The notes under the pieces are model-generated. The model saw nothing but the letters and a program-made list of their open reading frames with translations, made no database searches and was not told the origin of the DNA. A program made the position numbers and the translations under genes. A DNA stretch of 64,000 nt, taken from contig OX463787.1 in the NCBI GenBank assembly GCA_949825025.1, forward strand, positions 18,695,482 to 18,759,481, in the 5' to 3' direction. This stretch comes from Siphlonurus alternatus. Taxonomy: Eukaryota; Arthropoda; Insecta; Ephemeroptera; Siphlonuridae. This document shows, piece by piece, positions 1 to 64,000 of the stretch; the first letter of the stretch is position 1, and each line of letters opens with the position of its first letter.

Positions 1-359
1 ATTTGCATCTAATTTTCATTTCTTTACCAAGAAAAGTAAGGATTGTACTCCATTGATTTTTTTTAAATGTTTTTGCAAATAGTTTATTTACACATAGATA
101 ATTTCATATGTTTTTTTTTTTTTACATATTTGGGAATCTAAAAATTATTTTGTTACGCGCCGGCTTGAATAGACTTCAATCAGCCAAATTTTTTTTTCAA
201 CTTTACTTTTCAAACTTAATAATTAATTGTAAATTAATTTGACATCGTGCGAAAACATTGAGCTACAGTGATACCAAAATAATTATTTGGTAAACGAATA
301 ATATAATAATATAAAAAATATTTACTTTGGTACCCCTTTAAAAAAAATTGTAATTGCAG

Positions 360-584
360 GTACAGGCCCATGTAATGGCGACAGTGGATCTGGAATGTAT
401 GTACGTCGAACCAATGAAGATGGTGACAGATCCTGGGTGCTACGTGGGCTAGTCAGTCGATCAGTTGTTCGAGATGACGACTCTGGTTTATGTGACCTTA
501 CCAACTACATTGTCTTCACTGATCTGGCAAAATTAAAAACTTGGCTATCTTTTACTTCGTGCAGCGTAATTTTCAATCACACAA
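360..584 (+). CDS. Exon: C-terminal part of trypsin-like (S1) protease domain
   Basis: Acceptor TTGCAG ends at 359; donor GTGAGT begins at 585; phase 1 at both ends. The reading starts [11 protein letters not shown], the GDSG block around the catalytic serine of S1 proteases. It is followed by W-x-L-R-G-L-V-S (substrate pocket strand) and a [19 protein letters not shown] block, the usual C-terminal helix region. The exact CNGDSGSG and CDxxNYxVFTD wording resembles the gastrulation-defective / modular serine protease branch rather than digestive trypsins. His and Asp of the triad would be upstream, outside the window. The domain is not the protein end: about 12 residues follow, then a splice donor. 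Confidence 0.82.
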
Positions 585-3500
585 GTGAGTACATTATTTG
601 AGAATTATCAATATATAATTTGTGCTTGTGTCTTGATGCTATATTACAATATTACAAAAAAATGCATATAACTGAAATTTCGTAATATCTTACCCTTTCT
701 TAAGGGTAAGGTAAATGGGTCAGCTTACCCATTACTAAAAGATCCCACTCATGAAAATTATGAAAAAAATAATTTTTCTAAATAAATAAATAAATAAATA
801 AATGTTCTTCTGCATCCCCTAGATATCAGTGGCTAAAATGTCAGATATTCTAATTCAAGCTAGTTTTTTATTTATGAATTGTTATAGTTTAATAATTTAA
901 CATGGAAAACTTAAAATTCCATGTTCAATTAGTCAACTTTAAAAATTCATAACTCAAAAACTAGCTCGAATATGTGTATCTGATAATTTAGATATTGATA
1001 GGAAATGTAGAGGAGAATATTTTATTCTTTTTTTTTTTTTTTTTCATAATTTTAATGTGTGGAAATTTTTTAGCATTGGGTTAGCAATTCCGTATTACCT
1101 TAACATTTAAATTCATCTCTTTCTGCAAATTATAACAACAAATCGATTATATTGTTTATTCTCAATAATCCACTTGTTCCGTAATACGAAATATTCAGAT
1201 TAGAGAAATTCTTTAATGCCATACATATGGATTGTTTTCACTTGTTTTTTTAGCAGGTGCTGTCCAAAATTGTACTACAGGTCAGACCATGTGTCAAGCC
1301 CTAACTGAGCTCAATTGCTGTGAGTTTGGTTTGGAAACCTGGGTAGATTCAGATGATTGTGAACGATGCCGATGCAATGATCCCTGCCGCAAACACTCGT
1401 GCCCTGAAGGAACCATTTGTGCCGTTGGACGACAACAGTCCATTGAAGTGAATCGTTTCCAATATGTATGCAGACTAGGTAGGATATAATTTTACTTTCT
1501 TATACATGTTTCCTTTGTTATATGAAGTATAAAAATACATTTGAAAATAATTTATAATAATAACAGAAAACACAGATTTTATGTTACAAATATCTGCTTT
1601 TTCCCATTTTGAACAAGACAGTAATATTTTATAAATATGTGTTCTAAAATTACGTAAACCACAAGACGTACATGATGTGGTGTTACATTATTTTACGTTA
1701 AGTCATGTTTGTATAATATGAGCGTATTTCATTGTTTATAAATAGGCGTTGTATATTACAAAACAGATCGTGACGCTGTGGTACACGCCAAACATTTTTC
1801 ATCGGATATTAGTTTAATCACACTCAAACGCTACCATGGAGAGGCGTCGCTTTAAGAAAAAAGATAAGACTTTTCACACATTGACGTCACAAAAGGGACT
1901 TGTAATATATATTTTTTTTAAAATACTTCCTGATCTCTAAAAAATATGAAAAAAATCAGGGTACCCTCTATTCATTCCAGGAATTAAAAAGTTGAGGTCT
2001 ATAATCTATTGATGTCTTCTCTCATAAAATGCAGCAAATCCTGAATGATATTTAAATGTTTCATCAAACTCAAAACCAAGAAAGAATTAACCACTCCATT
2101 TTGGTACAGAAATACAAAATCTTGGCTAAATTTTAGGTCGAGTCTGCGAACAACAAATGCAGTCACATGTGAATAGAACCCTACAACAACGATCTGTGGA
2201 AGCAAAGAAAAAAAATATACAATAAAATACATGCTATTTTGTATTTGTAGTGTTAAAGCCTGCGCTGTGTCCTTTACTAACGCAATGGCTATGCTGTCTG
2301 TCAGCATTAGCCTCTTCTTACTAGCCGTACTATCCCTTTTGTTTCAGAGTCATGCATGCTGCCCAAAGAGCAAGGTCCTGGCCACAATTTCACGATCAAA
2401 TGGTTTTACGACACGGAGTATGGTGACTGCGTTCGTTTCTGGTACGGAGGAATTGATGGCAACGCTAACCACTACAATTCCCAGGAAGAATGCAAACAGA
2501 CCTGTATTGAACCAACGGGCAGGGGCAAGTTCTACATTTCCTTTAAATTCACTTATTCACTTGGTTATTTTTTGTTAATATTTTAACTTTCTACAATTAA
2601 AATTTTTTTGCAATGTAATTTTTTAGGACACTAATGTGTAAGAATAAAATATTATGACCAAAAGTTGAAGTGTTTAGTTTTTATGAAAATGTTTTTCATG
2701 TATACTACACGTTGTGTTTATGCAGTTGCATGCACCTCCAGTGAACTGACGTGTGGTGACGGCAAGTGTGTAGACTTTCGCCGGCGCTGTGATGGCCACA
2801 GAGACTGTCTCGATGGACTTGATGAGCAAGGTTGTTCAAGTAAGTGTTGTCTCCTGTATTTATTGAAATAAATTACAATTTTCTGTTTTGGAAGTTATGG
2901 AATACTAGCTTGTAATGTAGCAAAATGTCATGAAAATAAAAAAAATTGCTTTTTTTATTGTTGCTAGAAGTCTCAAGGTGTTTTCACAAGTACTTTTATT
3001 TATTTATTATAATTATTCTGAAATCAGACTACAGGTTAGGTGTTCCGATTATAAAGAATACAATAAAAAAATACACACGTACAAAAATTATTATATAACA
3101 AAACTCTTGGTAACATATAATACATTATATTTATATTACATATTTAAACATGCATTTGTATTATTTACATATCCTTGCAATTTCTTGCAAAGGTGCTGGA
3201 AAATGTCAATCTTGTATATACAGTTCATTGCAAAATGATTGAACTCTGGAAATAAAAGAATATATTATCAATATCATTTCTTGGGTTTGGTATGTAGAAC
3301 ATATGAGATGATCTGTTTTGTCTCGCTGGTACATTTAGACTGAGCTCAGCTAGAATTTCATTACAGTCTAAATTTCCATCGATTAACTTCTTAAGAAAAA
3401 AGATATCGCTCATATCACGTCTGTATCTAAGTGTTGTTATTGCATATTTGTTGCACAATTCAGGATAATTTTGTTTATTACAGTTGATCTGCTCTTTTTG

Positions 3501-6500
3501 ACACATTATACTTTTAATAAATTTTCTTTAAATTTTTTCCAGTGTATCTTGTTTTGTTTTATAGGCAGCTGGAGACCACACAGGGCTTGCGTAGTCGTGA
3601 ATTGGTAGAATAAGTGTCATGTACAGAATTTTTGACGTGTCCGTCTTGAAATTTCACCCAACCCTTTAAATAAACCCCCACATTCTGTTACATTTATTGC
3701 GGATATTGTTTAGATAAACATTAAAAGTTAATTTTGAATCAAATGTTACACTCAAGTCTTTTACCTCCTCAACCCGTTGCAATCCTGTACCGTCAATTTT
3801 GTAATTTTTATTAATTTTGATTTTTTTACCAATAAAAGTGATTGATACAAATTTCTGCAAGTTAAAAGACATTTTTCATTTTGTACAACATACAAAGCAT
3901 CCTATTTAAAACAGACTGAAATTTTTTGCAGTCTTCTATATAGTGTGAAAATACGATGAAAAAGCTTCATATCATCGGCATACATTAGACACTTTATATA
4001 TTGAAATAAAGAAAGCAGATCCGAAATATATAAATTGAACAGGAGAGGCCCCAGAAGTGATCCTTGAGGTACTCCGGAAGTGACGTAATCAAGTGAAACG
4101 ACATACCGTCAATCACTACTCTTTGTGTCCTAAATGTTTATTAGCTTTGTAAAATTTTGAGTATCTGCGATAATATACCGAGGCTTTCCAATTTAACTAA
4201 TAAGAGATTGATTGATTGATTGGTTTGTATTTTGGGGCAATTGACACATGTTGGTCATGTATGCCCCTAAATAAGAGATTATATGGGACCTTATCAAATG
4301 CTTAATTAAAATCGGTATAAACTGTGTCAACTTGGCAACGATTTTTAAATCCTGCTGCAAGATAAGAATGTAAGTTAATAAGGCAAGACGTGGTTGATTT
4401 TTTAGGGGTAAAACCGTACTGCTCTGGGGGTATGCTGCTCATCTGTGAAAGTAAAGAGAGTCTTTTTGCCCGGGAAGAAAAAAAAATTGTGTTTCTCATT
4501 TCCTTATATGCTAAAAAATAAGCACTATAATTTACAATGTGTATGACATCTAATAAAATCGTAAATTTGCAAATTATAGCGTTTCAGGATTTTTTTTTTA
4601 ACCCGAAATAAAGTTTAATTAACCTTTAAAAATCCTGAATTTGACACTTTTTGTCTATATTTGAAATAAAAAATGATAACATTATGTTTTAAAAGAAAAA
4701 AACTCAGATAATTTGGACGATAATTGCGTCAAAACGCTCGAACTTCCGCTGAGCAGTCCATGCTACACACTCGTAACTCACCTTATCTCACGTACTGTAT
4801 CTCAGCCGAAAATTATTAGATAATGCTCAAAATTGAAAAATGAGTTACTGGAAATGACAGTAAAGAAAATTGACTATAAAAATTCATATAAACGGGTTCG
4901 GTTGACTGTTTACGTGTTTTTCCGTGTTTGCAAATTTTGCATATTGGGGAACAACACATCCATTTAGAGTACACATCATATCTCTTGTAAAAATTAAAAT
5001 CGATTAACATCCTTTTATTGTTAACTTTATGAAAGTTACGATGTTTAAAATACAACATTTGAAGAAAAAAATACAAGTTTTTGAGTAATTATGATTTGAA
5101 ATTTATTGATCTGCACCCAAAAAACATAATATTGCAATATTCTCACTATCACTGCTTGTAAAAAAAAACTAATAAATATTTCTAAATTATTATTAGTAAT
5201 TTGTAATCATTGAGCTCTATACAAGGCTAGAGGGCTAATCAGCTGTTTTAGGCGCGCACGGCGTCTGGGAGGAAAGTGGGTGGTGATCGGTGCTATCGAA
5301 TGCCTGGTTGACCAACCTAAGAAAGTTTCCTTATAAAATAAATATTAAAAGTTACACTGCAGTTGGCAATTCTGAGGAGAATACGTTGGAATGTGTGACG
5401 AAAGCGCAATCTCCCACCCACTTCCTCCCGCCGGACCGTGCGCACAGTTTAACATTGAGAAGTATAGGGCATTATCCCTCTAGCCTTGTATAGAGCTCAA
5501 TGTTTGTAATTTAATAAATATAGGTAATTTTGTTTAAGCTTACTATACGTGTTGAATAATTGTATGTAACTCATTGTCAGTTCCAACCGATAGGGCTACA
5601 TTTAGGGCCTTGGTTGGACTGTATTTTTACACAATTTAATAATAAAAAAATTAAAAAAAAAAGGCCTCTCCATATCTTTAATGTATGAACTATGAATTAA
5701 AATACAATTTACCACACCTTCCTTAAAATTTGCATTAAACAAGTGAATATTTGCAATATTTTCTTGTCAAAAGTTTATATCATGCCAACTGGTGAATAAT
5801 TTTTTAGTATATTTAGTATATTTTTCGGTCAATTTATAGAGTTTTTGGTTCATTTTAATTACATAGGCACCTTAAAAGTGCATGTAAACAAATTCATTCC
5901 AAAACTGCAGCGTGGGATGCATATTGACATTTTAACAGAAATTTGTGCAAAAAAAGTACTAACATGGTAACACGTATGACGCCGTGTAGCCTAAAATATA
6001 GATTTTGAGATAAAATCGTTCTGGAAGTTCCCTTTTCACATACAGAGCATAAAAGCAAAATGTCAAGTCACTCAACCAAACCTTAAATTTTTTTATTTAA
6101 CATTAGTGAAATAAATTGGGATTTAACTTAATAAAGAGTGTCAAAAAATAACTACTGACTGTGAGCTTATTGAAAGTGCACAAAACTCCCCTTAAGTACT
6201 TTTTTATGGATGTGTGCCTTTATATAATACAAAGTCCAGCATTGAGAGCAGTATATATGCTGCAAATGTGAAGATTTTATTAAGTTATTTTATTTCTTCT
6301 TTCTTCTAGAGGACAAAGCATTTTAATGGAAACTTCACATCGTATTATGTATGTACATTTACTTGAAAATCTATCAGCATTTTATTTCAGATATCATTTT
6401 CTCCAATTCTGTTACTATTATAAGAAAATCTGTCATTTTTTCTAATTCGCAGCTTGTATGCTAATTATACTCGACTCATATTGGCTGCACTAAATTACTA

Positions 6501-9500
6501 ACTATACCTATTAAATATGTTGATATTGTTTGTAGATTGCAAAGCTGATGAATTCCAGTGTATAAAAGATGGAGTATGTGTTAACGAAATGTACCGTTGT
6601 GACGCATACCTCGACTGTGAGGATGGCTCTGATGAATTGGACTGTTGTAAGTTTCTTGTCGCGGTCAGCAGCATTCAGTAAAATTGACAAATTAATAAAA
6701 CAAAATAGATTTTAAATTTTGAACGTTAGGAAAATAATGTTTTGAAAATCATATAACTGTATCATAAACCTTATCCAATCGCAAGACAATATTTTACCGT
6801 GGAACACATATAACTGACGCATATATTATTGTATATATTAGTGTATAAGATGACGCAGTACTTGATTAACAATACTGGGTTATTAATTTTACTTCATTAA
6901 ATACTTTTTCATATTTTCTTTAAACTTTAATTAAATTCTCTCAAGATTATGTTAAGCATTTAAGACTTATATAAGGATTTTTTTTTTCTTCACTTAGTAT
7001 GCTGAATGTGTTATATTATATTATATTATGTTATGTTATGTTATGTTATGTTATGTTATGTTATGTTATGTTATGTTATGTTATGTTATGTTATGTTATG
7101 TTATGTTATGTTATGTTATGTTATGTTATGTTATGTTATGTTATTTTTTATTATATTATATTATATTATATTATATTATATTATATTATATTATATTATA
7201 TTATATTATATTATATTATATTATATTATATTATATTATATTATATTATATTATATTATATTATATTATATTATATTATATTATATTATATTATATTATA
7301 TTATATTATATTATATTATATTATATTATATTATATTAATTTATATTATAATGCTATAATAGTTGTAACTCCTGCTGTTTTTTTTGTTTAATGTAGCGAT
7401 ATCTACTCCCTCCTGCCTGTTATCTGAGTTTTCATGTGGTGATGGTTCTTGTATTCCTCCAATCAAAAAGTGTGATGGTACACCAGATTGTGCCAACGGA
7501 GCAGATGAAAATTCATGTCCACCCAGAGGTGAATAATTATTAAAATGCAATTATAACCATTATAACTACAAATTAAATGATCGATGAATAGTTTAAATTT
7601 TAATTCTACTAATTTTTTCCAAATATTTTTGTGTATTGTACTTAATTTTGGTGGTGCATGGATTTTATTACACAGTGAAAAGCTAAAAATTTGTTATAAA
7701 TAATTTATTTACTTATTTTAATTAACAATGAAAAGTCTTGTTTTATTAAATATTTTTTTTGATATAATAGTACTCTTACATTATATACAATGATCGCTTT
7801 CATTATTTAATTAATGAAAGGTTATTTTATTTCTTGTAAAAATTTTATTTCAATTTCATTATTTAGGACAATTATGTGCAAAAATAAAATATAATGAACA
7901 AATATTTAAGTGTTTATTTATAATGAAAGTGTTTCTGATGTAAACTACACGTTTTGTTTTTGCAGTAACATGCACCTCCAGTGAACTGACGTGTGGTGAC
8001 GGCAAGTGTGTAGACTTCCGACGGCGCTGTGATGGCCACAGAGACTGTCTCGATGGACTTGATGAGCAAGGATGTTCAAGTAAGTGTTGTCTGCTGTATG
8101 TATTGAAGTAAATTACAATCTTCTGTTTTGGAAATTTTGGAATACTATCTTGTAGCAGAATGTCATGAAAATCATGCAGCATTTGCTTTTATTTATTCTT
8201 AGTAGAAGTTTCAAGGTGTTATCACAAGTAATGCTCGTTTGTTAAAGTAAACAGTGTGCGGGAATATACAACAATAGAATTTTTATTTCTCTTATTTCCT
8301 AAATTTCTGTAAAATGGTCTTTACATAAAAACTACCATTTCAGATCCCAAAGTCATAATGAGAAGATTTTTTTATGTACATATAATTTTTTACTCATACT
8401 AAGTTTTATATAAATATCACTCCATATAATTTTTGAAGGTTATGAGTCCTTTTTAAGTGAAGAGAGACAAAACAAAATATTAATTGAGAGTCAAATGCAC
8501 ATGAGGCTTCTATTAATTTTGTACCAAACATCCTGCAATATTATTTGCCATCTTGCCCATGCATACAATTTATATATTAATTTAATCTTCTAATGTAATA
8601 TTATCAAATAGCTGCATATCTACATAAAATATAGTTCTTCGTGATGCAAACTTAAGATAATTATTTATATTTGCTAATTAATATTTGACTGAAGCTTTAA
8701 TAATATTAAATATATTTCGCTATATATTATATATAGTACATATTTTATAGATTGTACGCATAATTATTAATCTTGTTATACATGGAAGCGTACAAGTATG
8801 ATTTTCCGATATTATTTTTTTAATTTACATTTTTTTAACGAATATTTTAGAAATAATTTTTCCACTAAAAAAAAGGTGATTGCTAACATTTAAAATAATT
8901 GATTTTATGTTATGTTTGACATCCATTTCACGTCAGTGTTTTAATTGCAGCATTTTAATTTTAAGGTATACAGAATTAAATTTTATATTCTTTTATAAGC
9001 ACTTCTATAAAATGCCACGGCTTCCTATTTGTCATTTCCATATGCTCAGTTGCGTGTTCTTCCGGATGGCCTCGGTGAGCAAAGCTGCAGTTATTGTTTT
9101 ACCAATAGACCACTAGCAAAACTATGTTGTAGCAAAAAATAAACAACTCGTCCACCCAGTGTATTGTTATTTTTGATAATGTGTGTCAATTTTCTTTATA
9201 TATTGGACCTTTTGGGAGTTTTACGATTTTCTCATATAAATTTCAATATTTGACAAAATGTAGAATTGTAAAAATGAATGTTCACCGAAATCTGCACTTT
9301 TTGGCCATTTATGCCCCTGAAATGTGAATCGGAAGAAGTTTTCTATATTTCAATATGTTTATTTTCACATACGATACCAAATCAGCCAATTGGATGGGAT
9401 AAAAGATACGTAACTAAGCAAGCTCCAGTTTGTTGATTATTGCAAGAGTTAAAATCAACAAACTGGATCTTGCTTAATTACGTATCTTGTCCCATGCAAT

Positions 9501-10635
9501 TGGCTGATGTGGTGTCGTATGAAAATTACCATATAATTAAAATTAAGAAAACTTCTTCCGATGCACACTTCAGAGTCATAAATGGCCAAAAACTGCAAAT
9601 TTATGTGATATATTAATTTAATTGTACAATTCTACATTAGTCATATATTGAAATTTGTATGTGAAAAACATAAAATTCCCATACGGTTCAATGTATAAGA
9701 AAAATTGGCAAACATAATAAACCACAACAATATATCTGGGTGGTCGAGTGTTTTTTACTTTTTGCTACAACATAGTGGTCTATTGCCTGAATGGCCTTCA
9801 ACTTCGATTCAGTCATGATTGAAACTGAGGCAGGAAAAGAGGGAAGAAGATCCAATAAATTCTTTTAATAATGTTTTATTTGAATGCAAGTAATTTCATA
9901 GTTATAACTATAATTATATATGCTTTTTATGCACACCTAACGTAGCAAGGTCAGCCTCCAGGGCCGTTAGGCTGCAAATGTGGCCCGGGTGACAGCTATA
10001 GCGGGTCCCATGGGAATTTGCATAATAATGTAGACCAATGGACAACTTACATAAAAATCTTTTACTGCAGAAATGAATAGAGTGCACTAAATTATGCTAC
10101 TCTGAATTGTTTCAATGTAAATCAAGTTGGCACCTCTGAATCCTTAATAAAAAGGATAGGACCGAGACGGTACGCCTATTGACGCCTCCAGGGGGCGTGG
10201 CCAAACTTTTAATAATTTTTTAAAAATAGTTACAGGACTCAAAAAAATCTAAAAAAATTCAGAGTAGCAAAATTTGGTACCCTCTATTCATTTTTGCATT
10301 AAAAAAAATTTCATGTAAGTTGTCCATTATGTATGTACTGTGTTTTCTTACGGTATATGATGATTAAAAAAGCTGAAAATGGAAATTTTCTATGGTGACA
10401 ACTGTACTTCAGATATGTCATACTAACTCCTCGCTATAATATCTGTCACACAGATCAAACAATCCACCCAAACTGCACGGACCGGCCAATCTTTGCTAAC
10501 TGCAATATGATCGTGCAGGCCACCTACTGTACAAACCAGTACTATAGACGCGTCTGCTGCCGTTCGTGCACAGAGGCTGGTCAACTGCCACTGTTTGGCC
10601 CTCACCTTGTCAACGCAACTAGCTCCTATCAATGA
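360..10635 (+). CDS. Modular secreted serine protease / papilin-like / Kunitz / LDLa / PLAC protein (3' part of gene)
   Basis: Partial gene; the 5' end lies before the window. Exons I can place: 360-584, 1257-1478, 2348-2524, 2726-2839, 6536-6646, 7397-7528, 7966-8079 and 10454-10635 (stop TGA 10633-10635). Every internal border is phase 1, so the exons join without frame conflict and each module is a symmetric, shufflable unit. Order of modules: end of a trypsin-like protease with the active-site GDSG, a papilin-type Cys-rich module, Kunitz, four LDL-receptor class A modules, PLAC. From family knowledge, PLAC and this Cys-rich + Kunitz order are typical of papilin/lacunin matrix proteins, and LDLa + trypsin is typical of arthropod modular serine proteases. 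The fusion of both is inferred from exon phase and strand and needs a transcript. It is likely a secreted haemolymph or matrix protein. A missed small exon in the long introns (3.7 kb and 2.4 kb) cannot be excluded. Confidence 0.72.
585..1256 (+). other. Intron with old fold-back MITE relic
   Basis: No coding signal. It holds a short (AAAT)n run near 780-803 and half of the MITE family seen complete at 57975-58335, recognised by ACTTTAAAAATTCATAACTCAAAAACTAG around 938-966 and ATATCAGTGGCTAAAATGTCAG near 821. Confidence 0.6.
1257..1478 (+). CDS. Exon: papilin-type cysteine-rich module
   Basis: Acceptor TAGCAG ends at 1256; donor GTAGGA begins at 1479; phase 1 both sides. The exon encodes about 74 residues with 12 cysteines, including a CC pair, [18 protein letters not shown] and C-P-E-G-T-I-C. 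A W-x-D-xx-x-C-xx-C-x-C-x-x-P-C block followed by C-P-E-G-xx-C is, as I remember it, the cysteine-rich repeat that precedes Kunitz domains in arthropod papilins; here too a Kunitz exon follows. An antistasin-like or other small disulfide module is the alternative. Confidence 0.68.
2348..2524 (+). CDS. Exon: Kunitz (BPTI-like) domain lacking the second and fourth cysteines
   Basis: Acceptor TTTCAG ends at 2347. The fold signature is clear: [42 protein letters not shown]. Of the six Kunitz cysteines, number 2 (normally GPC) is Gly and number 4 (normally YGGC) is Ile, so the 14-38 bond that frames the inhibitory loop is absent while the other two pairs are kept. The 3' border uses GCAAGT at 2525-2530: the next GT (2529) would give phase 2 and break the frame into the following LDLa exon, whereas a GC donor gives phase 1. 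The domain is probably not a classical tight inhibitor. Confidence 0.8.
2605..2996 (+). repeat. Duplicated LDLa exon with flanking intron, copy 1
   Basis: The stretch from about 2620 to 2996 matches 7858-8233 through the exon and well into both introns. Shared landmarks are AGGACA..TATGTG, AAGTGTTTA, ACTACACGTT, the exon, GTAAGTGTTGTCT, AATTACAAT.TTCTGTTTTGGAA and CAAGGTGTT. The divergence is modest in the introns and lower in the exon. Confidence 0.8.
2726..2839 (+). CDS. Exon: LDL-receptor class A module 1
   Basis: Acceptor TATGCAG ends at 2725; donor GTAAGT at 2840; phase 1 both sides. Six cysteines in the LDLa pattern: [32 protein letters not shown]. The calcium cage acidic residues (C-D-G, D-C, D-G-x-D-E) are kept; the usual Ser of DGSDE is Leu. 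The protein is identical to module 4 except for one residue before the first Cys, and the flanking introns also match (see the duplication entry). Confidence 0.88.
3225..4500 (-). pseudogene. Decayed non-LTR retrotransposon (reverse transcriptase fragments)
   Basis: Within the intron before LDLa module 2, on the opposite strand to the gene. Reading down from 4499: [14 protein letters not shown], then V-Y-T-D-F-N-stop-A-F-D-K-V-P (4302-4340), after a small insertion [12 protein letters not shown] (about 4040-4080), then Y-A-D-D-M-K-L-F (about 3955-3985). Next come a [12 protein letters not shown] block (3666-3872) and a C-terminal L-R-Y-R-R-D block (3225-3506). These are the QxGF, SKAFD, GxLLGPLLF and YADD motifs of LINE reverse transcriptases. 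Stops and frame changes make it dead. It belongs to a different family from the LINE at 45-50 kb. Confidence 0.78.
5208..5502. mobile_element. Fold-back MITE with 8-bp target duplication
   Basis: Inverted ends: CATTGAGCTCTATACAAGG at the left and its reverse complement at the right, continuing through GCTAGAGGG. Both ends are flanked by the direct repeat TTTGTAAT (5200-5207 and 5503-5510), an 8-bp target duplication as made by hAT and P superfamily transposases. It is non-coding and sits in the intron before LDLa module 2. Confidence 0.75.
6536..6646 (+). CDS. Exon: LDL-receptor class A module 2
   Basis: Acceptor TTTGTAG ends at 6535; donor GTAAGT at 6647; phase 1. The module reads [22 protein letters not shown] then [11 protein letters not shown], a textbook LDLa with the full DCxDGSDE calcium site. 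It follows a 3.7 kb intron carrying a dead LINE and a fold-back MITE. Confidence 0.9.
7017..7346. repeat. Pentanucleotide microsatellite (TTATG)n then (TTATA)n
   Basis: About 24 TTATG units to 7143, a short break TTTTTTA, then about 38 TTATA units. It gives spurious open frames of Y/I/L and M/L/C/Y repeats in three frames. It lies 50 bp upstream of the acceptor of LDLa module 3. Confidence 0.97.
7397..7528 (+). CDS. Exon: LDL-receptor class A module 3
   Basis: Acceptor AATGTAG ends at 7396, directly after the long pentanucleotide microsatellite; donor GTGAAT at 7529; phase 1. It encodes [22 protein letters not shown] and [11 protein letters not shown]. The calcium-site Asp of DGSDE is Asn and Ser is Ala (NGADE), so calcium affinity may be lower than in module 2. 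Confidence 0.88.
7855..8235 (+). repeat. Duplicated LDLa exon with flanking intron, copy 2
   Basis: Partner of 2605-2996. Two other LDLa exons and all the repeats between them lie between the copies, so the duplication was not a simple adjacent tandem, or later insertions and exons now separate the copies. Confidence 0.8.
7966..8079 (+). CDS. Exon: LDL-receptor class A module 4 (copy of module 1)
   Basis: Acceptor TTTGCAG ends at 7965; donor GTAAGT at 8080; phase 1. It is nearly identical to the 2726-2839 exon at DNA level, with synonymous changes such as CGCCGG to CGACGG and GGTTGT to GGATGT, and the same protein apart from Thr for Ala before the first Cys. Both introns flanking it resemble those of module 1. 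Confidence 0.88.
9103..9785. mobile_element. Large fold-back element (about 680 bp)
   Basis: The ends CAATAGACCACT and AGTGGTCTATTG pair, and the arms continue to the centre near 9445, where CAGTTTGTTGATT faces AATCAACAAACTGG. It is non-coding and located in the last intron of the protease/PLAC gene. Confidence 0.75.
10035..10328. mobile_element. MITE, family B (CAATGGACAAC ends)
   Basis: Fold-back with ends CAATGGACAACTTACAT and ATGTAAGTTGTCCATT and inner arms containing CTACTCTGAA / TTCAGAGTAG. Related copies are at 24618-24842, 29855-30185 and 62595-62910, and a fragment at 21185-21355. The arms of better copies carry CACGCCCCCTGGAGGCGTC. It lies just before the PLAC exon. Confidence 0.7.
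10454..10635 (+). CDS. Terminal exon: PLAC domain and stop
   Basis: Acceptor TCACACAG ends at 10453; stop TGA at 10633-10635. Six cysteines follow the PLAC (protease and lacunin) pattern: [29 protein letters not shown] is characteristically the last domain of papilin, lacunin, ADAMTS-like proteins and some proprotein convertases. Its position at the stop codon supports the reading. I see no clear polyadenylation signal in the next few hundred bases. Confidence 0.82.
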
Positions 10636-12484
10636 AGATGGCCTTAATCTCCGCAGAACCAAGACTTGAGTGGCCGTAACATTTAAAAGCCCTATGTTCG
10701 TCTATATCTAGGCTGGATGCAACATTTCTAAACTTCAAAGAAACAAGCCAAACTACAACAAGCGGTATTTTCACTGCAACCTAGCAACGCTGAGAGGCAG
10801 GGCAACGTTGCCAGCTCATACAATGCATGAGCACACACGCGGCAGAAGCGAGCAAGCAAGTTGAAACCTGTGTTTGAAATTTTGCGCCACAATGTGGCAA
10901 CGTTTGTAAAATACTAAATTTGAAGAAGGTAAACGAACATGGGGCTTTTAAATTTGACGGCCACTGTAGTTCTACCGTGAGCTGCAGACCTCAGTATGCT
11001 TTAGTAGGAAAAAAAAAATGGAACAATCTTTCAATCGGAAATACCGTAATGTGGAATTAAAAAAAACATCGCATTTTTATTAGTAATAATTAAAAAAAAA
11101 CTAGCATTTTCAAGGGGAAGGAGGTGTCATACCGACCCGTAAATCTTTTAAAGTGAGAGAAAAAGAGTAAAATACTTGTCTAAAAATTCTGAAAAAAATT
11201 GTATACAATATTATTATAGTTAGCAAAACAGCAATGTATTTCCGCAAAAGAAGATTGGGAGAAAAAAAAATAACTTTTTTTTTAACATGTGGTTTAAATA
11301 GCGGGTCATTTCGATCCCCCCTTCTTCACTTCGGTAAAGCGTGTGGCAAAATAGTATATACCTTGGTGATACTAAAATATATTATTTACTTATTAGATTA
11401 AAATCCTTTCTGAAGTAAGTTTATTTTGAATAAAGTATTAAGAATTTGGTTAACTAATTTGTTTAATTTCAAAGGGATATTTTTTGTCACAATAATGCGT
11501 ATCTTGGGAAGGAAGTCAAAACAACTTGACATTTAAATCATTTTATATTATATTATAAATTAAATTTTTTTCTGATACACAATTTTTTCAATCAATTATT
11601 AATTATTTTTTGGCTAAAAAAATTGAAATAATTTTTAAAGCACACTTTTTTCTAACTTTAAAATTATCTTCGCTCTCTCCCTTCCGTCTTTTAGTAATGC
11701 TAGGGTTAATATTTTAAAACGTACTTTGCTATATACAATATTGTTTTACTGTATTATGTAAACGGATGAAAACCATACAGTGTTCAGTCTACAATACACG
11801 TACATTAAAAATAAATAAAAATATTTTAAAACCAGAATTTAATTATTACTATATTTAGGCAAAAAACAAAGTCTTGAGAGATTTAATAAATTATTAAATA
11901 ATAAAATTTCTAAACTAGTCAAAAATTATTCCTTTACCTCAAAATGCAAGTCACGTAACTACCAAAAATTGATGCAACGACTCAAATCGTTATCTTACAA
12001 GTACATAAGGATCATTGTTCCACTTCCAAAACTTTTTTTTTGTAGTTACATGATTTTTATACAGAGGAAAAAAATGACGTAATAATTATATTCTTGATTA
12101 AGAATGTCTTCCTTTTATATTATTTTGCTGTTTTTTTTTAACTTATAATAATTAACATTAATTTCAACTTAATTATATCTTCTTTGAGCATTTTATTGAT
12201 TATTATATAGCAAATTGAAGTAAAAATCATCTTTATATATAATGAAGATATTTTTACTAGTCTTTTACTTTCTATCTGCCGTCGGCTGAATAAAAAAACA
12301 AGAGCTGTTTTTAAGTTTAAGGTCGGCGGCCTCAAAAATTTATTTGCGTATGTGACGTAATCCTATGTCGTGGGAGATGTATAGTGGATTTAACATAAAA
12401 ATAACCTGAAAGTGTAAAAAAACTGTTGCTTTAAATTAATTGTAACTGGATTCAATGCATTTAATATAATATATTTTACTTTGA

Positions 12485-12755
12485 TCCAAGTTGAAATAAA
12501 TTTCATCTTTTATTCACTATTAAACTCTCCTTTTTTCTCCTCTTATTTTGCACCTATATAGGGTAAAAAACAAACGAAAAAGACGAGATTAAATCTTCTC
12601 TTCTTGAGCATAAAATGTTAGAAATAATGTCTTCATATCATCCTCACTTTGAGCGAAGAGGATATAAGATGTGTTTTAGAGGTAAAAAGATTAGGATTAG
12701 ATGTGTAAAGGATCAGTTGAAGACGTATTATTTTTCAACTAGGGGCAATTAAAAA
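12485..12755. mobile_element. MITE family E (CCCGAGTTGAAATAAATTTCAT ends), copy 1
   Basis: A recurring element about 260-290 bp long. Landmarks are AAATTTCATCTTTT..CTCTCCT, CATAAAATGTTAGAAATA.TGTCTTCAT, TGAGCGAAGAGGA, GGTAAAAAGATTAGG, GTGTAAAGGAT and TTTTTCAACTAGGG. Other copies: 35115-35400 (reverse), 52190-52460, 59040-59510, 60470-60755, 61985-62225 and 63185-63455 (reverse), plus a piece at 16585-16700. Confidence 0.75.
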
Positions 12756-13290
12756 AAAAATTATTTGAATTTTAATATTAGCTGTGGAAGAGAAATATCG
12801 AATTAAAAGTAATAAAACTGATTTCGTTTTTGAAAATATATTACAATCGTGTGAAATTTTACGTAAAATTATATTAAAAAACAGTAACATCCGGAGAAAT
12901 TGTTACATCAATTTGACTTAATATGTTTGTGAAGTTCAAGTAACGTTATCAACTGTGACCTTGACAGTGAGATGAAGGTCACCAGATTATCACTCCAATG
13001 TCTCGAGACATGCAAAATAATATATTTTATATTCAAATGGTACAGTCGTTTCCTCAGGAAATTTCTTTGCAGCTTTATTCATTACCATTCCCCATAAAAT
13101 TCCATAATTTACATGGGGAATGGTGATTAACAGGGGTGCAAAAGAAAATTTTTTTAAGGCGATGACTGTACATCATTAAATTTGTATGTTAAATCTTTTC
13201 CACTGTAGAGCATTCGTGTGTACCGAAGGGGTTTTAAAAAGTAATTAAACAAAAAATAATAAATAAATGAAGAAATAAATTAAAAAAAAA

Positions 13291-13405
<115 letters not shown>

Positions 13406-13444
13406 AATAGCATTTTCAGCGTTTTGAGTTGTTATGTTCAAAAA

Positions 13445-13975
13445 ATGGAGTATCGATTTCAATTTTTTTTATTGCAAAAATGGATAAAGCGTGCAAAGAT
13501 ATGCTACCCTGATTTTTTTCAGATTTGCTAGAGTCTGAGAACCATTTTTAAAAATTTTTGAAAATCCTTGTTATGATGTCACGAGGCGGCAAGTCCTATC
13601 TTTTCCTTAAGAAAATTCCATGTTAAATTAGTTAACTTTAAAAATTCGTAACTCAAAAACTAGATCGTATTTGTGTACCTGATATTTTTGCTATTGAAAG
13701 GGAGTGTAGAAGAGAACATTTTAATCTTTTTTTTAATAATTTTCGTCTGAGGGATTTTTTTAACATTGGTGGCGTTATCTTACCTTTAAGGAGTGGTGCC
13801 TCGTGACATCACAGAAAGGACTTTCATCAATAACTTTTTAAAAATTCTTCCGGGACTCTTAAAAAAAAAAAAAAATAAAAAAAGTGAAAAAGTGAAAAAA
13901 AATCAGAGTAGCATAACTTTGCATGTTCTATCCATTTCTGCAATAAAGAAAAATTTAGGTCAATACTCCAATATT
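13445..13975. mobile_element. MITE family A with another MITE inserted near its centre
   Basis: The left arm starts near AATGGAGTATCG and runs through GCTACCCTGATTTTTTTCAG to TGATGTCACGAGGCGGCAAG. The right arm starts GTGGTGCCTCGTGACATCAC and ends GTCAATACTCCAAT. Between them at about 13607-13787 is a half-element of the family complete at 57975-58335 (AACTCAAAAACTAGATCGTA..ATTGGTGGCGTTATC). The junctions both read TTAAG, a possible short target duplication. Confidence 0.7.
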
Positions 13976-13989
13976 TGTTGTTAAAGTTC

Positions 13990-14110
13990 TCAGCTGGTGA
14001 TTACATGAGCAACATTCACTCCCCTCCACCAAGAGTCCTCACAAGTCAGTTGCCAGTCAGTCGCCTTTGGAGACGGTACTTGGAGTCTCCGGAGAGTGAG
14101 TTGTTTATAT
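13990..14110 (+). promoter_or_regulatory. Putative promoter / untranslated first exon of lectin 1
   Basis: A block reading CACTCCCCTCCAC, then GTCCTCACAAGTCAGTT and GTCAGTCG, is shared with 21945-22010 upstream of lectin 2. The conserved TCAGT fits the arthropod initiator. The conservation in two paralogues whose coding exon starts with an acceptor just before the ATG suggests a 5' untranslated exon here. The transcription start and donor were not resolved. Confidence 0.4.
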
Positions 14111-14214
14111 TGGAGTGTTTTATCGTGTTGTTTATTGAGTAGTCTTATTTGCAAACTTTGCTATGTCAAAAATTGAGGGTTTATTGTGCAATTTTAATAA
14201 TTTCTTTGAAATAA

Positions 14215-14350
14215 AATTTTGGGAGCTGTGGCGCAGTGCACTTGACTGGGACTTATTACATGGGACGCATGGTTACATGGATGGGTGACCATTTTCAATG
14301 AAAATCACGAAGTCCACCCAGGAGCTTAGATTTCCATGGTTCCCCCAGTG
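14215..14350 (+). mobile_element. 5S-rRNA-derived SINE relic in lectin 1 intron
   Basis: GGGAGCTGTGGCGCAGTGCACTTGACTGG is followed by a 5S-like internal region ending GGATGGGTGACCATTTTCAA, then CACCCAGGAGC and a TTTCCATGGTTCCCCCAGT core. The 5S box (TGGATGGGTGACC) is intact while the upstream AAGTCAAGCA part is lost. The equivalent place in lectin 2 carries a homologous relic, so it predates the duplication. Confidence 0.6.
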
Positions 14351-14530
14351 AATAAAATACAACGGGTGGTCAAAATTAATGAAAATGTAATGTTGATTCA
14401 ATGAATTTTTATTCTATAATTGCTTTATCTAACGTTTAGCTTGTCTCAGGTTTCTACGATTCCCTCAGCTTGTATACTAATACACTAAAGTAGTTATACT
14501 TGAATGTCTTTTGATAATATGCATCTGCCT

Positions 14531-14531
<1 letters not shown>

Positions 14532-14603
<72 letters not shown>
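14532..14603. repeat. (TC)n microsatellite
   Basis: About 35 uninterrupted TC units, 50 bp before the acceptor of the start-codon exon of lectin 1. It would act as a very long pyrimidine tract. Confidence 0.97.
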
Positions 14604-14607
<4 letters not shown>

Positions 14608-14666
14608 AGTCTCTTTATTTCACTTGATAATTCTTCGTTTTCTCTTTCTACAGATCTTACTGCAAA

Positions 14667-17600
14667 ATGACTCGTCTCCGCATCTTTCTCCTCATCTTCT
14701 GTCTCATCGTAATGTTAACTCAATTACAAGCTTCTCAATCAAAGGTTAGTACAGACAAATGTTAAAACAATACCAAAGTCTTCTACTCGCATTGGTTGTA
14801 AAAATACATTGTTTATAATGTCTTTCGCATGAAGCCTTTTTCATTGTTAAACATGGGACGACGTACTGCCTAATTTTACTACCAGAGCAGAGAACGTAAT
14901 GGCATTGTTGGCGCTAGTTAACCGTTTCAACTTCATAATTAACGGTCATTTTCAATAAGTTAACATGTAAATCAACAACCGTCCCATGTTTTTCCTTCCA
15001 CGCGACAGACATTACACAACAATACTTTGTTTATTAGCAATGAGCAGAAGATTTTGAACAATAAATATTTAAATATTAATAGGAATGTGCATTAAATTTC
15101 CTGCAAAAATAAAGGAGCGGTAAGGTTTAAGACGACCTGTAACTTTTTAAATGCCGTGGAAAAATGGGAAATTTACTGCTCAAATATTTTTGAAACAATA
15201 TGTAAATCATATTTTTGAATCAGTAATGATTTTCCGTTATTAGTTTCGTGTATTCCATGAAACAATTGATAAATATTTTTGTTATTTTTCAGGCCGAAAC
15301 TCCTAAGGAAAACGACCAACCTGCTGGTAAGTGCGACAATCAATTGCTTTAGTTGAAATTGTCTGTTATTATATATTAACTTAACAATATATATTGTAGT
15401 AAAAGTGGTGCTCTGTGTGGTTAAGTTTTGGTCTTGCCTTGTGTGTGCAGCTTTCATGTAGATAAATAAAGTTGCTGTTAATCCAGAGAGCGATTTAAAG
15501 CAAAATTGAAGAAGTACACTTGTTATTTTGTGTAGTAGCTATCTTGGCGAGAGAAAATCACTTCCTACGTTGCATGGAGTGATTTTATCGCAAATATGGC
15601 CACCATATGACATTGAAGCAAGTGCGCTTTTCTCGCGCCTGAATTTTAAACATAAAAACAGAGAAGTGAAAATCACTAATATAAATATGTTTAAATAGTT
15701 TTCAAGTTCAAAACTGAATTATAGTTTAAGAAAATTTGCACTTCCGGCTACTTCTGGTGGTGTCTTATTTTTGATGAATGGAGTATTGACCTCATTTTTT
15801 TATTGCAGAAATGAATAGTTATGCAAAGTTATGCTACCCTGATTTTTGTCAGAATTTTTACAGCCCTGAAGGTATTTTTAAAAAATAATTTAAAATAATT
15901 GTTGTGACGTCACGAGGCGGCAAGTCCTATCCTTTTCTATAGGAGAGGTGCCTCGTGACGTCACAAAAAGGAAATTCAATAATTTTTAAAAATACTTCCA
16001 GGGCTGTAAAAATTTTGAAAAAAATCAGGGTAGCATAACATTGCACCCTCTATCCATTTTTGCAATAAATAATTGAGGTCGGTACTCCACTGTAGAAATG
16101 TAAAATATGTTTTCTTGATATTAATTGAATCTTTCCATTTACAGTTGCTGCTCTTACATTGACGAAACTTGGAGATAAATGTTATTACTTCGAGGAGAAA
16201 GTGGAAAAGGTAATTCTAATATTTTTATATTAAAATTATTTTATTTGTAATTCGTTTGTAAAAACCTCTGTGTTACTCGAAAATAAAGTAATAGTAATAA
16301 ATGTTAATTTAATCTTACCGAACTGTTTCCACTCGTCGATTTTGTTGTAGTATGCCGAGAAACTTGAGCACTGAATTATAATGATAATAGTTTTTATTAT
16401 TATCACTACACTTCAGGTGCACCTGTTTTCTTCATCTTTCGGGAATCATCTGTTTCCATCGACGAGTGGAAACAGTCCTGTAATATTCAATTACAATTTT
16501 ATTTATAATAAAACATCGTCAGAAAACATTCTTTAATGTTAAAAAAATACTATAATACAATTTATTTATTTTCATCATGGTATTCGATTGATCCACACTT
16601 TGAGCCAGGAAGGAAAAAAAAATCATTTTTGAGGACGTAAAAAGATTAGGTTTTAGACATGTTGATGGTAAGTTGAAGAGATAATTTTTTAAATATAATT
16701 AGTGCTTGAAAAGTAGTTTTTCAGTTAGCTTTCTGAATATTTTACATGAAAGAAACAAGTAGCTAAAATCGTCCTAATGTTTACAGGAGCTAAACTGGAC
16801 GTCAGCCCAGCAGTTCTGTCAGTCACACGGTCTGCAGCTGGCCAGTATCGAGACTGAGGAGGAGAACAACTTGATCGCGGATTACGTCAGGGGAAAGAAG
16901 ATGCCTGAGTACAATGATAATAATTGGGGTGAGACAACACCATCAAATTTTAAAAGAAAACTAAATGTTACCCTGGCATTAACAGTGGGCGAGACGAGAC
17001 GATCCGTATTAAGGCTGGTCGCAGACAGAATCGAATGATTTCGCAGCGTATGATAAAGAAAATAAGAACCTATGCGGTCAGGTGCGCGCGCACACACAGT
17101 TTCGTATCGTATGCTTTCGTATGATAAGAAATTTAGAACTGGTTCTAAATGAGAAACGTTCGATCGTAGAAATAAAAGTGGGTGTGCGACCTCCCCACCT
17201 CTTTTAAAGTGTAAGACACGTACTGCTGTATAATGTTTCTGAAAATATTTATGATCTGTAGTTAGCCACCCAGTAATGTATTTCCACATAAAAATTATCG
17301 ATAAAAAAATAATTAAAAAATGTGACTTACATAGCAGGTCGTGTAAACTCTTAATCCTTATAAAGCATCTGGCATTTTTTTTTTTTTTTTTTGGTTTTGC
17401 TGTTATTATCAGTCAGTAATATGAAATTCACGCGAAGATTGGCCGTCGCATTTGCGCCTGCCAATATGCGTGAATTTTCAAATGCGCACATTGGTGAAAG
17501 ACACTTTCAAGGTGCATGGAGTCCGCCCGCAATTTAAATCACGTGAGCACCTTGCAAGGACGATTGCTTTGATTCTATAATTAATCAACATTTAATTTAA

Positions 17601-18671
17601 ACAGTTAATTAAGAAGGAGCTTACCCTCACAACAGTACGATAGGTCTCTTTGTGGCATTTATTGTCCTAGTTATTTTTGGAGTGGGAAAGTCAAATTTCA
17701 TCATGCACGCATATCAGAGACCCTATAGAGACCTGCGTGTCTTATGGGTAGGAATTTGAAGAACCTTGAATTTACTTTCACAGGAATTCCGATTGGCAAT
17801 GCCACTACCGACGAATCATCATGGTTTCATTATTAATGACGTCATCCGAGCTGGCCAATCGCTGATCACAAAATCGCCGATTGGCTATCTCGGATGACGT
17901 CACTGATGATGAAACCATGATGATTGGTCGACAGTAGTGTGGCCACTCGGAATTCCGGTGGAACTAAATTCAAGGTTTTTCAAATTCCTACCCATAAGAC
18001 ACGGAGATCTCTTTAGTGACTGCACGCAGAAACCCTACAGAGATCTCCGTGTCTTAATATGGTTTGACATTTGACCAGCTTGGCCGAGATTCACTGTAAC
18101 TGAGAGTGGCGGCGCCACTGAATCACAGCGGCACGGCTCGGTTCTCGCTGGCTGTGCGGGCAATTTTAGCCAGCAAGAACCGGGCCGTGCCGAACATTTA
18201 GCAGCGCTGCCACTCTCTCAGTTACAGTGAAGCTCTGATCAAATCCCTAGCCATAAGACACGGAGGTCTCTGTAGGCCCGGGTCTTTGCTCTGCACGCAT
18301 ATGCGACCGCAGATTGTTCACGAATATGTGTGCATATTCGCCACGAATATTCAACGACTGACGATACTTTGAACATTTTAAGCTGACTTTCATCCCACGA
18401 TGCATGTCCTAACATGTGTGTACTGTCTCCAGGTATTTGGAATTTCTGGGTGTCAGGAAGCGACTCCGAGGAGGAAGATTCGTGGCTCTGGACATCTTCG
18501 GGACATCAAGTGAACTTCACTAACTGGAAGCAAGGACATCCCACCAATTGGAATGCTAACTCTGACTGCTTGATGTTGGAGGTCTATGCAGATGGCAGAG
18601 ACTGGTGGGTCGACTATCGTTGTTCAGAACCATTTAGGTTCATTTGTGAGTCGGAGGACGTCTGTCAGTAA
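14667..18671 (+). CDS. Secreted C-type lectin 1 (185 aa)
   Basis: Five coding exons: 14667-14744, 15293-15326, 16145-16209, 16787-16928 and 18433-18671 (stop TAA 18669-18671), phases 0, 1, 0, 1. The untranslated acceptor TTCTACAG ends at 14653. Residues 1-22 form a signal peptide (MTRLRIFLLIFCLIVML..). A short linker follows, then a single CTLD from about residue 45 (KLGDKCYYF) through N-W-T-S-A-Q-Q-F-C-Q-S-H-G and I-E-T-E-E-E-N-N-L-I to W-V-D-Y-R-C-S-E-P-F-R-F-I-C-E. The usual EPN sugar motif is H-P-T-N and WND is WWVD, so calcium-dependent sugar binding by the standard site is doubtful. An extra Cys follows at the C-terminus (EDVC). AATAAA at 18962-18967 may be the polyadenylation signal. 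Confidence 0.88.
14812..15060. mobile_element. MITE family I (AATGTCT.TCGCATGAA ends)
   Basis: Fold-back whose arms pair TTAAACATGGGACGACGTA with its counterpart around 14985-15010. Related copies are at 24930-25210 in the paralogous intron of lectin 2 and at 33800-34050. Confidence 0.6.
15778..16092. mobile_element. MITE family A (TGACGTCAC arms), copy in lectin 1 intron
   Basis: Ends AATGGAGTATTGACCTCA and TGAGGTCGGTACTCCA. Inner arms GTGACGTCACGAGGCGGCAAG and GGTGCCTCGTGACGTCAC flank a central loop near 15935. Other copies: 13445-13975, 21468-21792, 30988-31309, half copy 38820-38996, diverged copy 54812-55125. Confidence 0.8.
16985..17165. mobile_element. MITE family J (GGCTGGTCGCA end, CGTATGATAAGAAATTTAGAAC)
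   Basis: Repeated sequence with TTTCGTATCGTATG..TTCGTATGATAAGAAATTTAGAACTGG. Related copies are at 23985-24160, 24230-24400 and 59740-59935. It lies in the last intron of lectin 1. Confidence 0.55.
17695..18275. mobile_element. Two adjacent fold-back MITEs sharing GAGACC..GTGTCTTATGG ends
   Basis: The first hairpin (about 17716-18010) has arms GGAATTCCGATTGGC..CGGATGACGTCA folding at 17865. The second (about 18030-18275) has arms CACTGTAACTGAGAGTGGCGGC and the reverse complement, with GCACGGCTCGGTTCTCGCTGGC inside. The second type recurs at 20205-20455 and 32860-33085. Both lie in the last intron of lectin 1. Confidence 0.7.
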
Positions 18672-20190
18672 ATTACAAGGATCTTGTACTATGGATAGAC
18701 TAGGCCTATACCAAAATAGCATTAGAACTACTGAGGCAAAAATTCATTGTATCATGGCCGCCGAGCGCAACATTCTGTATTGTTTTGGTTTCACAGGCCA
18801 TGGTAAGATGGAGGATATCCTATTGTTCTACCACCCACTTCCTCCTCACGACCTTGCCTCACTGACGATAGTGCCCCTACCTATCCATAGTATACAACAT
18901 CCTTGGTAACATTCATCTCACATCTTGAATTAGTGAAAGGATGGACATTCGCTTGACGGAAAATAAATTTGGACCTACGACAATCCTGATATTATATACC
19001 AGTGGAAGTTTCATTATATTTCATATTAATTTACTAAATTTTAACAATGATTGAAAATATATAATTACCTAAAATGCAGTGTGTACATTATTTCAACTAG
19101 GGTCACATGCATGGCTTTTATGACAAAAAAAAGTTCATAAAAATAATTGTTATAATTTTATTTATGTAAAAACTGTTAAGTTTATTAATACAAGTCATCA
19201 GTTGATATTTTTTAAAAAAAGAAATGAGTTTATTCAAAATATTCATTATTTAATTACTATTTCAATGTGTTTATTTTATATAGATAATTGTTTTAAAATT
19301 ATCCATTGCATAACAGGCAATATTTGTAAAAGAAATATTTGTTAAAAAATATATGTTTCCTTATTAAACGAACAATATAAAATTAAAAATGCTTTTTATT
19401 ATCATTCCTATACCCTTCTTTAAATTTTATGTAAGTTTTGCGGCATGATTGATTGATTGATTGATTGATGCATTAAATGATTGATATTTTATTTTTACTG
19501 CATGCACTGTTATTATTTTATAAATTACGGAAAAATAATGTACAGAGTAATTATGAAAGTAAAGCTATTAAATTCTTTTTGTTCTATCTTTTCGATATCT
19601 AATCGAAACCTATATTTGAAAATAAAAAATTAATAGCTATCATTGGAAAGAAAATTTCATTAATTAATAAGTCAATATCAATGTAGTTACACTGAATAGG
19701 GTGCTTGCAATGCACTTAATTTCGATGCTTCAAATGTTTTTCTCCTGTCATAAAAAATGAAGGTGTCGAATTAATGATTACTAATGGGGGATAATTACCA
19801 AAATTAAATAATATATGAAATGTATTGCTTATTTGGGATATTATTTAGTTCTCTGGGAAAAAAGTTATTTAGAAGAAAAGAATTTTCAATATTGACATTC
19901 ATAGTTGGATTTCTGACTAAGGGAACTGCGGAAATCATTAATATCAATAAAATGGAGACTTTAAATATTTTTATGCTTTTATTTTACGGTGCATTTAACC
20001 ATAAATAATACAGGTTTTTTTTTTTTAGTGTGTGTTATCTAAATATTCACAAATAGAACGATAAATTATAATTATCTCTCTGGATGATGCAAGAGTACGA
20101 AAACAGTTTTTTACAAAATGACTCCAAGGTCAAATGTTAAAGTACATCTCATGCTTCACATGCTATTTTAGTGGTTATATAGATAACAAG
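18672..20190. other. Lectin 1 downstream region
   Basis: Likely 3' untranslated sequence to about 18990, then AT-rich DNA with a (TTGA)n run near 19448-19467. No coding exon was recognised. Confidence 0.5.
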
Positions 20191-20204
20191 TATGATCACT
20201 TCCA

Positions 20205-20455
20205 GAGACCCTACAGAGACCTTCGTGTCTTATGACCAGAAATCTGACCAACTTGGCCGAGATTCACTGTAACTGAGAGTGGCGGCGCCACTGAATCGCA
20301 GCAGCACGGCCCGGTTCTCGCTGGCTGCGCGGGCAATTTTATCCAGCAAGAACCGAGCCGTGCTGAACATTTAGCAGCGCCGCCACTCTCAGGTAGCGAA
20401 ACCCTGATGAATTCCCTGGCCATATATCACGGAGGTCTCTGTAGGGTCTCTGGAT
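20205..20455. mobile_element. Fold-back MITE (GAGACCCTACAGAGACC ends)
   Basis: Ends AGAGACCCTACAGAGACCTTCGTGTC and GAGGTCTCTGTAGGGTCTCT pair. The arms carry CACTGTAACTGAGAGTGGCGGC and the matching GCCGCCACTCTCAG. Same family as 18030-18275 and 32860-33085. Confidence 0.8.
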
Positions 20456-20629
20456 TAATTAAAAATTAAAATTCCCTTTCATTCATGGAAGCCGTAAGAT
20501 AAAGATTTGGCTTTATATTTTAACTCTAGCATTCTAAAGCACTGTTTTGTAGCAAGCTATAACAGATGGGGGGGGGGGGATGAATGATACCGTTGTTAAA
20601 CTCACCAATTAAAAAGAAAAAAATTAATC

Positions 20630-20790
20630 TTAAGCTGATATTACACGATACAATTTTTTTAACTGTTGCATACAAATTTTCCTTACAAGAAAACTTGAAC
20701 TCCATGCAATCAAATGGAGTTGAAGTTTTCTTGAAAGGAAATATTGTATACATTAATTAAAAAAAATTTATCGTGTAATACCGGCTTTAG
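20630..20790. mobile_element. Hairpin MITE family F (TTACACGATACAATTTTT ends), copy 1
   Basis: About 160 bp with ends TATTACACGATACAATTTTTT and AAATTTATCGTGTAATACCGGC. The inner arms TCCTTACAAGAAAAC and GTTTTCTTGAAAGGA fold on themselves. Other copies are at 26543-26697 and 26869-27028. Confidence 0.85.
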
Positions 20791-21394
20791 TATTTTTGTT
20801 GCAGAAACAGAAATACAGTCATGTACGTTACTCTTTGATTAAGGGTTGCAATGTTTTTTTTAGAATTTTTGCAGAAGTATTTCACTGTTTTAAAAACGTA
20901 GCAATAACCATAGCATTACAAAGGAAGAAGGGGAGGTGTCAATACTACCAGTAAATCATTAAAAAAATATATTGTCAAGTACAGCCTCTAAAAATTCTAA
21001 AAAAAAAAAAAATGTTAACCTTAGTTGCCACCCAGGAATGAATTTGCACAAGAAAGTATTGAGAAATGAACAATGATTTTCCTTTAATATTTGCTTTAAA
21101 TAGCTGATCGTTTTGACCCCCCACCCCCTTGATAAAGCGTGTGACAAAGAAGTACCTTGGCAAAACTATTTTTAAATAATTATTGCAAATACGACCACGC
21201 TTCTCGGAGCTGTCAATAGACGTCTAGGCCCTACCCTTTTTACTAAGGCTCCAGGGGTGCCAGAGCATAAATTAGAGAACTTCAATAATTATATAAAAAT
21301 CGTTTCGCGACTCTAAAAAATTAAAAAAAAATCAGAATGGCAGAATTTGATAAGTTCTTGGAATTGTTCGGGTTAAAGCTACAAGCTGATAATT

Positions 21395-21930
21395 ACATAC
21401 AGTCAAATTAATTTAAAATTCCCGCTACAATTACCCGAAAGTGAGAGGTTTCTGGCCTTTCTGATACAATGGAGTATTAATTGACCTCAAAATTTTTTAT
21501 TGCAGAAATGGATAGAGCGTGCAAAAATATGCTACCCAGATATTTTTTACATTTTTTAGATCCCGGGAACTATTTTTAAAAAAATTATTGAAAGTTCTTT
21601 TTGTGACGTCACGCGGCGGCAAGTCCTATATTTTTCTTAAGAAGCGGTGTCTCGTGACGTCACAAAAAGTACTTTCAATAATTTTTTAAAAATAGTTCTC
21701 GGGCTCTAAAAAATCTGAAAAAAATCAGGTTAGCATAACTTTGCACGCTCTATCCATTTCTGCAATAAAAAATTTTGAGGTCAATACTCTATTAGAAAAT
21801 TTGACGACAGATTTGTAAGAACAGTACTAACATGTTTTTAAATTTTCAAGACTCAGATATGAACAAGACGACCACAAACTATTAACTTCCGTCAGGAATG
21901 TTATGTAAATTTGACTATAAAAACATAAAA
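21395..21930. mobile_element. MITE family D with family A MITE nested at 21468-21792
   Basis: The outer element starts ACAGTCAAATTAATTTAAAATTCCC and carries GAAAGTGAGAGGTTTCTGG; its far end is TTATGTAAATTTGACTAT. The family A element (CAATGGAGTATTAA..AATACTCTATT) interrupts it. Undisturbed family D copies lie at 31500-31728 and 34600-34818, and a half copy at 37908-38000, with CCGGAAGTAGCCGGAAGTG inside. Confidence 0.75.
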
Positions 21931-21944
21931 ACATTATCTTCACT

Positions 21945-22105
21945 CCCCTCCACAAGTAGTTAGCAATGGTCCTCACAAGTCAGTTTCGAGTCAGTCGTCT
22001 ACAGAGAATTTGAGTGGAGGATTGTGTATAAAAAGTGGGGAGTTTTGTCGCTTTCAGTGTTATATTGTTTTCTGTGTGTTTATACTGTTTATCGCATCCT
22101 GCGAA
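21945..22105 (+). promoter_or_regulatory. Putative promoter / untranslated first exon of lectin 2
   Basis: Shares CACTCCCCTCCAC, GTCCTCACAAGTCAGTTTCGAGTCAGTCG with the lectin 1 upstream block. TCAGT matches the arthropod initiator. A donor-like AAAGTAAGAAT follows at 22103-22113 and could end a 5' untranslated exon that joins the acceptor at 24493. Confidence 0.4.
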
Positions 22106-22379
22106 AGTAAGAATATTTTTAGAGGGTATAAAGGCGGATTCAGATGGTGACAACGGCGATGCGACGCGATTTTGACGTAAAAGTTGTGAAATCCTATGCG
22201 GTGGCGAATTCACCAAATATCGCGTTCATTACGATGCTCTCTTTCTTTTAATCCCCAAATATGGCCGGCAATGGATGTTACAGCAAGTGCGCTTTATTCG
22301 CGTCGCGTCGCATGATAAAAATCGCTCATGTAAATCCACCTTGATATGTAATTTTATTTAATATTTATTATTTTACTAT

Positions 22380-22620
22380 AGAATTTTGGGAGTTATGCTC
22401 CAGTTCGCTTTATCAGGTCTCTTCAAATCACCGAGGTCAAGCAATGGTGAGCATGTTTATTAGTTGGATGGGAGAACATTTTTAACAAAATTCACGGTTC
22501 CCACCTATGAGTAAATCGTCACGCTTTTCCACCATGGGATTCCCCTAGCACATAAAATGTAGCTGCAACCCTGAATGAGATTTACACGGTTCCCTCATCA
22601 ATTAAATTACAATGGTTACC
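22380..22620 (+). mobile_element. 5S-rRNA-derived SINE relic in lectin 2 intron
   Basis: GGGAGTTATGCTCCAGTTCGCTTTATCAGGTCTCTTCAAATCACCGAGGTCAAGCAA-type start (5S-like AAATCACCGAGGTCAAGCA), then TAGTTGGATGGGAGAACATTTTTAACAAAAT and the CACGGTTCCCACC tail. It is homologous in position to 14215-14350. Confidence 0.65.
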
Positions 22621-23720
22621 TAAGAAATATGAAAATGTTTTATTGATTCAGGTTATTTATATTTTATCATTGCTTTATGAAGCGTTTATCTTGTCTAAGA
22701 TTTCTACGGTTTCCTCAGTTTATATAATACAAAGAGTTAATACTGACTTGATAATGACGACAATACTTTTTTATTAATAAATGTTTCATATAGCTTTTAT
22801 TTTTTGCGGCGCATTGTTATCGACCACCTTGATTGAGTTATCTATGGTTCTCTCAGTAAATAATTTATGATGATATCCCTAAGATTATTGAAATTACTAT
22901 TATGATATTATGATTAATTTTATTTATATTTTTATTGTATAAACTCATTGGTAGGGTCCATCCTTCTTAGGTTTCCGTGGTTTTCTCAGTACATATAGTA
23001 TAATTATATTTTTCTAGCATTGTTAAAATATTATGATTCATAACGCTTCAATTTTTTTATTATAACTACATCGTAACATCCAACTTGTCTGCTGAGATTT
23101 CCATAGTTCCTTTAGTAAATAAATTTTAGTTGATGTGGTCCTGGCTTTCTTGACGAATTATTAATCTGTACTAATTCAATATTCAATTCACATTGCTTTT
23201 ATTTTTATTATGACAATATGGTATACTAAATTTCATATTTATTTAACTTGTAGTTTTTGTCGGAAACACTCGGGTGTCCTTCGGCTCGGCCAATGAAATT
23301 CTTAGTTACAAACAATGCACCAATGACTGAAGACGTTACAAACACGACGAAAACCAAGTTAAATATGAACCAAAGTATAGCATCCAGCTTGTCTGAGATT
23401 TCCACGTTTCCTTAGTTAATAAAAAGAAACGTTTATTTTGGGATGAATGACAATGCGATGTGATGATTCATATTAATCATATCACATATAGTTGCTCTTT
23501 GGTAGCGTCCACCTTGTCTGAGGTTTCCACGGTTCTTTTAGTCAATAAATTATATTATTCATATCATATTCTAAGACGAAAGATAAGACTGATTTATGAT
23601 GAACATGATGGTTCATATTATTACTTGATTTCTTCTTACATTGTTAGTAGCGTCTTTTTTAATATCTGCGGTTTTCACGGCTCCCTTAGTCAAGAAATTA
23701 AAATATTTATCCTGAAATAA
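22600..23720 (+). repeat. Degenerate array of SINE-core motifs (CTTGTCTGAGGTTTCCACGG)
   Basis: About seven degenerate copies of CACCTTGTCTGAGGTTTCCA-CGGTTCCCTCAGT-AAATAA occur near 22690, 22833, 22960, 23082, 23384, 23508 and 23660, separated by roughly 120-300 bp of AT-rich DNA. Several copies are preceded by GGTAGCGTC or similar, as in the SINE copies elsewhere. One copy of the same motif is at 14438 in lectin 1. Confidence 0.6.
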
Positions 23721-23769
23721 ATGAAGTATTATATCAATTAATCTCACTTATAATTTTATTACGGCTCGA

Positions 23770-23960
23770 TAGTAGCATCTATAGTTCAAAGCCAGGGAAA
23801 CTAAATGGTGGAAAAACACAAGCGATGATTTACCATTAGGTGGGACACGAGATTTATGTTGTAAATTATCACCCATCCAAGTATTATCCAAGCTCAACGT
23901 TGCTTGACTGTGGTGATCTGAGTAGACTGTCTGCGCCAAACCTCCCATACAATCTAATGT
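23770..23960 (-). mobile_element. 5S-rRNA-derived SINE, reverse orientation
   Basis: Read on the minus strand: GGTTTGGCGCAGACAGTCTACTCAGATCACC, AGTCAAGCAACGTTGAGCTTGG, ATACTTGGATGGGTGATAATTT. The run is close to the 5S rRNA internal promoter region (GATCACC..GTCAAGCAACGTTGAGC..GTACTTGGATGGGTGA). Confidence 0.75.
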
Positions 23961-24506
23961 AACAAAATAAGGGGGATCATACACTAACTTCGTATCGCTT
24001 CGTATGACCTTTTCTAAGGCTGGCCGCACTCAGATTTATAAGCGTGCGAAAGAACGTTTTCTCATTTAGAACCGGTTCTAAATTTCTTATCATACGAAGG
24101 CATACGATACGAAGTTGTGTGCGTGCATACGCCTAATCACTTAATTACTTATATATACAGATTCTTATTTTTTTTATCATACACTACGAAATCATGCGAT
24201 CTGTGTGAGACAGCCCTCAAAATTGCATAATTTTGCAACGTATGGTAACAAAAATTAAGAACCTTTGCGATTGCAGGTGTACGCAGGCATATAAAATTGT
24301 TTCGAATCGCATGACTATGAAAGTTTCTTATTTAAAATCGGTTCTAAATTTTTATCATACGAAGTCATACGATACGAAGCTGTGTGCGGCCACCCTCATT
24401 ATACATAGTATGGTAACACCCTTCATTAAACGATGTATCTCTATATCTTAATCTCTCTCTCTGTCTTAAAATGTTCTATCTCTATATCTTCAGATTTTGC
24501 TGCAAA

Positions 24507-28804
<4,298 letters not shown>

Positions 28805-28839
28805 CTTGCACCAGAGAGACTAGAGGTAAGGATAGGCAA

Positions 28840-29230
28840 GGTGGCTGGATAGTAAGGTGGGGACACGGAGCTGCTGCCCCCTCGCGGCCAGTGAGGAACT
28901 ACAAAAAAACAGTTGAGGATCGCGTTTTTGGATCCAATTTCATCCGCGAAAAATTCAAACGGTGTAATAGAAATCCATGAACATCGGGCCGATGAACCAT
29001 TAAAATTCTTTTAAAATGAGTCTATCTTCTTCAGAATTTAACATAGAGTTTATTTCTATCACAATTTTACCCACAGTTATACTGTAAATACGACTTTTGA
29101 TGACTTTTCCAGTTCCATCGTTTGAATTTTTCGCGGATGAAATTGGATCCAAAAAAGCGATCCTCAACTATTTTTTTGTAATTCCTCACTGGCCGCGAGG
29201 GGGCAGCAGCTCCGTGTCCCCACCTTACTA
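28840..29230. mobile_element. Fold-back MITE (AAGGTGGCTGGATAGTAAGG ends)
   Basis: GTGGGGACACGGAGCTGCTG..GTTGAGGATCGC faces GCGATCCTCAAC..CAGCAGCTCCGTGTCCCCAC, with GGATCCAATTTCATCCGCG in both arms. It starts about 35 bp after the lectin 2 stop, so it may be part of the 3' untranslated region. Relatives are at 29240-29460 and 34090-34500. Confidence 0.78.
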
Positions 29231-29239
29231 TACAGCCAC

Positions 29240-29460
29240 CTTGAGGATAGGACACGACGATGCTGCCCTCATACGGACTAGCCAGGAATGAGTAACAACA
29301 AATGACGATCGTTAAGTTCGTAAACCGTAAAGTGTAACACCGAGCAAGGCTTACGAACACACCTTTTATATCCAAAAGAGCAATTGTCATCTGCCGTCAC
29401 TCGTTTCTGGCTACTCCGTGTGGGGGCAGCAGCTTCGTGTCCCATCCTTACCTCTAGCCT
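29240..29460. mobile_element. Second fold-back of the same type
   Basis: AGGATAGGACACGACGATGCTG..CTGCTGCCCTC at the left pairs with GGGGGCAGCAGCTTCGTGTCCCATCCT at the right; the centre is near 29330. Confidence 0.65.
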
Positions 29461-29684
29461 CCTTAACTTACACCTCGCCCCAAAATGTCAGGGAGCAAAC
29501 GTAATGTTGTAACTTGCAGTGAACAGACTCAATGAAAAATTTTTTTGCAAATTTTGACACAGGAACTTGAGTAATGTACACAAATTTGCAGAAAAAATGT
29601 CCCATTTCATTTACATAGCACCTTTTGCTCGTATCTTTTTGGTTATATTTGGTAGAAAGCAAAGTAGAAATGTAGGAGAGGTAA

Positions 29685-30235
29685 GGTTGACCATGGGATA
29701 TTTTTTGTGCAACGATTGAACTAGCATACGTCTGTAGGTAGGAGAAGTTGCTGGCTGGGCAGCAGACGGCGCGTCACGTACTATATCTACCCAGTCATTT
29801 ACTACCTCCTATCTACAGACGTGTGCAAGTCCGATCATTGCACAGAAAATATCAAATGGACAACATACATGAAAAAAAATATTGCATAAATAAATAGATG
29901 GTACTAAATTATGCTACTCTGATTTTTTTTTCAGATTTTTTTTGAAACCCAGAATTATTTTTAAATAATTATTAAAAGTGCGGCCACGCCCCCTGGAAGC
30001 TTCGATAGGCGTCTCGGTCTTATCCTTTTTATTAAGGATTCAGGGGTGCCAACTTAACTTACAGAAATTTCAATATTTTTTAAAAATAGTTCCGGGTCTA
30101 AAAAAAATCTGAAATAATTCAGAGTAGCAAAATTTGGTGCCCTCTATTCATTTCTGGCATAAAATTTTTCATACAGGTTGTCCAATTTTCGGAACGTCCT
30201 CTCCTACATTTCTACTTTTCTTTCTACCACATACT
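29685..30235. mobile_element. Hairpin element containing a family B MITE (29855-30185)
   Basis: The outer ends GTAGAAATGTAGGAGAGG and CTCTCCTACATTTCTAC pair across a family B element with TGGACAACATACATG / CATACAGGTTGTCCA ends. A further inner hairpin, ACGTCTGTAGGTAGGAG..CTCCTATCTACAGACG, occupies 29720-29825. Confidence 0.65.
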
Positions 30236-30987
30236 GTATAACAAAAATGCTACGAGCAAAAGAATCTGTGTAAATACAATAATACATTTTTGTTCAAAAT
30301 TGTGTACTGTCTTTATTTCATTTAAATTTCTTTCGAAGCCACTATATAACACTATTAAATTCGTGCTAAAAAACGATGAAACCTCATAGTCTTGCAAATA
30401 TTTGCAAAAAAAAAAAAAAAAATGCTAGGGGTCCTCGGTTTGCCAATATCCAAATTTTCAATACTAAAAAAAAAAAAAAAAAAAAGGTTTGTCCATAATT
30501 TTATTTGTAGAAATATTACATGCATGGATTATAGCAATAATGTAATGGATTTAATTGAATAAAAATTGTAATACAATTATATATAATGTAATTTTTTAGT
30601 GCTTATTGTTTAATTATTAAGGTTGAATCTCATTAGGTTGATATCTCATAATCGTAGCGCCTGAATCTAACAAGACTTGCTGGGGACTTAGAACTTACCA
30701 TCAATTGGTGGCATACAAATTTTTAAGCGAATCTGTCTTATCAGTTTTGTGAAAACTGAGGTAGAAGTTTAACATTGGCCTTATGGACGAAAACTGGAAA
30801 TGGAGCTGTTGTAGGAAAACTGCAAGACTGAATTTGCTGAAACCATAAGCGATTAAGTTTTAGAAGGAAAATATCCTTTGACTCCAGCAGTAACTGAGAT
30901 TAATCGTTAATTATAGTGTTTATGTTCAATCGATTAATGCTTTATAATTTTTATACACATTATAAAATGCACTAAATTCTTGCAAAC

Positions 30988-31309
30988 AATGGAGTATTGT
31001 CCTCAATTTTTTTTATTGCAGAAATGGATAGAGCGTGCAAAGTTATGTTACCCTGATTTTTTTCAGATTTTTTACAGCCCGGGAAGTATTTTTAAAAAAT
31101 TATTGAAAGTCCTTTTTGTGACGTCACGCGGCGACAAGTCCTATCTTTTTCTTAAGGAACGGCGTCTCGTGACGTCACAAAAATAACTTTCAATAATTTT
31201 TTAAAAATAGTTCCCGGGCTCTAAAAAATCTGAAAAAAATCAGGGTAGCATAACTTTGCACCCTCTATCCATTTCTGCAATAAAAAAAATTGAGGACAAT
31301 ACTCCATTG
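30988..31309. mobile_element. MITE family A, best preserved copy
   Basis: Perfect-looking ends CAATGGAGTATTG and CAATACTCCATTG. Arms GTGACGTCACGCGGCG and CTCGTGACGTCAC; interior AGCCCGGGAAGTATTTTTAAAAA mirrored by TTTTTAAAAATAGTTCCCGGGCT. Confidence 0.88.
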
Positions 31310-31499
31310 TTTTTTTTCTTTATTAAATTATCACTAAATACAATGATATTACTTGTTCTTTAATTATCATTCCTCTGCTACCCTTCATAAATTTATATTT
31401 AATGTTTACTTAATTAACATTAATTTCTTGTGAAACATTCATAATAATATTTGGAAACTATGTTTAAAAAAGAGACACAAGAGAAAAAAAATTGAAGAC

Positions 31500-31728
31500 A
31501 AAAATAGTTTACAGTCAAATTTATGTAATATTCCTGCCGGAAGTAGCCGGAAGTGAGAGGTTTCTGGTCGTCTTGTTCAAGTCTGACTCTTAAAAATTTA
31601 AAAACATGTTAGTACTCTTGTTAAAAAATTGTCGTAAAATTTTCAAATTTTAAATACAAATAGGAAGGTCAGAAACCACTCACTTCCGGTTACGTCCAGC
31701 GAGAATTTTAGATTAATTTGACTGTATT
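31500..31728. mobile_element. MITE family D
   Basis: ACAGTCAAATTTATGTAATATTCC and GATTAATTTGACTGTA ends, with GCCGGAAGTAGCCGGAAGTG near the left and CACTTCCGGTTACG near the right. A second copy is at 34600-34818. Confidence 0.75.
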
Positions 31729-31729
31729 T

Positions 31730-32860
31730 CCAAATAACTTAATTTAATTGGCATTTGCAAGATTACAAACAAGCAATCAATGTAAATGCAACCTATAATG
31801 ATAAAATGAATTACACTCCTCGTAAAGGACTAGCAAACTTATTTCAAGGAAGAGGGTACGTATGGGATATATATTAAGGGTTTTTATTTTAAAAACATTG
31901 ACCTACAAATCACAAACAAGTTCACTCAGAACATTGACACTCTAGTCTTAATAATATTAGGGTTCTTTTTTTTTATTACATAAATTAATAAATGTAGGAT
32001 GGTACTTATTTTAATTACTAGATCAGGTACTCTAATTTTAATGAGAATCAAGTCAGTTATATTGATATCAAATAGCTTGAATTTTTTTAAATTCTTTGAA
32101 ACATCATAAATCATAGTAATTATGACTATAATACGTTTAAATTGAATTTTTAATAAATTCCTCTGATGGCATATGATTAAATATATATATTTTTAAGTTA
32201 CTGTTATCAGCGAAGTTTATGAGTTCATTTTTTTTATCATCAAAGGGCGTTATACTTGAACCATTAAGTCATTGCATAAAAAATATTTTCTGTGTTAGTT
32301 GTATCATTATAGAGATATATTTTTTATTAATTACATTTTATTTTAATTAATTAAAGACAATGAGGTCATTATTTATTATTATATTTGTACAATAATAGTA
32401 ACATATATTGTTAATTTTAAATATTATTATGATATTGTACATCTGTGAATTTACATACGAAATTGTTTAGAAAAAATTTTTTTTGATGACTGAGGAAACC
32501 GTAGAAACCTCATTGAGGATAGTCAGATATGATAATTTAACAGAATGGTACATATTTTTGTCAGAATCAATTCAGATATATTGCTATCAAATACCATTTA
32601 ATAAATGATTAAATATTTATATTTTTAAGTATCTGCTATTAGCAAAGTTCATGAGTTCATGTTTTTTTATCATCAAAGAGCAGTGTACTTCAATCGTGAT
32701 GTCATTTCATAAAAAGCTGTTTTTCTCTTACAGTTATTGCATCATCTAAATTAGAGATAATTTTTTTTATGAATTCAATATTCATATTATTGATATTAAT
32801 TAATAATAATGCCCGAGTTGAAATAAATTTCATATTTTCTTTGCTATTAAGCTATTCTCG
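31730..32860. other. AT-rich stretch without recognised genes
   Basis: Only an imperfect direct similarity between about 32155-32290 and 32590-32720 (TTTAAGTTACTGTTATCAGC..AAAGTTCATGAGTTCAT..TATCATCAAAG) and a reverse SINE-core relic (GAGGAAACCGTAGAAACCTC) at 32492-32520. Confidence 0.5.
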
Positions 32861-33085
32861 ATTTGATCAGAGTTTCACTGTTTCTGAGAGTGGTGGTGAT
32901 GCTAAACGCACAACATGGTTGGGCACGGCCTGGTTCTTGCTGGCTGAAATTGCCCGCGCAGCCAGCAAGAACCGGGCCGTGCCATTGCGATTCAGTGCAT
33001 GGCGCCGCCACTCTCAGAAGCAGTGTAGCTCAGCCCAGGTTTTTCAAATTCCTGGCCATAAAGTACGCCACGGAGGTCTCTGTAT
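32860..33085. mobile_element. Fold-back MITE (same family as 20205-20455)
   Basis: GTTTCACTGTTTCTGAGAGTGG and GCGCCGCCACTCTCAGAAGC arms with GGCACGGCCTGGTTCTTGCTGGC and its complement; it ends with GGAGGTCTCTGTA. Confidence 0.7.
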
Positions 33086-34859
33086 TTTAATAATACATTT
33101 AATAATAAGTAGCAGACAAATATTGTTAGATATAGCTCTAATTGAGAAAGAATAAAAGATTAAACATAAGAAATATATAGATATTGAAACCAAACAACTT
33201 AATGTTATAAATGAAATACAACAGTTTAAGAGTTATGATATTAATTTTATTAAAATACATAAATATAAATAACAATTTTAAATATTATTATTCCCAGTTA
33301 CATTATCATTGATATAGTAAAAAAAAAAATCAACATTAAAATTTGCATTTATTTTAAATAAAACAAGATACCTCAAATATATTTATAATTATAATTTATT
33401 GTTAGTAACATTACGTTACTTCGCTATACATATTTGAGACAACGCTAGACCATGAAAAATATTATCGTTAGAAGTACAGTTTTAGAATAATGAATTGGAA
33501 CACTTCCTTTTACTTTATATTAGGAGCTCAATAAAATTATTATATGACAAAAGCAATTACGTGGAAAGGCTTGGCAACACTGCATATTACGTAACTTTAT
33601 GTAACCGATTATCAACCTGACGAAATTAGAGAGAGATTCTCAAACTTCTTTAGCCCTGGAGGTTACCACTCTCATAGCATTGCTGCCAAAAACGTCACGG
33701 CCTTGTAGTGTTCACTCGAATCGTAATCAAATGCAAAAATGTATGTTCCACTTTATTTTTCTAAGACTGTACACAAAGACTGTAAGGTTCCTCTACAACA
33801 ATCTGCCTTGAACAAAGTCTTCTATTAGCAATGGTTGTTTATAATGTCTGTCGCATGAAATCTTTTTCATTGTTAAACATGGAACAATGTATTGCCTGAT
33901 TTAGCCAAAACATAGAACACAATTTGCCACTAGTAGACACAACAACTATAATTAACGGTATTTTCCGATAAATAAACATGTAAATTAACAACTGTCGCGT
34001 GATTTTTACTGATAAGACAGACATTACCAACAATACTTTGTTATAAATTTGTTCATAAATTCATAAGTCATAACAAACCATTTTTATACCGTGCAAGGAC
34101 GCTAGAAGTAAGGATGAAACACGGAGCTGCTGCACCCACACGGGTAGCGTGGAACTAGTAAAATGTAAATGACGATAGCCCTTTTGGAGAAAACTTCTCC
34201 CGCGAAAAATTGAAACGGTGTAAATGAAATCCAACAACATCAGATCGTTTGACCATTTTTACTCTTTTAAATTGAGTTCATCTTCATAAAAAAAGTTGTT
34301 GTATTTATTACTATGAATTTAAACCTGAAGTTAGTCACTATAAGTGACTTAACTTTGATGTTGTACTATTTGAATTCTTCACGGGTAAAATTGGATTTAA
34401 AAGAGCTATCGTCATCAGCCGTTAATCATTCCTGGCAAATTCGTGTGGGGGTAGCATTTCCGTGTCCATTCTTTACTATCAAGTCTCCATGGTACCGAGT
34501 AGAAGACAATCAGTACGTTATTTACATGACGGTATATAATAATACGTATCATTTGACGACAGATAATTTTATTCTTATTAGGCGTCGTCAACGAATACGT
34601 GCAGTTAAATTAAATTGATATTCCTTCCGGAAGTAGCCGGAAGTGTGAAATTTGCAGCTCTTCTGTTTGTAATTCAGTTTTGAAACGTTACAGAGTGGTT
34701 TGAAGTAGAAGTACTGACCTATGTGTGAAATTGTAACGCTGAAATACGAGTAAGAAGACCAGAAACCTTTCACTTCCGACTACTTCCGGAGGCAGTATTA
34801 AATTAATTTGACTGTATTAAGCATCGCCATGTGAACGTAGTGAATGGTCATGAAATTTA

Positions 34860-37800
34860 CTAGCACACGTCCTCCAATTCACATACTAACTTCCTGCCAT
34901 CTTCGCAAAAACCGTCCCTCCAATGGTGATTTCCACGGTAATCAACTGCCATCAGCAAACAGTCGTAGTTTGGACCAGCCTGGCTCGGTTCTCCGGGATA
35001 GAAATCAGTGTAGTTAAGTGTCTGTCCGTTGGTCCACTTCCAAGTTCCTTCTTCTTCTATATCGCTTGCTCCCAGGTAGAGGCTCAAATAGACTGCAGAC
35101 AAAACATACGTGTGAGCACCCCCTACTTGAAAAATTACGTCTTCAATTCATCCTTTACACGTCTAAACTTAATCTTTTTACCTCTAAAACATATCTTATT
35201 TTCTCTTCGCTCAAAGTGAGGATGAAATGAAAATAATTTTTCTAACATTTTACGCTCAAGAAGAGGAAAAATGACGTAATATCGTCTTTTTCTCAAAATT
35301 TTCTTCTTAAATGGTACAAAATAAAAGGACAAAAGACAAGAAGAGAGTTTTATAGCGAAGAAAATATGAAATTTATTTCAACTCGGGTATGTTAGCAATT
35401 TGAGTCACTTTAGATATTTATAAGGAAAACGGTAAATATATTTAAAATATCATAATTAGCGTTGTGCTAACTGGTGGGACAACCGTGACGTCATTTCCTC
35501 GCGCTGTGATTGGATATTGATGACGTCATCAGGTAGTACCACCCTAAGTCAGATATGTCATTTACTTTTTGAAAATTAGTTCTCGCACTTCCGAAAATTT
35601 AAAGAAATTCAGAAAATCATAAATTTATGTATATTTTCTAACTATGAATTAAAATAATGCAACCATTATGTCAATTCAATTATTATTCTGAACATTTATT
35701 TGGTCATAGAGAAGTGTTTATGTTTGTTTTTGTTAAGGCGGATTCAGATTGCGACAACTGGGATGCAACGTGATTTTGACGTAGAAAAAGTTGTAAAATC
35801 CTTTAATGCGAAGGCGAATATCCCATCAATTAAGATAATTTATATAAGTTTCCAAATAAAGCTGCCAATGGATGTTACAGCAAGTGCGCATTATTTACGT
35901 CGCGTCGCATGATAAAAATTGCATTGTGAATCCACCTTAAAGGAATACAGGCCTCAAATTAAAAATTTGACAGTCACAGAGAGTTGCTTTAGTTTACAAT
36001 CAACATTTGGATTATTTTTTCCGTGCGCGATGCAGATGCATGAGCGGGAGCTGCAAAGTAAGGATGCAGGTCCTTGATGACGTCAAAAAACATGGCGGCG
36101 TATGTATGGTTGTGCGTTGTGACGTCATTTTGACGTCATCAAGGACCTGCATCCTTACTTTGCAGACTCCGCTCATGCAGTTGAATCGCGCACGGAAAAA
36201 ATAATCAAAATGTTGATTGTCATCTCAAGCAACTCTCTGTGACTGCCTAATTTTTAATTTGAGGCCTGTATGCCTTTAAATGTGGATTTTCATGGGCGAT
36301 TTCCAGCCTGTGACACGACGCGAATAAAGCGCACTTGCTATAATATCCATTAAATTATCCATTGGCGGCCATATTAAAAGAAAAAAAAATTAATTACATT
36401 AATAGTAATTAATGCGATTACCGGCGAATTTGCCACTGTATAGGATTTCCCAGCTTTTACGTCAAATCGCGCCGCATCGCCGTTGTTGCTCATGAAAATC
36501 CACCTTTATAGTTAACAAAATTGACTTCAAAGAAATATTATGCATCCTCTAAAATGGCCTTACTTACTGTAAAAATCTTCTGGTATGATGCTCCTGACGT
36601 ACTTCCAAATCAAGTTGTTCTCCTCTTCAGTCTCGACAATGGCCAGATGCATTCCGTGTGACCGACAGAACTGCTGGGCTGACGTCCAGTTATACCACTG
36701 TGTACATTAGGATGATCAGCATGTGAACAATACTTTAACATTACAAGATGGCGGACCAAGGATGTTAGAATTAATTGGATAGTTGAGGTGCTATCGTCAG
36801 TGAGGTACGAACTTTGAGGAGAAAAAATGAAGTTAATATTATTTCATAGAAATAGGTGTGCATGGTGTTTCTCATCAAATCACTGAAGTCAAGCATCTCC
36901 GAGTGTAGTTAGTAATTGGATGGGTGACCATTTTCAACAAAATACACATTTCCCACCCAGGGGTAAATCTTTGCGCATTTCCACCATGTTGTTTTCCTGT
37001 CTTTGGACTTGGACCATAGCACTTCCGGTACGAGAAAATCTGCAGCGTCCATCCTGGCTGAGGTTTCCACGTTTCCCTGAGTCGCATGCAAATGCCAAGA
37101 TGGATTGCAAGGCTGTAGCTGCCCCCGATAAAAATGAGCCCCTACCTTTCAATCCATTCCGGCAGTTGCCTGTGACTGAGGGAAATGTGGGAACCTCAGT
37201 CAGGATAGACGCTACCGCTTTTGGTCAATAGACCGTAAGTGCAATGGTCCAATAATCTGACTTACAGCCCAGAATAATGAGAGTGAAAAACGTGAAAACA
37301 TTGCCAAGTTTATATGACCCCTATTAGATAGAAGATTTTAATCAGAAGAAACCGGAAAGCGAAAATCGGGAGGGGGACATAATTGACTTTTTAATCAGAA
37401 GAAACCGGAAAGCAAAATTCGGAAGGGGGACTTTTTAATCAGAAGAAACCGGAAAGCTTACAGTGTTGCCGGTTCTGTCCAGATCGCACGTTTTTTCATC
37501 TCATCCTTCTTGGCTAAGGGAAAGAATCATGGTCCAAAGCCAGAAGAACCACATAGTGAAAAAGCGCAACGTTTTACCTTTGGGTGGGAAACATGGTTTT
37601 TGTTGAAAATGGTCACCCATCTAACTACTAACCACGCTCGACGTTGCTTGACTTCGGTGATCTGATGAGACCCGGTCAAACACACTGCGCCATACCTCCC
37701 ATATATATTATAACACTACAGTTATTATTTGAACAGGAAACGTGAAAGATGTATTAAATTATGTTTAACAACACTAACATTATGTAAAGAATTAAAGACA

Positions 37801-39316
37801 AAAGTTACCTTGTGCTTTTCCAACATAACGTAGTAACATTTGTCTCCAAGTTTTGTTAAGTTGAGTCCACCAACTGAAATCAATATCTTTGTATAATACA
37901 ACCACACTTATGGAATATTCCTGCCGGAAGTAGCCGGAAGTGTGGAAGTTCTAGCCTCTCTATTTATATTTTAGCTCTGCAATTTGAAACACTCGTCAAT
38001 ATTAAATTTCTAACAGAGACCCTTAGAGACCTCCATGTCTAAAGGTAGATTTACGTGACGATTTTTATCATGCAACGTGACGCAAATTATGCGTACTTGC
38101 TGTGACATCCATTGGCAACTATATTTGGCGATAAAAAAAGAGCATTGCAACAAACGCGATTTCGCTTCCGCAACCTGGCAATTCGCTTGCCGCATAGGAT
38201 TTCACAGTTTGTGTGACAAATTCGCGTCGCGTTGCCGTTGTCGTCATCTGAATCCGCCTTTATAGCCAAAAATTTCCATTTTGATTACCCTGATATCGGA
38301 AATTTTATAAATTTAAAAATTCAATGTAAAATTTAGTTTAATAGAGGTATTTTGATCATATACAATAATGAAGTATTCAAATCTTTAATATAATCATAAT
38401 TTCATAAGTTGCGTTTTTAAATTTTTGACCATGTATTAAAAAAAATGTCCGAGATCTCATTAAAAATTATAATGAAACTAGAAATAGAAAAATAGTTTTT
38501 TTTTAAATAACTACCTCTGACAGTCCCGCCCGCGTTGTCAGCAGATCTACCATCACCAGTGGCTGAAAAAAGACAAATATTTTAGAATGATTGAATTCTG
38601 GACGTCTCTAATCCTAGCAGTACCATGGGAGGGGGCGGGGTGGGGGGTGGAGATGAACCGTAGCTAATTTAAAATTGAAAAAAAGTGTAAAACACTTCTC
38701 TAAAAATTATGAGAAAAAATGTAATAATTAGAAAGTCGAAGAATAATATATTTCCGGAAAAAAACACATAATGAACAACTTACTTTATTTTTTTCCTGTG
38801 ATTTAAATGGACATTTTTAGTGCCTATCCTTTTCTTAAGAACAGACTCCTCGCGACGTCATAAAATCGACTTTCAATAATTTTTTAAAAATAGTTCCCGG
38901 TCTCTAAAAAATCTGAAAAAATTCAGAGTAGCATAACTTTGCACCCTCTATCCATTTCTGCAATAAAAAAATTTCATACAAATTGTCCATTGTTGGTTTT
39001 GACGAGGGTGTGATAGAAAATCCCTTGGTAATGACAAAATACCTTTACTTACGTTAGTAAGTAAAGGGATCTTGGGTAGTGCTAGGGATAATTAAAAAAT
39101 AAATATCCAAATTTGAGTCGCTTAAAAATATATAGTTTTTTTTTCATTGGAGTATTATACTTTTTTTTTCTTTTTTTTTTTTAAATATCGAAATGTTTAT
39201 AACATCATGTTTTTATTTACTTCACGTTTTAACTTACCAAATGCCCCAGTGAACAGTAGCAATAAACAGATGACGGCAAGTAACTTCCTATGTAATTTCC
39301 AGCACAGCATCTGCAT
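34860..39316 (-). CDS. Secreted C-type lectin 3 (184 aa), opposite strand
   Basis: Coding exons on the minus strand: 39316-39238, 38562-38515, 37873-37809, 36697-36568 and 35092-34860 (stop TAG 34862-34860). Phases 1, 1, 0, 1: only the first border differs from lectins 1 and 2, and the second exon (48 bp, Gly/Ala-rich linker) is unlike theirs. The signal peptide is MQMLCWKLHRKLLAVICLLLLF; the CTLD starts KLGDKCYYV and shares WTSAQQFCRSHG and VETEEENNLIWKYV. The sugar motifs read G-E-P-S-Q and H-W-R-D-G-F-C, non-canonical. It ends with C-E-L-E-D-V-C, the same extra C-terminal Cys. TTTATT at 34568-34573 (AATAAA on the coding strand) is 290 bp after the stop. It is a diverged, inverted paralogue. 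Confidence 0.86.
35938..36282. mobile_element. Fold-back MITE in lectin 3 intron (TGACGTCA in stem)
   Basis: Ends TTAAAGGAATACAGGCCTCA and GAGGCCTGTATGCCTTTAAA. The arms run through GTCACAGAGAGTTGCTT, CAACATTT.GATTATTTTTTCCGTGCGCGAT and CAGGTCCTTGATGACGTCA to a loop near 36105. It lies between two family G copies. Confidence 0.85.
36850..37240 (+). mobile_element. 5S-rRNA-derived SINE with conserved core
   Basis: 5S-like head: CATCAAATCACTGAAGTCAAGCATC, GTTAGTAATTGGATGGGTGACC. Body: TTTTCAACAAAATACACATTTCCCACCCAGGGGTAAAT. Core: CATCCTGGCTGAGGTTTCCACG..CCCTGAGTC, then ATGGATTGCAAGGCTGTAGCTGCCCCC. A second, inverted core lies at 37172-37212. It sits in an intron of lectin 3. Confidence 0.8.
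37498..37715 (-). mobile_element. 5S-rRNA-derived SINE, reverse orientation, best 5S head
   Basis: On the minus strand: GGTATGGCGCAGTGTGTTTGACC, GATCACCGAAGTCAAGCAAC, GTCGAGCGTGGTTAGTAGTTAG, ATGGGTGACCATTTTCAAC, CCCACCCAAAGGTAAAACG. The part from GATCACC to GGGTGACC is nearly a 5S rRNA 3' half with its internal promoter boxes. It is inverted relative to the copy 260 bp upstream. Confidence 0.85.
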
Positions 39317-39850
39317 GTTTTGAAAATGTTAAGTTATGCCAGACCTGTTTGATGGATTTGTTTACTTTAGCATCGCTGCCGTTTTTTTTTTTTTTTCTGT
39401 TCTTAAATTTGATTAATTTGAATTATAATATTTGCTCTATATTTTATGTGTGTATTTTTGGCAGAAAGTATTGAAATACATCGAAAATAAAGTGTCAAGA
39501 AAAGATGATAATCGACATGACGATAATAAACTTTATAGTTTTATCAGAAAAAATTAGATCAGTATATTCACGGTTATTGTATACATACCATGTATATGAA
39601 ATTGAATTTTCTATGCTAAATGTGTGTGTTTTTTTAATCATATAAAAATATATTTCATATATATCAATGTCAATGTCATATAATCACTGAACTATATACT
39701 ATGGAAAGCTAACGCATGCTCTTTTTCCCATCTCGCAGTGAAGCCAGAAAAAGTTTCTCCTTCCCCCACCACTGCCGAAAACACATATTCACTTAGTGGG
39801 AAGAAATGCGGGAGAAGTTTAAAGCGTCAAACGGCAGCTATACATTAGAA
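39317..39850. other. Upstream region of lectin 3
   Basis: Contains the presumed promoter and 5' untranslated sequence of lectin 3. No TATA box or untranslated exon could be fixed. Otherwise AT-rich and unremarkable up to the pentanucleotide repeat. Confidence 0.4.
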
Positions 39851-39854
39851 GCTA

Positions 39855-40235
39855 TATATTATATTATATTATATTATATTATATTATATTATATTATATT
39901 ATATTATATTATATTATATTATATTATATTATATTATATTATATTATATTATATTATATTATATTATATTATATTATATTATATTATATTATATTATATT
40001 ATATTATATTATATTATATTACATTACATTACATTACATTACATTACATTACATTACATTACATTACATTACATTACATTACATTACATTACATTATATT
40101 ATATTATATTATATAATATTATATTATATTATATTATATTATATTATATTATATTATATTATATTATATTATATTATATTATATTATATTATATTATATT
40201 ATATTATATTATATTATATTTTATTATATTATGTA
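39855..40235. repeat. Pentanucleotide microsatellite, blocks of ATATT / ACATT / ATATT
   Basis: About 33 ATATT units, then about 15 ACATT units (40019-40095), then about 26 more ATATT units. The clean switch of one base for a whole block resembles the TTATG/TTATA array at 7017-7346. Confidence 0.97.
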
Positions 40236-40499
40236 AAATATATATATACATATATGGTGCAGGTTATTCTTGATTCCTTAATGAACTATATTATTTACTT
40301 TTTTTTTATTGTTCATTTAATGAAAATGGAAACTATAAAAAAAATTGATAATAAATTATTATTATTTCAGACTGATGGAGGTATTATGAAAAGACAGAAG
40401 CAGTTTATAAATTGAATTCAAATTTGCAGTTTTATTAAGAAAACATGTAACAAAAGTAAAAACATGAGAAATGCACAAATTTTTAACTACACAATTATA

Positions 40500-40665
40500 T
40501 ATTCAAAAGGCGCGGATACGTAACCAGTTTTTTTTCTTTTTGGCGGGGAATGCTGACTCTATTAACTCTATTATAAAGAAAATGTTATCAAAATTGGATT
40601 TCGGGAGAGAGGGGGGAGCACAGCTTGCCCAGCCACCCCCGTGGATCCGCGCTGGCACACTCGTC
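40500..40665. mobile_element. Possible hAT-like MITE remnant (GGCGCGGAT.. / ..GTGGATCCGCGC)
   Basis: AAAGGCGCGGATACG at the left and CCGTGGATCCGCGCTGG at the right resemble the ends of the intact element at 59274-59451. No target duplication was confirmed. Confidence 0.35.
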
Positions 40666-41203
40666 GCATAGAAAATTTCCCACTTGCAGCCTTATATATT
40701 AATTTATTAATCGCCATGCCCGGTATTATTCTTACAGGCCATGGTGATTAACAAGGCCGCAAAGGAAATTTTTGCGATGCTGCGACTGTACAGTCATGCC
40801 AAATTTAGGGAATATTAAATTCTCTTTGAAATATAATTATGTCAAATCGTTTCTAATAAAATAGATTCATAATAAAAATTAAAGTTATATTCCATCCATT
40901 TCATATAAATTTGCATTTAAAAATTAAACTCAGCACTATATACTATTAGGATTAAATAAATATAATATTAATTAATATACAAAGTTGCATTTTTTTTTTT
41001 TTTAAAAATCGTCTTAATATTTATGCAGTACATCTATAAAACGTATGGATCTAATTTATATTAAAAAAGAAACAAAATGGAAACAAAATATTAATTAAAA
41101 ATAATATTTATAATAATATGTACATTATATTAGGAAAAATTTAGAGATTCTCAAATATTATAAGTCTAGATAGCTTGGTACGTTTTCCACAATTTTTAAT
41201 ACA

Positions 41204-42628
41204 TCACCCGCTCTTTCCAAAGTCAAAGAGACGGATACGAGTGTATGCTAAACAGCATTCCTTAATGAGACGAACCAAATGATTTGAACCTAATTCGGTG
41301 TCGAACATATGATCCGCTAGGTCAGGAAAAAGTCTGTCACAAATAGGTCCCATATTTTCTAAAACATATGCATTTATTTTTTCACGTATATTTGCAATGT
41401 GAAAAATTGAATCATTGTTGGTACTTAGCAAGTGTCTAATATATTTCTCCGTAGAAATACAAACATCTACTACGCCATTGCTAGGAACTTGCAGGCCACC
41501 TTTGCTTTTTTGCTTGATTAGAGAGAGACGTGAAATTTGCCTATTCATACAATCAGTACCAACACTAGTGGTGTTGGTATCATCATAATTAGCATTTAAC
41601 GCAACTGAGCAAGTTTCACATTTAACTCTTTTCCTAACCATTAATACAACTTTACCTGCAATATATGCAATGACGCTCTCAGCAAAGATTGTAAGAGATT
41701 GAGACTCTACAAGATATTGCAAACAATCATCTTCTATAGGCTCTACTGTGTCTTCTTCTTCTTTTTCAAAGCCATACTTTCGTACTGTTGATAAATCAGA
41801 GGAATCAAAATTTAAATCCGACTTTTTTTTCTTACATGTTGCAAATAGTATTGTTGTGCTGTCTTGTGCAATGCAGTTGCCACGCCCACCTTTTATTTCA
41901 TTCCTTATTAATAAACGTTTAAAGGCAGATTTAAATCCACCACAAGTAGGGTTGGTATTCCACCCACCTCTGGCTCTAATTGCACCAAAAAACAGCTCAA
42001 TATGATCTTGGCTCAGTTTATATGTTAGCAAATATTTTAACCATGGTTTATCTCCAGTGCATAGACTGTCGTATAAATCACGTACACTCAACATACAAAC
42101 GTAAAGGCCTATGAACCCAGTTTTGAGTCGAGTCATGTGCAATGGTTTTTTCTCAAAAAATTTTTTTTTCTTGGGCCCAAATTCTTTAGGTTTTGTAGTC
42201 AGGCCCTGTATATAATCTAATGTGTCTTGGAAAAATGGTCGCCATTCAGACACATTTCGCTGACTTAATGGGGCTTTGTACCCCTTCCCCATTGGATTAC
42301 GAGAATTTAAATGATCAAAAACTCGGTTCATGGTGCGAATAAATTCTACAGTTGGACCACACCCACTAAATTGGGGATAATGATAAGTTTTGTCACAGAG
42401 TACGAGCGAATCTGCAACGCTGTCGCTCAGAGTTTGTACGCATATATTGACTTTCATAATTTGATTGCGAAAATTAATATGGCGTTTCCCTACTTTATTG
42501 CCGGCTCGTAATCTTTCTTTCTCTTGCAATTCATGTAATGCAACAATATATTTCCATTCAATTTTTTCTCCCTTATTATTATGAATGACTTTTTCAGCTT
42601 CCCAAATATTTCGCACGAGTTTAATCAT
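41204..42628 (-). pseudogene. P-like transposase, C-terminal open frame (474 codons)
   Basis: From the first Met after the stop. It begins M-I-K-L-V-R-N-I-W-E, carries L-E-L/F-F-G-A-I-R-A-R-G-G-W-N-T-N-P-T, and K-C-E-T-C near the end. The same frame continues upstream through 26 codons (V-N-V-I-L-D-P-C-H) to the TAA, so it is not a separate gene. Confidence 0.85.
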
Positions 42629-42706
42629 GTGACAGGGATCGAGTATAACATTAACTCTTTTGTTGCATTCTTCATGAGGATGGGGGAATGAATATATTGG
42701 ATCGGG

Positions 42707-44176
42707 TTATTTTAGTTTTGCTCCCAATTCATCACAAAAGGCAAAATTTATATGAGGGCCATCGCAAGTTAGTGATACAACGTCAAGACCTATTGAAAAC
42801 AGTCTAATAAACGCTTCGCGTACAAGGTTTGCTTTTACATTTGCCGGAAGGTGGTCTATAAAAAAATATGCAATGGGGAGTTTCCAATTTGATTCTAATG
42901 AAACGACCATAAACACTAGAACCTCAGTAGCCGGGCCTCGATGAAGACCATCCGCATCTATCCCTGTACCGAGATCTACAAGACCTGTAAAATCTTCTCC
43001 GTTAAATCTTAAATCTTTTTTAATACTAACTTCATCGAGGACAAAAGCTAAAAGAGGAGGCGGCAAGCCTTTCAATTTATGCTCGTTTACTTTTTCTTCT
43101 AATGTTCTAAATGATTCCCCGCAGAAGCCTGGATCCGCATTGACCTCACTATACCATCCCCGTATTGTTGATGGATCTGGTAAAGCTAGGTCAAATGTTT
43201 TTCTAACGAAATTATATGCAGCAGGAGAGTGATAATGTAAAGTAAGAGCAAAAGCCCTAAGCTCAGGAGAAAATTGAGTCCGTGTGTTGGTGCTGCTCTC
43301 TTTATTTTTTAAACATCGAGTAAATAAATGTAAAGGAGAGCCAGTAAATACTCTATCCATTAAATTTAAAAGCTCATTATTAACTAACTTTTCTTTTCTT
43401 AAATCATCAAGCACGTCCTTCATGCTCGCAACTTTACGTCTCAATCTAGATATTGTTTGTCGTTGTATTTTTATAACTTTTTTTTTCTTCTTGCACTCCT
43501 CTTCTTTCCTAAATAGTTTTCGCTTTAATGTACGAGGAGTAACCACATAATTGTGGTCTTTTTTAACATATTTGATATTACCTCGTGCTTTATAAAAGGA
43601 TGACGTTGGTGGTGTTAAACGTTCGAGCGGAGAAGGCCGGGAGCTCGTCGAGCGCGTGGTGCGTGGCGTGTCGACCGCGGCCGTCGAGAGTGGTGGTGAC
43701 GAGTCCCTGATACGCTGCTGGTGCCGGGAGTCCGAGGTGCGCGGCGTGTCGACCGCGGCCGTCGAGAGTGGTGGTGACGAGTCCCCGATATGCGGCTGGT
43801 GCCGATGGCATGATGACCGGCAGGTCTGGGCCTCGTTCAATGATGTTGATGGCTGTGAAAGTGTTACGGCACATACAGTTTGTGGAGATGGTAGAGATCT
43901 TGGTGAACGAGCATTGTTGAGAATATTTTTTGTTTGCGGCACTGCTGCTGGACTTTGTGGAGAACACTGCTGATTCCTGCTTGGAGTTGATCGCAATGCG
44001 TAGCGAGGTGACGGTGTTGGAGACCTGCTTTCTTCCTCATGTCTTGTATATTTTCGTCCTCTGCAGTGCGGTCGACGTGGTGTGTCACAATACTCAGGGG
44101 GAGCAGGGGGGTTTCCGTCGTCATTGCATTTGATGATTCTAATAGATTTGGGAGTGGGTATATGTTTCCGTTTCTT
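42707..44176 (-). pseudogene. P-like transposase, N-terminal open frame of main exon
   Basis: Open from 44176. It contains T-P-R-R-P-H-C-R-G-R-K, a 26-residue tandem duplication (R-D-S-S-P-P-L-S-T-A-A-V-D-T-P-R-T twice, 43665-43820), a leucine-zipper-like helix (Q-T-I-S-R-L-R-R-K-V onward) and the first catalytic-core strand F-V-L-D-E-V-S-I-K-K (about 43030). It ends at TAA 42709-42707, where the reading resumes in the same frame. Confidence 0.85.
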
Positions 44177-44369
44177 TCAATTTCTGCAATCAAAGAAAAA
44201 AACTTTGCATTAGTTTCACTTTTTATTTATAAAAATTACAATTTCAAATGTTTATTTCAATTTCATTTTCTCTTGTATTAAGTTATTTTTTATTCACCCA
44301 AGTCAAACAAAGAAAAAAATATAATATATATGCCACCAACACCACATATATATATATAATATATATATA

Positions 44370-44535
44370 TACATAATATAATATAATATAATATAATATA
44401 ATATAATATAATATAATATAATATAATATAATATAATATAATATAATATAATATAATATAATATAATATAATATAATATAATATAATATAATATAATATA
44501 ATATAATATAATATAATATAATGTAATATAATATA
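44370..44535. repeat. (ATATA/TATTA)n pentanucleotide microsatellite in P-like intron
   Basis: About 31 AATAT units within the intron between the THAP exon and the main exon of the P-like element. It is the third array of this pentamer in the window. Confidence 0.95.
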
Positions 44536-44569
44536 TATGCTAACACCAACGTCGTGTCGGTGTCTCGTC

Positions 44570-44990
44570 ACTAATCACTACTACTCGGGCCCCGGCACGC
44601 AACACCAACTAAATGTTGAGAAGACCGTCTTAATTCTTAATGTATAAAAAAAAAAATCAGAGTGAAGGATATGCCTATATTATTCATGTTAAAATTAAAA
44701 CTTTGGGGGTGGAGATCGCGGGGCATGGCCCGCCAGCTTCGCCCCACCCCCTGAACCAAAATTTTGCGCAGTATCCGCTCCCGATACCATGCAGCAGCGT
44801 GCCAGGGACTCGTCACCACCACCCTTGCCGACCCCGGTCGACATGACATGCACCACAAGCTCCCAACATCCAAGGCTTACATTGGACTCGTGTGTGTCTT
44901 ATAGTGCATTATTTCACATAACGCGTGTACTATAATAATTATGTATACTGTATTATTTGTATGATTTCTTTTTCAGTTTTAAAATTAAAA
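44570..44990. other. Intron of the P-like element, GC-richer patch
   Basis: Contains a GC-rich stretch at 44705-44850 (GGTGGAGATCGCGGGGC..GACCCCGGTCGAC) unlike its surroundings. No convincing exon reading was found. It may hold a missed exon linking the THAP finger to the main exon. Confidence 0.4.
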
Positions 44991-45194
44991 TATATAAACT
45001 CACCATGCCATGTGTTTGTATGTTGGTACAGCATTTTTTTTCAATCTGCGTCGAACTTTGCTCTCATTAAAACACGTGTCCTGGAAATGATCGGAGCAAA
45101 TGTAATCATATTTGCTTGGTTGTCGATTCTCCCAGCCGAGGAAAGACAGCCATTTCTTCAGTAAATCCTGGTTATCCTGGTCAGTAGTTGGCAA

Positions 45195-45220
45195 TAATAA
45201 TAATAATAATAATAATAATT
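45195..45220. repeat. (TAA)n tail of the LINE
   Basis: Nine TAA/AAT units on the plus strand, that is (TTA)n at the 3' end of the minus-strand LINE, directly abutting the THAP exon. Confidence 0.9.
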
Positions 45221-45361
45221 TTATTTCAATAAACGGTTGTACAAAACAACATATATCACGTTATAATATTCTTAATTGTAAACACATTATACATAAAACC
45301 ATAATATATAATATTATACATATTTTGACAATAAAAAATACAATAAAATATTTCACAATCA

Positions 45362-48300
45362 CTATGAGAGACAATTTTCCGACAGTTTATTAGCAAAAAA
45401 CTCCTTCAATGAATAAAACTCCTTTTTAATTAAAACATATTTTAATTTTGCTTTAAAAAAAGCATCACTGTCAATATTCCTTATACATGCTGGAAGAAAA
45501 TCATAAATCTTTGCTGACTGATATAATGGACTCTTTTCCAACAGAGCGGATTTATGATTTACTATTACAGTTTTTGATTTATTTCTTGTCTCATAGGCAT
45601 GTTTACTGTGATCGTATAATTCTGGATTATGTCTTCTAAATAATGCACTACATAAAATATATATACATGGTAAAGTGAGCATATTATTAGCTTTAAAATG
45701 TGAAACGCATGAATCTCTTTTTTTGAATTTTAACATTGTCCTCAGTGCTCTCTTTTGTGATATAAACAGCCTATTCAAAGACTGGTTATTGGCTCCATAA
45801 AAAATAATACCATATGATAAATATGAATAAACATATGCATAATAAATTGAGAATAGCGACTCCGTAGATACATGATCCCTAATTGAGACAATACAAAATT
45901 TGCTGAATTAATTTTTTTTACAATGGATTCAATATGAGTTTGCCAATTTAAACATTCATGGATATTAAATCCTAAAAATTTTATTTGTTCTGCCCTATTA
46001 ATTGAGTGGTTATTTAATTTTAATAAATAACTGTACTCTTGGATATTCCTATGTGAATGGAATTGTACAAATGCAGTTTTTTTACTATTTAAAACTAATT
46101 TATTAATTTTGCACCATTGTTTCATGTGATTTAAGGTGTTTTTTATTTTTCCAAGGAGCTCTATCTCTGTATCTGCAGTAACTATAGCCGTCGTATCGTC
46201 AGCATACTTTATCAATTCAGCATCTATTAAATAATTAGCTAGATCATTTGTGCCAACAGCAAATAAACTTGGAGAAATTTTTCCTCCCTGTGGCACCCCT
46301 ATATTTAGGGGTAGTATATAAGTTTTTACTGCTAATTTTTGGCAACCTTTTAATTGATTAATTTCAACATATTGCTGACGATCAGACAGATGTGAATTAA
46401 TTAATTTCAAACTATTATCACTACTTCCAATATTTTGAAGTTTATTTATTATAATATCTTTGTTTAATGTATCGAAAGCTTTGGACAGGTCGAAAAAAAT
46501 TGCCACACAAAATTTTTTACTATCAATAGCGGTATATACTTTGCTTAAAAGATCAAAAGCCGCTGTAGTTGTGGATTTATTTTTAACAAACCCATGCTCA
46601 CATTTTGGAACGAGTTTATTTTCCGATTGATAATCGGTTAATTGTTCGTTCAGTATACTTTCAAAAATTTTAGAAAAAACTGAGGGTTTAGAAATACCTC
46701 TATAATTACTGATTAATTTCTTATCACCCTCTTTCAAAAATGGAAGTACTAGTGATAATTTTAAAATTGCTGGAAAAACTCCATCTTTGATGGAGCTGTT
46801 AATGAGAGACATTAAAGGTACTGCTATTAAAGACTTTATTACAGTATATGGTATATCATCCGGGCCAGCTGCATTCTTATTTGGCAAAGCATTAATATGT
46901 TTTAATAATTTAAATTCATCAATTGTTTTAAACTCAAAATTCAGTTTCGTTTTTGTATTATTAAAATTTTGTCTATGTAGATCTTTTACAGCACTGTCAA
47001 TTGGAAAATTTTCTATAATTATTTGTTCTATTGTTTTTACAAAATAGTTATTATACATATTACTGATTGATATTGGACAAGTGATAATATTTCCATCAAT
47101 TGCTATTTCAGATATTATATTACTTTGTTTATGTTTGGATATATTGCATTGTTTTTTTATAATTTCCCAACTAGTTTTAACTTTATTTTCAGATTTTTTA
47201 ATTTTTAAATCATTTTCTGTCATTATGGCTGCATTAATTTTTTTTTTATGTATTTTTATTTTAGCTTTATATTCTGGCATTAATTCTGAATTTACATATT
47301 TTGCTTCTATAAACAATTCTTTCAAATAATTTCCTTCCATTACTAGATTAGGATTATTAACAAGCCAGTCTGGTTTCTTTACAGTATTATTAATAATCTT
47401 ATTTATTTTAGGAAATGCTTCATTGAAATGGAATAAAAATATTTCTATAAACAATTCCCATTTCCTCTCAATACATACCGTAGAGTCTAACAATTCATTC
47501 CAATCTTCTCTTATTAATAAACGTAACAATAATTCATAATTTTCTTTACTGAAATTCCGAGTTGTAAACGACACATTCTGTATACTTTGAATTGAAATGT
47601 CCGACTTTACTATGGCAACAATCGTATATTTATGATCTGACAAACCAGTATCTTTACTAAAATATACAATTTTAGAATCTGTATCATTAACCATTATGTG
47701 ATCAATAAGAGTCTCGGTTTTACTTGTTACTCTGGTAGGTTTCTTATTTACAATATGCAGCCCAAACGATTGCAATATATCAAGATAGAATTTTACAGTA
47801 TTGCATGGTCTTAAAATATTAATATTAATATCTCCCCCCCAAAATTATTGTATCATTCCTTTTAAACAGATTACTAATTCTTACACACATATTTTCAAAA
47901 CATTCCAAAAATTTAACTATATTTTTTTCTTTATCTTGAAAAGTCCCCTTTTTAAAATATGTTGGGGATCTATACAATGAAGCAAAAAATATCGAATGGC
48001 CATCATTACATTTTAACTTGGCAATACAACACTCGAAACAAGCTTCAATTGAATCTATTTTAATTTGTTGGAATTTAAATTTATTTTTAGCTAGTATTGC
48101 AAATCCTCCCTTTACTTGTGATGTGCGACAGTAGGAAGTCACAATTTTAAAATTTTTAAACTTTACTGTATCTAATTCTTCCGATTTAAGGCCATGTTCA
48201 CATATAATAATAATATCACAATTTTCTGATTCAAGGATATCTTCAAATAATTTTAATTTTGATTTCAGGCCTGGAATGTTTAATTGTAAAACTGAAATTT
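45362..48300 (-). pseudogene. LINE ORF2: AP-endonuclease and reverse transcriptase, with two frameshifts
   Basis: Endonuclease: L-N-I-P-G-L-K-S-K (about 48275), C-E-H-G-L (about 48190), S-Y-C-R-T and I-L-G-G (47826-48142), then T-L-I-D-H-I-M-V-N and L-S-D-H-K-Y (about 47630). Reverse transcriptase: N-Y-R-G-I-S-K-P-S-V-F-S-K-I-F-E, F-D-L-S-K-A-F-D (about 46480), G-V-P-Q-G-G-K-I-S-P-S-L-F (about 46290), Y-A-D-D-T (about 46200). C-terminus: F-I-S-Q-K-R-A-L-R (45362-45778). Frame breaks: a seven-G run at about 47832-47838 turns GGDIN into GGRY-stop, and another indel lies near 45885-45900. The PQGG and YRGI variants of the usual PQGS and YRPI are unusual. Confidence 0.85.
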
Positions 48301-48315
48301 CATTATTATTATTTT

Positions 48316-49968
48316 TTAAGGTTTTTTTGGGGGGTTTTTGTGACTGGGAAAATAATTACCAACTTGTGTTGCTACTTTAGGTCGAAGATTATGTGTTGAT
48401 ATTGGACTTTTTGATTCAGAACTAGAAGTTGAGTCATTTTTCTCATACAAATTATCCTCGGCTAAATCATCAGCACAAAAATCTTCACATTCATCTGAAT
48501 TGTTATCCCCAGCCTTAATTGCAGCATTGTACCTATCAATCTCGATTAAGTTTTTCTCAAAATTTAATGCACTTGCTATTTCACCATTATTTGGAGAAAA
48601 TAATTGCGGGTTGGGACCACTTGAACCAAATTTATTAAGATTATTATGTATTTGTTGAAATTGGGGTTCACTGGGGGAAAACTGAGGCTGGCTTAAGTTT
48701 TCAACACCCCTTGATGGAGTGTGCGTGGGGCTCATTGCCACACCATTGCAGGGAGCAGATGAGGATGGAGAGGGTGTTCGCTCTAATGCTGTCGTATTAG
48801 AGGCCTGTGGCTTAGGTGTACGACGGTATAACGATCGCCGTGCACCTCTGCCCCGCCGGGCACCCGTCGTCTTACTCCCTCGCCCTAGCTGCTCTGGTGT
48901 TTTTTGATCATGTTGTGGTGGCATGAAATCTGCGTCCCGCTTCTCCTCCTCCTCTCCCTTCTCACGCCCTTTGTTCACTTGAACGCGGGGTGTGAAAGAC
49001 CTTGGAGAGGGAATGTTGGTAGAGAGAGGTGTATGACGTTTTGAATTTTTTCCAAAGTTTAATGGGACAGGCGGTAGAGGTGGGAATTTTGTCATACTGG
49101 TAATTGAAGTTGGATTTGCGGGAGCGGACTTTTTTTTTGGTGGCAGGCTATAAACATCAATTGTAAATTCCTGGTCTGCAAAAACCGTGTGAAGCATATT
49201 GCTAACTGTGGACCAGCTCACTTGATCCCTGCCTGCTGCTATCTTTGGCATTGCCACTCTCTTCACACCAAGAATTTGACACAGCTCTTTTAATTCAGTA
49301 AGACACTTCATAATGTCATTAAGAAATGGTAATTCAAATGATGATTTTTTTGTTACCATATTGAAAATATAGCCATTATCATAAACTGGGAGCACTGCAA
49401 TTTCTCCTACATTTTTGTTCATTTTCAGCAATGTGTCAATGTTCCCAAAACGTTCTCTAACTTGCTTAGCAAAACCTTTCTTCATTAAGAAGTCTCTTCC
49501 CACACAATGAACAACTGGAATATTTTTTGAAATTTTAAATATGTCTCCTGTGATATAATTAATTTTAAAGTGATCAAGTTGTAAATTTGACTTCTCACCC
49601 TCTGGAACATTGTTCAATATGTCATACCTGTTGTTGGTGGAAATGTAAAATACCTTTTTCGTTTCACGCGGGCGCCCACCGTGATGAACTGACCGCCACC
49701 CGTCGTCTTGATGTGTCAGGTTGTCACCAGGTGTCACCGACGAACGAGCAGAGTTCAAATTGTAAATATGTGGTCGCCGATCAGCGCCGCACCAAGCTCT
49801 GGGATACTCAGGTACTCGAAGCGTGGAGAGAATTGAGTCACGTGAAGGTCGAGGATAGCATGATGCAGTAGTAGGAGGAGGTAATTCAAAATTGTGCATT
49901 GTCATTTTTACTATGATTACATTGACTTTTTCCACTGAGAACAAAGTTATTAACCCGATCCATACCAT
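48316..49968 (-). CDS. LINE ORF1 protein with a TARG1/OARD1-like macrodomain
   Basis: The open frame is 550 codons; the true protein probably starts further upstream in another frame (see 49886-50234), and the in-frame M-T-M-H at residue 22 is one alternative. Residues about 100-122 read K-K-V-F-Y-I-S-T-N-N-R-Y-D-I-L. Residues about 134-276 form a macrodomain: I-N-Y-I-T-G-D-I-F, V-V-H-C-V-G-R-D-F, M-K-K-G-F-A, R-F-G, G-E-I-A-V-L, F-N-M-V-T-K-K, V-A-M-P-K-I-A-A-G-R-D-Q-V-S-W and D-V-Y-S-L. Lys207 (TKK) and Asp248 (GRD) align with the catalytic Lys84 and Asp125 of human TARG1. The rest is Pro/Ser-rich, with an Arg-rich patch (about 365-390) and an acidic C-terminus. No zinc knuckle is seen. Proposed activity: ADP-ribose binding or de-ADP-ribosylation. 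Confidence 0.82.
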   Translation of the reverse strand: MVWIGLITLFSVEKVNVIIVKMTMHNFELPPPTTASCYPRPSRDSILSTLRVPEYPRAWCGADRRPHIYNLNSARSSVTPGDNLTHQDDGWRSVHHGGRPRETKKVFYISTNNRYDILNNVPEGEKSNLQLDHFKINYITGDIFKISKNIPVVHCVGRDFLMKKGFAKQVRERFGNIDTLLKMNKNVGEIAVLPVYDNGYIFNMVTKKSSFELPFLNDIMKCLTELKELCQILGVKRVAMPKIAAGRDQVSWSTVSNMLHTVFADQEFTIDVYSLPPKKKSAPANPTSITSMTKFPPLPPVPLNFGKNSKRHTPLSTNIPSPRSFTPRVQVNKGREKGEEEEKRDADFMPPQHDQKTPEQLGRGSKTTGARRGRGARRSLYRRTPKPQASNTTALERTPSPSSSAPCNGVAMSPTHTPSRGVENLSQPQFSPSEPQFQQIHNNLNKFGSSGPNPQLFSPNNGEIASALNFEKNLIEIDRYNAAIKAGDNNSDECEDFCADDLAEDNLYEKNDSTSSSESKSPISTHNLRPKVATQVGNYFPSHKNPPKKP

Positions 49969-50234
49969 TCACTTGATTTTGCTTAGCCCACACAATATTT
50001 TTGGCTAAAAGTTCATCACATTTAGTATTTATTATGTCACTTTTTTATCAATACCTATTACTTTGTCCCACATATTGTTTATATCGTGTGCCAGTGCCGT
50101 GAAAGAGGTTTAAATACTTGCATCACTTCATTTTTTATGTGCATATTTTGCAAATTAACATTTGTGTTTTGACTTAATGTTTGCTGCTGTAATGACTGAG
50201 AAGAAAAAGGTGGTGGCATATTTATTACCTGCAT
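49886..50234 (-). pseudogene. Frameshifted N-terminal part of LINE ORF1 (coiled-coil-like)
   Basis: From ATG 50234: M-Q-V-I-N-M-P-P-P-F then Q-rich sequence. The reading then passes through two more frames as L-A-H-D-I-N-N-M-W-D-K-V-I-G-I-D and D-E-L-L-A-K-N-I-V-W-A-K-Q-N-Q-V-N-G-M-D-R-V, ending at TGA 49888-49886. The heptad-like, Asp/Lys/Asn-rich style matches the coiled coil that opens many LINE ORF1 proteins. It overlaps the upstream end of the 550-codon frame. Confidence 0.55.
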
Positions 50235-50499
50235 TTTTAACTTATCAGATAAAATATGTCTGAAAACTTACTGTCCGTTGTCAACACGATCACAAAATTT
50301 CACTATACAGCTCAAGGTGAGCAGTGAAAATAAATTATATTTAGATTTTTATATTGGCACTATATTCACAGATAAATATTACATATTTTAGGACTTATCA
50401 CTTCAATATTATCACCTAAATTTGTAGAAAAACAACGGACACAAAAACTTCAATACATAGCACTACAGCAGCGCCACTCACCTCCTAAAAAAATATAAT

Positions 50500-51613
50500 A
50501 TAATATAATAACGCTACATTAACGCATTATATATTTTTAATAAAAAAATAAAGAAAAAACAATCACATTTTATAAAATACATGCAATGATGTAATCAAAA
50601 TAAAAAATAATCGATTATAATAATAAAGTATAATTTATTTATTTATCATGTGGCTGTACATAATACAACATAGAGACAAAAAACAAATTAAAATACCTTA
50701 AAAATTAGACATGAAACAGTATTAAATACACTTAGAATTAATAAAAATTAAAACAGACATAAAATAAACAACTAATTTTATTTATTTATTTTAAATGTCT
50801 TTATGTTAATTGCTAGAAATTAACGGCGTGCACATAGAACTTATATAACTATCATATAGTACGGAGAAAAGTTAAAAAAATAGTAAATATAAAAATAAGA
50901 AATCATTCAATAATTAATAAAAATATTTAATAAATATATAATAATTATGATTTTCATTAGTAAGTAAATAATTGAACAAGAAATGTTTTTAGCAGAATTT
51001 TATTATAAAGGTGGATGACTGATAACAAAAAAGTTTATGATAATATATTATTATATATGAGAACAAAAAATGAATTATTAAATATGGAAGTTAAAGAAAA
51101 GTCACTTTAGCTCTCTTTTATTGAAAAAAGTAAATGTAAGTTTGTTATTTTTTGTCGTATTAACCTTGAACCTTAGTTTTATTACTTTGTCCTATTTATA
51201 GTTCAGTACGAGCTATATCCTGCTACCTCGAATTTCCTTCCCTGTCCGATCCCTTCCTATTATACAGTTAAGTTGTTGCCTGTTTGAACTTGCGTATAAT
51301 CAAAACATTGCAATGTAAGTGCACGTTAATTAAGATAAATATTAATTATTAGCATTGAGGATTATTTTATTTGTGTAAAAATTAAAATTGTTATCTATTT
51401 TTCTCTTTTACACAGGGCTTTTTAGTTTATATATACGATGATGTAATACAATTTGAAATGAACAAACTTTACCTGCGTATTCCATGCATTCAAAACAGCA
51501 TTGTAAATAAGTAAATATTCACAATGTTATACAAAATTGTTGTTTATAACATAAGTTTAAAGTAAAAATTGGGCATTTTAAACAATAATTTTATGTATTA
51601 AAAAATTACTTAC
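50500..51613 (-). other. First intron of the P-like element
   Basis: Donor GTAAGT at 51613-51608 and acceptor TTTTTTTAG near 50485 (both minus strand). AT-rich, no other features seen. Confidence 0.55.
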
Positions 51614-52189
51614 TTGTGGTAAGAGATGACTTCATTGCTTGTAATGGAGCTGTAGTTTTTGCAGAAATCAACACAACATTTACACACCATTATTATAAGT
51701 AAAATGAAAACGATTTTCATTCCTAAAACTTTCCTGCAATCACTGCCATGCGCAAGATTTATGTACAACCTTTGAACTAAATATTGCAAACGACGCAAAC
51801 CAATAAAAGTACTATAACACAGCACAATTTTGTACACCTGTTTGTTGACTAGGTCGTGTCGTTTGTCCCCCTCGTGGAGAACTTTCGCGGCTTAAACTTT
51901 GAACCTATGGCAGCGTTGCCGAATACGCATTATTTTTTTTCGTTTCTTATACCAACGACTTGGCATCAACGCAAAAGTTTCCCACTAACAGTCGCTTGCC
52001 TGTTAGAAGACGTGCTTCGATTTCGGGCGCTCAGTCTCTCCCCTTGCATATAATATAATTTTATATACAATCATATTTTATCAATTTCCTATGCGAAAGA
52101 CGATTATGGCCTGACAATGTGTGTCCGATATTATAATTATATCGATACTTTGCATTAAATACTGACACTAAAACTATAATTAAATATGT

Positions 52190-52460
52190 TTATTCCCAAG
52201 TTGAATTAAATTTCATTTTTTCTTCATTATTAAGCTCTCCTCTCGTTTTTTCTACCCATATTTTCCACCATTTTAGAGATAAAAAGAGGTGAAAAGACGA
52301 GATTTTATCTTTTCACCTCTTTTTGAGAATAAAATGTTATAAATTTTGTCTTCATTTCATCCTTACTTTGAACGAAGAGGAAATAAGATGTGTTTTAAAG
52401 GTAAAAAGATTAGGTTTAAACATGTAAAGGATGAGTTGAAGACAAAATTTTTCAGCTAGG
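52190..52460. mobile_element. MITE family E copy
   Basis: CCAAGTTGAATTAAATTTCAT to TTTTTCAGCTAGGG, with the internal GAACGAAGAGGAAATAAGAT and GGTAAAAAGATTAGGTTTA landmarks. Confidence 0.75.
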
Positions 52461-52494
52461 GTATTTCAATGCCTCTCAAAATCAAGAAACCGTG

Positions 52495-52915
52495 CAATTT
52501 TTTCAACAACTTAAAGTAGAGATAACGCCGGTCAGCTGTTCGATGTAGGTCACTTTGATTAACATGTAAACCTTAGCAAATTCACAAAAATTCTGAAACT
52601 CTTTTGAGAGACAGATATTAGTGCCTATAAGCCATAGAAAAAGTTTCAAAACAATTTAACTAGACGATTTTTTTTAATTAATTTTTTAATTTGTCTCTTC
52701 ATGGAAAATTCTTACTATGCTGAAGATTTAAAAAATAAATAAATAAATCCGGCTCGTAAAATTGTTTTGATTTTTTTTATGGCTTTTGTGCACTCTCAAA
52801 AAACTTTCAGAATTTTTATGATTTTGCTAAGATTTACATATTAATCAAAGGGACCTACGTCGAACAGCTGATCGGTGTTATCTGTACCTTAAAAGAGGCA
52901 ACTTTTGTCACAAAA
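52495..52915. mobile_element. Fold-back element (about 420 bp)
   Basis: TAACGCCGGTCAGCTGTTCGATGTAGG faces CCTACGTCGAACAGCTGATCGG; the arms also pair CCTTAGCAAATTC with the GATTTTGCTAAG region around a centre near 52710. Confidence 0.7.
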
Positions 52916-52919
52916 ATAT

Positions 52920-54810
52920 TAAACAAACATTAAAACACCTCTCTCTTCTCAGTCTGGACACTCGAATCAGTTTCTCTGCGGACCTCTGACTCCCCATGTA
53001 ACATATAACGGGAAAACAACGTCACTTTTTGGATGTTTTGGTTTTAAAAATTTTGCGTTGCATATAGAACGTTTATAAAACCTTTTATTAATGTTTCCTA
53101 AAATTATGCTTAAATGTGATAAATAAATATCAAGACAGGTCTAAAATGATTTTATTAAATATTTTAGCCAATTATTTTTTAATTCGTTGAATATTATTTT
53201 TATGAATGACGTACATCGAAAATATGTTTTTCATGCGATATAAAACCGTTCCGAAAATAACTACATTTATACATTTTTTAATCATTTTTATCTCCGGACT
53301 ATGAGTTTCTTTAACACGCCACTATAGTCAAAATAATGTAAATAAATAATAACGTCGGATATAGTAATTAACTTGTTTTTTTTAAGTTAATAATTAGGAT
53401 AACGTGAAAATATATAAAAAAAATTAAAAAATTACCAAATTAATTTTCTATAATTTTATTGAGTTAAGAAAAATATAGACTATGTAAATAAATTTCTAAT
53501 AGAAGATTCTTCAAAATAATATTAATATTACAAACTTATTTCACAGTAAAATTCAGGAAAAAAAAATCATGACTTATGTAATGAGAAAAAATAATGTAAG
53601 TCGAGAAAAGAAAGGGTAGAAAAAAAAGATATCGCGCCAATCCAGCCGACCGGCCAAGCAGCATCATGTGTGGGCGTGAGAAAAGACGCCGGACGCCGGA
53701 GCTGGCGCGGCGAGGAGACATTAAATTTAATGTGTTTTAACGAAATTTAATTTAAAATTTAACAACCGGCAAAGATGACGAATTCATCTCGCGATCTGAT
53801 TGGAAGAAAGGGATCATTTGTTGTCTGAATCACTGCTGTTTGGCGAGATGTGACGCCTAAAGACTCCTTTCTTCCTCTAGTCCGCGATGTTTTTTATAGA
53901 GATAGGACGTGTGAACAGTGCATCGGGAGTTTTGTTTTATTAAAAGTGTTAATATTTACTGTACTTCAGTACTCATTAATTTAATTTTTAGTTTAAATAA
54001 ATACCTTTTACAGTGGCCACAAAGTGATATGTAATATAGTAAATTCATAACTTAAATTTACCTGAAGTACAATTAATTGAAACTAGATCTATGTATGGTG
54101 TGCGACTGTGCGTAGAATGGCAGTTTAACTGTATTAAATTATTATTATGTATCGCCAGTGTTCAAAAGTTAAGAAACTTCCGTTTTATATTTCATTTCAT
54201 AAAGGAAATATAATATTGCAGTGTATACATTTCATATAGTGTGCAATATTGATGTAATTTATAAAGTGATTAATGACATGACGTTTTTGTGTAATATTTT
54301 TAATAGCACAGCAGAAACAATTTTCGGTGAGTAATTAGAATTTACTTATTACTTGCAGAAAATCATTTGCCTCCATTGCTTAAAAAAAGATTATAGTTGT
54401 AGGGCGTTTATAATTTTTATAAATACAAATTATTATTTAAAATAATAATTTTCAATTAATATCAACAAACGACGAGCTAAACGAACCGAATATTCAAGAT
54501 AATATTTTTGGCGGCAAAAAAAAAAAAAAATCCTCCCCCCCCCCTAATTAATTTGGTTGCAGAACAGGTTTTTATTGGCTGTTTTGCACGACGTTTACGC
54601 AACGGAAACATACCGGTCCTGGGAAACCTCTTGAATCCGTATTTTGTTCACCGATATAAAACGGATCCGAAGATGGATTAAATCCGTTGTTGCAACATAT
54701 CCTTGTTACATGGGTCACGACTGACTTGTGACGACGTGCTCTTCTTTTTGATCCGTCTTTAAAAATGGCCGTATTCAGCCATACACCCAATAACTTGGTA
54801 TATTTTTAAC
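52920..54810. other. Stretch without recognised genes
   Basis: AT-rich with one GC-richer patch at 53635-53720 (CCAGCCGACCGGCC..GCTGGCGCGGCGAGG). No exon, element ends or RNA gene was recognised. Confidence 0.45.
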
Positions 54811-54811
54811 T

Positions 54812-55125
54812 AATGGAGTATCGAGGTCAAAATTTTTCACTGCAGAAATGGATAGAGGGTGCAAAGTTATTATATTCTATATTTTTTTTTCAGATTTTTT
54901 AGAGTTCAGGAAATATTTTTAAAAATCTAAAGTACATGCAGAGAAATTGACGCATCTGGATGCCTCTCTTAATAAAAGGATAGGACGTAAAAGGGACGCA
55001 AGTTCGAACCCGACCTCGGCAAAACTTTTTAGCAATTTTTCCCGGTTATTAAATAGTCTGAAAAAAGTCAGAGTGGCATAACTTTGTACGCTTTATCAAT
55101 TTTTGCATTAAAATTGTTGATTTGC
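54812..55125. mobile_element. Diverged MITE of family A/B
   Basis: Starts TAATGGAGTATCGAGGTC, then CTGCAGAAATGGATAGAGGGTGCAAAG. The far arm has TCAGAGTGGCATAACTTTGTACGC. The central part differs from both families. Confidence 0.55.
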
Positions 55126-55459
55126 TACTATAATATTATGTTTGTAGGGTCTTGTAAAGGATAATGGTCAAGAAATTGGTTGGTAGTTGATGCAAATTCA
55201 ATTATATTAACAAATTATTTTATAATTGTTTAAAAATATAAGAACAAAATGGTAATATACCATGAATAAATTTTCTATTATACATTTCTATTTAATTAAA
55301 CAACGAAATATTTAATAAGAAAAAAAAGTTTGGTTTATTTTTAAATAATATATGTCGGACTATAAATATCTTTGTAAAGCAAATGCAATAAAGATAAAAT
55401 AAACAATAATCATTAAAAATCATCAGGCTTCAGAAAATATGTTCTAAGTAAATGTAGTC

Positions 55460-55765
55460 TAGGAAGAAACCGGGCACTAGACGCAGTGGTATGTGCTTCT
55501 GATTCGTAATCGGATGGTCGTGAGTTCGATCCCAGCCATACACCACCAAACTTTTCACAAGTGGCGGTGTCTAAGGAGCACCCACTCGTGCATCCGGGAT
55601 TTGATTGATGGCATCCTTCATCAATTGCTGACCATCCTGACTAAGGTTTCCATGGCTCCCTCAGTCACAACCAGGCGAATGCTGGGATGGATTGCTTAGG
55701 CCATGGCCGCCCCGGTTTGGAAAGGACCCACAAAAGTAGGGTCTAAGAAGAGCCGGGAGGTTAAA
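55460..55765 (+). mobile_element. tRNA-derived SINE with the shared core domain
   Basis: Head: GCAGTGGTATGTGCTTCTGATTCG..GTGAGTTCGATCCCAGCC, with a good B box (GTTCGATCC) and a tRNA-like A box. Middle: GGTGTCTAAGGAGCACCCACTCGTGCATC. Core: CATCCTGACTAAGGTTTCCATGG, CTCCCTCAGTC, then GGGATGGATTGC..GGCCATGGCCGCCCC, the same core as in the 5S-headed copies. A decayed relative is at 60955-61175. Confidence 0.8.
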
Positions 55766-56084
55766 TTCAGTCACTTTATTCTGGCCAGTACCTTATACTA
55801 GGGTTCAGTTAAAGGGAAAAAAATATAAACATCTTTGTAGTTTTTTACGTCATATAGGAGAAAAAAATTAGCTTGTTCCTTTTTAAAAGTAGTGTTTTCA
55901 AAACATATATTTATTTTCATTGTCTGTACCAGACAGCTTGGATCATTGGCATGTCAAAGGTTATATGACCTTCTATTTTGCCCTAATAGCAATCATCTGG
56001 CCTTCAACTGTGTTTTGCGAAATGAGTTGCTAGAGAGAAAACAAGACAAGTATTCATAGCAATTTATATTTAATATCGTTGCCT

Positions 56085-56222
56085 TTTTTAACTCAGAATG
56101 CAAATCACGTAACTACAAAAAAAAATGTTGCAACTCTAACCCTTTTATCTCACTATAACATAGTGGTCAAAATTGCATAATTTTTTTTGTAGTTACGTGA
56201 TTTGCATTCTGAGTAAATAAAA
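56085..56222. mobile_element. Short hairpin MITE
   Basis: TTTAACTCAGAATGCAAATC and GATTTGCATTCTGAGTAAA pair, with ACGTAACTACAAAAAAAA opposite TTTTTTTTGTAGTTACGT. A relative is at 11930-12060. Confidence 0.8.
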
Positions 56223-56595
56223 TCGTCACCTCAGAATGGAGGTCAGTAGTTATACAAAAATGACTCTAATGCTGAAAATACGAGCTTTTTGTTTTGCGCA
56301 TAAACACAAGTCGCAACTTTAACCCTGGCAGAGCCACTTATATACCTTGGGTATAGAAAGTGGAGGGGGTTTGCAAAGTGAAGTCACGACCAATCAGAGA
56401 GGGCGTTACTCATGGTTTTGCGACTTGTAGAAAAAGCTCGTCTAATGCTCACATATAAAGAATTATATTCCTGTACATTTTTGTGCCACGTTTTGCAAAG
56501 TTCGACAACACTGCGTATGTACGAGTAGTATAGATCACCAGGCTGCAGGCTGAGAGGAGTTTGGGGAGACAGAACAATTCACCTGTGCCATCACG

Positions 56596-56597
<2 letters not shown>

Positions 56598-56657
<60 letters not shown>
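56598..56657. repeat. (CT)n microsatellite
   Basis: About 29 perfect CT units. Confidence 0.97.
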
Positions 56658-56658
<1 letters not shown>

Positions 56659-57110
56659 ATTTTTTTGCACTGACACTCCTATCATATTAAACACTAGGTG
56701 GAGTATTGCTAGAGTATAAGAGAGGGAAAATATCGCGCGTTACTTTTTACGTGCGTTTAAGTTGAGACTAAGGGAACCATGGAAACCTCAGTTATGATGG
56801 ACACTTTTATTTTTTATCAATGGACCAATGTAACATGATGTTTTTCAAAATAAATTCAACATTTGTATATTAATTTGTATTACAAAATTACTTAATTTAT
56901 TTTATAAATTCATATAAGGAAATAACTCGTATATTATATATTATAAATTGTGTCAAGTCGGTATTCCCCAGCTCCACAGCGAGGTCGTCTGGTCAATGGA
57001 CAGACACTGATTAAGGAGATGACAGCAACATTTTAGTGAGCTACAAACCTTGAATTTGCGAACGTGTTATGATAAATTCGCAGGTACATTGGTTAATCAT
57101 TTTATACATT

Positions 57111-57344
57111 AAGGCGCATTTCAATGGAGAGTGGAAACTGGGAGACTTGACGCGGCGAGAAAGGCGCACTTGCTTCAATGTCATATGGCGGCCATGTTGG
57201 CATGGAAAAGTTGCTTTCCCGCAGCGATTAAATCGCACCGTGATTTTTCCACACCATCATGGCCGCGATATGACATTGAAGCAAGTGCGCCTTTCTCGCC
57301 GCGTCAAGCCTCTCTTTCCACGCTCCATGGAAATGCACCTTTAA
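57111..57344. mobile_element. MITE family H copy
   Basis: AAGGCGCATTTCAATGGAG and CTCCATGGAAATGCACCTTTA ends; the arms contain GACTTGACGCGGCGAGAAAGGCGCACTTGC and its complement. Confidence 0.8.
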
Positions 57345-57636
57345 CCTTAATACGTAAAAATAATTATAGTAATACAATTATAGGTCTAAAATTTATAAAT
57401 TATTGCATTAGAATGGTAATTTGTACTTAGATATATTAGAATTTCAATTAATTAAACATACTCTTATGTTTGTTCAAATTCTTATAGACTTTTGTTTAAT
57501 TATCTGAATGAGCAATTAGAATCGAAAAATTTTATCGGCTTATTCGAAAGAAATACATACTTTTCTATAAGAAAGTTTTAAGTTTTTTTTTTTATTGTCT
57601 GTTACATATTAAATGTTAGAATTAAGAGAAAGAGTC

Positions 57637-57639
<3 letters not shown>

Positions 57640-57684
<45 letters not shown>
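57640..57684. repeat. (AAT)n microsatellite
   Basis: About 14 units of AAT. Confidence 0.95.
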
Positions 57685-57685
<1 letters not shown>

Positions 57686-57974
57686 AATTAAGTTATATTA
57701 TGAATCAGTGCTGTTAAAAATTTGTAATATAATCTGGTGTGTAAATTATTAAGAAAAATTTTGTGAAATATATTTTTTTATAAATAAACACATGAACTTG
57801 GCATTATAATTATATTTGATGAAAAGTTACTTTTAACGATTCATATCAACATTCTTTAAACGTGTTTATATTATAATACTTTCCTCGTGCCCGCGGCTGA
57901 AAACGAGAGTTGTTTACAAGATAGAGGTCAGCGGCCTCAAAATTTTTTTGTATGAATGAAAGAACTCTGTTTTA

Positions 57975-58335
57975 AAGCAAAGATATCGCCACCAATGTTA
58001 AAAAAAATCCCTGACATGGCACAAAAATTATGAATAATATTTAAAATATTCTCCTCTACACCCCCTATATATCAGTAGCTAAAATATCAGTTACACAAAT
58101 ACGATCTAGTTTTTGAGTTATGAATTTTTAAAGTTGACCAATTTAACATGGGAGTTCAATTTCTACATATTAAAGTAGTCAACTTTAAAAATTCATAACT
58201 CATAAACTAGATCGTATTTGTATACCTGATAGTTTAGCTACTGATACGGGGTGTAGAGGAGAACATTTCAAATTTTTTCAAAATTTTTGTATGAGGGATT
58301 TTTTTAGCATTGGTGGCGTTATCTTTCCCTTAAAG
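57975..58335. mobile_element. Complete fold-back MITE (family C)
   Basis: AAGATATCGCCACCAATG and CATTGGTGGCGTTATCTTT ends. The arms run through TCTCCTCTACACCCC, GATCTAGTTTTTGAGTTATG and ACTTTAAAAATTC to a centre near 58165. Half copies are at 585-1100 and within 13607-13787. Confidence 0.82.
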
Positions 58336-58590
58336 AGGGTATGGTGGATTGAATATAAAAGCTAAAGTCAATTTATAAGAATTGCTTGATGTTTTAGTTT
58401 TATTCATTATGTACACTTGTCGCCTTGGAAAGTTTCCATCTTGCAGCTTTATTAACCATTGTGTTGTTCTTATTATACGAGGCATGGTGATTAACAAGGC
58501 TGCAAGAGGGAAGTTTTTCAAGACAATGACTGTACAATATTAGAATAAAAAAGTGGAATATTTCGTTATGAGTGTGAGCTCGAGTAACCA

Positions 58591-58776
58591 TTAAGGTGAT
58601 TTTATATGGAGCGGTGAAAGCGAGAAAATCACGTGCCACAGTCAATCAGTCTCAGGATTTCCTCGCCTTGCGGGGAGCAATTTTATCGCCAGCATGGGTG
58701 CCATACGAGATTGAAGCAAGTGCGCTTTTCTCGCCCCACCAAGCCCCGTTCGACATGCTCCATGGAAATGCACTTT
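58591..58776. mobile_element. MITE family H copy
   Basis: TTAAGGTGATTTTATATGGAGCG and CTCCATGGAAATGCACTTTA ends, GATTGAAGCAAGTGCGCTTTTCTCGCC inside. Confidence 0.7.
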
Positions 58777-58868
58777 ATATGATAAAAAAAACTGTGCCGC
58801 GCTTGTCAAGGCTTGGCAACATTGCTTCTGACATAATATTTTGTCAGTGGTATAGCGCGATGAAATAA

Positions 58869-59010
<142 letters not shown>

Positions 59011-59039
59011 GAAAAAATTTATTCACTTCAAAATACTGA

Positions 59040-59510
59040 AGAGTCCCGAGTTGTAATAAATTTCATCTTTTCTTCGCTATTAAACTCTCCTCTCATCTTT
59101 TCTACTCTTATTTTGCACCATTTTAGAGGAAAAAAGAGGAAAATGACGAGATTACGTATTTTTTTTCCCTTTTTTTTTAGCATAAAATGTTAAAAATATT
59201 GTCTTCATTTCATCCTCACTTTGAGCGAAGAGGAAATAAGATGTTACTTAAAGGTAAAAAGATTAGGTTTAGACAGGCGCGGATCCAAGGGGGGGGGGGG
59301 GGCGATGGGGGCGATCGCTCCCCCCAAAAGGTCCCGAAATACATTGAAGGTAATACCACCCACCACCCGTCGCCCCCCCTCCCACCCCAAAATTTAACAT
59401 TGCGGGATAGGGCACCGCCCCTTCCAATGCCGCGGGCTGGATCCGCCCCTGGGTTTAGACGTGTAAAGGATGTTGAAGACGTAATTTTTCAATTAGGGTT
59501 GCTATCAGAA
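59040..59510. mobile_element. MITE family E copy carrying a nested insertion
   Basis: Family E sequence from CCCGAGTTGTAATAAATTTC to TTTTTCAATTAGGG, interrupted at GGTTTAGA by the 178-bp hAT-like element at 59274-59451. Confidence 0.85.
59274..59451. mobile_element. hAT-like MITE with perfect 8-bp target duplication
   Basis: Starts CAGGCGCGGATCCAAGGGGG and ends GGCTGGATCCGCCCCTG. It is flanked on both sides by GGTTTAGA (59266-59273 and 59452-59459), which is single in other family E copies. CAG..CTG ends and an 8-bp duplication are hAT hallmarks. GC-rich, non-coding. Confidence 0.88.
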
Positions 59511-60469
59511 GTGACTGTTTTCTGACTTTTTAGTTTAAATTTGCACATTTAAAATTTGCAGCAAGAAATATTTTAAGGAATTTCGTTGTCTCTGGTAAGT
59601 TTTTATTTTCACAGTTCAAAGACATCCATTTTCGGCTACTTCAGGCAGTAATGTTATTAAAAAATGGATTAAGAAGAAGAAGATAGCAATCTTATGTTTG
59701 TTGAACTATGTAACAAATTCACACTATTATTGTTATTTCATCAGGGGGTTTGCTTCATGTCGCATCGAATGACTTCGTATGATATAAATTTAGAACTGAG
59801 TTTAAATGAGAATCTTAATACGATGTCATGTGCTGCAATACAAAACAAAGCTGTGTGTGCCTGTATACCTGATTCCAAAAGTTCATAATTTTTATATCAT
59901 ACCTTGCGAAATATTGTGAATATGTGAGACGGTCCTAATTGTAAATATAAATGCAATTTTTTTTTAATTAATTCAGCTCTATTATGTGTGTTGTTACGTT
60001 TAGTAAGTAAGGGTAAGGAGAGGTAGGCAAATGTGAACAGAGGGTTATTTTTTGTGGCGACCGTTAGCCTCATTTGTAGAAATATTTCTTTCACAAAATA
60101 TGAGCAATCGGACCAAAATATAAAAATTATGTAAATACAATGCAAGTCCAATTATGATCTAGAACCAAAAGGACAGAACTTAAAACATAAAAAAAAAATG
60201 TTTAAAAATCAACTTAATTTACAAAAGAGAATTTAAAGGTCTGCTGTTTTATTCAATTTTAAATTTACATTTTATTCAATATAACAGGGTAATTGGAAAT
60301 GGTTCTATTATATTATCTCGTACAAAGCGAAGGAGTTAGTTTAATAAATAATTTATTTTCAACACATGCTTTTAAGTTACACTCATTTAATTTAAATATA
60401 TTGAAATGATTTTTTTTTTTTAATTGTGGTTATCGTTTTAATATTTAATCCACACTACCTTCCTCACAG

Positions 60470-60755
60470 CATACTCGAGTTAAATATAATTTTATCTTTT
60501 ATTCGCGCGCTATTAAGTTCTCCTCCCGTTTTTGGTCATCCAATTTTGCATCATTTTTTAGGAAAAAAAGAGAGAGGAAAATAGACAAGATTATGTATTT
60601 TTTATCACTTCTTGAGCATAAAATGTTAAAAATATTGTCTTCATTTCATCCTCACTTTCAGCGAAGAGGAAATAAGATGTGTTTTAAAGGTAAAAAGATT
60701 AGGATTAGACGTGTAAAGGATGAGTTGAAGACAAAATTTTTCAACTTGTGATACC
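60470..60755. mobile_element. MITE family E copy
   Basis: CTCGAGTTAAATATAATTTTATC to AATTTTTCAACTTGTG with all internal landmarks. Confidence 0.75.
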
Positions 60756-60954
60756 GTTGTTACTTCATACATGTCATGCAATTAAATTGTTTAGGCCATT
60801 GAACTTTACCTTGAAAATATTTCTCGACTTTAAAGGGTTGCGTCGTAAAATTTATGCTTTGTCAAAGTAGCTTGTAGTAAAAATATAAGTGGTTATTCTT
60901 TTTAAATCATACATGAATACATTATTCAATTATTTTTTTTTTTTAAAAAAGAAA

Positions 60955-61175
60955 AAAACACTAAGGCACTTGATGCACTCCAATGCGCAATTGATTAATA
61001 ATCAGACGGTCCTGATTTTAACCCCAGGCACTAACAAACCTAGGGTCGGTTGCTAAAAAACACCCAGCACTTGTGCATCAGATTAATTATTGAAGTCTCC
61101 CAGGTTGTTCAAAATCCTGGCTATAATGCTACTTACATTTCTATAGGGTCTTTTATAGTAGAGTTCAAGTTAAAA
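60955..61175 (+). mobile_element. Decayed tRNA-derived SINE
   Basis: GCACTTGATGCACTCC..TAATAATCAGACGGTCCTGATTTTAACCCCA parallels the head of 55460-55765, followed by CACCCAGCACTTGTGCATC. The B box has decayed. Confidence 0.55.
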
Positions 61176-61239
61176 ACATGATATAATCTATGTTAATTTA
61201 TTGCTATTAACGGCAAAAGTTAAGAAAACCGTGGCACAT

Positions 61240-61560
61240 TGCATTTATGGTTCTCGTTAGATCACCGAAGTCAAGCAAAGTTGAGCGTGGTTACTACTAG
61301 GATGGGTGACCGTGTCAAGTAAAAATCACATTGTTTCCTCCCCGAGGTAAATTTATCTCACTTTCCACCCAGAGCATTGATGCACTTGTGTGTGGTTCCG
61401 TAGGCTTTGGACATCAGGACATCACTTTAGTCCATTGATAAAAAGTCGAGGTGTCCGTTCTGAATTAAGTTTCCACTGTTCCCTCAGTCTCCAATCTGGG
61501 AATGGGATGTGTATTAGGCCGTGGCCATTATCATTTCCCAATCTCATCTTTACTGGTGAC
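61240..61560 (+). mobile_element. 5S-rRNA-derived SINE with conserved core
   Basis: GGTTCTCGTTAGATCACCGAAG, TCAAGCAAAGTTGAGCGTGG, TTACTACTAGGATGGGTGACC: a nearly continuous 5S rRNA 3' half. Core AAGTTTCCACTGTTCCCTCAGTC and TTAGGCCGTGGCCATTATC. A short reverse relic follows at 61622-61695. Confidence 0.85.
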
Positions 61561-61984
61561 CTTTACTATATATAATAATTATTATTTTTATTCTTGTTTG
61601 AAAAAAAAAACACGTCCATTTGTTTCAGAAAATGGTCACCCATGCAAATGCTAACCACGCTTGGCGTATTCATGTTATTAAAGATCAGTTTACATCGGTG
61701 CAATGAACTCAACCCCTCTCCAAATAATAACTAACATATTATATAACATGAAGGTACCGTACATAGCCACACCGTGTTACAAGCTAAATTAAAGATGAAA
61801 CTTGTTTTCTGCCAACTAACAACTGGATCCTCAGTTAATGTCTGTCCATTGACCAGACGACCTCGCTGTGGAACTGGGGAATAACCAGGTAACAAAATTT
61901 ATATACGTGTGTTGTTTCCTTATACAGTTTATTGATTTAAAAAATTAAGACATCTCATTTTCGAAAAATATAGAAAGCTTAAAA

Positions 61985-62225
61985 GATACCCTGAAATAAA
62001 TTTCATCTTCTATTCACTAATAATCACTTTTTTCGTCTAATTTCCTCCAATTTTGCACCATTTTGGAGGAAAAAAAAGACGAAATTACGTATATTTAAAT
62101 ATTATTCACCATAACATGTTAGAAATATTGTCTTCATTTAATCCTCACTTTGAGCGAAGAGGAAATAAGATGTGTTTTAGAGGTAAAAAGATTAGGTTTA
62201 GACGTGTAAAGGATGAGTTGTGTTG
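61985..62225. mobile_element. MITE family E copy
   Basis: CTGAAATAAATTTCATCTTC to GTGTAAAGGATGAGTTG; the last about 20 bp are missing. Confidence 0.7.
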
Positions 62226-62594
62226 ATGATGGAGTTTTATTTTCTTATTTCTTTTTTCATTTTTAATTTAAATTAAAGTTATTAAATTTGAATTTGTGTT
62301 CACCAAAAATATTAGGAGTATTCCTCTCTCACCAAATGAAAAATGAAAAATTTCACCATGCGCAGTCACTTATAAAAAATATCATAAATTTACTATAGGG
62401 CACCGCATTGGGGTTTTTAAAAACAATAAACTTTTTACGCTAGGAAGTTTTACTTGTTAAATACAAAATAAAAAATGTTTTCTTGCTCAGTGCCACAAAG
62501 TTTAACCGATACGATATTCTGGTTAATTTTATGTCTGTAGTTTTTTTTTTTTTTTTTTTTTTTATACAAACAGCATGAATTTCACTGTCGGTAA

Positions 62595-62910
62595 CAATGG
62601 ACAACCTGCATGAAATTTTTTTATTGCAGAAATAAATAGAGGGTTTCACATTATGATTCAATATTATCAGATTTTTTAGAGTCCCAAAACTATATTTAAA
62701 TAATTATTGAAAGAGCGGCCACGTCCACTGGAGGCGTCAATATGAGACGTCAATGTCTCATCCCTTTTAATGAATTATAAGGATTCATGGGTGCTAACGT
62801 AATTTACAGAACTTTCATTAATTATTTAAAAATAGTTCCAGGACTATAAAAATATGACAAAAATTTAGAGTAGCATAATTTGTTATACTCTCTATTAATT
62901 TCTGCAGGTA
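62595..62910. mobile_element. MITE family B copy
   Basis: CAATGGACAACCTGCATGAAA start, GCGGCCACGTCCACTGGAGGCGTC in the left arm, AGAGTAGCATAATTTG in the right; the right end is truncated. Confidence 0.65.
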
Positions 62911-63184
62911 GTACATTTTCATCGCGGTGTTAATTTTCATATAGCATCTTCAAAGCACGTGGCTAGCAAAGTCAAGCATTCCCAACAGTATTGCAATTGA
63001 TTTGGTTACGTGTCCTTTTATTAAATTTATTTATAGATTTTGGTAATTGCAATTGCCCTCTCTATAGTAACTAATATTATTTGTTATAAAATCCTACTCC
63101 GTATATATTACTTTTTATGGTCAGTCACAGAAACTACTTTATTCCGATAGTAAATACATTTTTTATAAGGCAATAAAAATATAA

Positions 63185-63455
63185 ATATCTCCCGTGTTGA
63201 AAATTACGTCTTCAACTCATGTTTTACACGTCTCAACCTAATCTTTTTACCTCTAAAATACATCTTATTTCCTCTTCGCTCAAAGTGAAGGTGAGATGAA
63301 GACAATGTTTCAATATTTTATGCTCAAGAGAAAAGAAAGAAAGATATAATCTTGTCTTTTTAACCTATTTTCTCCTCTAAAATGGTTCAAAATAAGAAGA
63401 GAAAATACAAGATGAGAGCGAAGAAAGGATGAGGTTAATTTCAACTCGGGCTCTC
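63185..63455. mobile_element. MITE family E copy, reverse, adjoining a gene
   Basis: GTTGAAAATTACGTCTTCAACTC to TTAATTTCAACTCGGG. It ends about 50 bp before the acceptor TTTTCAG at 63493 of the next gene, so it forms the end of that gene's intron or its upstream region. Confidence 0.78.
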
Positions 63456-63506
63456 TTTCCATTCTTTTCTTACTCAATCTTATTTATTTTCAGATATTAC
63501 ACCAAG

Positions 63507-63906
63507 ATGACACGACACCAAGTTTTCATCTCAGTTTTTCTCATCGGACTCTTACCTATTGTACTGTCTGCAAGTTTGTTATCTAGCAGTGAACCATTTA
63601 CAAATGAACCATCAACAAGCTTGCCACAGTCAAGTAAATTTTCATCTAATGAACCATCGACAAATGATCAGACAACAATAAATGAACCATCAGAATATGA
63701 ACATATAAAGACTGAATCATTAACAAATGAATCGTCAACAAATAATAAATCATCAATTATTGAACCATTAACTAATTATCAACTCTCTAGTGTGCCATCA
63801 ACAAATGAACCTACAACAGTTGAAGAATCAACAACCAAATTATCAACAAGTCAAGCAAAAATGAATTTTAAAACGGCAACAAGCGTAGAAGCACTTGAAA
63901 CAAAAA
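63507..63906 (+). CDS. Secreted mucin-like protein, first coding exon (gene continues past window)
   Basis: ATG 63507, after the acceptor TATTTTCAG ending at 63493. The 13 bases before the ATG (ATATTACACCAAG) resemble those before the lectin 1 and 2 start codons, as does the opening M-T-R-H-Q-V-F. Signal peptide MTRHQVFISVFLIGLLPIVLSA. About 110 residues of Ser/Thr/Asn/Glu-rich sequence follow, with repeated (S/T)-N-E-P-S-T units and N-x-S sequons (NES, NKS). Donor GTAAGT at 63907, phase 1, as in the lectins. It may be a fourth lectin paralogue with a mucin-like stalk, or an unrelated mucin-like protein; the window ends too soon to say. The in-frame upstream Met at 63429 lies before the acceptor and is not used in this model. 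Confidence 0.65.
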
Positions 63907-64000
63907 GTAAGTTTGAAATTAATTTAATTTCTAACCTTTAAAATTTCTATATTTTACGCGCATCAAAGTAAACTAAAAAACTGAAAAATAGAATTTTTTT

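Follow-up and report, generated by a model that had tools for sequence, protein, structure and literature searches.

Does the first open reading frame (ORF1) of a LINE encode an eraser of ADP-ribose, and is that a trait of the element or an accident of one copy? We asked this of a 64,000-nucleotide stretch of Siphlonurus alternatus DNA (the window), in which a first-pass annotation had placed a macrodomain of the TARG1/OARD1 type, with both catalytic residues, inside the ORF1 of a non-LTR retrotransposon. A phmmer search of the PDB with the window domain returned five TARG1/C6orf130/OARD1 sequences, which we take to be human, at E-values up to 2.2e-24 (best value in Table 1), followed by two other macrodomains at 1.9e-4 and 1.3e-3. 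These values bear out the TARG1 type and rule out a MacroD-type identity, the TARG1 sequences being ahead by about 20 orders of magnitude. The domain of a relative, L013 (other loci are given L numbers), likewise matches TARG1 at 1.2e-16 and the next macrodomain at 0.0087. A chance match is excluded by the E-value together with the at least 150 scored matches in the genome. The annotation had also proposed a check against the Pfam Macro profile (PF01661), whose outcome is divided: the excised domain lies above the cut-off of 22 bits (23.4 bits, E 6.2e-05), whereas the whole ORF1, for which Macro is the sole Pfam family listed, lies below it (20.4 bits). A single-sequence AlphaFold2 model was too poor for fold comparison (pLDDT 40.8).

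The domain is homologous to TARG1 (OARD1, C6orf130; ALC1-like class) and shares with it the motifs GDxF, HCxxxD, G-[IF]-A and P[KR]IxxGxD. In the alignment TKK stands opposite TKK and GRDQVSW opposite GLDRLQW, so that Lys207 and Asp248 of the ORF1 frame occupy the positions of TARG1 Lys84 and Asp125; the frame and both codons had been located exactly. TARG1 is, however, a stand-alone enzyme of about 150 aa, while the LINE version lies inside a long ORF1, between low-complexity arms on both sides, and is present in many copies.

Table 1 Features of the LINE copy in the window
Feature	Position	Strand	Basis or remark
Short frame with ATG upstream of ORF1, possibly its separated start	50079..50234	(-)	By eye; suggested reading
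ORF1 open frame, 550 aa plus stop	48316..49968	(-)	Holds the macrodomain; intact N-terminal part absent in this copy
TARG1-like macrodomain, 144 aa, ORF1 residues 134-277	49138..49569	(-)	PDB phmmer, TARG1 E 1e-24
Lys207 codon	49348..49350	(-)	Aligned with TARG1 Lys84
Asp248 codon	49225..49227	(-)	Aligned with TARG1 Asp125
A AAA AAA heptamer in the ORF1 frame, directly ahead of the ORF1 stop	48322..48328	(-)	ORF2 in the -1 frame
N-terminal endonuclease (APE) region of ORF2, frame interrupted	47623..48300	(-)	Sequence and weak Pfam match
ORF2 open frame with reverse transcriptase	45775..47775	(-)	RVT_1 E 1.5e-28, about 45961-46719
3' tail of ATT repeats, end of element	45193..45219	(-)	By eye

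That the protein is a LINE ORF1, as had been claimed, is confirmed by the reverse transcriptase (RT) match in the ORF2 downstream. The window ORF2 also matches Exo_endo_phos_2, below the cut-off (E 0.0056) and over 47623-47775 only, and no direct-repeat family longer than 34 nt was seen among the 20 listed of 40 over 44900-51600. With an endonuclease followed by RT, LTRs not seen, an ATT tail and multiple copies, the element is an APE-type non-LTR retrotransposon. The copy in the window is dead: its ORF2 and the stretch upstream of the ORF1 frame are interrupted. Directly downstream of its tail, positions 41204-45150 hold two P-element/THAP9-like transposase frames (TNP-like and Tnp_P_element domains) with a THAP-like stretch recognized by eye, and the LINE may sit in or beside a P-element/THAP9-like DNA transposon. 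Further along, positions 39806-40273 hold a long frame of [13 protein letters not shown] repeats, which is of low complexity and probably no gene.

We searched the window's own genome (G000, 455.7 Mb) for the domain. The Pfam Macro model finds 25 Macro places there. With the window domain as query, the best 150 of 310 candidates were scored, at E-values from 4e-117 to 1e-21; 143 of these 150 are without an internal stop, and 138 lie, by hand count, in frames of 411-828 aa. A second search with a query from a distant family, again limited to the best 150 (of 305 candidates), hit mostly the same places and added 73 new ones that were carried over. The union of both searches comprises at least 223 TARG1-like places, a few host-like ones included. 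Among the matches listed, close relatives with the domain show 95, 86, 85, 74 and 68% identity; the domain is thus a family trait and not a single-copy capture, the outcome that the first-pass annotation had set against it, and the copy number rules a single capture out. Within four families, ORF1 copies differ at just 3-27 of 1428-2265 bases, indicating recent activity.

The association with ORF2 holds well beyond the window. Specifically, 10 kb were fetched around 20 of the 25 Pfam Macro places, of which several are copies of a single family, and a match to the window ORF2 lies downstream on the same strand at 19 of the 20, the exception being L020; at L017 the match covers only the part ahead of RT. 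At further places picked to represent different families, RT follows on the same strand in 14 of 15, L044 being without it, which brings the overall count of downstream ORF2 matches to 33 of the 35 other loci checked. In the reverse direction, among the best 67 of 4768 RT candidates found with the window ORF2, at least 34 have a macrodomain match on the same strand, no more than 6 kb upstream. The remaining 33 RT places may be truncated or have a macrodomain match beyond the matches listed; one of them, L092, shows no domain over the 2.3 kb ahead of its RT match.

We compared the proteins of these relatives with the known kinds of LINE ORF1. In all five other ORF1s scanned (L015, L024, L027, L021 and L013), Macro alone exceeds its Pfam cut-off; no RRM, CCHC, PHD or esterase domain does so. 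RVT_1 is present in the ORF2s of L015, L024, L021 and L013 (4/4) and an endonuclease family is above cut-off in three of the four, with none listed for L024. A simple heptad test for coiled coils gave a score that was reached by 0, 9, 10 and 17 of 200 shuffles in L024, L021, L013 and L027, respectively. In L028 and L015 it was reached by 80 and 120, and the window yielded no scoring stretch. LINE ORF1s have been sorted into types I-V, with RRM plus CCHC, coiled coil-RRM-CTD, PHD, esterase, and an unclassified remainder (PMC4120745). The ORF1s described here resemble these in being the first ORF of a two-ORF APE-type LINE, variable and swapped between lineages, and the esterase of type IV is a precedent for an ORF1 with an enzyme fold. 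In contrast to types I-IV, they contain a macrodomain in place of RRM, CCHC, PHD or esterase, by the Pfam comparison of five out of five. The word macro is absent from the main text of PMC4120745, on Jockey-superfamily ORF1 types, and the open-literature matches listed, which leave most subscription papers, preprints and Repbase notes outside, include no earlier description of a macrodomain in a LINE ORF1. The annotators' remark that they knew of no described LINE clade with such a domain therefore provisionally stands, within the same literature.

ORF1 and ORF2 overlap by 17-100 bases in the elements read, and ORF2 lies in the -1 frame in the window, L015, L024, L027, L021, L013, L055, L054 and L039; L048 has it in a different frame. 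The overlaps of 5/5 families contain in-frame slippery heptamers, with eight seen against about one expected from the elements' own ORF1 bodies. When L055, L039, the window, L048 and L054 are added to these five, 8/10 have them, L048 and L054 being without. The heptamer AAATTTT, in the ORF1 frame with ORF2 at -1, recurs in the overlaps of L015, L024, L021, L013, L055 and L039. No ATG precedes the endonuclease core in L015 and L024. Because of the -1 frame, the heptamers in the overlap and the missing ATG in these two elements, programmed -1 frameshifting in the macrodomain LINEs is plausible.

We examined which residues are kept. The domain alignment has 59 rows, from which six were left out of the count, namely the host-like L003, L046 and L060, both domains of L020, and L029 from a viral contig; the 53 rows that remain come from ORF1-type frames, for some of which RT was checked, and were reduced to 32 clusters at 80% identity with one member each. 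Lys84 and Asp125 are each present in 52 of 53 rows and in 31 of 32 clusters, while the commonest residue of the median column reaches 47% over the 32 clusters. Only 8 of 144 columns are at least 97% conserved over the 53 rows, these two among them, and the other Lys and Asp columns are conserved at 8-81% and 25-81%. The position aligned with TARG1 Asp20, which we take, by analogy with other macrodomains, to be the adenine contact, has D in 19 of the 32 clusters, N in 11 and C in two. That the catalytic pair is nearly invariant while the Asp20 position varies argues for retained catalysis, and would favour an enzyme over a mere binder.

The domain as a whole is also better kept than its surroundings. 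Among L015, L027 and L028 its identity is 79-84%, compared with 53-56% for the N part and 44-45% for the C part of ORF1; its dN is 0.10-0.12 and its dS at least 1.4 (undefined in one of three pairs), and its synonymous divergence is not below that of the arms. Extended to seven elements and 21 pairs, in which synonymous sites are mostly saturated, the domain is the best kept part in 19; the exceptions are the window and L024, where it ties with the C part, and the window and L013, where it falls below the N part. These comparisons indicate that the macrodomain is under purifying selection, which is compatible with catalysis and binding alike. For most of the families examined, the stop-free frames and the conserved residues rule out a dead, decaying passenger domain.

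L095 has Thr at the Lys84 position. The L010-L013 family, four near-identical 755 aa ORF1s of which L011 and L013 are followed by an open ORF2 of 1042 aa, has Asn at position 125 and has lost the HC motif (HCxxxD). The HC motif is likewise missing from its relatives L093 and L094, which keep Asp125. As the L010-L013 family has amplified despite losing both Asp125 and the motif, hydrolysis appears dispensable there; the pattern resembles a loss of catalysis and weakens a universal enzymatic role, and binding alone may be sufficient in this one lineage.

We compared RT and domain trees of 18 elements, leaving out L028, L034 and L056 (short RT matches), L009, and also L044, which is without RT. 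RT groups L027 with L055 (99/98), L048 with L054 (99/99), and the window with L015 and L024 (98/96), whereas the domain groups L048 with L015 and L027 (100/100), L054 with L047 and L063 (100/99), and the window with L039 (100/98). Imposing the clades of one tree on the data of the other was rejected in six of six AU tests, with p from 6e-60 to 4.5e-4, values that are optimistic because the conflicting clades were named after the trees had been seen; L053, L013 and L039 are on long branches. An assembly artefact behind the conflict is ruled out for L048, L039, L054 and L055 by reading the intervening stretches, through which the frames are continuous, ORF2 being split in L054 and L055. The conflict between the trees thus indicates that the macrodomain has been exchanged between LINE lineages. 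Exchange of ORF1 among Jockey-superfamily LINEs has already been proposed (PMC4120745); the process is known and the macrodomain cargo appears new. The host-like rows (L003, L046, L060 and L020) fall inside the unresolved backbone of the domain tree, and for this reason the tree speaks neither for one capture nor for several.

What the domain does for the element can be approached through its relatives. TARG1 is reported to cleave ester-linked ADP-ribose from Asp/Glu and from the ends of nucleic acids (PMC7050489, PMC6582358), acting through Lys84 and residue 125 (PMC7050489), the latter a glutamate according to PMC7050489 and an aspartate in the PDB sequence. Human TARG1 is described as binding single-stranded RNA irrespective of sequence and at least partly outside the ADP-ribose pocket, with poly(ADP-ribose) (PAR) competing for TARG1 and displacing the RNA (PMC5928194). 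In mammals, PARP1 and PARP2 reportedly act at L1 integration sites, their loss lowers retrotransposition, and PARP1 binds L1 ORF2p (review PMC8535693); SIRT6 silences L1 by mono-ADP-ribosylating KAP1 (PMC4695847), and loss of TARG1 sensitises cells to topoisomerase II and PARP inhibitors (PMC10933786).

From the mammalian TARG1, PARP1/PARP2 and SIRT6 data, we infer a role for the ORF1 protein (ORF1p) as an RNA-binding eraser. The macrodomain LINEs would represent a new kind of ORF1, probably an ADP-ribosylhydrolase that may double as an RNA-binding core. The explanation that we favour, by a modest degree, is a large, recently active set of APE-type LINEs whose ORF1p would use the Lys-Asp chemistry of TARG1 and also bind RNA. 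In such a scheme, ORF1p would coat the LINE RNA through the macrodomain, in place of the RRM or esterase domains of other ORF1s, and would remove ADP-ribose from Asp/Glu side chains or nucleic-acid ends. After ORF2p nicks the target, host PARPs would ADP-ribosylate the nick and the incoming particle; PAR would displace the RNA from the macrodomain, which would erase the ADP-ribose, limiting repair or silencing signals so that reverse transcription could proceed. A -1 frameshift at the slippery overlap would yield some ORF1-ORF2 fusion, with the hydrolase attached to the endonuclease-RT. The broader proposal is more tentative, and we place it slightly short of an even chance: these LINEs would make up a new class with an enzymatic ORF1 and would need an ADP-ribosylhydrolase of their own, partly fused to ORF2 by frameshifting, to erase PARP marks at the nick or on the particle, and the module would be portable between lineages against, or in tuning, host ADP-ribosylation.

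The strongest competing explanation, which the first-pass annotation had not raised and which we nevertheless consider unlikely, is that the macrodomain is the RNA- or nucleic-acid-binding core of ORF1p, with ADP-ribose chemistry secondary or unused. Since no other Pfam match is above cut-off in the five other ORF1s, nucleic-acid binding would come from the macrodomain or from the low-complexity arms, and the RNA binding of human TARG1 outside, or not only through, the pocket (PMC5928194) is in keeping with such a core, as is the amplification of the Asn family. However, Lys84 and Asp125 would not be needed for RNA binding outside the pocket, and their presence in nearly every cluster, far above the median column, argues against it.

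Somewhat less probable still is a reader, which would bind PAR or ADP-ribose and thereby locate nicks marked by PARPs or bring in repair factors, with hydrolysis unneeded. The fold is that of a binder, and the glycines at the positions of TARG1 Gly43 and Gly123 are kept in 52/53 and 49/53 rows. PARPs gather at L1 integration sites and aid insertion (PMC8535693), and a preprint on chikungunya virus in Aedes mosquitoes reports ADP-ribose binding, rather than hydrolysis, as critical (PMC12632316), which favours a reader role in insects. A pure reader, on the other hand, need not retain both Lys84 and Asp125, and the Asp20-aligned position is D in just 19 of 32 clusters. The chance is negligible that a host OARD1-like gene or pseudogene happens to lie next to a LINE, or that the domain was captured once by accident. 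Short stand-alone TARG1-like frames do occur in the genome (L003, L046 and L060), but this reading is refuted by macrodomain ORF1 frames that overlap ORF2 in multiple copies and in families of several RT lineages, and by the macrodomain matches upstream of at least half of the best RT places.

An eraser in ORF1p, the reading that we prefer, has parallels in other genetic conflicts. RNA virus macrodomains are described as countering host ADP-ribosylation (PMC7232374), and the viral macrodomains named in PMC6582358 are MACROD-like. The LINE domain resembles them as a predicted ADP-ribose eraser in a mobile or viral genome and differs in being TARG1-like and in a retrotransposon. DarG has a TARG1-like macrodomain in a setting of genetic conflict (PMC7050489); it and the viral-contig TARG1-like proteins share the macrodomain type and the conflict setting with the LINE domain, but DarG is an antitoxin and the viral-contig proteins are viral genes, and a link to reverse transcription was not seen there. 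No retrotransposon-encoded ADP-ribose eraser is among the open-literature matches listed. With PARPs acting at LINE insertions (PMC8535693) and mono-ADP-ribosylation silencing L1 in mammals (PMC4695847), the macrodomain LINEs may bring their own eraser of a host damage and defence signal. Naturally occurring families, dozens of them, that retain or lack the catalytic pair form a comparison set for asking if retrotransposition is limited or guided by ADP-ribosylation. A second ORF1 with an enzyme fold, next to the one with the esterase, would also inform the question of what purpose ORF1 serves.

Several TARG1-like frames lie outside the ORF1/ORF2 arrangement or vary it. A 201 kb viral contig (IMGVR_UViG_3300029305_004606), judged from its frames to be probably a large phage, has a gene for a TARG1-like macrodomain of 144 aa that stands alone and keeps both catalytic residues (L029, 2998-3432); it was the one contig with a relative in the search of viral contigs, and a search of genome contigs with its protein found no relative. 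L020 (G000:C3:10608236-10618235, frame 2050-3753) encodes 568 aa, comprising two TARG1-like domains in tandem and a tail made of SQYxS-type repeats, with no ORF2 match within 10 kb. In its first domain Arg stands at the Lys84 position and Asn at the Asp125 position; its second keeps both residues, and L020 is probably a host paralogue. The L044/L089/L074 group (G000:C6:2458600-2462702) has a 560 aa open frame with a TARG1-like domain; at L074 there is no RT match and no other same-strand frame of at least 120 aa in the 3.5 kb downstream, and the group is either an ORF1-only element or a host gene. In a high-copy family, L091 (G000:C1:6047000-6049500), about nine tandem TPGEESGLAxVNDG-like repeats, recognized by eye, follow the ORF1 macrodomain.
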